From Enterococcus viikkiensis (lineage in GTDB: Bacteria > Bacillota > Bacilli > Lactobacillales > Enterococcaceae), in contig NZ_BJDW01000017.1 of assembly GCF_005405345.1 (NCBI RefSeq), positions 1-51,866 of the forward strand: DNA of 51,866 bases. The letters run 5' to 3'. Shown here one piece after another: positions 1-51,866 of this stretch. Each line of letters starts with the position of its first letter. Within the stretch, counting starts at the first letter, position 1. Both the position numbers and the translations under genes were made by a program. The notes under the pieces were generated by a model. That model made no database searches. It saw nothing but the letters and a program-made list of their open reading frames with translations, and was not told the origin of the DNA.

Positions 1-9
1 TGTGTAATC

Positions 10-60
10 AAAAAAATAAGAACGTTAGAAACCCTTATATATCAAGGGTTCAACGTTCTT
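10..60 (-). terminator. Terminator after tRNA-Gly
   Basis: Two nested inverted repeats form a long stem: 18-26 pairs with 52-60 and 30-36 with 44-50, around a 7-base loop. Read on the minus strand it is followed by a run of seven T. It lies a few bases beyond the tRNA 3' end, so the tRNA is probably a single-gene transcript. Confidence 0.85.
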
Positions 61-66
61 TAAGGA

Positions 67-137
67 AGCGGGTGACGAGAATCGAACTCGCGACGGAAGC
101 TTGGGAAGCTTCTGTTTTACCACTAAACTACACCCGC
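67..137 (-). tRNA. tRNA-Gly (anticodon CCC)
   Basis: The minus strand folds as a cloverleaf: acceptor stem GCGGGTG/CACCCGC, anticodon stem GAAGC/GCTTC around the loop TTCCCAA, and a T-arm containing GTTCGATTC. The anticodon is CCC (plus positions 103-105), which reads GGG glycine codons. The discriminator base is T, usual for bacterial tRNA-Gly. The 3' CCA is not encoded (the next bases are TCC), so it must be added after transcription. It has its own promoter and terminator. Confidence 0.95.
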
Positions 138-151
138 ATAGTACAATAGAG

Positions 152-180
152 AGTATAACGCTTTTTATTAAATCTAACAA
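152..180 (-). promoter_or_regulatory. Promoter of tRNA-Gly
   Basis: On the minus strand, TTGTTA (175-180) and TATACT (152-157) are separated by 17 bases, and the predicted start lies about 8 bases before the tRNA. This is a good vegetative sigma-factor promoter. Confidence 0.65.
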
Positions 181-202
181 CCATTTATCCCAAACAATAC
201 AA

Positions 203-231
203 TTGACAATTTAACCAATACTGACTATCTT
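203..231 (+). promoter_or_regulatory. Promoter of the thioredoxin-like gene
   Basis: A perfect TTGACA (203-208) is followed after 17 bases by TATCTT (226-231), 52 bases before the start codon of the next gene. Confidence 0.6.
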
Positions 232-282
232 ACAGATAAATAGAATCGTTCTTTCAGATCGGTTTATAAAGGAGTCTTACCC

Positions 283-621
283 ATGGAAACTTTAGCAGCC
301 TTTCAAGAGGCTTTTAAAGACGAAGCCAACACAATCGTCTTCATCTCTTCAGAAACATGTAGCATTTGTCACGTAGATGAGCCCAGGGCACGCAAACTTG
401 CGCAGGAATTTGAGATTCCCTATTATCACTTGGACATTATGCAAGAACCGGAATTGGCTGGCTTTTTTGAAGTCTTAACCGTTCCAGCCGTTCTAGTCTA
501 CCATGAAGGTAAAGAGATCGCTCGTCAAGCGCGCTTTATTGATTTTCATTCATTGGAAAAATTATTGCAGCAGCTGCCGAAACAATCAGAAGAAATCGAT
601 TATCAAGCCCTATTTAAATAA
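283..621 (+). CDS. Thioredoxin-like protein
   Basis: A 112-residue single-domain thioredoxin-fold protein. It has the redox motif CSIC (residues 26-29) and the cis-proline loop TVPAVL (about 66-71), which are the two signatures of active thiol-disulfide exchange proteins. There is no signal peptide, so it should act in the cytoplasm. CSIC differs from the CGPC of housekeeping thioredoxin, so it is probably an accessory thiol reductant of unknown partner. The start has a good AAAGGAG site 8 bases upstream. It has its own promoter and shares a bidirectional terminator with rex, which converges on it. Confidence 0.85.
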   Translation: METLAAFQEAFKDEANTIVFISSETCSICHVDEPRARKLAQEFEIPYYHLDIMQEPELAGFFEVLTVPAVLVYHEGKEIARQARFIDFHSLEKLLQQLPKQSEEIDYQALFK

Positions 622-630
622 TGTATTAAC

Positions 631-668
631 AAATAAAAAGACTGAGTCAAGGCTCAGTCTTTTTATTT
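631..668. terminator. Bidirectional terminator, thioredoxin-like gene / rex
   Basis: A 16-bp perfect stem (631-646 with 653-668) with a 6-base loop and A/T tracts on both sides serves both converging genes. The last codons and stop of rex lie inside the right arm. Confidence 0.85.
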
Positions 669-1301
669 GTTGTCTGTATTATGGTGCAAGAAATAGATCA
701 ATGTTTGTAATTCATTGGTTAGATCGACACTTTGGATAATAATATTATCGGGTGCTGTCAAACGAGCGGCTGTAAAGTTTAAGATACCTTTGATACCGGC
801 AGCCACCAATTGATCCACCACTTGTTGCGCTTGTTGGGCTGGTAATGTCAAAATAGCAATCTCAATTTGTTGTAATTTGATTTGCTCCACCATATTGTCC
901 AACGGATAAACAGGAATACCGTCCACAATGCGGCCAACGATATCCTCTTTGATATCAAAGGCACAGCTAACACGAATGCTATTGCTTTGGTGGAATTTAA
1001 ATTTTAACAAGGCACTCCCTAAGTTACCGACACCGACTAAAGCCACGTTGGTTAATTGGTCGTCGTTCAAAATTTTTCCAAAGAAATGCATCAAATCTTC
1101 TACGTCGTACCCATATCCACGTTTTCCAAGTTCACCGAAATAAGAGAAATCACGGCGGATCGTCGCGCTATCTACTTGGATTGCCTCACTTAACTCAGTT
1201 GATGACACTTTCGTTTTGCCAGCGTTATTCAATATACGTAAATACCGATAGTACAACGGTAGTCGTTTGACAGTTGCTTTTGGGATTGAATGTTCTTTCA
1301 C
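663..1301 (-). CDS. rex: Redox-sensing transcriptional repressor Rex
   Basis: A 212-residue Rex repressor, close to the usual 210-215. The N-terminal winged helix (about 1-80) contains the conserved SATIRRDFSYFGELGKRGYGY segment, part of the DNA-recognition region. The C-terminal Rossmann domain has the NAD(H) loop GVGNLG (about 90-95). Rex proteins bind operators when NAD+ is high and release them when NADH rises, derepressing fermentative and NADH-oxidising genes. The start is GTG, preceded by AAAGGAGAG. A Rex-type operator lies in the upstream intergenic region, consistent with autoregulation. In Bacillus subtilis the homologue (ydiH) also lies near an ABC-F gene (ydiF). Confidence 0.95.
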   Translation of the reverse strand: MKEHSIPKATVKRLPLYYRYLRILNNAGKTKVSSTELSEAIQVDSATIRRDFSYFGELGKRGYGYDVEDLMHFFGKILNDDQLTNVALVGVGNLGSALLKFKFHQSNSIRVSCAFDIKEDIVGRIVDGIPVYPLDNMVEQIKLQQIEIAILTLPAQQAQQVVDQLVAAGIKGILNFTAARLTAPDNIIIQSVDLTNELQTLIYFLHHNTDNK

Positions 1302-1349
1302 AATAACTCTCCTTTTACAAAAAATTTCGTAAATGTTGATTACTGAACT

Positions 1350-1379
1350 ATAATAGCAAGAATGTTAGGTAAATTGCAA
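1350..1379 (-). promoter_or_regulatory. Promoter of rex
   Basis: On the minus strand, TTGCAA (1374-1379), an 18-base spacer and TATTAT (1350-1355). The predicted start is about 45 bases upstream of the GTG start codon. Confidence 0.55.
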
Positions 1380-1395
1380 CGCTCTTGCTCAAAAT

Positions 1396-1413
1396 TTGTG
1401 AAAAAAATCACGA
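1396..1413. promoter_or_regulatory. Rex operator
   Basis: TTGTGAAAAAAATCACGA matches the Gram-positive Rex consensus (TTGTGA, six A/T, TCACAA) at all but one position. It lies 16 bp upstream of the rex -35 element and in front of the divergent ABC-F gene, so autoregulation of rex is the simplest reading. Confidence 0.7.
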
Positions 1414-1456
1414 TATAATAAAAATGACTGCTTCAATCGCGTCACTTTTTAAAATA

Positions 1457-1465
1457 TGGTAGACT
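1457..1465 (+). promoter_or_regulatory. Extended -10 promoter of the ABC-F gene
   Basis: TGGTAGACT is an extended -10 element about 39 bases before the ABC-F start codon. No good -35 sits at standard spacing, so the call is tentative. Confidence 0.35.
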
Positions 1466-1503
1466 GAAGCTATTCGGAAAAATAAATTTAAGGAAGAAAA
1501 TAA

Positions 1504-3423
1504 ATGATTTTATTACAAGCAAATCAAATCGCCCGCTATTTTGGTGCGGATACATTATTTGAAAATATTCATCTGGAAATCGCCAGTAAAGGTCGTATCG
1601 GCTTAGTTGGCCGCAACGGTGCTGGAAAGTCGACTTTGTTGAAGATTATCGCAGACATCGAAGCTCCTGATGCTGGTCAAATCATTAAAAATAAGCAAGC
1701 AACCTTAGGCTATTTGGCGCAAGATACTGGATTGGATTCGAATGAAACTGTCTGGAACGAGATGTTGAAGGCGTTTGAAGGCGTTCGTAAGATGGAAGCA
1801 CGAATGCGTGAAGTGGAGGTTGCAATCGGTGAGACCCCGGAAAGTGAGAACCGTTATGCTTCTTTATTGAAGGAATACGATCAGTTACAACATGATTTTA
1901 ATGATCAAAATGGCTATGGGTATGAAAATGAAATCCGTAGTGTTTTGCACGGATTTAAGTTTGATGAAAGCTTTTATGACAAAGAAATCAGCACCTTATC
2001 CGGCGGCCAAAAAACCCGTTTAGCCCTTGCCCGGATGCTGCTGGTACGACCTGATATCTTGATTCTCGATGAACCAACGAACCATTTAGACATTGAAACA
2101 TTGGCTTGGCTAGAGGATTATTTGCAAAGCTATTCCGGTGCTCTATTAATCGTCTCTCATGACCGATATTTCTTAGATCGGGTCGTAAATGAAATCTATG
2201 AAATTTCTCGCCATAAGATTCGCCATTATACAGGGAACTACTCTCGTTACCTTGATTTAAAAGCTGCGCAATTAGCGAGTGACTGGAAAGCCTATGAAAA
2301 GCAGCAAACCGAGATTGACAAACTTGAAGATTTTGTTGCTCGTAATCTTGTTCGGGCTTCCACCACCAAGCGAGCCCAAAGCCGACGAAAAACGTTGGAA
2401 AAAATGGATCGGCTGGATCGGCCTGATGGCAAAGAAAAATCGGCTACGTTTATGTTTGACATCGACAAAGTTTCCGGCAATGTCGTTTTACAAGTGGAAG
2501 AAGCGGCGATTGGCTATGCCGAAACATTGGCTGAACCGATTGATCTAGATGTACGCCGCGAAGACGCCATTGCGCTAGTTGGACCGAACGGAATCGGCAA
2601 ATCAACCTTGTTGAAATCTTTAATTGGACAGCTTCCCTTCATTAAAGGCGAGCCTCACTTTGGGACCAATGTCTCCATCGGCTATTACGATCAAGGCCAA
2701 GCCGATCTGGATGGCAATAAAACGATTTTAGCCGAGTTGTGGGATGAACATCCAACCACACCGGAAAAAGATATTCGCTCTGTCTTAGGTGGCTTTCTTT
2801 TTAGTGGTGAGGACGTAGAAAAGACGATTCCTTTATTAAGCGGTGGTGAAAAAGCTCGTGTGGCATTAGCCAAGCTTTCGATGAACAAAGAAAATTTTTT
2901 GATTCTTGATGAACCAACAAACCATTTAGATATCGACAATAAAGAAGTGTTGGAAAATGCCTTGATTGATTATCAAGGTACGCTGTTGTTCGTTTCTCAT
3001 GACCGCTACTTTATCAATCGGATCGCCAATAAAGTCATCGAGCTTTCACCAGAAGGTAGCAAACTGTATCTAGGCGATTATGATTATTATTTGGAGAAGA
3101 AACGAGAAGAAGAAGAATTAGCGGAGCTTTTAGCAAAAGAGGAAACGCCAGTTGCTGAACCAAAGAAAAAATTCTATCAAGACAAAGAACAGCAAAAATT
3201 AATTCGTAGTTTAAAACGTAAGATCGAAGCCATTGAAGAAAATTTATCCAACTTGGATGAAAAGATTGATCTGCTGGAAACACAGATGAGCCAGTCGGAT
3301 ATCTTGAATAATCATGTCCAACTGCTGGAATTGACTAATGAGCTTGAAGCAAAGAAAGCTGAGCAGGAAGAACAATTAGCCAGTTGGGAAGAGCTGAGTA
3401 TGGAATTAGAAGAATTCGAATAA
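1504..3423 (+). CDS. ABC-F family ATPase (YdiF-like)
   Basis: A 639-residue protein with two ABC ATPase domains and no membrane segment, the ABC-F layout. Domain 1 has Walker A GRNGAGKS (36-43), signature LSGGQ and Walker B ILILDEPTNHLD. Domain 2 has GPNGIGKS, LSGGEKARVALA and LILDEPTNHLD. Both catalytic glutamates are present. A charged linker with a basic RAQSRRKTLEKM region joins them, and the C-terminal ~90 residues are a predicted coiled coil. ABC-F proteins bind the ribosomal E site and relieve stalls or confer antibiotic protection. The neighbourhood with rex and the C-terminal coiled coil suggest a YdiF-type housekeeping factor rather than a specific resistance protein. Confidence 0.9.
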   Translation: MILLQANQIARYFGADTLFENIHLEIASKGRIGLVGRNGAGKSTLLKIIADIEAPDAGQIIKNKQATLGYLAQDTGLDSNETVWNEMLKAFEGVRKMEARMREVEVAIGETPESENRYASLLKEYDQLQHDFNDQNGYGYENEIRSVLHGFKFDESFYDKEISTLSGGQKTRLALARMLLVRPDILILDEPTNHLDIETLAWLEDYLQSYSGALLIVSHDRYFLDRVVNEIYEISRHKIRHYTGNYSRYLDLKAAQLASDWKAYEKQQTEIDKLEDFVARNLVRASTTKRAQSRRKTLEKMDRLDRPDGKEKSATFMFDIDKVSGNVVLQVEEAAIGYAETLAEPIDLDVRREDAIALVGPNGIGKSTLLKSLIGQLPFIKGEPHFGTNVSIGYYDQGQADLDGNKTILAELWDEHPTTPEKDIRSVLGGFLFSGEDVEKTIPLLSGGEKARVALAKLSMNKENFLILDEPTNHLDIDNKEVLENALIDYQGTLLFVSHDRYFINRIANKVIELSPEGSKLYLGDYDYYLEKKREEEELAELLAKEETPVAEPKKKFYQDKEQQKLIRSLKRKIEAIEENLSNLDEKIDLLETQMSQSDILNNHVQLLELTNELEAKKAEQEEQLASWEELSMELEEFE

Positions 3424-3443
3424 TTTACAACTTTTGACCGATG

Positions 3444-3491
3444 ACACCGCCCTCCTTTTTCGCTTTAATGAAGGAGTGGAGGTGTTTTTTT
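3444..3491 (+). terminator. Terminator of the ABC-F gene, containing the next gene's RBS
   Basis: The stem pairs 3444-3448 with 3481-3485, 3450-3451 with 3478-3479 and 3452-3457 with 3471-3476, around a 13-base loop, and runs into seven T (3485-3491). The right arm, AAGGAGTGGAGGTG, is also the only ribosome binding site for the ATG at 3492. Confidence 0.75.
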
Positions 3492-4154
3492 ATGATACGG
3501 CGAAGACGTCCGGTTTCAATTTTTCTAGGATCTATTTTAATCATGGCAAGTTTAGGTATCTTTGCCATGCGCTTTTTAAATATAAATAGCAATGCTGACA
3601 GCCAGCAAGATTTCTCAGAAACAGCCAATCAGTACTTGCAAGAACATGGACAAGATTTCCCGCTGCTGCTCCAAACCGACCCTCGCTGGAAGGACACCGT
3701 CTATGGCAATGGATCGGATGAAAACAACTTGGCGATGAATGGATGTGCTATTACCTCTTTAGCTATGATCTTATCTTATTCGGAGCATCGAACCGTTTAT
3801 CCCACCGAAGTGTTGCAGTGGAGCGGCAATCGTTACTATCAAACCGGACAAGGAACAGCCTGGTCTATCTTCCCTGCTTTTGCTCATAATTATGGGCTAA
3901 CGATGAACGAGCTTGGAAAAAATCAGACGACGATTCAACAACATCTGAATCAAAACCAACCGATTGTAATTTCCGTTAAACCCGGCGAATTTACCGATGT
4001 GGGTCACATTATGGTCATAAAAAAAGATATTCAAAGTGATCAACTCATCATTTATGATCCTAACGATAGTCCATTAAAAGGACATTATCGACAAAAATAT
4101 TCATTAGACCATTTAATGCCTCAACTGGCAAATGCTTGGGCATACACAAAATAG
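3492..4154 (+). CDS. Membrane-anchored C39-like cysteine peptidase
   Basis: About 220 residues. A basic start (MIRRRRPVS) and one hydrophobic stretch (about 8-27) form a signal anchor or signal peptide, so the enzyme domain should be extracytoplasmic. The rest matches the C39-like papain-fold family: the catalytic cysteine in NGCAITSLAM, the histidine in VGHIMVIK and the aspartate in YDPND. The substrate is unknown, and no bacteriocin gene or ABC exporter is adjacent. An ATG 51 bases upstream is in frame, but those codons lie in the upstream terminator hairpin, and 3492 has the GGAGG. Translation may depend on opening that hairpin. Confidence 0.8.
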   Translation: MIRRRRPVSIFLGSILIMASLGIFAMRFLNINSNADSQQDFSETANQYLQEHGQDFPLLLQTDPRWKDTVYGNGSDENNLAMNGCAITSLAMILSYSEHRTVYPTEVLQWSGNRYYQTGQGTAWSIFPAFAHNYGLTMNELGKNQTTIQQHLNQNQPIVISVKPGEFTDVGHIMVIKKDIQSDQLIIYDPNDSPLKGHYRQKYSLDHLMPQLANAWAYTK

Positions 4155-4183
4155 AGCGGACGCAAATGCGTCCGCTCTATTTT
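4148..4183. terminator. Terminator of the C39-like peptidase gene
   Basis: A near-perfect palindrome with a stem of at least 14 bp (4151-4164 with 4167-4180) is flanked by AAAA and TTTT. It overlaps the stop codon and can work in both directions. Confidence 0.85.
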
Positions 4184-4494
4184 GTGGGGGTCTGCTTTTA
4201 CAGAGGAAAAAGATATTTTTTAGGGTAACTCCATCATAAAGGATAGATTTGAAAAAGCAGTGAGCTTTTTTAGCTAAAGATAGAATAATTTATGGCGAAA
4301 GTATGAAGCTGATTCCTTTTTTTAGCTTTAAGAGTACATACCTAAAGCGTTTATAAAAATATAAACGATTCATTTACTATTTATTATTGTTATTAAGTTA
4401 GAATTTCGATTGATTGCATCAGCAACCCACTAAATTATATGCGTTATCTTAAAAATAACCTTAGCTAATTAATGTAAAAAGTACTAAAAAAAGG
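4184..4494. other. Gene-free AT-rich leader region before phosphoketolase
   Basis: No reading frame or RNA gene was recognised here. It separates the peptidase terminator from the phosphoketolase promoter. A TAAAGCGTTTATA motif near 4343 only weakly resembles a CcpA site. Confidence 0.5.
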
Positions 4495-4523
4495 TTTACA
4501 TATTTTGATTTAACAGGTATATT
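4495..4523 (+). promoter_or_regulatory. Promoter of phosphoketolase
   Basis: TTTACA (4495-4500), a 17-base spacer and TATATT (4518-4523) give a strong promoter, with transcription expected to begin near 4530. The AGGAGGA site is just before the ATG at 4571. Confidence 0.75.
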
Positions 4524-4570
4524 GTGGGTGTAAACTTTAAAGTATTTTTTACTTAAAGAGGAGGATTTTT

Positions 4571-6937
4571 ATGTCAATCAACATAGACTCACAAGAATAT
4601 TTAGACAAGATCGATGCGTGGTGGCGAACAGCCAACTATATTTCTGTTGCACAAATGTATTTGAAGGATAACCCCTTACTACGTCGGCCGTTGCAAAAAG
4701 AAGATTTAAAAACTCATCCAATCGGCCACTGGGGAACAATTGCCGGTCAAAATTTCCTTTATGCTCATTTAAATCGGGTTATTAATAAATATGACTTAAA
4801 TATGTTTTATATTGAAGGTCCTGGCCACGGCGGACAAGTCATGGTTTCAAATTCCTATATCGATGGAAGCTACACTGAAATTTATCCTGAAGTAACTGAA
4901 GATGAAGCCGGCTTGAAACGTCTATTCAAAATGTTCTCATTTCCTGGCGGGATCGCTTCACATGCGGCACCTGAAACACCTGGATCCATCCACGAAGGCG
5001 GCGAATTAGGCTATTCCCTTTCTCATGCTACCGGTGCAATCTTAGATAATCCAGACGTGATCGCTGCAACGGTCGTTGGTGATGGTGAATCAGAAACAGG
5101 ACCATTAGCCGCTGGTTGGTTCTCAAATACGTTCATTAACCCTGTAAATGATGGGGCTGTCTTACCGATTCTTTACTTAAATGGCGGGAAAATTTCAAAT
5201 CCAACCATCCTTTCACGTAAAAGTGATGAAGATTTGACCAAATATTTTGAAGGAATGGGCTGGAAACCTTACTTTGTTGAAGGCAACGATCCTAAAAAAG
5301 TTCATCCATTAATGGCAAAAACGTTAGATACAGTCATCGAAGAAATCAAAACAATTCAAACCGAAGCACGTAAAGGCAAAGCTGAAGATGCAGAAATGCC
5401 TCATTGGCCAGTGATTCTTTACCGCACACCAAAAGGTTGGACTGGTCCTGAAACATGGGATGACGATCAAATTGCCGGAACTTTCCGTGCCCATCAAGTT
5501 CCAATCCCTGTTGATTCCGAACATATGGAGCACGCAGATAAATTAGTAGCCTGGCTGAAATCTTATCGTCCAGAAGAATTATTTGATAAAAACGGGAGAG
5601 TTGTCGATGAAGTCAAAGAACTTTCTCCAAAAGGCGAACATCGGATGTCAACGAACCCTATTACCAACGGCGGAATTGATCCAAAACCTATAAATATGCC
5701 GGATTGGAAAGCTTTAGCCATCGATACTTCTATGCCTGGAGCTGTCGTTGCTCAAGACATGATCGTCTTTGGTGGACAAGCCCGCGATATGATTAAAAAC
5801 AATCCAAACAACTTCCGGATTTTTGGACCAGATGAAACCAAATCAAACCGTTTGAACAAGGTCTTCGAAGTAACGGATCGTCAATGGATGGAACCGAAAA
5901 ACAGTACAGATGAATGGCAATCTTCTGTCGGCCGCGTGATTGACGGACAATTGTCCGAACATCAAGCAGAAGGCTTCTTAGAAGGCTATGTCTTAACAGG
6001 CCGTCACGGCTTCTTTGCCAGCTACGAATCATTCTTGCGTGTAGTGGATTCAATGTTAACTCAACATTTCAAATGGATGCGTAAAGCCAGCGCCCATTCA
6101 TGGCGCAAGCACTACCCTTCATTGAATGTGATCTCAACATCGACTGTTTTCCAACAAGACCATAACGGGTATACCCACCAAGATCCTGGTGTATTGACTC
6201 ACTTGGCTGAGAAAAAACCAGAATTTATTCGTGAATATTTGCCAGCAGATGCCAATAGCTTAATGGCCGTCATGGATAAAGCAATGCAAGACGAACAAGT
6301 CATCAATTTGATTGTTTCAAGTAAGCATCCACGTCCACAGTTCTATTCGGTTGAAGAAGCTGAAGAATTAGTCGATAAAGGCTTGAAAGTCATCGATTGG
6401 GCCAGCACCGATGGTGATAGTGAACCCGATTTAGTCATTGCAGCAGCTGGAACAGAACCTAACTTGGAAGCTTTAGCCGCTGTAAGCATCCTTAATAACG
6501 AATTTCCTGAGCTAAAAATTCGTTTCATCAATGTTGTCGATATCTTGAAGCTTCGTCATCCAAACATTGATCCTCGCGGATTAAGCGATGAAGAATTCGA
6601 TGAGTTGTTTACGACAGATAAACCAGTCGTCTTTGCCTTCCATGGCTATGAAAATATGATTCGTGATATCTTCTTTGATCGTCACAACCATAACCTTAAA
6701 ATTCATGGTTATCGTGAAAATGGTGACATAACTACACCATTTGATATGCGTGTCTTTAGTGAGTTGGATCGTTTCCATTTAGCACAAGATGCTGCCAACG
6801 CTGTCTTTGGCGAAAAAGCCGCAGAATTTGCAGAAACAATGGATAAAACCTTACAAACCCATCACGATTTCATTCGTTCAGAAGGAAAGGATCTTCCTTT
6901 AGTTGATGATTGGCAATGGGCACCACTAAATAAATAA
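4571..6937 (+). CDS. xfp: Phosphoketolase (xylulose-5-P/fructose-6-P)
   Basis: A 788-residue thiamine-diphosphate enzyme of normal family length. It cleaves xylulose-5-phosphate (and often fructose-6-phosphate) with phosphate to acetyl-phosphate plus glyceraldehyde-3-phosphate or erythrose-4-phosphate. Visible family motifs are GPGHGGQ, the [22 protein letters not shown] segment, the TPP-binding [14 protein letters not shown] and the HQDPGV loop. It is monocistronic, with its own strong promoter and terminator. Acetyl-phosphate made here can feed ATP synthesis through acetate kinase, or acetyl-CoA through Pta (37.5 kb). Substrate preference cannot be read from the sequence. Confidence 0.96.
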
Positions 6938-6943
6938 AACTAT

Positions 6944-6987
6944 ACAAGAAGTCCCTAGAGCGAATTTTGCTCTAGGGACTTCTTTGT
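6944..6987. terminator. Bidirectional terminator, xfp / eda
   Basis: A 16-bp perfect stem (6946-6961 with 6969-6984) has flanking A and T bases and a 7-base loop. It ends xfp on the plus strand and the sugar-acid operon on the minus strand. Confidence 0.85.
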
Positions 6988-6990
6988 GTA

Positions 6991-7623
6991 TTATAACTTA
7001 TTGATTTTTTCTACTAAGGATTGGAGGATCTGATTCATTTTGACACCATTATCTTCCATAATCACTTTTTCAGACAAAATGAAGGAACCACCAATGCCTA
7101 CAACATTTGGATTTTCAATGTATTCTAGAAAATTCTCTTCGTTGATCCCACCGGTTGGTAAAAATTTAATATCATAGAAAGGTCCGCTTAGCGCATTGAT
7201 CGCTTTCAAACCACCATAAATATCTGCAGGAAAAAACTTAACTGTTTTTATTCCATAACTTGCGGCCTGCTGAATATCCGTTGGTGTTGCCGTTCCAGGA
7301 AAAATTGGGATTTCTTGCTCTAAACAATACTCGATTACTTCAGGTACCACAGATGGAGAAACAATAAAAGTTGCACCATTTTCAATTGCAATTTTTACTT
7401 CCTTCAATGTCCGAACAGTTCCTGCTCCTACTAATAATTTTCCGGAAGCAGACAATTGTTTGATGGCTTCACCGGCTAATTTGCTGCGAAACGTCACTTC
7501 AATCAAAGGCACGTGATTTTCTACTAAAATTTCCTCAACTTTAGGTATATAGCTTAAGTCAGTGGCAGTATAAAGAGGTAATAACTTCACTTCTTCTAGT
7601 GTTTGATAAACATTTTGCGACAT
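6991..7623 (-). CDS. eda: KDPG aldolase
   Basis: A 210-residue class I aldolase of the KDPG/KHG family, which cleaves 2-keto-3-deoxy-6-phosphogluconate to pyruvate and glyceraldehyde-3-phosphate. Visible signatures are the catalytic glutamate in IEVTFRS, the Schiff-base lysine in VKFFPA and the phosphate-binding PTGGI loop. It is the last gene of the nine-gene minus-strand operon, 9 bases after uxuA, and is the step that feeds glycolysis. Because no KDG kinase is encoded in the cluster, its phosphorylated substrate must come from elsewhere or from the PTS import step. Confidence 0.93.
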   Translation of the reverse strand: MSQNVYQTLEEVKLLPLYTATDLSYIPKVEEILVENHVPLIEVTFRSKLAGEAIKQLSASGKLLVGAGTVRTLKEVKIAIENGATFIVSPSVVPEVIEYCLEQEIPIFPGTATPTDIQQAASYGIKTVKFFPADIYGGLKAINALSGPFYDIKFLPTGGINEENFLEYIENPNVVGIGGSFILSEKVIMEDNGVKMNQILQSLVEKINKL

Positions 7624-7632
7624 TTTATTCTC

Positions 7633-8706
7633 TCACTTTCTGGCTTTTGCTTTAGTGATCGCTTCGTGTAGGCCTTGCATATAAGTGATTCCCATCGCGC
7701 GGTCATACAATCCGTAACCAGGCCTTGCAACTTCTCCCCACAGTGTACGACCGTGATCCGGACGAATCACGCCATCAAAACCAACCTCGATTAAGGCTTC
7801 CATTATTGCGTACATATCTAAAGAGCCTTCCGTTGACAAATGCGCTGTTTCTTTAAATTTACGTTCACCTAAAAATTCTACATTACGGAAATGAACGAAA
7901 TTGATCCGGTTACCTACTTCATGAATGATCTTCACCATATCATTATTGGGGTCCGCTCCTAAGGCACCTGTACAAAGTGTGATCCCGTTGTAAGGAGAGT
8001 CCACCATACTAGTGATTCGTTTCAAGTCTGAAAGATTCTTTGTAATTCGTGGGAAGCCAAAAATTTCCCAAGGTGGATCATCCGGATGAATCCCCATTTT
8101 GACATCCGTTTCTTCACAAACCGGGATAATTCTTTCCAAAAAATACTTTAAATTTTCAAATAAAACATCTTCGGTAACACCTTCATACATCTCAACTAAT
8201 GAATTGAATTTATTCAGACGCTCTTCTTCCCAGCCAGAAAGCTGGAAACCTTTTGATTGGCTGCTGATTAACTTGTACATATCTCCTGGTTCCATATTAT
8301 CTACCACGGCTTGATCATACAATAGCGCCAAACTACCATCTTCATTTTCATAATTCAAGGTTGTTTTGGCCCAACCAAAAATTGGTTTAAAGCTGTAGCA
8401 AATCAAATGAACGCCGCACTCCGCTAAATTGCGGATAGTTTGAATATAATTGTCAATGTAGTGATCGCGTTCTGAGGTACCTGCTTTGATCGCATCATGA
8501 ATCGCGACACTTTCAATCCCTAGTAATTCGATTTTTTCTTTTTCGATCGAATCCTTTAATTCCTGGATCTCTGCAACTTCCCAGACATCGCCTGGAAGTT
8601 TGTTTAATAACGTTCCAACAATCCCATTAATTCCGGGAATTTGTCGGATATCATTTGCTGTAATGGAGTCACCTTGCTCTCCATACCACCTAAAGCCCCA
8701 CTTCAT
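7633..8706 (-). CDS. uxuA: Mannonate dehydratase
   Basis: A 357-residue UxuA-family metal-dependent dehydratase with a TIM-barrel fold. The family converts D-mannonate to 2-keto-3-deoxygluconate. The start MKWGFRWYG, the GIESVAIHDAIK segment, the GIHPDDPPW motif and the RPDHGR metal/catalytic motif are all present, so it should be active. It lies between PTS EIIA and eda. In hexuronate pathways uxuA accompanies uxaC, uxuB and kdgK, none of which is here. This homologue may therefore act on a mannonate phosphate and give KDPG directly, which is inference. An AGGAGG site precedes the ATG. Confidence 0.93.
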   Translation of the reverse strand: MKWGFRWYGEQGDSITANDIRQIPGINGIVGTLLNKLPGDVWEVAEIQELKDSIEKEKIELLGIESVAIHDAIKAGTSERDHYIDNYIQTIRNLAECGVHLICYSFKPIFGWAKTTLNYENEDGSLALLYDQAVVDNMEPGDMYKLISSQSKGFQLSGWEEERLNKFNSLVEMYEGVTEDVLFENLKYFLERIIPVCEETDVKMGIHPDDPPWEIFGFPRITKNLSDLKRITSMVDSPYNGITLCTGALGADPNNDMVKIIHEVGNRINFVHFRNVEFLGERKFKETAHLSTEGSLDMYAIMEALIEVGFDGVIRPDHGRTLWGEVARPGYGLYDRAMGITYMQGLHEAITKAKARK

Positions 8707-8726
8707 TTATCCAGCCTCCTGTTTGT

Positions 8727-9173
8727 TTAAAAATCATCCTCATCGTCTTCACCTTCAGCAACCTCCGAAATATGCCAACTGCTTAAGCTGCCTGCTCCTT
8801 GAGCAACAACTGCTTCCGCAATTTCTTCTACCGGTGTACTTAAAATCTGGTGATTGATCGTTTCTAACAACATTGGCAGATTCACACCACCGATGACATA
8901 CACTTTTTCTTGCACTTTGCTGTCTAACTCATTGGTAACTAAAACAGCTTGATTATAAGGACTTGCGCTGACTAAATCCGTCAAAACCATCACACCAGCG
9001 TCTTGATTTACTTCATTAATCGCGTTTTTGATCTTTCCACCTAAAGCTTGAACATCGTCTCCTGCATTTAGATTGACGGTTACGATATTATTTGTTTCTC
9101 CTATGATGACTTCTGCAGCATCTTTCAAGCCATCACTTAATTTTCCATGTGTTGCAATTACGATTCCTAACAT
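8727..9173 (-). CDS. PTS EIIA, mannose/fructose/sorbose family
   Basis: A 148-residue cytoplasmic EIIA of the mannose family. The N-terminal [11 protein letters not shown] carries the phospho-accepting histidine (His9), which takes phosphate from HPr and passes it to EIIB. Unusually, the C-terminus carries an acidic tail ending GEDDEDDF, similar in character to the tail on EIIC of the same operon. EIIA, B, C and D are four separate genes here, although in many systems A and B are fused. It has a strong AGGAGG site and lies 20 bases upstream of uxuA. Confidence 0.93.
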
Positions 9174-9191
9174 AGCGGCCCTCCTGATTTT

Positions 9192-10064
9192 TTATTGCAG
9201 CAAATCCGCAACCAGAGAAACATTTTCCATATTGATTTTTTTCTCTTTTAAATCAGCTTTCGCGAGATAAAAAGATTGATCCTTCTGGTCGATTCGCGCA
9301 CTGAAAAGATAGCTGACTTTTTCATTTGATGCATGATACGTTACTTTTTCATGATCCATCTTGGTATTTGGGAACTTGCCCACTAAATGCAGCGGTGCCG
9401 AAGCGCCCACACTGTCCAAATAATAAATCTTGCAGCTGCCTTTGACTTGGCTTTGCAATTCTTCAAGTCCCGCATTCCCATAACTGCCTTCATCTAAAAA
9501 GGCATAGGCAACCGTTCCTTGATTATTTTCTGCAATCATTTTTAACATCGCTAAAATCGATGATGTATTCCGCACCAGTGTTTTTCGAGTAGATAATCCT
9601 TTCGTTATTTTCCCAAATAGAGCAAAATAACCGGCATAAATCGCCACTATTAAAAGGGTACTCAAAGAATTAAATTGAAAAGAATCTGGAGAAATACGCA
9701 TATAGACCACTGTCCCTAGAGCACCTATAGCAATTGTCACCAGTGTACTCAGCAAAATAAAAGTGGTCGTTTTCTTCGCCTGGTCTTTCCGATCAAATAA
9801 ATGATACGAACCGATGCTTTCAGGAGGTGTGTCATAGCTCGTACAAATGACGCGATTGGCCTTCTTAAGATTTCCTACATAGACGTTTCTTGCCGCGTAT
9901 TTCTTTTGCTGGTTGTATTCTACTACGCGTATATCTTCACGTAATTTTGCAATGTCTGTCACTAGCGCTGTTAGAAATCTTTTTTTACTCTTTTCGGTAC
10001 GCCGCAAGCGATAGATATATTGGTAACGAAACAACCAATCTTTAAATACCTCTGTCTGATCCAA
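9192..10064 (-). CDS. Two-pass membrane protein, degenerate M28-peptidase-like
   Basis: 290 residues, no family assigned with certainty. Two hydrophobic segments (about 101-121 and 131-151) interrupt a soluble domain whose motif order resembles zinc aminopeptidases of family M28: ICTSYDTP (73-80) for the HYDS motif, RNTSSILAMLKMIAE (165-179) for DNASG plus helix, YAFLDEGSYGNAGL (187-200) for the EE.GLLGS motif, and YLDSVGA (215-221) for the DMVG motif. The first histidine and the bridging aspartate are replaced by Ser and Arg, so it is probably not a zinc peptidase. It sits between EIIB and EIIA and starts at TTG after AGGAGGAG. A regulatory or structural PTS partner is possible. Function unknown. 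Confidence 0.75.
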   Translation of the reverse strand: MDQTEVFKDWLFRYQYIYRLRRTEKSKKRFLTALVTDIAKLREDIRVVEYNQQKKYAARNVYVGNLKKANRVICTSYDTPPESIGSYHLFDRKDQAKKTTTFILLSTLVTIAIGALGTVVYMRISPDSFQFNSLSTLLIVAIYAGYFALFGKITKGLSTRKTLVRNTSSILAMLKMIAENNQGTVAYAFLDEGSYGNAGLEELQSQVKGSCKIYYLDSVGASAPLHLVGKFPNTKMDHEKVTYHASNEKVSYLFSARIDQKDQSFYLAKADLKEKKINMENVSLVADLLQ

Positions 10065-10105
10065 CGATTTCTCCTCCTGTTTTTATCGGTTTGGGTTAAT
10101 TGATC

Positions 10106-10612
10106 TTAAAGCCCAAATTGTTTCAAGACATCATTTAAACTTGATTTTGGTGCGGATGGCGTCGCTTGGAAATAAATATCCTCTACACCATAGTTTTCAT
10201 TCATATCTTTTAGTCTTTCCGCATCCTCTTTATTAAGATAAACTGATTTAGTTACCAGTAAATCCTTCTCAGGATCTTTTTGCGCAATCCCGCCAATGTT
10301 TAATTCCTTCATCGGTACCCCATGTTTCACTAAGTCATAGATAACACCTACTGTTTTGGTGATTAAGATGCAGTTATATTCTTTAAAATTAAATTCATCC
10401 CAATAAAACTTTGCTTTTTCCGGTGTGATCACGATTGTTTTTTGCCCTGTCCGTCCACCTGCATTCTTGTACAATTCACGCATAAATTTATCTTTTGCCA
10501 CCACTTCATCTACTACAAAGATTGAATTTACGCCACTTTTTTGTGAAAGAGTCATCATTACTTGTCCATGAATCAAACGCTCATCTACTCGAGCTAAGTT
10601 AATTACGCCCAT
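10106..10612 (-). CDS. PTS EIIB, mannose/fructose/sorbose family
   Basis: About 168 residues, a cytoplasmic EIIB of the sorbose/mannose type. The RVDERLIHGQV motif holds the phospho-histidine (His15 from the start chosen). It takes phosphate from EIIA and transfers it to the sugar as EIIC/EIID translocate it. The ATG at 10612 is preferred to the GTG at 10621, because the AAGGA site abuts the GTG but is 10 bases from the ATG. Neighbours are EIID upstream and the M28-like membrane protein downstream. Confidence 0.92.
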   Translation of the reverse strand: MGVINLARVDERLIHGQVMMTLSQKSGVNSIFVVDEVVAKDKFMRELYKNAGGRTGQKTIVITPEKAKFYWDEFNFKEYNCILITKTVGVIYDLVKHGVPMKELNIGGIAQKDPEKDLLVTKSVYLNKEDAERLKDMNENYGVEDIYFQATPSAPKSSLNDVLKQFGL

Positions 10613-10634
10613 CTTAAACACTTCCTTCTATTTT

Positions 10635-11507
10635 TTATAAAATTCCAACTCCGGCTAGAATAATTAAAATCAAGGTTAGCCAAAGCAAGGCCTGCGTAAC
10701 CTTTAATCCTTTTTTCGTATAGAACCAATAGACACCCATAACGACTGCCAAAGGTAAAATTCCTGGAACAATCTGATCAAGAATTTCTTGAATAACGAAT
10801 TTCCGGCCTGAGATTGCAAACTTCAAAGTAGATTCTACTTTGACATAATTGCCGGCCAAAATACCCATCATGAATAAACCAAGAACTGACAGTGCTTCGA
10901 TTGCAGTTTGAACGCCAGTACTTTGCATCAGACCTGTTGCGTTACGTCCCATTGTGAACGATTGTCTCGCAAAGAAGACTCCTAAAGCTGCTTGGTAAAT
11001 GGCAAAGCAGACAAATGGGAACAAGGCCCCTAATGCACTTCCTTGTTGTGCCCATGGAACAGCGATCGCAATAAAGATATATTGAACCGTTCCTGAGTCG
11101 ATGGCATCACCAATTCCAGCTAACGCTCCCATCAAACCTGCTTTTGTGTTGTACATCAAATCATCTTGCATCAAGATCTCTTTTTTCTGATACTCTTCTT
11201 CTGCACGTTGTTGTTCCATTGATGACATCAACCCGGTGATAACACCACCACCCCAACTTAGCTGAGTATTAAAGAATAGCAGTTGACGCTTGTAGGCTGC
11301 TTTTAAATCATCATCATTTTTGTATAATTTCTTCAAGATCGGCATCATCGCATAAAGTAGCGACGGTGCTAAATAGCGTTCAAAAGAATGAGGAATCTCA
11401 TTGGCGAAATGCCATCTAAGATATGCTTTGGTTACATCTTTACTAGTAATCTCTTCAGGTGCTAGATTATTATTTGATACTTGATTTGTCGAAACTTCTT
11501 CCGTCAT
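10635..11507 (-). CDS. PTS EIID, mannose/fructose/sorbose family
   Basis: A 290-residue EIID membrane subunit, normal for the family. It has a conserved amphipathic N-terminal region (TKAYLRWHFANEIPHSFERY), a G-rich GLMGALAGIGDAIDSGT segment, and hydrophobic C-terminal segments ending in GVGIL. EIIC and EIID together form the translocation channel found only in this PTS family. The first ~25 residues (SNNNLAPEEIT) are an unconserved polar extension. Its AGGAGGG site is close to the ATG, and it lies 30 bases after EIIC. Confidence 0.93.
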   Translation of the reverse strand: MTEEVSTNQVSNNNLAPEEITSKDVTKAYLRWHFANEIPHSFERYLAPSLLYAMMPILKKLYKNDDDLKAAYKRQLLFFNTQLSWGGGVITGLMSSMEQQRAEEEYQKKEILMQDDLMYNTKAGLMGALAGIGDAIDSGTVQYIFIAIAVPWAQQGSALGALFPFVCFAIYQAALGVFFARQSFTMGRNATGLMQSTGVQTAIEALSVLGLFMMGILAGNYVKVESTLKFAISGRKFVIQEILDQIVPGILPLAVVMGVYWFYTKKGLKVTQALLWLTLILIILAGVGIL

Positions 11508-11537
11508 TATCTTTCCCTCCTATAAATGGCTTCCTAA

Positions 11538-12386
11538 TTAGAACCCGTCATCGTAATCATCGTCGTCATCGTCAAAAGAAGTACTTGATCCGTCTCCTGC
11601 AGATTCAGCAGCTGGTGGCGTTCCTTTGCCGCCCTTTTGTGATTGAACGAAGATCAAGGCAATCAAGATGCCAAAGATCGCGTAAGTAACCATTGTGATT
11701 TCTAGTGATTTCAATACCACACTCATGAAATACGCAAGGAAGAAAAAGACCATATAATCTTTCCGACCAATAACATATACAGTTGTTGCGATCCCGATCG
11801 CGGCTAATCCGCCACCGACAACCTCTAGAATATGAATCACTACAGTGCCTTCCAACGCGTTAATGACATCTGCGATAATTGGTGCGCCTAAAAATAGGGC
11901 AATGAACACTAACGGTACAAATAAAACAAATGATGCCAACGTTGGGTATAAAATAATCGAGCGTTTCATTGCTTTTGCATTCAAATCTTCCACCGCTTTA
12001 TCGGTGTACTTCCCTAAGAAAGTATTAATGAAGAAACGGAACTGATACAAATAGCTTCCTAACAAACCAACTGGAACAGCAACCGCGATCGCTGCTTCGG
12101 GTTTTAAGTTTCCTAACAAGGCGACTGGTACTGCGATCGCCGCCGCAATTGACGGTTCCGCCGGCATTGAACCACCCGGTGAGAAGACCCCCATATAAAT
12201 CATTTGCAAAGCTGCCGTAACGATCATTGCTTGAGCAACATCTCCCATTACAATCCCGACAACTAATCCGGTCATTAATGGTGAAAAGCGCAAGGTTAAG
12301 GTAGCTCCTCCTCCTAGCCAACGTGACATTACTGCAGCGACCCATAAAGCAATCAACAGACTCTGCGTTACACTCAAAGTATTCAT
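11538..12386 (-). CDS. PTS EIIC, mannose/fructose/sorbose family
   Basis: A 282-residue polytopic EIIC. Conserved elements include the N-terminal RWLGG segment, PLMTGLVVGIVMGD and the GVFSPGGSMPAEPSIAAAIA loop, which are typical of the mannose/sorbose family. The last ~25 residues are a low-complexity tail: Gly/Ala/Ser followed by a run of aspartates ending DDYDDGF. EIIA of the same operon also ends in an Asp/Glu run plus Phe. The tail is not part of the family core. The transported sugar cannot be read from the sequence, but the operon context points to a sugar acid. Confidence 0.93.
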   Translation of the reverse strand: MNTLSVTQSLLIALWVAAVMSRWLGGGATLTLRFSPLMTGLVVGIVMGDVAQAMIVTAALQMIYMGVFSPGGSMPAEPSIAAAIAVPVALLGNLKPEAAIAVAVPVGLLGSYLYQFRFFINTFLGKYTDKAVEDLNAKAMKRSIILYPTLASFVLFVPLVFIALFLGAPIIADVINALEGTVVIHILEVVGGGLAAIGIATTVYVIGRKDYMVFFFLAYFMSVVLKSLEITMVTYAIFGILIALIFVQSQKGGKGTPPAAESAGDGSSTSFDDDDDDYDDGF

Positions 12387-12398
12387 AATTTCCTCCTT

Positions 12399-13502
12399 CT
12401 AATGTGTACTTATATATTTTTCTAATTGAAACATTGATTCCTTCAATAAATTCTTCGTAATCGGGATGGGTAATAAATGTACCTTATCCTTCGAATCTAC
12501 AAATTCTACGATCTGATCGATGACTGCCTTGTCAGTGGGAAATAACTCCATTTGCTGCAATGACATCGGTAAATTCAGTTCCCGATAAAAAGGCAAAAGC
12601 GCCTTGATCTGTTCCCATTTTTCTTCAACCGCTAGTTGATAAAAAATACCATAGGCCACTTTTTCACCATGTAAATAGTTATGACTAGCGGGAAGATATT
12701 TACTCATGGCATCGTGCATCGCATGGGCGATCGCATTTCTAGCGTATTTATCGCCTAATCCGCCAACTAATCCAGCAACTGCAAAAACGATTTCTGATAA
12801 ATGAATAAATTCTTCCGTCGCAAGCCCCGCTTTCATATCGTGAATGGCCTTGGTTGAATCATTTAGGATTGCTTCCTTACACAGCACCGTCGTATAGGTT
12901 GCTACTTGTAAAAAGGGTTCGCAACGCAAATGATCTTGCTGCAAGATTGCATCTGATTCATACCATTTAGCTAACGTATCCGCGAGCCCAGCGACAAAAT
13001 ATTCTATCGGTGCATCTACAACCAGCTCCGGGTCTGTGATTAGAAAAGCTGCTTGCCGTAAAAAGTGTTCTGTCTTACCTTCTGATTCACCAGTCTCTTT
13101 ATACATTACCGAAAGTGGCGTCCACGGCGCACAGTTACTCGCTAGTGTTGGAATCATACCAAAATTAGTATTCAACCGATGTGCCGCATAGCCCACTAGG
13201 TCCGTCAGCTTTCCACCGCCGACACCAATGATAAAATCAATCTGATGTTCCTCAACGTAATCAACAATTCGCGCTGCTCCATAGTAGCTGCACTCTCCAG
13301 TGTATTGCAGAAAGTGAAAATGGTACTCAGACGCATCAAGGAAACTTAGATACGGTTTTGCTTTCTCAAAAGAAATCTGTCCATGAACGACTAAAATGTT
13401 TTTAGCTGAGAATTCTTTTAAAATATCTGGTACAAATTCGATTGCGCCAACATGATAGCGATAAAATTGTGGGCCAACTTTGACCTTCAAATCTGTTAAC
13501 AT
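12399..13502 (-). CDS. Iron-containing alcohol dehydrogenase family (GldA-like)
   Basis: 367 residues of the glycerol-dehydrogenase/Fe-ADH fold. The nucleotide-binding GVGGGKLTDLVG (about 94-105) and metal-site motifs are visible: aspartate in AGLADTLAKWYE, histidines in AIAHAMHD and in YLHGEKVAYG. The likely metal is Zn or Fe. Family members oxidise or reduce polyols and hydroxy acids with NAD(H). In this operon it is one of two dehydrogenases that could interconvert keto and hydroxy forms of the imported sugar acid before dehydration by UxuA. It lies second in the operon, 39 bases after the 2-hydroxyacid dehydrogenase gene and 12 before EIIC. The exact substrate is unknown. Confidence 0.87.
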   Translation of the reverse strand: MLTDLKVKVGPQFYRYHVGAIEFVPDILKEFSAKNILVVHGQISFEKAKPYLSFLDASEYHFHFLQYTGECSYYGAARIVDYVEEHQIDFIIGVGGGKLTDLVGYAAHRLNTNFGMIPTLASNCAPWTPLSVMYKETGESEGKTEHFLRQAAFLITDPELVVDAPIEYFVAGLADTLAKWYESDAILQQDHLRCEPFLQVATYTTVLCKEAILNDSTKAIHDMKAGLATEEFIHLSEIVFAVAGLVGGLGDKYARNAIAHAMHDAMSKYLPASHNYLHGEKVAYGIFYQLAVEEKWEQIKALLPFYRELNLPMSLQQMELFPTDKAVIDQIVEFVDSKDKVHLLPIPITKNLLKESMFQLEKYISTH

Positions 13503-13541
13503 TGCTTTCCCCCTTTCACAAATCCTAAAATTTACTAATTC

Positions 13542-14540
13542 TTAACTGAAAGATTTACTATATGGCTGAACTGCTCGTTCAGGAATTTTTCCAGTGACGA
13601 CATCCTCAATATCCCGCAGACATTTAGCGCCCATTTCTTGTAAGCATTCCATTGTATATGCCGAAGTATGCGGTGTCATTACGACATTGGCAAAAGTTAA
13701 ATACGGATGATCCCGCCGACCTGGTTCTTCTTCCAAGACATCCGTCGCAAGTCCGGCGATTTTTCCTGATTTCAATCCTTTGATAGCCGCTTTTTCATCG
13801 ATTAAGGCACCTCGTGCACTGTTAGAAATGTAGACATTGTCTTTCATTTGGGCGATTTCTTCTGTTGAGATCATGTGATAATTCTCTTCGTTCAAGCTGG
13901 CGCATAGACAAATTATGTCCGCTTCTTTTAATAGCTGGGGTAGATCGACTTTTTTCGCCCCATAGCTTTCAATGTGTAACGCTGACTTATACGGATCATA
14001 CGCTAATACGTTGCAGCGGAACCCATTACGCAATGTTTCTACTACGCAGCTTCCGGTATTTCCCACACCAATGACGCCAACGGTTTTATTGAACAATGTT
14101 CGACCAACAAAATTTGCTCGATCCTCCCAGTTGTCATTCTTCACACTCAAATCAGCTTCAACTGTTTTTCTTAAAAGGGCTAATAAATTGGTAATATTAT
14201 TTTCTGCTACTGCGTCTCGTTCTACTAGAGCTGGGATAATCGAAACAAGGGTATCATGTTCTTGCGCTGCATCAAGATTAATATTGTTATAACCAATACC
14301 ATGTCTAGTAATTAATATAAGTTCATCTTTATGATCAAAAAATTCCTTCGTGAAAAATGGTGTGACACTTGCAATAACGATATTGTAGCCCTGCAACAGC
14401 TCCGCTAATTCTTTTCCGCCGACCTCCCCATCAACTGTAAATGAATTCACCTCACCAATTTGCTTTAGTCGCTCCAACTGATCATGAAAAATTTTCCCGA
14501 AACTACTTGAATTCACAATCGCAATTTTGTATTTTTCCAT
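13542..14540 (-). CDS. D-isomer-specific 2-hydroxyacid dehydrogenase
   Basis: 332 residues, NAD(P)-dependent. The dinucleotide loop is GVIGVGNTG (about 157-165), and the catalytic residues are visible: Arg in NSARGALID, Glu in EEEPGRRDHPY, His in TPHTSAY. The family reduces 2-keto acids to D-2-hydroxy acids and includes 2-ketogluconate reductases. It is the first gene of the sugar-acid operon, preceded by AAGGAG. A reasonable role is reduction of a 2-keto aldonate, possibly phosphorylated, to an aldonate that UxuA can dehydrate, but this is inference. Confidence 0.9.
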   Translation of the reverse strand: MEKYKIAIVNSSSFGKIFHDQLERLKQIGEVNSFTVDGEVGGKELAELLQGYNIVIASVTPFFTKEFFDHKDELILITRHGIGYNNINLDAAQEHDTLVSIIPALVERDAVAENNITNLLALLRKTVEADLSVKNDNWEDRANFVGRTLFNKTVGVIGVGNTGSCVVETLRNGFRCNVLAYDPYKSALHIESYGAKKVDLPQLLKEADIICLCASLNEENYHMISTEEIAQMKDNVYISNSARGALIDEKAAIKGLKSGKIAGLATDVLEEEPGRRDHPYLTFANVVMTPHTSAYTMECLQEMGAKCLRDIEDVVTGKIPERAVQPYSKSFS

Positions 14541-14671
14541 TTAATAAACTCCTTTTAAACTTCCTTACCCATCCATACGCAACAAATTTTCTCCCACGCC
14601 TAAAAATGGTACTTTCTTTCTTTTTAGAGTCATTCCTTTCTTAAAAATCCTAAAAACTGACAAAAAATTCC

Positions 14672-14686
14672 AGGAAACCGATTTCT
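14672..14686. promoter_or_regulatory. Candidate cre (CcpA) site, sugar-acid operon
   Basis: AGGAAACCGATTTCT fits the cre consensus WTGNAANCGNWNNCW at 14 of 15 positions. It lies just downstream of the predicted operon start, where CcpA would act as a roadblock. A second, weaker match (TGATACCGTATTCA) adjoins it at 14686-14699. Confidence 0.5.
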
Positions 14687-14712
14687 GATACCGTATTCAT
14701 CTGTCTGTCTTC

Positions 14713-14740
14713 ATTATACAAAAAAATATTTTTTTGTAAA
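14713..14740 (-). promoter_or_regulatory. Promoter of the sugar-acid/PTS operon
   Basis: On the minus strand, TTTACA (14735-14740), a 16-base spacer and a perfect TATAAT (14713-14718). The leader to the first start codon is about 165 bases and holds the candidate cre sites. Confidence 0.65.
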
Positions 14741-14749
14741 TACAAAAAA
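14717..14749. promoter_or_regulatory. Candidate RpiR-type operator with three half-sites
   Basis: A perfect 22-bp palindrome (TAC, seven A, TA, seven T, GTA) spans 14717-14738. A third half-site, TACAAAAAA, follows at 14741-14749 and forms another inverted repeat with the second. The palindrome fills the spacer of the operon promoter, so a bound regulator would block it. The divergent RpiR-family gene is the obvious candidate. Confidence 0.5.
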
Positions 14750-14764
14750 TAAAAAATATTTTTA

Positions 14765-14793
14765 TTGATTTATTTATAATTACCTAGTATCTT
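14765..14793 (+). promoter_or_regulatory. Promoter of the RpiR-family regulator
   Basis: TTGATT (14765-14770), 17 bases, then TATCTT (14788-14793), about 36 bases before the start codon. Confidence 0.45.
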
Positions 14794-14828
14794 ATGAGTA
14801 TCACTTACTTTACAAAGGAGTTGTGGAC

Positions 14829-15680
14829 ATGTCTAGCCCGATTAATTTACAGATTAAGTCGCTATATGAGGATTTCAGTCCTAAAGAGCAGGCTATTGCC
14901 ACCTACGTATTAGAAAATCCAGACAAAGTTGCTCACAGTTCAATCAGTGATCTCTCCATCGAGCTAGGAATTGCTGATTCAACTTTTTTTCAATTTACTA
15001 AAACGCTAGGATATAGTGGGTTCAAAGATTTTAAGTTGGCTTTATTAAAACAGGAGAATGATTTGTCCGCTGTTACGATCCATGAAAACGTTCAGAAAGA
15101 CGATTCTGTTTTAGTAATGGCTGAAAAAGTTTTTGATTCAAATATGAAAACATTAACGGATACGAGGAAACTTTTAAAGGAAGCAGATTTAAATAAAGCG
15201 ATCAAGCTGATTTCCGAATCTAGAAGACTTTATTTTTTTGGTGTCGGCGGCTCTGAGATCGTCGCTACAGATGCCTATCATAAGTTTTTGCGCTCTCCTA
15301 TTCCGGTAGGACACAGTACGGACTATCATATTCAGTTGATGGAAGCCTCTTTGTTAACACAAGCAGATTGCGCGATTTTGATCTCCCATTCAGGAAAGTC
15401 CAAAGAGACGATCCACATCGCGGAAGCAGCTAAGAAAGCCGGCGCCAAAATAATCGTAGTAACTAGTCAAGCAAATTCACCATTAGCAAAATTGGGTGAT
15501 GTCGTTTTTATCTCGATCTCGGAAGAAATTGAATTTCGGTCTGAAGCACTTGCCTCGCGAATCGCGCAATTAAGCATTATTGATTCACTTTTCGTCATAC
15601 TGATGTTCAATAATCGTGAACAGGCGCAAGATACAATCACAAAAGTCCGAAGTGTCATCCTAGGAATAAAGGAAAAATAA
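14829..15680 (+). CDS. MurR/RpiR family transcriptional regulator
   Basis: About 283 residues with an N-terminal helix-turn-helix domain (about 1-75; LSIELGIADSTFFQFTKTLG is the recognition region) and a C-terminal SIS sugar-phosphate-binding domain (about 125-255, with FFGVGGSEIVA and LISHSGKSKETI). Such regulators sense phosphosugars. It is divergent from the sugar-acid operon and a palindromic operator lies between them, so it very likely controls that operon. The effector may be the imported sugar-acid phosphate or KDPG. The ATG at 14829 is preferred over the GTG at 14823 because AAAGGAG is 8 bases from the ATG and 2 from the GTG. Confidence 0.9.
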   Translation: MSSPINLQIKSLYEDFSPKEQAIATYVLENPDKVAHSSISDLSIELGIADSTFFQFTKTLGYSGFKDFKLALLKQENDLSAVTIHENVQKDDSVLVMAEKVFDSNMKTLTDTRKLLKEADLNKAIKLISESRRLYFFGVGGSEIVATDAYHKFLRSPIPVGHSTDYHIQLMEASLLTQADCAILISHSGKSKETIHIAEAAKKAGAKIIVVTSQANSPLAKLGDVVFISISEEIEFRSEALASRIAQLSIIDSLFVILMFNNREQAQDTITKVRSVILGIKEK

Positions 15681-15686
15681 AACCCT

Positions 15687-15730
15687 CACCTCCGAAATAG
15701 TTGAAAATACTATTTGGAGGTGATTTTTTT
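15687..15730 (+). terminator. Terminator of the RpiR-family gene
   Basis: CACCTCC (15687-15693) pairs with GGAGGTG (15716-15722), and AAATAGT with ACTATTT inside, followed by seven T. The right arm is a Shine-Dalgarno sequence and an ATG follows the T run, but that frame closes after six codons. Confidence 0.85.
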
Positions 15731-15836
15731 ATGACTTTCTCCATAGCTTAAGTTTACCTGCTTTCACTGTCTCAACCGACTAAGCGGCTAAAAAGCTCAT
15801 TTTTATTTTTTTACCATTCATAAGGTAATAGAAAAA

Positions 15837-15876
15837 ATTCCTGATGGATTACTCAGGTTAGTAATCCATCAGGAAT
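15837..15876 (-). terminator. Terminator of the M24-fold gene
   Basis: A perfect 17-bp stem (15837-15853 with 15860-15876) with a 6-base loop, followed on the minus strand by a T run. It lies about 60 bases after the stop codon. Confidence 0.85.
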
Positions 15877-15937
15877 CCTTTTATAAAACTATGGTATTGC
15901 AATCACTAATACACTCTGGCTTGTCCTTCATTAAAAA

Positions 15938-17320
15938 TTATTCTTTGCAAAAGGCCGTTTCACGATCCAATAAATAAGGTCGATAGTAAGCCAAGACATC
16001 ATTTAACGGTAGAATTTCTTCTCTAAGTTTGATCCCTAGCACCTGCTTTAAATACGTTCGTCTGCGAACCATTCGCTCCCAGACTTCAGGATACTCAGTT
16101 TCCAACGCATAACGCAATTCACTATCGGCAATCGCCACGCCATCCTCACAGCTAGCTCCACCGTAACCCGCTACTTTCGGGATAATATCAATCTGAAAAA
16201 GCTGACCGCTTTTGATTTCAGCGTTGCTCTTTTTTGAAAACGGTGACGACATCCATTCTTCATCCGCGACGAAATGACCTGGATTCAATTCCCAATGATA
16301 GTCGGCTTGAGGCAAGGCCGTTTCAATCGCTTCATAAAGTTTACCGGCTGCCATTCCGATATGGATTTTTTCTAGCCACGTACAAAAAGCAGAATAGTAT
16401 GGTTTCGCTACCTGCTCTTCATAATCCCACACGGCTTCCGGCAAGTCTGACTTAATTTGGGCGACATACGCCGCACGACTTGATAGGCCGCCTTTATAAC
16501 CCACAGAGGTCGAAAAAGTCTCTCCCAACTCAACTTGTTTGTTCCTTGGATACAGCGTCGCATTCGTAAAACGAGTGCCTGACGCACAAATGGTTGTGAT
16601 TGTATTCGGCTGACCAAATTGTGCCAAGTTTCCTGCCAATTCTAATTCGGTCTTTCCCAGCTCAACACTATTCATCGTATTTAAGATGCCCATGCCCGCT
16701 AACGTTGCTCCATATTCGTAGTGAGCAATCTCATTTGCGTTATTTATCGTACGTATTCCATTACTCGCTCCAATCAACAAATCAGCACCATTAATTAAGC
16801 ATGCTTCATCATTAATCACCTGCTTTAAGCTATCAACAATAAAATAAGGCAAATCAAATAATTTTTGATTGTTTTCAACGGTTGAGGTGAAATTTTTCCA
16901 ACCAATCACTGCTACCTTTTGTCCTTTTTCGATTCCAGCTTCTGTCAAATAATCTTTGAAAGAAGCATCATCCTCCATTGGCTGATTGGGTAGAGAAAAG
17001 AATGGGACATGAATCAATTGGGTTTCCAATCTAGCATGTTGTACCATCTTTGTATTTTCATTACCCAGTAATAAAAAGGCCTGCCCAGTTTGATGAATCA
17101 CTAATAGTGCTTCTTCAAACCGCGGAATAAACCCAGTGAAGTATTCGAAGTTCGATCCATGTTCTCGATCCCCATAAATTACTACCGTATCAATTTTCTT
17201 TTCCTCCATCGCCACGAGTAAAGCTTGTTTTCGTTTAGCCATCGTTTCATCTGATAACTCGATAGGAACGATGTTCTTTGTTAATTCTGGCTGCACAATT
17301 TTCTTGGTAATTATTCGCAT
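15938..17320 (-). CDS. M24 (pita-bread fold) protein without metal ligands
   Basis: 460 residues resembling aminopeptidase P/creatinase: an N-terminal domain (about 1-190) and a C-terminal pita-bread domain. In active M24 metallopeptidases two Asp, one His and two Glu bind metal. Here the region that should carry both Asp reads STSVGYKGGLSSRAAYV, with serines instead. The His is kept in LNPGHFVAD, the first Glu position reads QIDIIP, and the last Glu is kept in CEDGVAIAD. It is therefore unlikely to be a metallopeptidase. Creatinase is a precedent for metal-free catalysis on this fold. It is a single-gene unit (AGGAGAG site) between the RpiR and DeoR genes. Substrate unknown. Confidence 0.8.
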   Translation of the reverse strand: MRIITKKIVQPELTKNIVPIELSDETMAKRKQALLVAMEEKKIDTVVIYGDREHGSNFEYFTGFIPRFEEALLVIHQTGQAFLLLGNENTKMVQHARLETQLIHVPFFSLPNQPMEDDASFKDYLTEAGIEKGQKVAVIGWKNFTSTVENNQKLFDLPYFIVDSLKQVINDEACLINGADLLIGASNGIRTINNANEIAHYEYGATLAGMGILNTMNSVELGKTELELAGNLAQFGQPNTITTICASGTRFTNATLYPRNKQVELGETFSTSVGYKGGLSSRAAYVAQIKSDLPEAVWDYEEQVAKPYYSAFCTWLEKIHIGMAAGKLYEAIETALPQADYHWELNPGHFVADEEWMSSPFSKKSNAEIKSGQLFQIDIIPKVAGYGGASCEDGVAIADSELRYALETEYPEVWERMVRRRTYLKQVLGIKLREEILPLNDVLAYYRPYLLDRETAFCKE

Positions 17321-17451
17321 AATTTCTCTCCTTTTATAGGGTCTTCTAACTATATCTGAACTTTCTCACAGGAATCATCTTATAACACATAGTAACATAT
17401 TTACACTTCATTAATAACTTTTTAAAACAAATTACCAGAGCTTAAAATAAA

Positions 17452-17485
17452 AAAACATTATCCAACGATTTTTGGATAATGTTTT
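17452..17485 (-). terminator. Terminator of the DeoR-family gene
   Basis: A 14-bp stem (17452-17465 with 17472-17485) with a 6-base loop and a T-rich tail on the minus strand, about 45 bases after the DeoR stop. Confidence 0.85.
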
Positions 17486-17530
17486 GACTACTCTATCAGC
17501 GATTATTTCTAGTAACAAAAAACTAATTGG

Positions 17531-18292
17531 CTAGACTACTAAAATATTCCCACCTGACTCACGATCATTTGCAAAAAAATCAAAGATCTCTGAATAATCA
17601 GTAATCACTGTATCAAAATCATGAATAAAACCAATCCCATATAAATAATTTTGGGCAATTTTACTTCGGTCAAAAACCAAAATTTTCTTTTTGCTTCTTG
17701 CCATCACCGCTTGCTTTGTAAAGGCATCCTCTTCACTATGCAGACTTACCCGGCCATTGGAATCCACGGCTTCTGCACCGATAACGCAATAATCAAACGA
17801 TAAATGATTCATATAATTTTGTGTTTCCATTCCTAAAAAACCGCCGGATAATTCTCTGTACTTACCTGGAACTGAATGCAAACTTAAATTTTCTACCTTT
17901 GAAAGATGATTCATAACTAGTAACGAATTGGTGTAATAATTACAGCCAATCTTCTGCGTGAGTTCTAACGCAACATGAAGAACCGTCGTGCCTGTCTCCA
18001 AAAAGACCGAACTGCCATCACTAATTTCTTCCGCAGCCCTTTGACCGATCCGTTTTTTTTCGTTGACGAATAAATCCGACTTGACTGAGATCGGATACTC
18101 CAAAATATTGGAATCCTTATACATCGCTCCGCCATGAAAAAGCTGAATCACCCCGCGAGATTCTAATTCCTTGAAATCTCTCCCCACTGTCATTTTAGAG
18201 ATGCCAAACTCTTCAGCAATTTCAGCGCTAGTGATGCTACCTTTTATTTTTACTTTTTCAGCAATCCATTCTTGCCGTTGTCTTTGATTCAA
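17531..18292 (-). CDS. DeoR family transcriptional regulator
   Basis: 253 residues: an N-terminal DeoR helix-turn-helix (about 1-57, with ITSAEIAEEFGISKMTVGRDFKELESRG) and a C-terminal DeoRC phosphosugar-sensing domain (about 75-235, with IGQRAAEEI, FLETGTTV and FDYCVIGAEAVD). The start is TTG, 8 bases after GGAGG. Its target is not obvious: neighbours are the M24-fold gene downstream and the lacZ block upstream, which already has an AraC regulator. A perfect inverted repeat 75 bases upstream of its start may be its own operator. Confidence 0.9.
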   Translation of the reverse strand: MNQRQRQEWIAEKVKIKGSITSAEIAEEFGISKMTVGRDFKELESRGVIQLFHGGAMYKDSNILEYPISVKSDLFVNEKKRIGQRAAEEISDGSSVFLETGTTVLHVALELTQKIGCNYYTNSLLVMNHLSKVENLSLHSVPGKYRELSGGFLGMETQNYMNHLSFDYCVIGAEAVDSNGRVSLHSEEDAFTKQAVMARSKKKILVFDRSKIAQNYLYGIGFIHDFDTVITDYSEIFDFFANDRESGGNILVV

Positions 18293-18366
18293 CGTGGGTT
18301 CCTCCTCAACGCTTTACACTAAAATCTATTTTAACATGGTCACCTACTCATGTAATCTTTTTAAGA

Positions 18367-18384
18367 GTTTCATTCAGATGAAAC
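18367..18384. promoter_or_regulatory. Inverted repeat, candidate DeoR-family operator
   Basis: GTTTCAT-TCAG-ATGAAAC, a perfect 7-bp inverted repeat with a 4-base centre, 75 bases upstream of the DeoR-family start codon. It is not followed by a T run, so it is not a terminator. Confidence 0.35.
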
Positions 18385-18548
18385 CAGATTTCAAGCGATC
18401 CGTGGATCCATTAAATGTCGTTTGATTCTCATCAATTTAGACCTCTTCTATTAGTCTACTCAGCATTTTTGAAAACGTTTCATTTTCATAATTCTAGAGT
18501 ATATGTATCACTTTTTTAGAACCTCTTGAAAGGCACTGAAAAAAACAC

Positions 18549-18611
18549 GAGTATGAGCCACCCCTCAAAAATTAGAATAAAAATCTAACTTTTAGAGGAT
18601 GGCTCATACTC
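18549..18611 (-). terminator. Long hairpin, probable terminator of the permease-lacZ operon
   Basis: A 12-bp outer stem (18549-18560 with 18600-18611) continues through CCTC/GAGG and an A/T-rich inner stem. On the minus strand it is followed by GTG and seven T. It lies about 180 bases beyond the lacZ stop. Confidence 0.6.
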
Positions 18612-18725
18612 AAGATTCTTTTTATGTTAAACATTTATTTTGTTAAACCCAATATACTAGTAGATCAAAAATCAGCTGGATTATTTTTTCATCCTAATCC
18701 TTTTAAACCGACACCCGAGTTGTCC

Positions 18726-18747
18726 TTATTTCCGATACATCTTAAAC
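18726..18747. repeat. 22-bp direct repeat, copy A (copy of the potD 3' end)
   Basis: The 22 bases are identical to 25166-25187, the last seven codons of potD including its stop. Read on the minus strand it encodes FKMYRK-stop, and a short upstream GATTTG match also resembles potD. The copies are 6,440 bp apart in the same orientation and bracket the lacZ block. Confidence 0.85.
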
Positions 18748-18791
18748 GATAGCAAATCAGCTTAAAGCACTGGTACAAAAGTATTTGAATG

Positions 18792-23368
<4,577 letters not shown>

Positions 23369-23380
23369 TTACACTTTGAT

Positions 23381-23396
23381 TTTATAGCGCTTTCAT
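23381..23396 (-). promoter_or_regulatory. cre site over the -10 of the permease-lacZ operon
   Basis: On the minus strand, ATGAAAGCGCTATAA (23382-23396) matches the cre consensus at 14 of 15 positions and overlaps a probable -10 TATAAA (23381-23386). The -35 is poor, as expected for an activator-dependent promoter. CcpA binding here would repress the operon when preferred sugars are present. Confidence 0.6.
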
Positions 23397-23416
23397 GGTA
23401 TAAAAAATAAGAAATG

Positions 23417-23452
23417 TTTCCAGATACTTGTAAATATGTTGCCTCTTGGAAA
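23417..23452. promoter_or_regulatory. Inverted repeat, candidate AraC-family binding region
   Basis: TTTCCA (23417-23422) and TGGAAA (23447-23452) are inverted 24 bases apart in the divergent intergenic region, upstream of the weak permease-lacZ promoter. This position suits an AraC-type activator. The spacing is unusual, so the call is tentative. Confidence 0.3.
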
Positions 23453-23474
23453 TTAATTATTGAGGAGGATTTTT

Positions 23475-24311
23475 ATGTACAGCTCATTAGAAAAAGAAAT
23501 CAGTATCTTAACAAATAATAATAATTTAAGTTCAGAGTTTAATATTTGTGAGGTTGGTTATGAGAAATGTCGCTCAACCAAGCCTATGGAGTACGCACCG
23601 ATCAATTATTGGGTGCTCCATTATTGTATCTCAGGAGAAGGATTTTTATCGACTCCTTTTTTTCCGGAACGAAAAATTACTGCAGGAGATTTTTTTATTA
23701 TTCCTTCAAATTGTAAAAATGTTTATTATCCAAATCGTGACAACCCTTGGCAATATAGATGGGTTGGTTTTTCTGGTAATTTAGTTGCCGATTATTTTTC
23801 TAAAATGAAATTGGATAAACATAATTGTGTTATTAGTAGCTCCTTTGATCATAAAATGGATGTTCTTTTTCAGGATATCTATGACGAATTCAAAAGAGGC
23901 AATCTTTTTCGTACAAACGCCTCTTCATTTATTCTGTTCGACACGATCGACCATATTAATTTGAAGACAAATCACCTGTCACAGAGTGAAATTTTATTTA
24001 AGAACATCCTAAGTTACATCGACGACACTATGTCTGAAAATATTAGCATCAATCAAATTTCAAAATTCAATAACATCGATCGAACATATTTATATAAACT
24101 ATTTAAGACCCACAAAGGTATGGGCCCTAGTGAATATATCCAGGAATTAAAAATGCAAAAAGCTTGTTCTTTGTTACGAAAAAGTTCATTGACTATCACT
24201 GAAATAGCTTATGAAACGGGATTCTCTTCCTCCTCATATTTTTCTAAATTTTTTCATGCTAAATTAGGTAACTCTCCTTCCACCTATCGCAAACAATTTA
24301 TTATTAATTGA
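23475..24311 (+). CDS. AraC family transcriptional regulator
   Basis: About 278 residues: an N-terminal cupin-like ligand-binding domain (about 30-110, with YWVLHYCISGEGFL and the ITAGDFFIIPSN turn) and a C-terminal double helix-turn-helix domain (about 175-275, with ISINQISKFNNIDRTYLYKLF and ITEIAYETGFSSSSYFSKFF). It probably activates the divergent permease-lacZ operon in response to its substrate. The ATG at 23475 has GAGGAGG upstream, while the earlier in-frame TTG has none. The gene looks more AT-rich than its neighbours, which fits acquisition with the lacZ block. Confidence 0.9.
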   Translation: MYSSLEKEISILTNNNNLSSEFNICEVGYEKCRSTKPMEYAPINYWVLHYCISGEGFLSTPFFPERKITAGDFFIIPSNCKNVYYPNRDNPWQYRWVGFSGNLVADYFSKMKLDKHNCVISSSFDHKMDVLFQDIYDEFKRGNLFRTNASSFILFDTIDHINLKTNHLSQSEILFKNILSYIDDTMSENISINQISKFNNIDRTYLYKLFKTHKGMGPSEYIQELKMQKACSLLRKSSLTITEIAYETGFSSSSYFSKFFHAKLGNSPSTYRKQFIIN

Positions 24312-24334
24312 TTGTTTTCATTCAGAGCATAAGA

Positions 24335-24370
24335 AGTCCTCATGAGTGTCCCACTCCTGAGGACTATTTG
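24335..24370 (+). terminator. Terminator of the AraC-family gene
   Basis: AGTCCTCA (24335-24342) pairs with TGAGGACT (24358-24365), with GAGTG/CACTC continuing inside, followed by ATTTG. It lies 24 bases after the stop codon. Confidence 0.65.
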
Positions 24371-25052
24371 TCTGGGTTAACCTTTTTATTGTCTAACAAC
24401 GATCCGACAAGTCAGGTAAATAACTATTTTTTAGCATCTCAAATGGTGAGTTGTATTTGCTAACAAGTTTATAAGATTTAACTCTAGTGATAAAAGCACT
24501 AGAGAGCAACTTGCTCTCATCAAAAGATATTTTTTAATGCTTTGCGTTCAGTGATCGCTTCATTTTTCTTTTCCTTAGTAATTTTTAGCATCTTAGAATT
24601 CTTCAGAAAAAGCAAAGTTCTTTCTTTGTTTCAGTTAAGATATTAAATAATAGCGTTATTGGCGATTATTTTTACTTCAATACCAATAGTTTTAGTAAGT
24701 CTTCACAATTTCAATATTCTCATGCATCTGTATTTATATCCTTATTACAATGCAAATAGAAAATCTCTAAATCATGTGAATAGTATGTAATAATTTTCTA
24801 ATCCATCCTTCTACCTTAGAACAACTGACACTAGACGAAAAAATATCCACACCCAGATTATTAGGCTTTGAAGTAAAGTTTTGCTTATCATTACAGAATT
24901 GTTCATTGAATATCAGCTGCTATAAGTCTTCAAATAAAGATTTTATATCATTCTTGATAACTGAAATTGTTTCCACTAAAATATTGTATCAACAATCTAA
25001 CTTCCTTTTCTCCGGTAGAAAATTTTGGTAGAAAAAAATAAAATAACACAAA
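24371..25052. other. Gene-free, very AT-rich region
   Basis: About 680 bases with stops in all frames and no recognisable remnant of an integrase or transposase. Two adjoining hairpins are visible at 24482-24518 (CTCTAGTG/CACTAGAG, then GAGAGCAA/TTGCTCTC), without a direct T run. It may be decayed sequence at the edge of the repeat-bounded block. Confidence 0.5.
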
Positions 25053-25076
25053 AAAAGCGGCTTTTCAGCCGCTTTT
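25053..25076 (-). terminator. Terminator of the pot operon
   Basis: AAAAGCGGCT (25053-25062) pairs with AGCCGCTTTT (25067-25076) around a 4-base loop. On the minus strand a run of seven T follows. It lies 90 bases beyond the potD stop. Confidence 0.85.
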
Positions 25077-25165
25077 GGTAGAAGATTGGAAAACTCAGAT
25101 AGAAAAAGGACGATTTTAAGCTCTTTAGAACGTTGATAAATCCCCATTTTTACTAAGTTTTACCA

Positions 25166-25187
25166 TTATTTCCGATACATCTTAAAC
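25166..25187. repeat. 22-bp direct repeat, copy B (3' end of potD)
   Basis: Identical to 18726-18747. It begins exactly at the potD stop codon and runs into the gene. The 3' end of a conserved gene is a typical attachment position for integrating elements. Confidence 0.85.
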
Positions 25188-26236
25188 TCCAAATACAAAT
25201 CATTATAAATCCCCAAATACTTCGGTCCTAAATCTTTATAGACTTCCAAATGACTAATTGTTTCGTCATCTGGATAGAATTGTTTGTCGCTAGAAATACT
25301 GTTTGGCAACATGGCCAAGGCCTTTTTATTAGGGGTCGAATAGCCGATGTATTCAGCATTTTGTTTGGCATTTTCTGGTTTCAGCATAAAGTTGATAAAG
25401 TCGTATGCCCCCGTTTTGTTCTTAGAAGTCTTAGGGATCACGATATTATCAAACCAGAGATTCGATCCTTCTGGTGGGATCACATAGTGCAGGTGCTTAT
25501 TTTCTGCCATCATGTCGGCTGCTTCACCGGAGAAGGTCACCGCTACCGCACTTTCTTCGTTTGCCATATACATCTTGATTTCATCAGCGACAATCGCTTT
25601 AACATTGGGAGTTAAGCTACTTAATTTGTTGATAGCTTGATTTAATTGAGGCATCTTTTTACTATTAATGGAATAGCCTAGTGTGGTCAACGAGAGCCCC
25701 ATCACTTCCCGTGCGCCATCAATCAGCATGATATTATTTTTTAATTCCGGCCGCCACAAATCTTCCCAATGTTTGATCTTATCACCGGAAACAAACTTAT
25801 CATTATAAACGATCCCTAATGTGCCCCAGAAATAGGGAATCGAGTATTGGTTGTTCTTGTCAAAATCCAAATCTAGAAAGCGCGAATCAATATTTTCTAA
25901 GCCGTGAATCTTTGTATGATCCAACGGCAGCAACAATTTTTCTTTTTTCATTTTTTGGATCATGTATTCACTGGGGATCGCGATGTCATAGGCGGTCCCG
26001 CCTTGCTTGATCTTGGCTTCCATCGCTTCATTTGAGTCAAAGGTTTCGTAATTGACTTTATAGCCGTATTCTTTTTCAAATTGTTTGATCAAATCAGGAT
26101 CGATGTAGTCGCCCCAATTATAGATATTCAGCACTTTAGAGCCTGCATTAGAGGAATGATTTAAACGTACCACGACGAAGGTCAGCAATAGAATGATAGC
26201 GACGACGCCAATAATAAAGGACTGCAGCTTTCTCAT
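25166..26236 (-). CDS. potD: Spermidine/putrescine-binding protein
   Basis: 356 residues, a periplasmic-binding-protein-type substrate receptor. The mature domain starts near VLNIYNWGDYIDPDLIKQFE, a PotD/PotF family signature, and WGTLGIVYND is conserved. The N-terminus has one hydrophobic segment (about 6-23) but no lipobox cysteine, so it is probably held by an uncleaved anchor rather than a lipid. Last gene of the five-gene operon. Its ATG overlaps the potC stop (ATGA). Its final codons are the 22-bp repeat also found downstream of lacZ. Confidence 0.93.
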   Translation of the reverse strand: MRKLQSFIIGVVAIILLLTFVVVRLNHSSNAGSKVLNIYNWGDYIDPDLIKQFEKEYGYKVNYETFDSNEAMEAKIKQGGTAYDIAIPSEYMIQKMKKEKLLLPLDHTKIHGLENIDSRFLDLDFDKNNQYSIPYFWGTLGIVYNDKFVSGDKIKHWEDLWRPELKNNIMLIDGAREVMGLSLTTLGYSINSKKMPQLNQAINKLSSLTPNVKAIVADEIKMYMANEESAVAVTFSGEAADMMAENKHLHYVIPPEGSNLWFDNIVIPKTSKNKTGAYDFINFMLKPENAKQNAEYIGYSTPNKKALAMLPNSISSDKQFYPDDETISHLEVYKDLGPKYLGIYNDLYLEFKMYRK

Positions 26237-27078
26237 TTGAGTACCGCCACCTCCTCAAATTCTCGTTTTCGTTTCCGCGCTTTTTTCGACGTATCGCGGC
26301 TGATAAAGTAATACCCCACGACTAAAACTAAAGAGAAAATAAATACGAGGGTCGATAAGGCATTAATTTCTAAACTGATTCCTTGCCGTGCCCGCGAATA
26401 AATTTCCACAGATAGCGTCGTGAAGCCATTACCAGTTACAAAGAAGGTCACAGCGAAATCATCCAGTGAATAAGTAAAGGCCATGAAATAACCCGCAATA
26501 ATTCCCGGTGTTAAAAAGGGCAAAATAATATTGCTTAACACTTGAAAATTATTAGCCCCTAAATCTCGTGCCGCGTCGATCATGGAATCATTCATTTCCT
26601 TTAGCTTCGGCAAAACCATCAACACGACGATTGGAATACTAAAGGCGACATGGGACAACAAGACACTGACAAAGCCCAGCTGGAAGTTTTTCAAGACGCC
26701 TCCTAGCATGGTGAACAAAATCAAAAAGCTAGCACCGATAATAACGTCGGGTGACACCATTAAAATATTATTCAGTCCTAATAGCATATTCCGTGAATTG
26801 CGTTTCCTCGTATAATAAATTCCCATTGCGCCAAAAGTTCCAATCACAGTGGCTAGTAGAGCGGATAAAAACGCTAAGACAAATGTTTGCACGACAATAC
26901 TAATTAAACGACGATCTGAAAACAAATTTTGATAGTGTTCCCACGTGAAGCCGGTAAAAGAACTCATATTTCCACCTTGATTAAAGGAATAAAAAATCAA
27001 ATAGAAAATCGGAATATACAATAAGACAAACACAAAAATCAAATAAATAGTTGACCAAGAAAACTTGCTTCTTCTCAT
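26233..27078 (-). CDS. potC: Spermidine/putrescine ABC permease PotC
   Basis: 281 residues with about six membrane segments and the inner-membrane permease EAA loop (MIDAARDLGANNFQVLSNIILPFLTPGI), which contacts the PotA ATPase. It begins within the potB stop (ATGA overlap) and ends in potD the same way, so potB-potC-potD translation is coupled. It has a basic C-terminal tail (KKARKRKREFEE). With PotB it forms the polyamine channel. Confidence 0.93.
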   Translation of the reverse strand: MRRSKFSWSTIYLIFVFVLLYIPIFYLIFYSFNQGGNMSSFTGFTWEHYQNLFSDRRLISIVVQTFVLAFLSALLATVIGTFGAMGIYYTRKRNSRNMLLGLNNILMVSPDVIIGASFLILFTMLGGVLKNFQLGFVSVLLSHVAFSIPIVVLMVLPKLKEMNDSMIDAARDLGANNFQVLSNIILPFLTPGIIAGYFMAFTYSLDDFAVTFFVTGNGFTTLSVEIYSRARQGISLEINALSTLVFIFSLVLVVGYYFISRDTSKKARKRKREFEEVAVLK

Positions 27079-27884
27079 TTCACCCGACCTCCTTTTCTTT
27101 TCTCACCTGTCAGCATCATTACGATAAACATCGCAACAATCAAGATCACACCAATCGTCGAACCCATTCCCCAGTTTTGTGTCACCAAGAAATGTTCTTC
27201 AATCGCTGTTCCTAATGTAATCACTCGATTTCCGCCGATTAAACGAGTCAACATGAATAAAGAAAGTGACGGGATGAAGACAGCCTGAACGCCACTTTTT
27301 ACCCCATTCAGCGACAGTGGAAAGATCACACGACGAAATGTATCCACACTATTCGCTCCAAGATCGCGACTGGCACTGATCAGAGAAGGATTGATTTCTT
27401 CTAATGCATTGAAAATCGGCATGATCATAAAAGGTAACTCGATGTAAGCCGCGACAAACATAAAACTAAAGTCGGTGAACAAAAGCTGCTTTTGTCCGAT
27501 TCCAATAAAACTTAAAAAATCATTGACTGACCCATTGGCACTGAAAATTCCGATAAAGGCATAAGCTTTCAATAGTAAATTAATCCACGTTGGCAAAATG
27601 ACTAATAGCAATAATAATTGCCGATGCTTTAACTTTGCTAAAAAATAAGCTGTTGGATAGCTGATCAAAAGTGTCATCAAAGTAATTAAGAAAGCAAACA
27701 GTACCGAATTGACCGTCATCATCAAATAGGTTTTCGAGGTCAAATACGTATGGTAATTGGCTAGAGTAAAATGACCATTCATATCAAAGAAAGATTGATA
27801 AATAATCAAGATAACCGGTGCGATGACAAAAAACAATAGCCAGAAAAAATATGGGATAGAGTAAAAACGACGCATATTTTTCAT
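27075..27884 (-). CDS. potB: Spermidine/putrescine ABC permease PotB
   Basis: 269 residues, polytopic, with the EAA-type loop ISASRDLGANSVDTFRRVIFPLSL. The N-terminal FFWLLFFVIAPVILIIYQSFF is the usual first membrane segment. An AGGGGAG site precedes the ATG, 16 bases after potA. It pairs with PotC in the PotABCD importer, which takes up spermidine and/or putrescine. The relative preference cannot be judged from sequence. Confidence 0.93.
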   Translation of the reverse strand: MKNMRRFYSIPYFFWLLFFVIAPVILIIYQSFFDMNGHFTLANYHTYLTSKTYLMMTVNSVLFAFLITLMTLLISYPTAYFLAKLKHRQLLLLLVILPTWINLLLKAYAFIGIFSANGSVNDFLSFIGIGQKQLLFTDFSFMFVAAYIELPFMIMPIFNALEEINPSLISASRDLGANSVDTFRRVIFPLSLNGVKSGVQAVFIPSLSLFMLTRLIGGNRVITLGTAIEEHFLVTQNWGMGSTIGVILIVAMFIVMMLTGEKRKGGRVK

Positions 27885-27899
27885 TACATACTCCCCTTT

Positions 27900-28988
27900 C
27901 TAATCCTCATAGCTGTCTAAACGCGCTTCAAAATCTTCTTCACTTTCGTTGAAACGCATCACGTGGATATCTTCTGGTTCAAAGGACAAGCCAACCTTAC
28001 TGCCTTTTTTGGCTTTTTTAGTGGAATGCACCATCCACTCGTTGCCATCCGCGTCAATACAATTCATTTCATAATGCACACCACGGAACAATTGCGTATC
28101 GACAGTCACAACTAATTTGCCGTTTTCTGGTGTCGTTAAGCTTAAATCTTCCGGGCGTAAAACCACTTCTACCGGTTCATTAGGGCGCATTCCACCATCA
28201 ACACATTCAAACGTCTTGCCGACAAATTTCACTAGGTTGTCTTCAACCATCTCACCGGCAACAATATTACTCTCTCCAACAAAATCCGCCACAAAATGAT
28301 TGATCGGTTCATCGTAAATATCAACTGGTGTCCCACTTTGCACGATCTTCCCTTTATTCATAACAAAAATTTCATCACTCATCGCCAAGGCTTCTTCTTG
28401 GTCGTGGGTCACGAAAATAAACGTAATCCCCAGACGTTTTTGGAGTGCTCGTAATTCGTATTGCATATCTGTCCGCAATTTTAAGTCTAACGCAGACAAA
28501 GGTTCATCTAATAATAAAATTTTAGGCTCATTGACAATGGCGCGAGCAATTGCAACCCGTTGTCGCTGCCCACCAGACATTTCAGTGATCTCGCGATTTT
28601 CATAGCCAGGCAATTGAACTAGTTTCAAGGCTTCTAAAACGTTTTTCTCGATATCCTTTTTAGACATTTTTTTGATTTTCAATCCAAAAGCGACATTATC
28701 AAAAACATTCATATGAGGAAACAAGGCATAGTCTTGAAAGACGGTATTGACTTGGCGTTTATTAGCGGGGATCTCATTCATCCGTTTCCCCTCAAAAAAA
28801 ATATCCCCCTCACTCACATCTGTAAAACCAGCGATAATTCTTAAAATCGTTGTTTTTCCACAGCCTGAAGGTCCCAATAACGTATAAAAACGCCCTTCCT
28901 CAATATCAAAGTTTATTTTTTTTAATACCGGATCATCTTCGTCGTATTGTTTGACGACATCTTTAAAAGAAATAATTGTGTTTGCCAT
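27900..28988 (-). CDS. potA: Spermidine/putrescine ABC ATPase PotA
   Basis: 362 residues. The ATPase domain (about 1-240) has Walker A GPSGCGKT (38-45), signature MSGGQRQR, Walker [13 protein letters not shown] and the H-loop [10 protein letters not shown]. The C-terminal ~110 residues form the TOBE regulatory domain ([12 protein letters not shown]). The length matches PotA of other Firmicutes. First transporter gene, 17 bases after the XRE-cupin regulator, so all five genes appear to be one operon. Confidence 0.95.
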
Positions 28989-29005
28989 GACTTCACGTCC
29001 TTCTT

Positions 29006-29548
29006 CTATAAATAGGATTCTGTTGCGACGATTAATACTTTACTAATCCCCGCCGCCTGATTTTGTAGCCGGTGGGGTTTGCTTGCCTCATAATAAATGC
29101 TTTCCCCTTGTTCTGCTTGATATAAAGTTTCGCCAAATTGCAAAGCGACTTTTCCCTCTAAGACATAAATGAACGTTTCAGAGAGTGACGGAGTAAATTG
29201 TTTATACTGACCTTTTTTATCTAAGGTTAATAAAATCGGCTCCATCTCTTTTTCGTTAGATTCAGGAATCAACCACTTAATATGATAGCCATGTTCTTCA
29301 TCACTATAAAAAGTTGTGTCCTCATCTGTATAAACGATTTTTCGGTCCCCCGTTTTTTGCTTGAAAAATTCTGCGGGAGTGATGCCTAAAACTTCTAAAA
29401 TATCAAAAAAAGTCTCCATTGAAGGAGAACTTAGGTCGCGTTCTAATTGAGAGATGTATCCCTTGGATAGATCTGTTCGTTCGCCTAGCTCTTCTTGTGT
29501 CAAATTTTTTTGAATTCTCAAATTACGCAGCTTCTCGCCGATCTCCAT
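29006..29548 (-). CDS. XRE-cupin regulator of the pot operon
   Basis: 180 residues: an N-terminal XRE helix-turn-helix (about 3-60, with [28 protein letters not shown]) and a C-terminal cupin domain (about 105-178, with [16 protein letters not shown]). This architecture is shared with PuuR-type polyamine-responsive repressors. It is first in the pot operon, so it probably regulates polyamine uptake and itself. A perfect inverted repeat of 9 bp lies in its promoter region. Cupin ligand unknown, polyamine likely. Confidence 0.9.
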
Positions 29549-29575
29549 GGTTGTCTCCTCTAATTGTTTTTATAA

Positions 29576-29602
29576 AACAAGTTTTCTATTAGTAAACTTG
29601 TT
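29576..29602. promoter_or_regulatory. Candidate operator of the pot operon regulator
   Basis: AACAAGTTT (29576-29584) and AAACTTGTT (29594-29602) form a perfect 9-bp inverted repeat with a 9-base centre, 28-54 bases upstream of the regulator start. This is a fitting position for autorepression. No T run follows in the transcribed direction. Confidence 0.6.
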
Positions 29603-29892
29603 GTTTAATAGCACCTTTTCTAGTATACGAAGTTTTATCTAAAAATCAAGCATTTTGAAAGAATTTTCTTTTGTGTTTTCCTTGGTTAAATAGGAAGGAA
29701 AGAAGTTTGCTTTTTCCTTCATTTCCGCTAAGATATATAGTAACCGAATTGTCTGCTGCTTTTTAAAACGATTAATGATAATTCGGCTTTAATAAGCGTA
29801 TTACTATTACTAGTCGGGGATTTTTAACTTTTGAATTTCCCATATTTTAGGATGATTGATTGCATTGTTTTTTTAATTTTAGGAGGGATAAT
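29603..29892. other. Intergenic region between the pot regulator and the YhfP-like gene
   Basis: About 290 bases without a gene. Only a loose inverted repeat is seen (CCGAATT 29744-29750, AATTCGG 29780-29786). No promoter stands out for the next gene, whose AGGAGGG site is at 29881. Confidence 0.4.
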
Positions 29893-30879
29893 ATGACTGA
29901 ATATCGTCGTTTACGAGTATTAAGTGATGAGACCGTTCACACTGAAATAGAAACCTTTGAAAAGCCTGAGATTAGCGAAGGCGAAGTTTTAATTGCTGTT
30001 CGTTATTCTAGTATCAACTATAAAGATGCCTTAGCCACAAAAGCTAATACAGGCGTGCTCCGTGATTATCCAATGACACCAGGGATCGACCTTGCCGGGA
30101 AAATTTTGACTTCAAATGACCCAAACTTTCAACTAGGTGATTCCGTTTTGATTACCGGCTATGGCTTAGGCGTGAAACAAGACGGCGGCTTAAGTCAACT
30201 GCAAGTCGTACCAGCCGCTTGGTGTGTGAAAATCCCCGCGGGTCTAGATGAAAAACAAGTAATGACCTTTGGAACCGCCGGCTTCACCGCTGCTCTTGCC
30301 GTGGATGCTTTGCAGATGCACGGATTGACCTCTGATAGTCGTGTTCTTGTAACTGGGGCAACCGGTGGTGTTGGCAGCTTTGCCATTCACTTTCTAAAAC
30401 AAATCGGCTGCAAAGAAATCATTGCTTTAAGCCGCAAAGAAGATCAAAAAGATTATTTGACCAAATTGGGGGCAACCTCTGTCGTCTCACCAACCGAATT
30501 ATTTCCAGAAAAAAATCGTCCGTTAAATAAACAACTCACTGATTTTGTCGTAGATACAGTCGGAGGTGACACATTGGCCAAAGTTTTACCTTTCGTTAAT
30601 TATGGTGGTAGCCTAGCTTTATGTGGCAATGCTGGTGGAATCAAGTTAACAACGACGGTCTTGCCATTTATTCTGCGAGGTGTTAATTTATTAGGCATCG
30701 ACTCAGTGGAAGCTTCCATGAATCAGAGACAAAAGCTTTGGCAAAAAATGGCTGACGAATGGACTTTACCAGCAGACATATCTGTCCAAGAAATTACGTT
30801 AGAACAAGTTCCAGCTGTCGCAGATGCACTGTTAGCTGGCAAACATATTGGTCGAACCATTGTTGATTTAGAAGCTTAA
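29893..30879 (+). CDS. YhdH/YhfP-type zinc-free MDR oxidoreductase
   Basis: 328 residues of the medium-chain dehydrogenase/reductase superfamily, quinone oxidoreductase branch. YSSINYKDALA and the PGIDLAGKI segment form the N-terminal catalytic domain, and VTGATGGVGSFAIHF (about 149-163) is the NADP(H) loop. Zinc ligands are absent. The YhdH/AcuI group includes acryloyl-CoA reductases, but the physiological substrate here is unknown. The ATG at 29893 is chosen because AGGAGGG precedes it. The preceding in-frame codons have no ribosome binding site. The gene is followed by coaB after 78 bases. Confidence 0.88.
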   Translation: MTEYRRLRVLSDETVHTEIETFEKPEISEGEVLIAVRYSSINYKDALATKANTGVLRDYPMTPGIDLAGKILTSNDPNFQLGDSVLITGYGLGVKQDGGLSQLQVVPAAWCVKIPAGLDEKQVMTFGTAGFTAALAVDALQMHGLTSDSRVLVTGATGGVGSFAIHFLKQIGCKEIIALSRKEDQKDYLTKLGATSVVSPTELFPEKNRPLNKQLTDFVVDTVGGDTLAKVLPFVNYGGSLALCGNAGGIKLTTTVLPFILRGVNLLGIDSVEASMNQRQKLWQKMADEWTLPADISVQEITLEQVPAVADALLAGKHIGRTIVDLEA

Positions 30880-30957
30880 TCCACTTTGATTAGAAGAAAT
30901 AGACATGGTGTTTTAAAAAAATGAATGCTTTATTATTGAACTAGGAGGAAATCAAGT

Positions 30958-31683
30958 ATGAGAATTCTCATTACTTCCGGGGGAACATCCGAAAAAATCG
31001 ACGATGTACGGGCCATCACGAATCATTCCAGTGGCAAACTAGGTAAAGCAATTGCCGAAACCTTCGCTGCGGACGGTGCAACAATCGATCTAATCACGAC
31101 CCGGCAGGCGGTCAATGTCGAAGGCGAGACGATCCATCCTCACTATATTGAATCAACCGCAGATTTAGAACGAATGCTAAAAGAGTTAATGTCTGAAAAT
31201 AATTATGAGGCAGTCATCCATAGTATGGCGGTCAGTGATTTCACACCAGAAAGCTCCGTCACACTTGAAGATTTAGAAATAGCCATCGCTAAACAGCCAA
31301 GTGATTTGCCAACAGAACTAGCCAAGCTTGATGCGCAGCGGACTGAGAAAAAAATTTCTTCTGACACTGATCATTTAGTGATCGTTTTGAAAAAAAATCC
31401 TAAAATCATTTCATTGATCAAACAATTACAGCCTGACACGATCTTAGTTGGCTTTAAGCTGTTGGTAGATGTACCAATGATCGAATTATTGAATGTAGCG
31501 AAAAAGAGCCTCGAAAAAAACCATGCTGATTTTATTTTAGCCAATGACTTAACCGAAATTCACGGTGAAAAACATCACGGCTATCTTATCAATCAGCAGC
31601 AAAAAGTCAAAGAGGCTCATACCAAAACAGAGATTGCTGAATTAATAAAAAAAGAAGTCATGGAGTTGGAGGAAAAGAAATGA
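30958..31683 (+). CDS. coaB: Phosphopantothenate-cysteine ligase
   Basis: 241 residues, monofunctional CoaB. It joins cysteine to 4'-phosphopantothenate in coenzyme A synthesis. The N-terminal ILITSGGTSEKIDDVRAITNHSSGKLG is the nucleotide-binding signature, and VIHSMAVSDF and the KKNPKIISLIK lysines are conserved active-site segments. In most bacteria CoaB is fused to CoaC. Separate genes, as here, are typical of streptococci and enterococci. It overlaps coaC by 4 bases (ATGA) and has an AGGAGG site. Confidence 0.93.
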   Translation: MRILITSGGTSEKIDDVRAITNHSSGKLGKAIAETFAADGATIDLITTRQAVNVEGETIHPHYIESTADLERMLKELMSENNYEAVIHSMAVSDFTPESSVTLEDLEIAIAKQPSDLPTELAKLDAQRTEKKISSDTDHLVIVLKKNPKIISLIKQLQPDTILVGFKLLVDVPMIELLNVAKKSLEKNHADFILANDLTEIHGEKHHGYLINQQQKVKEAHTKTEIAELIKKEVMELEEKK

Positions 31684-32222
31684 AAACTATTTTGTTAGGT
31701 ATCAGCGGCAGTATCTCTGCTTATAAAGCAGCTGACATCACCAATCAATTAACTAAAATGGGATATAAAGTCGATGTGATCATGACCAAAAGCAGTACCG
31801 AATTTATTACTCCTTTGACGATTCAATCCCTCTCCCATCGCCGGGTTCATCTTGATGTGATGGAGGAACCAGATGTGGCCTTGATCAACCACATCGCTTT
31901 AGCCAAAGCGGCCGATTTATTTTTAGTTGCTCCTGCTTCTGCTAACACTGTTGGAAAACTAGCGAACGGTATTGCCGATGATTTATTATCAACCGTTGCT
32001 TTAGCCTTATTACCTGAGACACCAAAAATCATCGCGCCAGCAATGAATACGTATATGTATCAAAACCCGATCGTCCAAAGAAACCTGACGACCTTGAAAG
32101 AAGTTGGCTACCAAGAAATCGAACCGCGAGAAGCCTTGTTGGCTTGCGGAGATTATGGCCGTGGCGCGTTAGCGGACATTACAGATATTATTCATGCTGT
32201 AAATACGACATTAAAGGAGTAA
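31680..32222 (+). CDS. coaC: Phosphopantothenoylcysteine decarboxylase
   Basis: 180 residues, a flavodoxin-like FMN enzyme that decarboxylates 4'-phosphopantothenoylcysteine, the step after CoaB. Visible motifs: GISGSISAYKA (FMN phosphate loop), the PASANTVGKLANGIADDL segment, the substrate motif APAMNTYMY, and ACGDYGRGALAD with the catalytic cysteine. It is coupled to coaB by start-stop overlap and is followed 2 bases later by the S-component gene. Confidence 0.94.
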   Translation: MKTILLGISGSISAYKAADITNQLTKMGYKVDVIMTKSSTEFITPLTIQSLSHRRVHLDVMEEPDVALINHIALAKAADLFLVAPASANTVGKLANGIADDLLSTVALALLPETPKIIAPAMNTYMYQNPIVQRNLTTLKEVGYQEIEPREALLACGDYGRGALADITDIIHAVNTTLKE

Positions 32223-32224
32223 CT

Positions 32225-32848
32225 ATGAAAGACCAAAATGTTAAAAGCTTTACTTTGACTGCTATGTTTTTAGCCATCATGATTATTTTAGCGGTGACCC
32301 CGCTTGGTTTTATTCCCATCGGGCCAATCAATGCTACCACCATGCATATTCCGGTGATCATCGCCTCGATTATTTTAGGTCCAAGGATTGGTGCTGGACT
32401 AGGTACCGTCTTCGGCGTGATCAGCTTGGCTCGTGCCACGGTGGTCATCACACCGATGTCCTTTGTCTTTTCACCTTTTATCGCCAATCCATTGACGAAT
32501 CATGGCGACTGGCGGGCTGTCATCGTCGCAATTGTCCCTCGCATTTTGATTGGGGTCATTCCTTACTTTGTCTATAAAGGATTGCATCCTTTCATGAAAG
32601 AAAAAGCCCGACCCGTTAGTCTATTCATTGCTGGCTTGGCGGGGTCGATGACAAACACGATCTTAGTCATGAACTTGATTTTCTTTTTCTTTAAAGACAG
32701 TTACGCCGACGTATTACAGGTGACTGCCAACGCCGTCTATGGCGTCATCTTAGGCATTATTTTCGGTAGCGGCTTAGTCGAAGCCATCGTCGCCGGCATC
32801 GCAACGATGGGCGTTTGCTCCGTATTATTACGTTTAATGAAAAAATAA
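32225..32848 (+). CDS. ECF transporter S component, probable pantothenate (PanT-like)
   Basis: About 207 residues with five to six hydrophobic segments and the S-component pattern (an N-terminal AMFLAIMIILAVTPLGFIPIG helix and a G-rich second segment ILGPRIGAGLGTVFG). S components capture a vitamin and share an energising module encoded elsewhere. Position after coaB-coaC makes pantothenate the best substrate guess. The start at 32225 follows AAAGGAG, which lies in the end of coaC. No ECF ATPase or T component is in the window. Confidence 0.82.
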   Translation: MKDQNVKSFTLTAMFLAIMIILAVTPLGFIPIGPINATTMHIPVIIASIILGPRIGAGLGTVFGVISLARATVVITPMSFVFSPFIANPLTNHGDWRAVIVAIVPRILIGVIPYFVYKGLHPFMKEKARPVSLFIAGLAGSMTNTILVMNLIFFFFKDSYADVLQVTANAVYGVILGIIFGSGLVEAIVAGIATMGVCSVLLRLMKK

Positions 32849-32894
32849 AAAATACTTGCTAGAAACTATTTCAGCTTTCTAGCAAGTATTTTTT
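32847..32894. terminator. Bidirectional terminator, coa operon / murB
   Basis: A perfect 19-bp stem (32847-32865 with 32876-32894) with A and T tracts on its flanks, between converging genes. Confidence 0.88.
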
Positions 32895-33798
32895 ATTTAG
32901 GCTCTTCACCAATGATCCGGACTTCGGTGTCTAAAGTCACATCAAATTTTTCTTTGATCGTTTTTTGGATATGGGCAATCAATTCAATGTAATCTGTCGC
33001 TGTTGCATTGTTTATATTCACAATGAAGCCTGCATGTTTCTCAGATATTTGCGCGCCGCCCCAGACTAAGCCCTGTAAACCCGCATCTTGAATTAATTTT
33101 CCAGTGAAATGACCCACTGGCCGTTTGAAAACACTGCCGCATGATGGGTATTCCAGCGGTTGTTTCAACTGACGCAGTTCAGTCAGCTCCTTCATTCGTT
33201 TTTCGATTTGAACCGTGTCACCAGCCGCTAGTGTAAAGCGAGCGGCTAACACGATAGCTGGTTGTTCTTGAACAGTTGAGTGACGATAAGCAAAATGCAT
33301 ATCACTGTTGGTCCATGTTTCAATGGTGCCATCGGCTAATAAAATATCCGCTGATTCAAAAACATCTTGTAGTTGTCCATCATACGCGCCGGCGTTCATA
33401 AAGACCGCCCCCCCGATACTTCCGGGAATTCCACAGGCAAATTCAAAGCCGGTCAAGGAATGATCCAATGCCACATAGGTGGTATCGATCAATTTCGCCC
33501 CTGCCTGCGCCGTAATTACGTTTTCTTCGACCCGAATTGTGGTCATTTCTGTTAACATGATCACTACCCCGCGAATACCGCCATCTCTGACGATCAAATT
33601 ACTGGCATTGCCTAACACGATCCACGGAATAGCCTGTTCACGACAATAATCCACTAATGCTTTCACATCATTGTTGTCTTTGGGAAATGCTAGAGCGTCC
33701 ACGGGACCGCCGGTTTTTGTAAAGGTGTAATTCATTAAAGGTTCATCCAAAAGGATTTTCAAATTAGGTAAAGCCTTCGTTAACTCCATTGTTTTCAC
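32893..33798 (-). CDS. murB: UDP-N-acetylenolpyruvoylglucosamine reductase
   Basis: 301 residues, an FAD enzyme that makes UDP-N-acetylmuramate for peptidoglycan. Signatures: the FAD region WIVLGNASNLIVRDGG, the CGIPGSIGGAVFMNAGAYDG loop, the catalytic serine in SCGSVFKRP, and the C-terminal glutamate in TLDTEVRIIGEE. The start is probably the GTG at 33798, about 10 bases after GGAGAAGGG. An in-frame ATG lies three codons on. It appears to be monocistronic, downstream of a Gfo/Idh/MocA gene on the same strand. Confidence 0.94.
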   Translation of the reverse strand: MKTMELTKALPNLKILLDEPLMNYTFTKTGGPVDALAFPKDNNDVKALVDYCREQAIPWIVLGNASNLIVRDGGIRGVVIMLTEMTTIRVEENVITAQAGAKLIDTTYVALDHSLTGFEFACGIPGSIGGAVFMNAGAYDGQLQDVFESADILLADGTIETWTNSDMHFAYRHSTVQEQPAIVLAARFTLAAGDTVQIEKRMKELTELRQLKQPLEYPSCGSVFKRPVGHFTGKLIQDAGLQGLVWGGAQISEKHAGFIVNINNATATDYIELIAHIQKTIKEKFDVTLDTEVRIIGEEPK

Positions 33799-33881
33799 TT
33801 TGATAAGCCCTTCTCCTTCGATACGGATAAATTTTTCAACATCTTTGCTATTTTAGCACGTGGTAAAAAATCTTACCACCC

Positions 33882-34793
33882 TTATAGTTGATGACGAATA
33901 TGCTGACGCAACATTTGGGCACATAATTCATGACTAAGTAGAACATTTTCTTGACGTAAATCAATAGACTTCCTCTGCAAAGCCGCAATAAATGTTTGGA
34001 CTAATTGTTGGAAGCCGCGTTTTTCTAAAGTCGTGGTCCAATCACCAAAGCGTGGCACTTCTTCTATCTGTCCCCGTTTGATCCTTAAATCCGTCAGCTG
34101 TTCTAAAATCATCGTTTGTTCTGGTGAGCTGACTTGATAGCGTTCCAGCTTACCACCACTCATAAGATCCATCGATAAAATACATTCAGTTGTAGCGGTG
34201 GAAAGTTGCATTTGCGCATAAACCATCTGCCCTTTTTCTTCGCGAAGCTTAGAATGAACGCTCATGATCTCGTCATCCAGTAAGTACACGGCTGTATCCA
34301 CTAAATGAATAAATAAATCATAGATACCATATTGCGTATCCATGGCATGATTTGGCTCATTTTTCTGCAACTGAATGACTCGTTTTTCTGGCAACTGTTT
34401 CAACTGCTCGACCATGGGTGCAAACCTACGATTAAACCCTACCATAAATAACAGTTGCTTTTCTTTAGCTAAGTCATCCAGCGCTTGAACTTCTTGATAG
34501 CTTTCACTAACCGGCTTATCCATGAAAACCGCTACACCAGCCTCCAAACATTTTTTTGCCAGCTCGAAATGAACCTTTGTCGCTGCATGAATAAAACAAG
34601 CGGTGATTTCTTCCGCTAAAAGCTCGTCAATGGTAGCAACTGTTTTGGCAAAACTATACTCATCCGCAATTTTTTGACGTGTTGCTTCGTTTCGCGTAGC
34701 AAAAATAAATTCTGCCTGATCACGCATTTTCGCGTAGGTTGGCAAATAGGCTTTTTGGGCAATACCCCCGATGCCGATGACTCCGATTTTCAT
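33882..34793 (-). CDS. Gfo/Idh/MocA family oxidoreductase
   Basis: 303 residues. The N-terminal Rossmann domain begins KIGVIGIGGIAQKAYLPTY, and the family catalytic-lysine motif appears as VFMDKPVSESY (about 93-103), followed by FMVGFNRRFAPMV. These NAD(P)-dependent enzymes act on sugars, inositols or amino-sugar derivatives. There is no catabolic neighbour to suggest a substrate. The AAAGGAG site is good. It is transcribed divergently from xth. Confidence 0.88.
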   Translation of the reverse strand: MKIGVIGIGGIAQKAYLPTYAKMRDQAEFIFATRNEATRQKIADEYSFAKTVATIDELLAEEITACFIHAATKVHFELAKKCLEAGVAVFMDKPVSESYQEVQALDDLAKEKQLLFMVGFNRRFAPMVEQLKQLPEKRVIQLQKNEPNHAMDTQYGIYDLFIHLVDTAVYLLDDEIMSVHSKLREEKGQMVYAQMQLSTATTECILSMDLMSGGKLERYQVSSPEQTMILEQLTDLRIKRGQIEEVPRFGDWTTTLEKRGFQQLVQTFIAALQRKSIDLRQENVLLSHELCAQMLRQHIRHQL

Positions 34794-34912
34794 AGTTAAA
34801 AACTCCTTTTTAATCGTTTCTATTTTATACTGAACTGTTAGACTGGCAACTTTGCTTTATTGCCTTTTTTCGTTACAATGAACTCATCTCAAATGTTACG
34901 GAGGAATGGATA

Positions 34913-35668
34913 ATGAAATTAATTTCTTGGAACGTCAACGGCTTACGCGCCGTGATGAAAAAGAATTTTATGGAAGACTTCAATAAATTGGATGCTGATT
35001 TTTTCTGTCTACAAGAAACCAAACTACAAGCTGGTCAAATCGAGATGGATCTACCTGGCTATTATGAGTATTGGAATTATGCCGAGAAAAAAGGCTACTC
35101 TGGTACGGCCATTTTTACCAAGCACGAACCAATGAATGTTACCTATGGTTTAGGTATTGAGGAACACGATCAAGAAGGTCGCCTGATCACGCTGGAATAC
35201 CCCGAATATTTTGTCATCACTTGTTACACGCCAAATTCGCAAAATGAATTAAAGCGATTGGACTATCGAATGGCTTGGGAAGAAGCCTTCCTAAATTATC
35301 TCAATGGCCTAAAGGAAAAGAAACCGGTGATCTTTTGTGGTGATTTGAATGTTGCTCACGAAAACATCGATTTAAAAAATTGGAAGACCAATCAGAAAAA
35401 TGCCGGCTTTACTCCGCAGGAACGTGAAAAATTCAGTATCTTATTAGAGAACGGCTACATTGATACCTTCCGTCACTTCTATCCCGATCAAGCAGGCATC
35501 TATTCTTGGTGGAGCTACCGCTTCAATGCCCGCAAAAACAATGCCGGATGGCGGATCGACTATTTTGTTGTATCCGAAGATTTGAAAGACAAGTTGCAAG
35601 ACGCGAAAATCCATACAGAAATTTTTGGCAGTGACCATTGCCCTGTTGAATTAGACATTACTCTTTAA
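34913..35668 (+). CDS. xth: Exodeoxyribonuclease III / AP endonuclease
   Basis: 251 residues of the EEP nuclease fold, cutting DNA at abasic sites and removing 3' blocks in base excision repair. Motifs in order: SWNVNGLRA, the metal glutamate in [20 protein letters not shown], and the C-terminal GSDHCPVEL with catalytic Asp-His. The product is a standard Gram-positive ExoA. The stop codon lies inside a 10-bp hairpin with no T run, so transcription may continue into the DnaQ-like exonuclease 66 bases on. Confidence 0.95.
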
Positions 35669-35743
35669 AAAGAGTAATGCTGGTCCATTAACTCGGATAC
35701 AAAGAAAAAAATAGGTTAAAACAATGGAGAAGAGGTGAATCAA

Positions 35744-36277
35744 TTGAATTTTATCGCAATGGACTTTGAAACAGCGACTTACGAGGCACATAGCGCCTGC
35801 TCGTTAGCCCTAGTTATGGTAAAAAATAGTCAAATCGTCGGTGAATACTATTCGTTGATCAAACCAGAGACGGACTTCTTCTGGAAAAATATTCAAATTC
35901 ACGGAATTCATCCCGAAAATGTGGCAGACGCACCCAAATTCCCAGACGTGTGGCAAGAAATTAAACAATACTATCAAGAAAATCGCTTGATTGTCGCTCA
36001 TAACGCTGGCTTTGATACGAAAGTTTTAGCAGGCTGTCTCGATTACTATCACATTCAGCAGCCATCCTATCTTTCCCTTTGTACTGTGCGGACAAGCCGT
36101 AAGCTATTTCCTGAGATGCCGAATCATCGTTTAAACACGGTCTGTGACGAATTGGCGATCCCTTTGGAGCATCACCACGATGCGTTAGAAGATAGCCGTG
36201 CCTGTGCGAAGATTCTGCTTTACCAAGAAGATCATTTTGGGGTTGATCCGTTAAAAAAATTAGTCTTACCGATGTGA
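35744..36277 (+). CDS. DnaQ-like 3'-5' exonuclease (DEDDh)
   Basis: About 177 residues, a single exonuclease domain like the epsilon proofreading subunit. The four acidic residues and His are visible: AMDFETA (motif I), HNAGFDTKVL (motif II), and HHHDALEDSRA (motif III, His plus Asp). It is not fused to a polymerase or helicase. The TTG at 35744 is chosen, as AGAGGTG is 8 bases upstream and the product starts with the common NFIAMDFETA. The alternative is an in-frame GTG three codons earlier. Context with xth suggests DNA repair or nucleic-acid trimming. Confidence 0.87.
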   Translation: MNFIAMDFETATYEAHSACSLALVMVKNSQIVGEYYSLIKPETDFFWKNIQIHGIHPENVADAPKFPDVWQEIKQYYQENRLIVAHNAGFDTKVLAGCLDYYHIQQPSYLSLCTVRTSRKLFPEMPNHRLNTVCDELAIPLEHHHDALEDSRACAKILLYQEDHFGVDPLKKLVLPM

Positions 36278-36286
36278 TGAAACCGG

Positions 36287-36313
36287 AGCTGGGATATTAA
36301 TAGAATCCCAGCT
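36287..36313 (+). terminator. Weak terminator after the DnaQ-like exonuclease gene
   Basis: AGCTGGGAT (36287-36295) pairs with ATCCCAGCT (36305-36313), followed by a short T-rich TCTATTT. Confidence 0.5.
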
Positions 36314-36362
36314 TCTATTTACATACAACCGTGGCTCAGAAATAACTTCTTTCTCAACTTCT

Positions 36363-36884
36363 TCAGTCGATCATTTTACTCATTAATAAAACATCCAAGA
36401 ACACTCCTTGCGCATCTCGTGCCCCTCGGTGCATAATTGCTTCCGTCTCAAAACCAAATTTTTGATACAAGCGGATCGCTCGTTCATTTCTTTTTTGCAC
36501 AGTCAATTCTAATCGTGCTAATGGTGAAACGGTTTCGCTCCAATAGATTGCCTCATCCAATAATGCAGAGCCTAAACCAATCCCCCAAAACTCTTTTAAG
36601 ACACTGATCCCCAGCTCGCCAATATGAGCCACTGTAAATTCTGGTGCTGCTTTGACAGAAGCCAGTCCGACAATTTTTTCATCTGCTAACGCGACTAATA
36701 ACAAATTATTTTCACTTTCGTAGAGATCAGCTAGCTGTAGACTCAATAATTCTTCGCTAAGCCCTAATCCCACTTCATCCATGATTAAAAAATCTGTCTC
36801 TTTTGCGATTTGGCGGCTAACTTTTAATAGCGCTTTTGCATCTGCTGGAATCGCTTCACGTAAAGTAATCTCTACCTCACTCAT
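36363..36884 (-). CDS. GNAT family acetyltransferase
   Basis: 173 residues of one GNAT domain. The acetyl-CoA loop is represented by VLKEFWGIGLGSALLDEA (about 96-113), and the C-terminal half has RLYQKFGFE. Although RimI often accompanies tsaE and tsaB, this protein is nearer to general small-molecule GNATs, so RimI activity is not claimed. The ATG at 36884 overlaps the tsaE stop (ATGA), so the two are translated together. The earlier GTG lies further inside tsaE. Confidence 0.85.
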   Translation of the reverse strand: MSEVEITLREAIPADAKALLKVSRQIAKETDFLIMDEVGLGLSEELLSLQLADLYESENNLLLVALADEKIVGLASVKAAPEFTVAHIGELGISVLKEFWGIGLGSALLDEAIYWSETVSPLARLELTVQKRNERAIRLYQKFGFETEAIMHRGARDAQGVFLDVLLMSKMID

Positions 36885-37348
36885 TTTTCTTCCCACGCTT
36901 TCATGATGCGCGCTTGAAAGTTTTCCGCCGCTGTTCCATGGGGCGTTAATTCGACCCGGCGTAGATTTTCATCTCCTTCATCCTTTGAAAGAATCAGCTC
37001 CAAATAATCTTCCGGTACGTAGTCCCCTAATTGTCGGCCCCACTCGATCACTGAAAGCCCATCACCTTCAAAATAGTCATCTAAACCGAGATCGTCCGCT
37101 CCCCCTTCGATTCGATACACGTCCATATGATAGAGTGGCAAACGCCCTTGCTGATATTCGCGAATGATCGTATACGTCGGACTTTTGATCATTTGATCGA
37201 TCCCTAGCCCTAAAGCAATTCCCTTCGTCAAAGTTGTTTTTCCCGCACCGAGATCACCGGTCAAGACTAAATTATCGCTAGGTTCCGCCGCTGCGCCAAT
37301 GATCTTTCCTAATTCTTCCGTTGTTGCTGTATTTATTAACGTTATCAC
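36881..37348 (-). CDS. tsaE: tRNA threonylcarbamoyladenosine factor TsaE
   Basis: 155 residues, the small ATPase of the TsaBDE complex required for t6A37 in ANN-decoding tRNAs. Walker A GDLGAGKTTLTKGIA, the SPTYTIIREY switch, MDVYRIEG and VIEWGRQ are all present. The GTG at 37348 is chosen because AGAGGGGG lies 7 bases before it. An ATG 27 bases upstream is in frame but without a good site. The partner genes tsaB and tsaD are not in the window. Confidence 0.93.
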   Translation of the reverse strand: MITLINTATTEELGKIIGAAAEPSDNLVLTGDLGAGKTTLTKGIALGLGIDQMIKSPTYTIIREYQQGRLPLYHMDVYRIEGGADDLGLDDYFEGDGLSVIEWGRQLGDYVPEDYLELILSKDEGDENLRRVELTPHGTAAENFQARIMKAWEEK

Positions 37349-37432
37349 GCTGATCCCCCTCTTTTCTACACCCATCAGTATACCGATTTGTGGGCTATGA
37401 GAAAAGGAATTCGTGATATAAACCCAAAAAAA

Positions 37433-37458
37433 GCAAGAAACCTAAAATGGATTCTTGC
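37433..37458 (-). terminator. Terminator of pta
   Basis: GCAAGAA (37433-37439) pairs with TTCTTGC (37452-37458), and a T run follows on the minus strand. It lies about 30 bases after the pta stop. Confidence 0.75.
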
Positions 37459-37489
37459 CTTACTGTTTGTTCTATTTAATGAATAAAAC

Positions 37490-38470
37490 TTAGTTCATCA
37501 ATGTTTGAGCTGCGGTAATAATAGATAATTTGTACACATCTTCTTCGTTTGAACCACGAGAAAGGTCTGAGATTGGTTTGTTCAAGCCTTGTAAGATTGG
37601 TCCAATTGCTTCAAAGCCACCGAAGCGTTGTGCAATTTTGTAGCCGATGTTTCCTGATTGTAATTCTGGGAAAACAAAGACTGTCGCTTGTCCAGCAACT
37701 TTTGATTCAGGTGCTTTTAATTGTGCCACACCAGGAATATAAGCGGCATCAAACTGTAATTCACCGTCGATTAAATAATCAGGAGCTAATTCTTGTGCAA
37801 TTTTGGTTGCTTCTGCCACTTTGTCTACCTCAGGTGATTTGGCAGAGCCTTTAGTTGAGAAGCTCATCATAGCAACTTTAGGTTCAATATCGAATAGTTC
37901 AGCAGTTTTTGCTGATTCGACAGCGATTTCTGCTAATTCTTGCGCATTTGGATTCACATTGATGGCACAGTCAGAGAACAAGTATTTCTCTTGGTCACGG
38001 CCGCGAACCATTAAGAAAGCACCGCTTGTCCGGCTGATACCAGGTTTTGTTTTAATGATTTGTAACGCTGGACGTACAGTATCCCCTGTTGAGTGGATCG
38101 CACCAGAAACCATTCCATCAGTGATGCCCATGTATGTCAGCATTGTGCCGAAGTAGTTTTCATCTTTAAGAATTTTTTCAGCATCTTCTTTGGTTACTTT
38201 ACCTTTACGGCGTTCAACAAATGCTTCCACCATTTCATCCCAACGATCAAAATGATCTGGATCAATAATCGTAAAATTACCTAAAGCGATTCCACGAGCA
38301 TTCGCAGCTTTTTCAACTTCATTCACGTTTCCGATCAAGATTGGTTCTACTAGTTCCTCCGCTCTTAGACGTGCAGCGGCACCTAAAATCCGTGCGTCCG
38401 TTGCTTCAGGAAATGCCACTTTAATGTTACGGCGAATAATCTTAAATTTTAAACTATCAAATAGATCCAC
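37490..38470 (-). CDS. pta: Phosphate acetyltransferase
   Basis: 326 residues, a single PTA_PTB domain of the short EutD/Pta type usual in Firmicutes. It interconverts acetyl-CoA and acetyl-phosphate. Conserved segments include SGAIHSTGDTVRPALQIIKTKPG, the FSDCAINVNPNAQELA strand-loop, and the QSGNIGYKIAQRFGG motif near the C-terminus. The start is GTG with GGAGGG. It links pyruvate-derived acetyl-CoA, and acetyl-phosphate from phosphoketolase, to acetate and ATP formation. Confidence 0.95.
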   Translation of the reverse strand: MDLFDSLKFKIIRRNIKVAFPEATDARILGAAARLRAEELVEPILIGNVNEVEKAANARGIALGNFTIIDPDHFDRWDEMVEAFVERRKGKVTKEDAEKILKDENYFGTMLTYMGITDGMVSGAIHSTGDTVRPALQIIKTKPGISRTSGAFLMVRGRDQEKYLFSDCAINVNPNAQELAEIAVESAKTAELFDIEPKVAMMSFSTKGSAKSPEVDKVAEATKIAQELAPDYLIDGELQFDAAYIPGVAQLKAPESKVAGQATVFVFPELQSGNIGYKIAQRFGGFEAIGPILQGLNKPISDLSRGSNEEDVYKLSIITAAQTLMN

Positions 38471-38628
38471 GATAAAACCCTCCAGAAATTTATTTCTTAC
38501 TTATCATACAACAATTCACAAGAAAAGAAAAGGACAGAATAAAACATCTGTACTACTAATTAGAATCCAATAAACTTGAATGAAGAACCTTTTCACAATC
38601 TGTGTCTATAACAGAAAACGTTGTCATA

Positions 38629-39309
38629 CTACACTGTTTCAGGCAGTTGCCAATCGATCGGCTGCTCGTTCCATTCTTGCAAGATTTGATTGGTTTGGGA
38701 AAATGGTTTTGATCCAAAGAAGCCGCGATGTGCCGACAATGGCGATGGATGAACTGACTTGATCACCGCGTGTTTTGTAGTATCGATCATTTTTATTTTT
38801 TCTTGAGCCGGCTTGCCCCATAAAATAAACACGATTGGTTTTTCCCGCTCATTCAAGCGTTCGATAATAGCATCTGTTAATTGCTCCCAGCCCTGTCCCC
38901 GATGAGAATAAGCCTGACCTTCCCTGACCGTCAACACGGTGTTCAGCAACAGTACCCCTTGCTTGGCCCAGCTAACTAAATTTCCGTGTTGAACCGGTGG
39001 GATTCCAAGATCACTTTCCATTTCTTTATAAATATTCCGCAAAGACGGTGGAATCTTAACCCCAGGCTGAACTGAAAATGAAAGGCCGTGGGCTTGATCC
39101 ACACCATGATAAGGGTCCTGCCCTAGAATCACGACTTTCACTTGATCATAAGGCGTCAATTCCAAAGCTTCAAACATATGATACATATCCGGATGAATTT
39201 TTTGTGTCTGGTATTCATCTTTTAAAAATTCTCGCAGCTTCAAATAATACGGCGCTTGGAATTGGTCTGCTAGAACAGTTTGCCACTCATTGTGGATGAT
39301 TTCTTTCAT
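38629..39309 (-). CDS. ung: Uracil-DNA glycosylase
   Basis: 226 residues, family 1 UDG, which excises uracil from DNA. The water-activating motif [11 protein letters not shown] and the leucine-loop motif [13 protein letters not shown] are both intact. The ATG at 39309 is 8 bases after AGGAG. A GTG three codons earlier lies too close to that site. It is a single-gene unit. No clear terminator was found beyond its stop. Confidence 0.95.
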
Positions 39310-39460
39310 AGCGTACACTCCTAATGAATTTTTTTGTTGGCTTATTGCAAATTTTTCAATTACTCAGCTAATTCTTTTTTAAGAATAAATCCGACATGGT
39401 TATCCTCTCTGGGATTATGGTACACTATCGGTGAATGATAAGAAAGCTAGGTGAACAATT

Positions 39461-40324
39461 TTGATCAAACTTATTGCCTCCGATATGGACGGGACATTAT
39501 TAAATAATCATATGCGGGTTCCGACAGCCAATATCGAAGCCATCAAAAAAGCTCGAGCACAAGGAATTGAGTTTATTACAGCAACCGGTCGTGGAATGAG
39601 TCATGCAAAGATCTCTTTAGACGAGGCGAAGATCCATGTACCGATGATTTTATTAAATGGTGCTCACGTGGTGAATGCCCAACGTGAAACAATTTTCACG
39701 ATTCCTATTGGTCTAGAAAAAACGCTCGCCGTAATGGATGCAATTGAAACGGCTGGCTTGTACTACGAGATTTTCACTGCAGAGCATGTCTATTCAGAGA
39801 ACCATTCCAAGCGGATTGAATTTGTTTCAGAACATCTACTAAGCAGAGATCCTGAACTATCGAAAAAAATGGCGATTGCCGCTTCCTCAGATCATTTGAC
39901 CTTGACACCAATCGATTATGTGGAGAATATTCGCCAAACGTTAAAAGAAACTGGCGAAGACGTCTTGAAGATCATCGCTTTTGATAAAAATGGCCCAGAA
40001 CTGTTAAAAGAAGTCACAATCGAATTAGAAAAAATCGGTGACCTGGCCATTGCGGCTTCTGAATTAACCAATATTGAAATCAATCATGTCAATGCCCAAA
40101 AAGGAATCGCCTTGAAACAATTCGCTGAGCAACGCGGCTTTACTTCAGACGAAGTCATGGCCTTTGGCGATAATTTCAACGATGTCTCAATGCTGACTTA
40201 TGCCGGCAACAGCTATGCGATGGCCAATGCCGCTTTAGAAATTAAAAAGATCGCGAAACACGTCACGGATACGAATGAAGAAAATGGTGTCGCAACGGCA
40301 ATCGAAAAAATCCTTTCTGAGTGA
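39461..40324 (+). CDS. Cof-type HAD phosphatase
   Basis: 287 residues, HAD superfamily with a C2B cap (Cof/YidA type). The nucleophile motif is IASDMDGTLL (4-13), the threonine motif is FITATGR, and the magnesium motif is AFGDNFNDVSML near residue 230. Enzymes of this group dephosphorylate sugar phosphates, flavin precursors or similar small molecules. The start is TTG with AGGTGA upstream. It is followed 22 bases later by the LURP-one-like gene, probably co-transcribed. Confidence 0.9.
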   Translation: MIKLIASDMDGTLLNNHMRVPTANIEAIKKARAQGIEFITATGRGMSHAKISLDEAKIHVPMILLNGAHVVNAQRETIFTIPIGLEKTLAVMDAIETAGLYYEIFTAEHVYSENHSKRIEFVSEHLLSRDPELSKKMAIAASSDHLTLTPIDYVENIRQTLKETGEDVLKIIAFDKNGPELLKEVTIELEKIGDLAIAASELTNIEINHVNAQKGIALKQFAEQRGFTSDEVMAFGDNFNDVSMLTYAGNSYAMANAALEIKKIAKHVTDTNEENGVATAIEKILSE

Positions 40325-40346
40325 TAAAACAAAGGTGTGAATCAAC

Positions 40347-40868
40347 ATGACCGAATTTTTTATTCAAGAAAAACAATTAAGCTCGGTGACACGTACGATT
40401 GTAAAAGATAGTAAAGGTGTCCCACTCTATTTAATGGTAGGTCACTGGGGACGTAAGGGCAATGTACTGTCACTCTATGCGATGGATGGGCAGATCGTGG
40501 CTTATATCAAGCAAGCTAGCGTGATTCTCGGCCGCAAATTTGAAATTTATCAGGATCATACTAAAGTCGGTGTGCTTCATAAAATTTTTCATTGGCCAGG
40601 GGATTTTTACTACATCCAGCAGCTTCATTGGGCTGTTTATGGAGATATTTATAATCATCAATATAAAATCAATCACTTTAATCAGCCCGTCATGACGATG
40701 GACAAAGCAACCTTATTGACCGGTGATTACTATGCCCTAGATGTCAATGAACCTGCCGATGCACCCGTTTGTATCTGTGTCGCAGCCGTCATGGATTACT
40801 GGCTCTACAATCGCACTAAACATAGAAAAAAAGAAACTACTTTTGAGATTACTTTTTCGCAAAACTAA
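40347..40868 (+). CDS. LURP-one-related (YxjI-like) protein
   Basis: 173 residues resembling the LURP-one-related/tubby-like beta-barrel family. The amphipathic strands, the FEIYQDHTKVGVLHK region and the C-terminal LLTGDYYALDV-ICVAAVMDYW segment, ending in the central hydrophobic helix, are typical. No enzymatic residues are known for the family, and a membrane-associated scaffold role is possible. It is downstream of the Cof-type phosphatase and precedes a strong terminator. Confidence 0.75.
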   Translation: MTEFFIQEKQLSSVTRTIVKDSKGVPLYLMVGHWGRKGNVLSLYAMDGQIVAYIKQASVILGRKFEIYQDHTKVGVLHKIFHWPGDFYYIQQLHWAVYGDIYNHQYKINHFNQPVMTMDKATLLTGDYYALDVNEPADAPVCICVAAVMDYWLYNRTKHRKKETTFEITFSQN

Positions 40869-40901
40869 CAGAGGATGAGCCTAAGCGGCCCATCCTCTGT
40901 T
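40867..40901. terminator. Bidirectional terminator, LURP-one-like / GNAT
   Basis: AACAGAGGATG (40867-40877) pairs with CATCCTCTGTT (40891-40901). TTTCTCAATT and further T follow on the plus strand. Confidence 0.82.
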
Positions 40902-40914
40902 TTCTCAATTTTTT

Positions 40915-41496
40915 TTAACTGCGATCACGTTTTTTGACTTCACGTTGCATATGATCATACTGATGACCGCTGATCATGATTTCTCCGACATCCTCAAACC
41001 CATCACGTAAATATAAGCGTTTCGCATTAGGATTGGCCTTATCAACATTTAAGCCAATGACCGTCTCCCCTTCATGAGTTGCTAAACGATCCACTGCCGT
41101 TAATAACTTTGAGCCAATCCCTTGTCCGCGATAATCTTCATCTACCTCGATTGAATCTAAATACCATTCATTTGGAAACGCTTCTGGATCAATAAACATA
41201 TTGATCTCTTCTTCAATCCCTTGTGAACGCAAATAATTTTGCAGCGGCAGATCAATGATTGCCTCTTGACTAGCTGGATAACCAAAGACTGCACCAGCGA
41301 TCTTTCCATCGATCTCTTCCACCAAGCCACGGGCATAACCAAAACGATAGGTTGGGTCCGTAAAGCAAGCCGCAATTATGTTTAACGCATTCTCTTCACC
41401 AAATTCTTCTAAAAAATCTAGTTCCATATCTTTTAAAATAACCAGTATTAATCTAGCTACCGCTGCGCCATCTTGTTTTTTTGCAAATCGAATCAT
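40915..41496 (-). CDS. GNAT family acetyltransferase
   Basis: 193 residues. The acetyl-CoA-binding loop is DEDYRGQGIGSKLL (about 138-151), followed by LNVDKANPNAKRLYLRDGFE, a clear GNAT C-terminal half. The N-terminal half (DMELDFLEEFGEENALNIIAACF) matches a Gram-positive subgroup of unknown substrate. AGAGG precedes the ATG. It is divergent from the EEP-family gene. Confidence 0.87.
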   Translation of the reverse strand: MIRFAKKQDGAAVARLILVILKDMELDFLEEFGEENALNIIAACFTDPTYRFGYARGLVEEIDGKIAGAVFGYPASQEAIIDLPLQNYLRSQGIEEEINMFIDPEAFPNEWYLDSIEVDEDYRGQGIGSKLLTAVDRLATHEGETVIGLNVDKANPNAKRLYLRDGFEDVGEIMISGHQYDHMQREVKKRDRS

Positions 41497-41624
41497 TTTA
41501 AAACCTCTCTTTTAATAACGTTTAACACTACCTACTTAGTGTAACATGAGGCGCATTTTTACGAAAGTGGGGATACTTTGTGATCCCTGAAAAGTCTGCT
41601 ATGATTGAGGGAGGAGGACTATCA

Positions 41625-42692
41625 ATGAAAAAAATTTTAAAAATTATTTTGGGAATTGTCATCGCAATTATCGTTGTATTTGGCGGCTATTTGATTTATT
41701 TGTTCGCTAGTTATGATCGTTTACCTGACAACCTGACCTTAAAACCTGATAACCAGCACAGTGAGGTCCTGGAAACAAATAAAACCTATCGTGCCATGAG
41801 CCACAATATCGGCTATGGTGCCTATCCTCCAAGCTATAGCTTTTTTATGGATGGTGGAAAATATTCACGGGCTTATGATAAGAAAACCGTTGAAAAAAAT
41901 ATGCAAGGGATCGTCAATACAACCAAAGACGTGGCTCCGACCTTGGCTTTTTATCAAGAAGTTGACCAATTGGGGGATCGTTCGCAGCATGTCGATGAAG
42001 TTGCTTGGTTGAAAGAGCATTTACCTGCCTATAACAGCCTTTATGGGCAAAATTATGACTCGTCTTATTTATTCTATCCTTTTACAGATCCTATTGGTCA
42101 AGCCAAGTCAGGCTTAGTGACCTTAAGCCACGCTGAGATCACCAGCAGTAAACGCTATTCATTACCGATCGAAACGAATTTCAATAAATTCTTTGATTTG
42201 GATCGCGCGTTTACCGTCAGTCGTATCCCAGTCAAAGGAGATCACGAGTTGATTGCTATCAACACACATCTATCTGCCTTTACAAAGGACCGTTCTGTGC
42301 AGGCCGCGCAATTAAAAAAGATTTTTGATGTAATGGAATCTGAATATCAAAAAGGCAATTATGTGATGGTGGCCGGTGATTATAATCACGATGTTTTAGG
42401 CAATAGCCCCGAAGTCTTTAATACAAGTAAAAAGCGAGAAACATGGACTCATCCGTTTCCTAAAGAGCAATTACCCGCCGGTTTTCATCTACCTAATGGC
42501 AATTTAGCTGAAGAGAAAATCCCCTCGGCTCGAGCCTTAAATGAGCCTTATAAAAAAGGGCACACCTATACGACTTTGATCGACGGTTTCTTACTTTCAG
42601 ACAACATTCAGGTACAGGATCTCCACGTCAAAGATATGGCGTTCCAATATTCTGATCATAATCCAGTTTATTTAGATTTCCGTTTGAAATAA
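41625..42692 (+). CDS. Membrane-anchored endonuclease/exonuclease/phosphatase family protein
   Basis: About 355 residues. An N-terminal anchor (about 5-28) precedes an extracytoplasmic EEP domain. The metal and catalytic residues are visible in order: MSHNIG, FYQEVD, INTHLSAF, GDYNHD and SDHNPVYLDF. The fold includes nucleases, sphingomyelinases and inositol phosphatases, so the substrate is open. The DG dyad in LIDGFLLSD is also seen in phospholipid-acting members. The ATG at 41625 follows GGGAGGAGG. The earlier in-frame start lacks a site. Confidence 0.86.
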   Translation: MKKILKIILGIVIAIIVVFGGYLIYLFASYDRLPDNLTLKPDNQHSEVLETNKTYRAMSHNIGYGAYPPSYSFFMDGGKYSRAYDKKTVEKNMQGIVNTTKDVAPTLAFYQEVDQLGDRSQHVDEVAWLKEHLPAYNSLYGQNYDSSYLFYPFTDPIGQAKSGLVTLSHAEITSSKRYSLPIETNFNKFFDLDRAFTVSRIPVKGDHELIAINTHLSAFTKDRSVQAAQLKKIFDVMESEYQKGNYVMVAGDYNHDVLGNSPEVFNTSKKRETWTHPFPKEQLPAGFHLPNGNLAEEKIPSARALNEPYKKGHTYTTLIDGFLLSDNIQVQDLHVKDMAFQYSDHNPVYLDFRLK

Positions 42693-42745
42693 TCGCTGCC
42701 TCCGACTAAAGAAATTGGAATAGAAGCGACTTCTAAATATGAGTA

Positions 42746-42779
42746 AAAAAAGCCGAGACAAAATTGTCTCGGCTTTTTT
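42746..42779. terminator. Bidirectional terminator, EEP gene / mvaE
   Basis: A 15-bp perfect stem (42746-42760 with 42765-42779), AAAAAAGCCGAGACA and its complement, with a 4-base loop. Confidence 0.88.
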
Positions 42780-42784
42780 AGCGA

Positions 42785-45202
42785 TTAACCCTCTCGAATC
42801 TGTTGAATGATTGTTTCAGCGGTCGCCAAATTCATTCGTTCGGAGTGACGTAATTGTTTGGCTACTTCAGCAATCTCATTTTCAGTCGCCCCTGCCGAAA
42901 TGGCAAGGGAACGACTTTGCATCGCCATATGGCCTTTTTGAATGCCGTCTGTCACTAAGGCCCGAATCGCTGCTAAATTTTGGGCGAGGCCTACTGCTAC
43001 AATGATCTCACCTAGCTCAGCCGCATTAGTTACTTCTAATAGATTTAAAGCAATTTGCGCTTTCGGCAAGACTTTTGTGGCACCCCCTACGATTCCGACT
43101 TTCATGGGTATGACTAGCTGGCCAATTAGTTTATCCGATTGAATCACCCACTCACTCAAGCCTTCATAACGACCGTTACGAGCCGCATAAACATGACTGG
43201 CCGCTGCCACTGCTCGGGTATCGTTTCCGGTCGCTAAAACGACCGCATCAACGCCATTCATGATTCCTTTATTATGCGTCGCCGCTCGATAAGGATCAAG
43301 TTTGCTGTAATCACTTGCAGCAGCGATCTTTTCTGCTAATTCAGTCGAAATCTGACTCAAAGGTAGTTCACAGCGAGCCTCCACCAAGGATTCCGTCCCA
43401 TAATTACTTAAAATGCTAAACAGTACCTCTGATTCAGGCAATAGTTGTCGTACTTCTTGAGCGACCGCCTCTAACATCGTGTTCACAATATTGGCACCCA
43501 TCGCGTCTTTGGTATCTACCACAAGATCAAGCGATAGATACCCTTCCGCAAAAGTTCTGATCGCGATTGATCGTAATCCGCCGCCTCTTTGGTAGATCGA
43601 CGGATAACTCGTTTCAGCCGTCTTAAAAAATAATGTCTCATTGTGTTGCAGGCGTTTTTTAGTAGATATTACATCTGACACGTTACGTAAAACGATTTGT
43701 CCCGTCATGGCTTGCCCAATGACCCGCGTTGTTAATCCACCAGCGTTGGCAATAATTTTGCCGGCATTACTAGCTGCCGCAATGACAGACGGTTCTTCTG
43801 TTGCCATTGGAATGATTTTTTTTTTACCATTGATCACAAAATTTTGTGCGACGCCTAAAGGAATTGAGACTTCACTGAGTTGATTTTCAATCAAATTATT
43901 CGCAATCTTTTCTGGTAAAACTGTTTCACTGGCTAATTGTGCTGCTTCTTTAGCTGACAGCTTTTTTTCTTTAACCAATAATGCCAAACGTTCCGTCTGC
44001 GTCATCTGATAGAATTTTTTTTTTGCCGTCTCCTGATCTTCTGCTTTTGTAACCATTAAAGCCAAGCCTAAGCCGCCGCCGATACAAAGACTGGCAACGC
44101 CACGCTGTTTTTCTTCTTGTATCAACTCAGACAGCAAGGTCGTCACGATTCGGGCCCCACTAGCACCAATCGGATGACCCAAGGCAATTGCTCCACCATA
44201 AATATTGACCCGTTCATTCGGCAAAGCTAACTCTTTTTGCACCGCCACTGACGCTGCCGCGAAAGCCTCATTGATTTGGAACAGATCGATATCTGCTGTG
44301 GTCTGATTTACTTTCTTTAGCAGCTGATTGATGGCCGAAATAGGTGCAACACCCATGATACTAGGGTCGATTCCGACTTCACTATAACCATTAATCACTG
44401 CTAAATAATCCAATCCCTGTTCAATCGCATAGGCCTTTGAAGCCAAAACAACCGCCGAAGCACCGTCGTTTAGCGTTGAGGCATTGGCCGCCGTCACTAC
44501 GCCGCCTTCTTTAAAGGCCGGCTTTAACGAGCTGATTTTTTCCAACGTCGTATCTGCACGGATTCCTTCATCGGTATACAATGTGCTGCCATCTGGCAGA
44601 GGGACCCCCACGATTTCTGACTCAAACTTTCCTTCACGAGTTGCTTGCGCTGCCTTCATTTGTGACTCATAAGCAAACTGATCCTGCATCGCGCGAGTGA
44701 TCTGGTATTGATCTGCCACTTTTTCGGCAGTTAACCCCATGTGCTTGCCACTAAATGCATCTGTTAAGCCATCATAGATCATGCTAGATTTTGGTTCCTG
44801 CCATTCCTGTGTCACATAATCAAAGCGAGTCACTTTTGGCGCCTGAGACATATTCTCTGTTCCGCCAGCCACAACAATCCGAGCTTCACCAAGCTGGATC
44901 TGCTGCATCCCAAAAATAATGGATTTCAATCCCGACCCGCAGACTTCATTGATCGTCGTTGCTGGAACTTCATAGGCAAGCCCGGCCTTTACTGCTGCCT
45001 GACGAGCGACATTTTGTCCATTGCCGGCTTGTAAGACATTTCCCATAAAGACTTGATTCACTTCTTGTCCGGCGATCTCTGCCCGGCTAATTGCTTCTTT
45101 CACCACGATCGCACCAAGCTCTACCGCTGAAACGCTCGCTAATTTACCTCTATATCTTCCAATTGGTGTTCGTACAGCACTCAAAATGACTACTTCTTCC
45201 AA
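42785..45202 (-). CDS. mvaE: Acetyl-CoA acetyltransferase / HMG-CoA reductase
   Basis: 805 residues, a fusion that is a hallmark of enterococci. The N-terminal thiolase (about 1-385) has the nucleophile Cys88 in NEVCGSG, the GGAIALGHPIGASG loop and the CIGGG cysteine. The C-terminal class II HMG-CoA reductase (about 405-805) has ENQLSEVSIPLGVAQNF, the IPMATEEPSV loop and the DAMGANIVNTM motif. It converts two acetyl-CoA to acetoacetyl-CoA and reduces HMG-CoA to mevalonate, the first and third steps of the pathway. It is divergent from mvaS, which catalyses the middle step. An AGGTG site lies close to the start. Confidence 0.97.
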   Translation of the reverse strand: MEEVVILSAVRTPIGRYRGKLASVSAVELGAIVVKEAISRAEIAGQEVNQVFMGNVLQAGNGQNVARQAAVKAGLAYEVPATTINEVCGSGLKSIIFGMQQIQLGEARIVVAGGTENMSQAPKVTRFDYVTQEWQEPKSSMIYDGLTDAFSGKHMGLTAEKVADQYQITRAMQDQFAYESQMKAAQATREGKFESEIVGVPLPDGSTLYTDEGIRADTTLEKISSLKPAFKEGGVVTAANASTLNDGASAVVLASKAYAIEQGLDYLAVINGYSEVGIDPSIMGVAPISAINQLLKKVNQTTADIDLFQINEAFAAASVAVQKELALPNERVNIYGGAIALGHPIGASGARIVTTLLSELIQEEKQRGVASLCIGGGLGLALMVTKAEDQETAKKKFYQMTQTERLALLVKEKKLSAKEAAQLASETVLPEKIANNLIENQLSEVSIPLGVAQNFVINGKKKIIPMATEEPSVIAAASNAGKIIANAGGLTTRVIGQAMTGQIVLRNVSDVISTKKRLQHNETLFFKTAETSYPSIYQRGGGLRSIAIRTFAEGYLSLDLVVDTKDAMGANIVNTMLEAVAQEVRQLLPESEVLFSILSNYGTESLVEARCELPLSQISTELAEKIAAASDYSKLDPYRAATHNKGIMNGVDAVVLATGNDTRAVAAASHVYAARNGRYEGLSEWVIQSDKLIGQLVIPMKVGIVGGATKVLPKAQIALNLLEVTNAAELGEIIVAVGLAQNLAAIRALVTDGIQKGHMAMQSRSLAISAGATENEIAEVAKQLRHSERMNLATAETIIQQIREG

Positions 45203-45241
45203 GGGTGCACCTCCAATAAAATTGTTTAAAAATCATAGGTA

Positions 45242-45250
45242 AGTATAGCA
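45242..45250 (-). promoter_or_regulatory. Extended -10 promoter of mvaE
   Basis: On the minus strand TGCTATACT is an extended -10 element about 40 bases upstream of the mvaE start. No clear -35 is seen. Confidence 0.45.
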
Positions 45251-45420
45251 TAGATAGTTTTATAATTTCTTAAGATTCAAACTCACCTAATTCTGACCTT
45301 TCTATGATATATTTACCAATGGAAGAGGAACAAATCTATTTCTTGATTTCTTTTTTTACTCTAGCGGATCGCTATCCGCCACAAACAATGAATTCTATCA
45401 TAAGAACTAGGAGGAGCAAT

Positions 45421-46572
45421 ATGACTATAGGAATTGATAAAATCAGTTTTCACGTGCCTAATTACTATCTCGATATGACCGACTTAGCTAACGCGCGCGA
45501 AACTGATCCAAATAAATTTCACATTGGTCTTGGACAAGACCAAATGGCGATTAACCCTGAGACCCAAGACATCGTTACTTTAGGGGCGAGTGCCGCTGCA
45601 AAAATCCTTACTGATGAAGACAAGAAGGACATCGATATGGTCATTGTCGGAACAGAATCAAGTACTGATTTTTCAAAATCCACTGCCGTCACCATACATA
45701 ATCTGTTAGATATCCAACCATTTGCTCGTTCATTTGAAATAAAACACGCCTGCTATGGCGGTACAGCTGCTTTGCAACAAGCACATGATTATGTAAGCCT
45801 GCATCCTGACCGAAAAGTATTAGTGATCGCAGCCGATATCGCTAAATATGGATTAAACAGCGGGGGGGAACCCACGCAAGGTTGTGGCGCTGTCGCAATG
45901 CTTGTAACGAAAGAGCCTCATATTTTAGCCTTTAATAACGATAGCGTCTTTTATTCTGAAGATGTCTATGACTTCTGGCGCCCTGCTGGTCATGACTATC
46001 CTTTAGTCGATGGCCATCTCTCAAATCAAATTTACATTGATTCTTTCACGCGCATCTGGGAACAAAATAAAAAAATGAATCACACAAGTAGTGGAGATTA
46101 CGCGGCTCTTACCTTCCATTTACCTTATACTAAGATGGGTCGAAAAGCATTGCGGGCCATTTTCCCTGAGATGTCGGAGGAAGAACAACAACGTTTAGAA
46201 GCTCGCTATGACGAGGCAATTCTTTACAGCCGGCAAGTTGGTAATCTTTATACCGGCTCACTTTATTTAGGTTTATTATCATTGTTAGATAATAGCCAGT
46301 TAGCTGCGGGAGACAGAGTAGGACTTTTCAGCTATGGTTCTGGGGCAGTCAGCGAATTTTTCTCCATGACCTTGATGAAAGATTACAAAAATTATTTAAC
46401 CTCAGAAAAAAACCGTACTTTGTTGGCGCAACGGAAACGTTTAACCATTCCAGAATACGAAAAAATGTTCAACGAAAAATTACCAACCGATGGAGGTAGC
46501 TATACCTTCTCCGATCGAACTGACTTCGCTATCAATAAAATCGATGGTGATATTCGTTATTACAACAAATAA
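45421..46572 (+). CDS. mvaS: Hydroxymethylglutaryl-CoA synthase
   Basis: 383 residues, exactly the length of E. faecalis MvaS. It condenses acetyl-CoA with acetoacetyl-CoA to HMG-CoA. The catalytic residues fall at the known positions: Glu79 in IVGTES, Cys111 in KHACYGG, and a histidine in LTFHLPYTKMG. The GLFSYGSGAVSEFF motif near the C-terminus is conserved. The ATG at 45421 has AGGAGGAG before it. The longer in-frame extension has no such site and does not match the family. Confidence 0.96.
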   Translation: MTIGIDKISFHVPNYYLDMTDLANARETDPNKFHIGLGQDQMAINPETQDIVTLGASAAAKILTDEDKKDIDMVIVGTESSTDFSKSTAVTIHNLLDIQPFARSFEIKHACYGGTAALQQAHDYVSLHPDRKVLVIAADIAKYGLNSGGEPTQGCGAVAMLVTKEPHILAFNNDSVFYSEDVYDFWRPAGHDYPLVDGHLSNQIYIDSFTRIWEQNKKMNHTSSGDYAALTFHLPYTKMGRKALRAIFPEMSEEEQQRLEARYDEAILYSRQVGNLYTGSLYLGLLSLLDNSQLAAGDRVGLFSYGSGAVSEFFSMTLMKDYKNYLTSEKNRTLLAQRKRLTIPEYEKMFNEKLPTDGGSYTFSDRTDFAINKIDGDIRYYNK

Positions 46573-46582
46573 TTTGATGCAA

Positions 46583-46614
46583 AAGGAGCTGAGATGGACA
46601 CGTCTCAGCTCCTT
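46583..46614. terminator. Terminator of mvaS, possibly also of the minus-strand RNA
   Basis: AAGGAGCTGAGA (46583-46594) pairs perfectly with TCTCAGCTCCTT (46603-46614). ATTT follows on the plus strand and TTTT on the minus, so it can serve both directions, though neither T tract is long. Confidence 0.75.
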
Positions 46615-46982
46615 ATTTACGTATAAACGTTGTCCAGAAGTAGCTTCTGTCACAACCTCTTATTTTTAGGCACAAAAATAGTCTAACAGGTCTAATGGCT
46701 GGGCGTTTGTTTCATTCCAAGTTTCTGGAACATTTACACTCTTTTCTAGGTCTTAAACGTTTTTGTTCTTGTGATTGAATATTCGTCTAAGCCTCACCAT
46801 TAAATAGAGAAATGGTTCTACTGTCTACATCTCTCATCCTGTTAGACCTTGATTCCTTGGTAAGGAGTTATCAAAATCCCTACTTCCTTCCTGCCCTTTT
46901 AGGCACTCTCTCTTGAAATGAATGCCTCCATTCATTTCATGTTGCTTTGATGCTTAACAACTTTAGGGATACTACCCCTTAC
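46583..46982 (-). ncRNA. Candidate structured RNA of about 400 bases, unassigned
   Basis: No coding frame, but a strong minus-strand promoter, a terminator and nested helices are visible. In RNA order: GTAAGG (46976-46981) with CCTTAC (46859-46864), enclosing ATCCCTA (46964-46970) with TAGGGAT (46876-46882), which enclose a 10-bp hairpin GAAATGAATG/CATTCATTTC (46915-46938) and a GCC/GGC hairpin. A second domain is closed by GTCTAACAGG (46838-46847) with CCTGTTAGAC (46681-46690) and contains hairpins at 46795-46815 and 46716-46731. A third hairpin is at 46629-46657, then the terminator. It does not show the conserved cores of tmRNA, RNase P, SRP or T-box RNAs. The ends are estimates. Confidence 0.5.
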
Positions 46983-46988
46983 ACCTAT

Positions 46989-47017
46989 TTTATACCATAT
47001 TCCCGGATTTTTTGCAA
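46989..47017 (-). promoter_or_regulatory. Promoter of the candidate RNA
   Basis: On the minus strand TTGCAA (47012-47017), a 17-base spacer and TATAAA (46989-46994), with TGG just before the -10 making it an extended -10. No minus-strand reading frame follows, so it should produce an untranslated RNA. Confidence 0.65.
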
Positions 47018-47026
47018 GCGTTTGCA
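47012..47026. promoter_or_regulatory. cre (CcpA) site between the RNA and nrdI promoters
   Basis: TTGCAAGCGTTTGCA fits WTGNAANCGNWNNCW at every position. It overlaps the -35 of the minus-strand RNA promoter and ends 4 bases before the -35 of nrdI, so it could repress the RNA and influence nrdI. Confidence 0.55.
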
Positions 47027-47029
47027 TTT

Positions 47030-47058
47030 TTGCTGGCGATTTTTTTTCATGGTACAAT
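47030..47058 (+). promoter_or_regulatory. Promoter of nrdI
   Basis: TTGCTG (47030-47035), 17 bases, TACAAT (47053-47058), with TGG before the -10. Transcription should start near 47065, leaving a leader of about 20 bases. Confidence 0.65.
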
Positions 47059-47083
47059 GTTTTCCATGGAAGGAATGATTTCA

Positions 47084-47533
47084 ATGAATATTTTATATAT
47101 ATCAATTTCAGGAAACACCCGTGCTTTTGTCGAAAAATTAGTATCTTACGCTGCGGAGCAGCATCAAGCAGACGCTACAAACCCACTGATCACTAGCAAA
47201 GAGATCTCTGAGAACAGTCCCTTCGATACAGAAGCGGAAGAATTTTTTACCTTTGTTCCTACTTACCTCGAAGGCGGGAATGGCGTAGACAATGGCGATA
47301 CTGAAATTTTAACTGAAGTCATGCGGGAATACTTGGACTATGGGGCTAACTATCAAAAATGTCTCGGCGTAGTCGGTAGTGGCAATAAAAATTTTAATTA
47401 TCAATACTGTCTCACTGCCAAACAATATAGCGAGGCCTTCGGATTTCCTTTTTTAGCCGATTATGAACTACGGGGGACTGCCAAAGATTGTGAGCGCATC
47501 TATAATTGTTTAAAAACTGCTTTAAAAAGTTAA
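47084..47533 (+). CDS. nrdI: Ribonucleotide reductase flavodoxin NrdI
   Basis: 149 residues, a flavodoxin-like FMN protein that supplies oxidant for the dimanganese cofactor of class Ib ribonucleotide reductase. The FMN phosphate loop is YISISGNTRAFVEKL, with conserved FVPTYLEGGNGVDNGDTEI and VVGSGNKNFNYQYC segments. The ATG at 47084 is 9 bases after AAGGA. The upstream in-frame codons lie over the promoter. It stands alone here: nrdE, nrdF and nrdH are not adjacent, unlike the usual nrdHIEF operon. Confidence 0.9.
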   Translation: MNILYISISGNTRAFVEKLVSYAAEQHQADATNPLITSKEISENSPFDTEAEEFFTFVPTYLEGGNGVDNGDTEILTEVMREYLDYGANYQKCLGVVGSGNKNFNYQYCLTAKQYSEAFGFPFLADYELRGTAKDCERIYNCLKTALKS

Positions 47534-47601
47534 TTTTTTACCCATCATTTTATTGACATTTTCTCATCAAAGTAGCATTCTTTTTTAAAGGAGTGAAGAA
47601 T

Positions 47602-48507
47602 TTGAGAAAAGTCGCAATTATTGGTGTGGGCCACGTTGGCAGCACCACTGCTTATACATTGATTTCTAAACAAATCGTTGATGAAGTAGTCCTATTTGAT
47701 ACAAATACAAAGCTCGTTCAAGCTGAACTAAATGATCTAGTCGATGGACAAATGGAACAGTCGCATCAAGTGAAATTGATCGCGCCAGATTTAACTGAGT
47801 TAGCCACCACCGATGTGCTAATCTTTTCTGCTGGGAACATTTCCATCCTTAATGGTAATTCAGATCGCTTTGCTGAGCTGAATTTGACAAAAACGATCGT
47901 AGAAGAATGGGCACCTAAAATTAAAGCTTCCGGCTTTAAAGGAATTATCTTAAACATTACGAATCCTTGCGATGTAATTACCAGCTATTTACAGGAGTTA
48001 ACCGGATTTCCTAAAGAACGCGTCTTTGGTACCGGGACATCCTTGGACACCGCCCGGATGAAACACGCAGTCAGCGAAAAAATCAACGTCCACCCCACTT
48101 CTGTGAACGGTTATGTAATCGGTGAGCATGGCGAAAGTCAATTTGTCGCTTGGTCCACTGTGACTATCGGTGGTCTGCCAGTTGCGGAGACTTTAACAAG
48201 CGAACAACGGACAGAACTTGATGCAGCAGCACGTAAAGGTGGTTGGACCACCTTCAACGGAAAGGGCTATACTTCTTATGGCATCGCCGTTCAGGCCGCA
48301 GCAATCGTTGAAGCAATCTTAAATGATAATCAATTAGTCGTGCCCGTCAGTCATTATCACTCAAATGAGAAATGCTACGCCGGTTCACCTGCCAAGGTTT
48401 CAACTAGAGGAATCAGTGAATCAATTCCCCTCAACCTGACGGCAGCCGAAAAAAAGAAGTGGCAGCTCACCATCCAAACGATTAAAGCAATGTATGAGAC
48501 AATTTAA
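47602..48507 (+). CDS. L-2-hydroxyisocaproate dehydrogenase (LDH family)
   Basis: About 301 residues of the L-lactate/malate dehydrogenase superfamily. VAIIGVGHVGSTTAY is the NAD loop, SDRFAELNLT the substrate-loop region, and GEHGESQFVAWSTV carries the catalytic histidine. The GEHG-SQFVAWSTV and ARKGG-NGKGYTSYG pattern is that of L-2-hydroxyisocaproate dehydrogenases rather than glycolytic LDH, so bulky 2-keto acids from leucine and similar amino acids are the expected substrates. The TTG at 47602 is 8 bases after AAAGGAG. The GTG three codons earlier abuts that site. Confidence 0.88.
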   Translation: MRKVAIIGVGHVGSTTAYTLISKQIVDEVVLFDTNTKLVQAELNDLVDGQMEQSHQVKLIAPDLTELATTDVLIFSAGNISILNGNSDRFAELNLTKTIVEEWAPKIKASGFKGIILNITNPCDVITSYLQELTGFPKERVFGTGTSLDTARMKHAVSEKINVHPTSVNGYVIGEHGESQFVAWSTVTIGGLPVAETLTSEQRTELDAAARKGGWTTFNGKGYTSYGIAVQAAAIVEAILNDNQLVVPVSHYHSNEKCYAGSPAKVSTRGISESIPLNLTAAEKKKWQLTIQTIKAMYETI

Positions 48508-48508
48508 A

Positions 48509-48536
48509 AAAAGGCTGGACAATGTGTCCAGCCTTT
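48509..48536. terminator. Bidirectional terminator, HicDH / histidine phosphatase
   Basis: AAAAGGCTGGACA (48509-48521) pairs perfectly with TGTCCAGCCTTTT (48524-48536). It touches the stop codons of both converging genes. Confidence 0.85.
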
Positions 48537-49096
48537 TAAGCACTTTGAATAATAGTTGAGCCTTTCTCCCAATCAAATGAGATCAATTTCGCGTTTGGCG
48601 TCCGATAATTGAAGACTTTTTCATTCTCCAATGGTTCAAAATAATTTTTCATCGCGCGAATCACAGAATTATGACAAACCAACAAATAGGTATTTTCTTG
48701 GTCTTGCTCTAACTCCGCTAGCAATGGAACGATACGAGCGTAGACATCCATTAGTGATTCACCATTGGGATAACGCACCGCAAACTGGGTCCGCAACTGC
48801 AAATAGACAGACTGCTGATCACTCGTTCCATCAAAGTCACCATAATCTAATTCAATCAAGCGTTCGTCAACGCTCAATGATAGCTTATTATTTTCCGCTA
48901 CAATCCGTGCGGTCTCCTTTGCACGTTGAAGCGGCGAATGAATAATTTTTGTGATTGGCTGTGATAAATTAGCGACTTCCTTTGCTAATAGCTCCGCCTG
49001 TTGATAGCCTACCTCGGATAAAGCAATATCGCTTCTGCCTGAAATAATTCCTTTATGGTTCCATTCTGTTTCTCCATGTCTTGCAGCGTAAAGCAC
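48536..49096 (-). CDS. Histidine phosphatase family protein (GpmB-like)
   Basis: 186 residues of the phosphoglycerate-mutase-like histidine phosphatase family. The phospho-histidine is in AARHGETEWN (His8), a second conserved block is ERLIELDYGDFDG, and the other catalytic histidine is in LLVCHNSVIRAM. Small GpmB-like members are usually broad phosphatases rather than glycolytic mutases. The start is GTG, with AGAGGG upstream. Single-gene unit. Confidence 0.87.
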   Translation of the reverse strand: MLYAARHGETEWNHKGIISGRSDIALSEVGYQQAELLAKEVANLSQPITKIIHSPLQRAKETARIVAENNKLSLSVDERLIELDYGDFDGTSDQQSVYLQLRTQFAVRYPNGESLMDVYARIVPLLAELEQDQENTYLLVCHNSVIRAMKNYFEPLENEKVFNYRTPNAKLISFDWEKGSTIIQSA

Positions 49097-49252
49097 TATA
49101 ACAACCCTCTCTAATCTAGCTCAAAAAATGAAAAACGTTGAAACTGATTTCATTCTATTTTCAAAAAATTGCAACGCAATAAACTGGTAATAGCCAGTGA
49201 CCCTACCACTTTATCACTAGAATGAAAGAACGTCTACTTTTTTTGAAAATGA

Positions 49253-50242
49253 TTAGGACTTTTTAACCCCGTAGGCCCGCGGAATAATTAAATAGTCAAT
49301 CAATGGGACAAAACAATTCATAATCAGCAAGATAAAGGTCATTCCCTCTGGCATCGAGCTGAATTGACGCCACAGCATTAATAAAACCCCACAGCAAATA
49401 CCATAAATAATTTCACCTTTGGGAGTAGTTGGTGACGTACTGTAATCCGTCGCCATGAAAAAGGCCCCTAACATCGTTGCTCCGCCAAAAACATGGGCAA
49501 ACATGATCGTCGGATCTCCTTTTCCAAAAAAGAAAGCCAATAGAATGATCGTTCCTATCATGGAGAAGGGAATCTGCCAAGTAATGACCTTTTTGTAAAG
49601 TAAAAATACTCCGCCTAGAAGCAATAAGATAGCAGCTGTCTCTGCATTTTTACCCGCAATCAACCCGGTCAGGCTGTCGAGCATTTGCTCTCCCGAAAGT
49701 CCTATCCCCGCTTTCGCATCCATTAAGGGCGTCGCCGAGGATACAACCTCTAAACCATCGAGGGAAAATAACGGACGTGGTTGAATATTTTCAGACATCT
49801 CTTTTACAAACACTAGACGTAGTATGGCACGCCCAGTTAGCGCCGGATTTAATAAGTTTCTGCCAATTCCGCCAAATAGTTCTTTCGCTACAAGAATCCC
49901 AATTGTCCCCCCTAAAATCGGATACCACAAGGGAACACTCGCTGGTAAACTCATCGCTAACAATACACCTGTCACGACTACCGAATAATCTTTTGGCAGA
50001 GAATTTTTCCGCAACTTGAACCACAATAGCTCAACAATTAAGCATGTTGCGACAGAAATTAAATACAGCAGCAATGAGCGCAAGCCAAAGAAAATAATCG
50101 AAGCTAAGACACTGGGCAGCAAAGCAATTAGCACCCACTTCATCAAGCGATCCGTTTTTTCTCGATATAATAAATGGGGTGAGGCTTCCATCATAGGATA
50201 ACGAGAGCTGCGTATTTCTTCAAACACCGGTCTTTTCTCCAT
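49253..50242 (-). CDS. rnfD: Rnf electron-transport complex subunit RnfD
   Basis: 329 residues with about nine membrane segments. RnfD/NqrB proteins carry FMN covalently on a threonine in an S-x-T motif. Here VVSSATPLMDAKAG holds it (about 185-198). GIGRNLLNPALTGRA and ATDYSTSPTTPKG are also conserved. The ATG at 50242 overlaps the rnfC stop by one base (TAATG), so the two are coupled. A longer in-frame extension reads back into rnfC and is rejected. No rnfG, E, A or B follows. Confidence 0.9.
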   Translation of the reverse strand: MEKRPVFEEIRSSRYPMMEASPHLLYREKTDRLMKWVLIALLPSVLASIIFFGLRSLLLYLISVATCLIVELLWFKLRKNSLPKDYSVVVTGVLLAMSLPASVPLWYPILGGTIGILVAKELFGGIGRNLLNPALTGRAILRLVFVKEMSENIQPRPLFSLDGLEVVSSATPLMDAKAGIGLSGEQMLDSLTGLIAGKNAETAAILLLLGGVFLLYKKVITWQIPFSMIGTIILLAFFFGKGDPTIMFAHVFGGATMLGAFFMATDYSTSPTTPKGEIIYGICCGVLLMLWRQFSSMPEGMTFILLIMNCFVPLIDYLIIPRAYGVKKS

Positions 50243-51558
50243 TACGATTTCCGCCTCTCTTTCAGCTCTTGTTGCCCCGCTACAATATGTTCCGCTAAGT
50301 GACGACGAGCCGGGCATATGTATGTGCAACAACCACAATTAATACAGCTTTCAACATATAACTTTTCCAGCCGCTTCCAATTTTTCTTTAAATAATTTTT
50401 TTCAAGTTGGTGAGGTAGCAGACCTACTGGGCAAACTTCTACACAGCGAGCGCATAGAATACACGGACTAGGCGTACTATCTTGGTCATGCTTTTCATTG
50501 ATCACGATCAGGCCATTCGCTGATTTTGTTAGTGAAGCTGCCAATGTATCCACTGTTTTTCCCATCATAAAGCCACCAGTAATAATTTTTGAAGGTGCCC
50601 CATCAAATCCACCGCAAAAATCGATCATATCCTGAATCGAAGTCCCAATTGGAAAGTAAACATTTTTTTGCTGCATCACATCTCCTACCACAGAACAAAT
50701 ACGATAGCTTAACGGAATGCCTGGATCAATTGCTTCAGAAACAGCGACCGTTGTAGCAACGTTAATGACCAAGTAACCTAAATCTCTTGTTGATCCACCC
50801 GCAGGCCCTTCTTTTCCGGTAATTGTTTTAAACAACATTTCTGTGCTTCCTTGTGGGTATATAGAAGGAACTTCAATAACTGAAAGAGTTGGAATATCTT
50901 TACATAATTCCTTCATAACCTCAATTGCCTCTTGTTTATCATCTTCAATCGCTATGATTCCCTCATTGGCTCCTACAGCTTTTAATACAAGCTTGCAGCC
51001 TTTAATTAGTTGATCTCCCTGATTTACCATTAAGGCGGCATCCGCCATAAGCAATGGCTCACACTCTGCGCCATTGAAAATACACGTATGAATAGCCTCT
51101 TTGGGATTAAGCTTTACGTGGCTGGGAAAAGTCGCTCCACCTAAACCGACTACTCCTGCAGCTTCCACTTTTTCAACAATTGTTTCTGGCGCCAATTTTT
51201 CAATTTTATCATGATAAATTTTTTCAGGTTGTTCTTGAAAATCATTTTCGATCACGATACAAGTCATTTCATCTCCTTGACCTTGATCGATCTCTTCAAT
51301 GCCAACAATCCTCCCCGAAACACTGGCATGAATATTAGCTCCCAACCCCTCACCCATTTTGGCAATCATTTGACCTAAAAAAACCTTCTCACCAACTGAA
51401 ACAGTCACCTCTGCTGGATCACCAATATGCTGCTGGATTGGAATATAAACTTTTTTAGGATAAATACGTTCTACCCTTTTATAATTATTAATTCCTCTTA
51501 GGTGCAAAGCTTGATCCTGATGAAGATCAATCCCACCTTTAAACGTCCGATTCATCAT
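50242..51558 (-). CDS. rnfC: Rnf electron-transport complex subunit RnfC
   Basis: 438 residues, the NADH-oxidising subunit. Parts in order: an N-terminal biotinyl/barrel-sandwich-like region, the FMN/NAD Rossmann motifs GLGGATFPSHVKL and NGAECEPLLM, an SLBB-like segment, and two C-terminal 4Fe-4S motifs, CILCARCVEVCP and CINCGCCTYICP. It passes electrons from NADH to the membrane partner RnfD. The ATG at 51558 is 6 bases after GGAGG. The preceding TTG and following ATG are alternatives. Confidence 0.92.
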   Translation of the reverse strand: MMNRTFKGGIDLHQDQALHLRGINNYKRVERIYPKKVYIPIQQHIGDPAEVTVSVGEKVFLGQMIAKMGEGLGANIHASVSGRIVGIEEIDQGQGDEMTCIVIENDFQEQPEKIYHDKIEKLAPETIVEKVEAAGVVGLGGATFPSHVKLNPKEAIHTCIFNGAECEPLLMADAALMVNQGDQLIKGCKLVLKAVGANEGIIAIEDDKQEAIEVMKELCKDIPTLSVIEVPSIYPQGSTEMLFKTITGKEGPAGGSTRDLGYLVINVATTVAVSEAIDPGIPLSYRICSVVGDVMQQKNVYFPIGTSIQDMIDFCGGFDGAPSKIITGGFMMGKTVDTLAASLTKSANGLIVINEKHDQDSTPSPCILCARCVEVCPVGLLPHQLEKNYLKKNWKRLEKLYVESCINCGCCTYICPARRHLAEHIVAGQQELKERRKS

Positions 51559-51587
51559 CAAAATCCTCCATTTTTTTTCTTATTTTT

Positions 51588-51596
51588 AGTATAACA
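51588..51596 (-). promoter_or_regulatory. Extended -10 promoter of rnfC-rnfD
   Basis: On the minus strand TGTTATACT, an extended -10 element about 30 bases upstream of rnfC. The -35 is weak. The region up to the rRNA terminator (51597-51753) holds nothing else recognised. Confidence 0.5.
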
Positions 51597-51753
51597 TGAA
51601 CATTTTCTAGCTAAAAATAATATCTTATCTTTGAAGCAAAGGACTATTTAGTAAAAAAATTATTGGATGATTGAATCTAAGTGACTTTATCATACAAGCC
51701 ACACATTCAGCTATCCGTGATTCGTATTCACAGCTAGGCAAAGTTAAAACAAC

Positions 51754-51785
51754 AAAAAAAGACTATCCATATTCTGAATAGTCTT
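51754..51785 (-). terminator. Terminator of an rRNA operon
   Basis: AAGACTAT (51759-51766) pairs with ATAGTCTT (51778-51785), followed on the minus strand by a run of seven T, a few bases after the 5S rRNA 3' end. Confidence 0.8.
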
Positions 51786-51789
51786 AACT

Positions 51790-51866
51790 GCGTGGCGACG
51801 TCCTAATCTCACAAGGGGCAACCCCTCACTACAATCGGCGCTAAGAAGCTTAACTTCTGTGTTCGA
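51790..51866 (-). rRNA. rrf: 5S rRNA, 3' part
   Basis: The minus strand carries the 5S sequence from GAACACAGAAGTTAAGC through CTTAGCGCCGATTGTAGTG to the terminal GGACGTCGCCACGC. The 5' third lies beyond the window. The sequence agrees closely with enterococcal 5S rRNA. It marks the 3' end of an rRNA operon transcribed on the minus strand toward rnfC. Confidence 0.93.

Follow-up and report, generated by a model that had tools for sequence, protein, structure and literature searches.

Which kind of gene, if any, lies in the spacer between mvaS and nrdI of Enterococcus viikkiensis? The window, that is, the whole stretch of DNA analysed, was contig NZ_BJDW01000017.1 of this species, positions 1-51,866 (51,866 nucleotides); "the window's genus" is the genus of that genome. 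A preliminary description had proposed a large structured RNA on the minus strand, outside the catalogued classes and possibly under CcpA control. Covarying helices, a cre box whose position hardly varies across genera and the absence of an Rfam match agree with that proposal. Judged from sequence comparison, the spacer probably encodes a structured RNA of two domains that stands alone; it would be repressed by CcpA and act in trans as a regulator of sugar limitation.

Both flanking genes lie on the plus strand and were recognized by protein-family scan. The mvaS reading frame runs to 46572 and has HMG-CoA synthase domains; nrdI starts with ATG at 47084 and has the NrdI domain. On the minus strand of the spacer, a cre box and an extended -10 element are followed by a block of ~310 nt down to a U-run. 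The features were as follows:

47013-47026, minus strand: cre TGCAAACGCTTGCA, a predicted CcpA operator placed across the promoter's -35 region
46989-46999, minus strand: extended -10 promoter, TATGGTATAAA, placed by its position on the window sequence
~46985 to 46671, minus strand: the RNA, ~310 nt, from homology, the 18-sequence alignment and folding (z -5.24)
46975-46982 with 46860-46867, minus strand: helix P1, closing the 5' domain (46860-46982), from sequence, alignment and fold
46964-46970 with 46876-46882, minus strand: helix P2, from sequence, alignment and fold
46957-46961 with 46941-46945, minus strand: helix P3, 5' domain
46929-46938 with 46915-46924, minus strand: helix P4, 5' domain
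46892-46905, minus strand: P5, 5' domain
46872-46889, minus strand: purine-rich strand AAGGAAGUAGGGAUUUUG, highly conserved in the alignment and Shine-Dalgarno-like, followed by UUG and a stop after 10 codons
46838-46848 with 46680-46690, minus strand: long-range helix P6, closing the 3' domain (46680-46848)
46807-46835, minus strand: P7 hairpin with conserved loop (46815-46827), 3' domain
46794-46802 with 46693-46701, minus strand: helix P8, 3' domain
46725-46733 with 46713-46721, minus strand: helix P9, 3' domain
46671-46679, minus strand: U-run directly after P6, by sequence position
46580-46668, no strand assigned: dispersed repeat with hairpins, outside the RNA, downstream of the RNA and of mvaS

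The extended -10 element matched the consensus, as first described; a generic sigma-70 scan of 46300-47300 found no promoter. The 5' end of the RNA was inferred to lie 5-9 nt past the -10 element. The transcript had been described as about 400 bases without a reading frame; long frames are indeed absent, but short ones exist and the RNA is ~310 nt. The terminator hairpin and 3' end as first given fell inside the dispersed repeat and were abandoned. The true end is the U-run, into which P6 runs directly and which is probably the terminator tail of the RNA. The nrdI promoter (window 47042-47063) seemed by eye to be of the extended -10 type too (TGGTACAAT). As it lies not far from the cre box, in the window's genus CcpA might make contact with both.

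The 310-nt core occurred as a single copy in the window's genome, which contained three matches to the repeat, including 46580-46668. In the closest relative 24 of 25 matches, and in another relative 11 of 12, were to the repeat only; the remaining one in each was the RNA core. The repeat was also seen in loci L002 (~1475-1560) and L003 (~1500-1570). One of its hairpins was terminator-like with variable self-complementary sequence, and one was formed around AGAAGNAGCTTCT. The repeat may be a terminator-associated element.

The folding energy of 46671-46986 on the minus strand was -90.8 kcal/mol, compared with -65.0 (sd 4.9) for shuffled sequences (z -5.24). None of 100 shuffles was as stable. 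The minimum-energy fold included P1, P2, P6 and the inner hairpins. The three long-range helices noted earlier are P1, P2 and P6, all conserved among homologues. The earlier coordinates were exact for P2 and fell inside a longer helix for P6, and the 3' arm of P1 was about 2 nt off. A wider stretch gave z values of -6.9 on the minus and -6.1 on the plus strand; since these are similar, folding energy alone cannot pick the strand. Conserved G-U pairs, including one P1 pair that was GU in 18/18 sequences, become A-C mismatches on the plus strand, which indicated that the minus strand is the functional one. A plus-strand transcript, whose z was also low, was rejected: the promoter, cre, U-run and conserved G-U pairs all fit the minus strand.

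Covariation was investigated with 18 sequences of the window's genus, aligned over the RNA length, and 22 sequences from other genera. The helices covaried, P6 and P7 strongly. For the window's genus, the scoring covered 7 helices with 48 pairs, and 96.4% of the cells were paired. Two-sided changes occurred in 11 of the 48 pairs compared with 5.2 in shuffles, and the covariation score was 0.222 compared with 0.168; 0/500 shuffles reached either value, in a comparison that ignores kinship among the sequences. Sliding the partners by 1-3 columns lowered the paired share to 37-57%. Further pair types did not exceed the shuffles, which reached the real value in 263/500 cases for the window's genus and in 81/500 and 353/500 for other genera. 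P2 was off by one column in four sequences (L017-L020) and was scored there as unpaired; a first alignment had put P3 and P4 wrong in some rows. In the other genera, two pairs of P3 varied as CG 13/UA 8 and AU 11/CG 7/UA 2.

P1 and P2 were formed in all 22 sequences from other genera, as AAUUCCCA with UGGGAAUU, and no two-sided change was found there. Because both helices are nearly invariant in sequence, covariation says little about them. The evidence by change for P1 was one pair in the window's genus (GC 12, AU 4, unpaired 2). For P2 it was a between-group difference, seen by eye, of UCCCUA/UAGGGA against UUCCCA/UGGGAA. Rival local hairpins (GGG/CCC at the 5' end and GUAGGGA/UCCUUAC) were possible in 18/18 sequences of the window's genus and were the choice of RNAalifold there. 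P1 and P2 are tentatively preferred, since they form in 22/22 sequences outside the genus and GUAGGGA/UCCUUAC appeared weaker there by eye.

In the other genera, a further helix of 11 pairs, S1 (UCAUA.GAAUU with AAUU.UAUGA), uses the AAUU of P2 and crosses that helix. The two would then form a pseudoknot, with P2 shortened, or act as a switch. When a Vagococcus copy was folded plainly, S1 appeared together with P1. One S1 pair was mismatched in 20/22 sequences; a second was mismatched in 8 of 17 (those with letters at that position). The 5' domain of the window's genus differed from the rest in having the extra P4 and P5, and no S1 was seen in it. The first 150 nt of L190, partly upstream DNA, folded with a z of 0.59, and nothing was found in them.

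For the 3' domain, 74 distinct sequences were parsed; parsing failed at the strand that follows P1 in 8 locus ids (including L184) and at P6 within 210 nt in another 8. To test the pairing of P6, arms were searched for freely and identically in real and permuted pairs, using 55 representatives of the 75 distinct sequences. The mean helix score was 28.6 for the own partner and 16.2 (sd 0.71) for permuted partners, and 0/2000 permutations reached the real value. An earlier version with 40 of 74 sequences gave 27.8 compared with 15.4 (sd 0.84), its arms being pre-selected for a helix, which favoured real pairs. Counting against the test, the own partner was strictly best in only 16/55 cases in the free search and 14/40 in the earlier version, as related sequences share arms. 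In four Vagococcus copies (L101, L102, L155 and L158), the P6 arms lay far apart and no P6 was found within 210 nt; a 15-pair helix was found within 330 nt in L101 and L102, and a gene with a LysM-type start lay upstream. In P7, inside the 3' domain, the loop U(G/A)GACA..AGAAC was conserved in many copies. Forty-five distinct sequences shared U(G/A)GACA..(G/A)AAC or a close form on a varying stem, which had 6.2 leading pairs compared with 3.05 (sd 0.23). The loop pattern was absent from 34 locus ids.

The distribution of the RNA was determined at several ranks. DNA similarity placed the core in 18 of the 20 genomes of the window's genus, and some of these matches were partial. Two covariance models were used: R1, of the 5' domain, and R2, built from other genera. 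R1 found 47/105 genomes of the family at E<=0.01, and R2 found 55/105 at E<=0.05. By hand count, the union came to 64/105 genomes in 11 of 17 genera; it leaves out G028, whose match L184 was false by eye, and not all matches in it were inspected base by base. No accepted R1 or R2 match was obtained in the other 41/105 family genomes. A permissive R2 search of the other 40 unmatched genomes of the family, G028 aside, gave two weak matches, both false by eye. The weak R2 matches L184, L186 and L187 looked by eye like a protein-gene region and were dropped.

In a sample of the order, R2 found 56/395 genomes: 40 of the same family, 15 of the family that includes Vagococcus and 1 of a third. In a sample of the class at E<=0.001, 7/398 genomes were found, all from these first two families. 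R2 is weak for the window's type: it found 8/20 genomes of the genus, and the window's own copy scored E 0.005, which does not reach the class-search threshold. For that type, counts obtained with R2 alone are minimum values, since R2 misses most of the window's genus. Up to four copies per genome were found; several of the 15 genomes of the second family are probably Vagococcus, among them G111 (probably V. acidifermentans), which R2 matched four times, and G271 (probably V. elongatus), matched three times.

A core pattern of 27 fixed bases with <=3 mismatches, which misses the window's genus, found 34/395 genomes of the order, and its reversed control found 0. Named carriers included E. avium, E. 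raffinosus, E. devriesei, E. pallens, E. casseliflavus, E. gallinarum, E. dispar, E. asini, E. aquimarinus, Tetragenococcus halophilus, T. muriaticus and Vagococcus fluvialis. No E. faecalis or E. faecium was among the 36 matched contigs, for which an exact pattern would miss diverged forms. Genome G020, the only one of its genus in the family set, gave no R1 or R2 match; we presume that it may be E. faecalis. The lack of an accepted match in 41 family genomes, this one among them, could explain why the RNA did not turn up in the portions covered of RNA catalogues made in E. faecalis and E. faecium. The window's RNA had no match in plasmids, and a scan of viral contigs with one pattern found none. 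The UNVERIFIED wastewater "Listeria phage" record OR846971.1 (L204) carried the RNA sequence of L169 at 3001-3150, by eye. Because this record has QueT- and NusG-like frames, it was taken as enterococcal chromosomal DNA with a label that is probably wrong.

The promoter architecture was compared over 86 distinct upstream regions, of which 77 start directly at the GUAAGG strand and 9 are of a longer type. The cre sequence TGNNANCGNTNNCA with <=1 mismatch was found in 71 of the 77 regions, as would fit a CcpA-regulated RNA, and in 48 of 2261 control windows. The extended -10 pattern was found in 73/77 and 50/2264, respectively. The controls came from the same loci, and many of the 77 regions are from related species and hence non-independent; L184 was excluded beforehand, and L080, mis-anchored by the pattern, was scored as a miss. 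The cre box started 42-44 nt before the GUAAGG strand in nearly all regions and 33 nt before it in three. The CcpA control first suggested thus gained a candidate operator, TGCAAACGCTTGCA in the window, at a nearly fixed upstream position across genera.

The nine regions of the longer type had neither cre nor extended -10 at the usual place. In this type (L161-L165, L178-L180 and L183), the 5' strands of P1 and P2 stood apart from P3 and the core, by eye. In 260 nt of upstream sequence of eight of these loci, a cre-like box and GUAAGGA-like and AAUUCCCA-like strands were seen further up, suggesting that an insert splits the halves of the 5' domain.

The preliminary description had recognized no tmRNA, RNase P, SRP, T-box or riboswitch core, and the Rfam searches bore this out. 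No Rfam 15 family matched the RNA at gathering thresholds, either in the window or in any of 37 complete loci (17 + 20); the four gathering matches in the 20-locus set were M-box, TPP and PreQ1 elements elsewhere in the loci. Permissive searches gave best E values of 0.14 (window region) and 0.054 (L061, other strand) and, for 16 short representatives, one miRNA match (E 0.49), all far below gathering. The models of 6S RNA (RF00013) and RNase P RNA type B (RF00011) did not match the RNA; the genome's own genes for these lie at G000:C14:15779-15972 (72 bits) and G000:C10:21389-21761 (349 bits). Some copies of the RNA adjoin usp genes, but the Lacto-usp model (RF01710) gave no gathering match, including in the usp-adjacent L181 and L182. 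Lacto-usp RNA is shorter than the present RNA.

Few catabolite-controlled regulatory RNAs are, to our knowledge, known in lactic acid bacteria. In the parts covered, nothing that could be equated with the RNA was found in the sRNA mapping of E. faecalis (PMC3166299), the sRNAs of E. faecium (PMC5593968), the RNA maps of both species (PMC7724050), the Grad-seq study (PMC10117718) or a structured-RNA survey that lists Lacto-usp RNA (PMC2864571). A term search of the available text of a second survey (PMC8040213) found no mention of enterococci. The EF1368-1369 sRNA of E. faecalis was rejected as a counterpart, being described as antisense to EF1369 (PMC3166299, in part). In the portions of the literature covered, no catabolite-controlled regulatory RNA of enterococci besides 6S was found. 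On sequence grounds, the RNA looks like a real, uncatalogued gene recurring in Enterococcus, Tetragenococcus and Vagococcus.

How might the RNA work? When sugar is plentiful, CcpA would sit on the cre box and block the promoter. Once the preferred sugar has run out, transcription would begin and the RNA would act in trans. Most likely it would offer a purine-rich strand or loop to pyrimidine-rich sites in mRNAs or C-rich small RNAs. Counting against this antisense mode, strict conservation fits the binding of a protein or ligand at least equally well.

Three known RNAs share parts of this logic; none of the comparisons places the present RNA in one of their families. RsaI of Staphylococcus aureus is also named RsaOG. 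It is a trans-acting RNA of 111 nt that pairs with its targets and is repressed by CcpA at abundant glucose and derepressed on starvation (PMC9266662, in part). Its CcpA logic is the one proposed here, but the present RNA has ~310 nt and two domains; it gave no Rfam match, and the comparison with RsaI is one of description. In Bacillus subtilis, CcpN and to a smaller extent CcpA repress SR1 (205 nt) under glycolytic conditions; this RNA carries an ORF for a conserved 39-aa protein and is described as confined to Bacillales (PMC8464778, in part). The present RNA would likewise be under catabolite repression and has a possible ORF, but one of 8-16 codons and no conserved peptide. RoxS is a C-rich small RNA that is not known to occur in enterococci. 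It is sponged in B. subtilis by RosA, a CcpA-controlled RNA of 225 nt with three G-rich regions (PMC8464778, in part). RosA resembles the present RNA in the CcpA control proposed here, a likeness of description.

The RNA could instead bind a protein, with a logic like that of 6S RNA: repressed by CcpA, it would accumulate as sugar ends and titrate the protein through the 5' fold and the P7 loop. Long stretches are nearly invariant across genera, and in P7 a covarying stem carries a conserved loop, much as a recognition loop would be presented. The 6S genes of lactic acid bacteria often carry cre over the -35 region too, an arrangement that is probably inhibitory (PMC8414754, in part). The layout here is the same, but E. 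viikkiensis has a separate 6S gene and the 6S model does not match the RNA. Up to four copies per genome and no match in 41/105 family genomes are unlike a housekeeping RNA, and 34 locus ids lack the loop pattern. This explanation is possible but rather unlikely.

The purine-rich strand raises the question of whether ribosomes engage the RNA. Across copies the strand is mostly AAAGGANG, and its conserved part AAAGGANGUGGGAAUUUG resembles a strong Shine-Dalgarno sequence; the complement of the anti-Shine-Dalgarno sequence is AAAGGAGGUG. The strand may equally be a sticky strand for C-rich RNAs. After the Shine-Dalgarno-like AAAGGANGUG, UUG follows ~9 nt on and a stop 8-16 codons later, in or near the 5' strand of P6. 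A ribosome engaged on this mini-ORF would disrupt P1 and P2 and be in competition with P6, which would tie termination or stability to translation. All 70 distinct sites caught by the search had UUG and the stop, and the frame had exactly 10 codons in 18/18 loci of the window's genus (L004-L021) despite indels. Yet 13 locus ids escaped the search pattern, which itself demanded a start codon and the purine strand; AUG or GUG never served as the start, and so short an open stretch is not unusual by chance. Two loci (L172 and L173) lack the strand, and L173 also lacks UUG. Relative to the window's genus, the frame in most others is displaced by one, which leaves no conserved peptide, and no conserved small protein like that of the dual-function sRNA SR1 was found. 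We consider a ribosome-engaging RNA improbable. Doubtful, too, is a combination of these elements into one device, in which a pseudoknotted 5' domain and the Shine-Dalgarno-like strand with its UUG ORF would be coupled to a P6 terminator enclosing the second domain.

A leader or attenuator acting in cis on a downstream gene is very unlikely. In the window's genus, nrdI and mvaS flank the RNA, which is directed towards the 3' end of the convergent mvaS, so there is no gene to lead and no same-strand gene directly downstream. Such a gene is present in several other genera: in the copies examined from seven other genera of the family, a diacylglycerol kinase (DAGK_cat-domain) gene follows in the same direction, and queT is often divergent on the opposite side. 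By eye, promoter-like sequences lie between the U-run and the kinase gene. The annotated E. gallinarum record has no feature over the RNA. In one other genus the RNA follows an FTHFS gene (four loci), and some Vagococcus copies adjoin Usp or LysM genes. One or two representatives of each neighbour were domain-scanned, the others being assigned by eye. Second, diverged copies were seen in two genomes of the window's genus, L181 (G010:C2:550317-550439) and L182 (G009:C1:510323-510446). Both carry an extended -10 and, 33 nt upstream, a cre-like box; a universal stress protein (Usp) gene follows closely on each, an arrangement that would suit a leader. The downstream genes vary between lineages, and the diversity of neighbours (nrdI/mvaS, QueT/DAGK_cat, Usp, FTHFS and LysM) speaks for an RNA acting in trans and makes it unlikely that all copies work in cis.

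Repeat or spacer DNA paired by chance is hardly credible: 46580-46668 is a dispersed repeat, but the core is single-copy in the window's genome, conserved between families and covarying, and its promoter architecture is fixed.

If the RNA were after all one device, closure of the 3' domain would depend on a ribosome or other ligand on the 5' domain. Such an RNA would represent a new catabolite-controlled class of ribosome- or ligand-sensing RNA and not a plain antisense regulator. A stand-alone regulator acting in trans, the preferred reading, would give a testable link from sugar limitation to RNA-based control in many enterococci and Tetragenococcus, for which two family models are ready.
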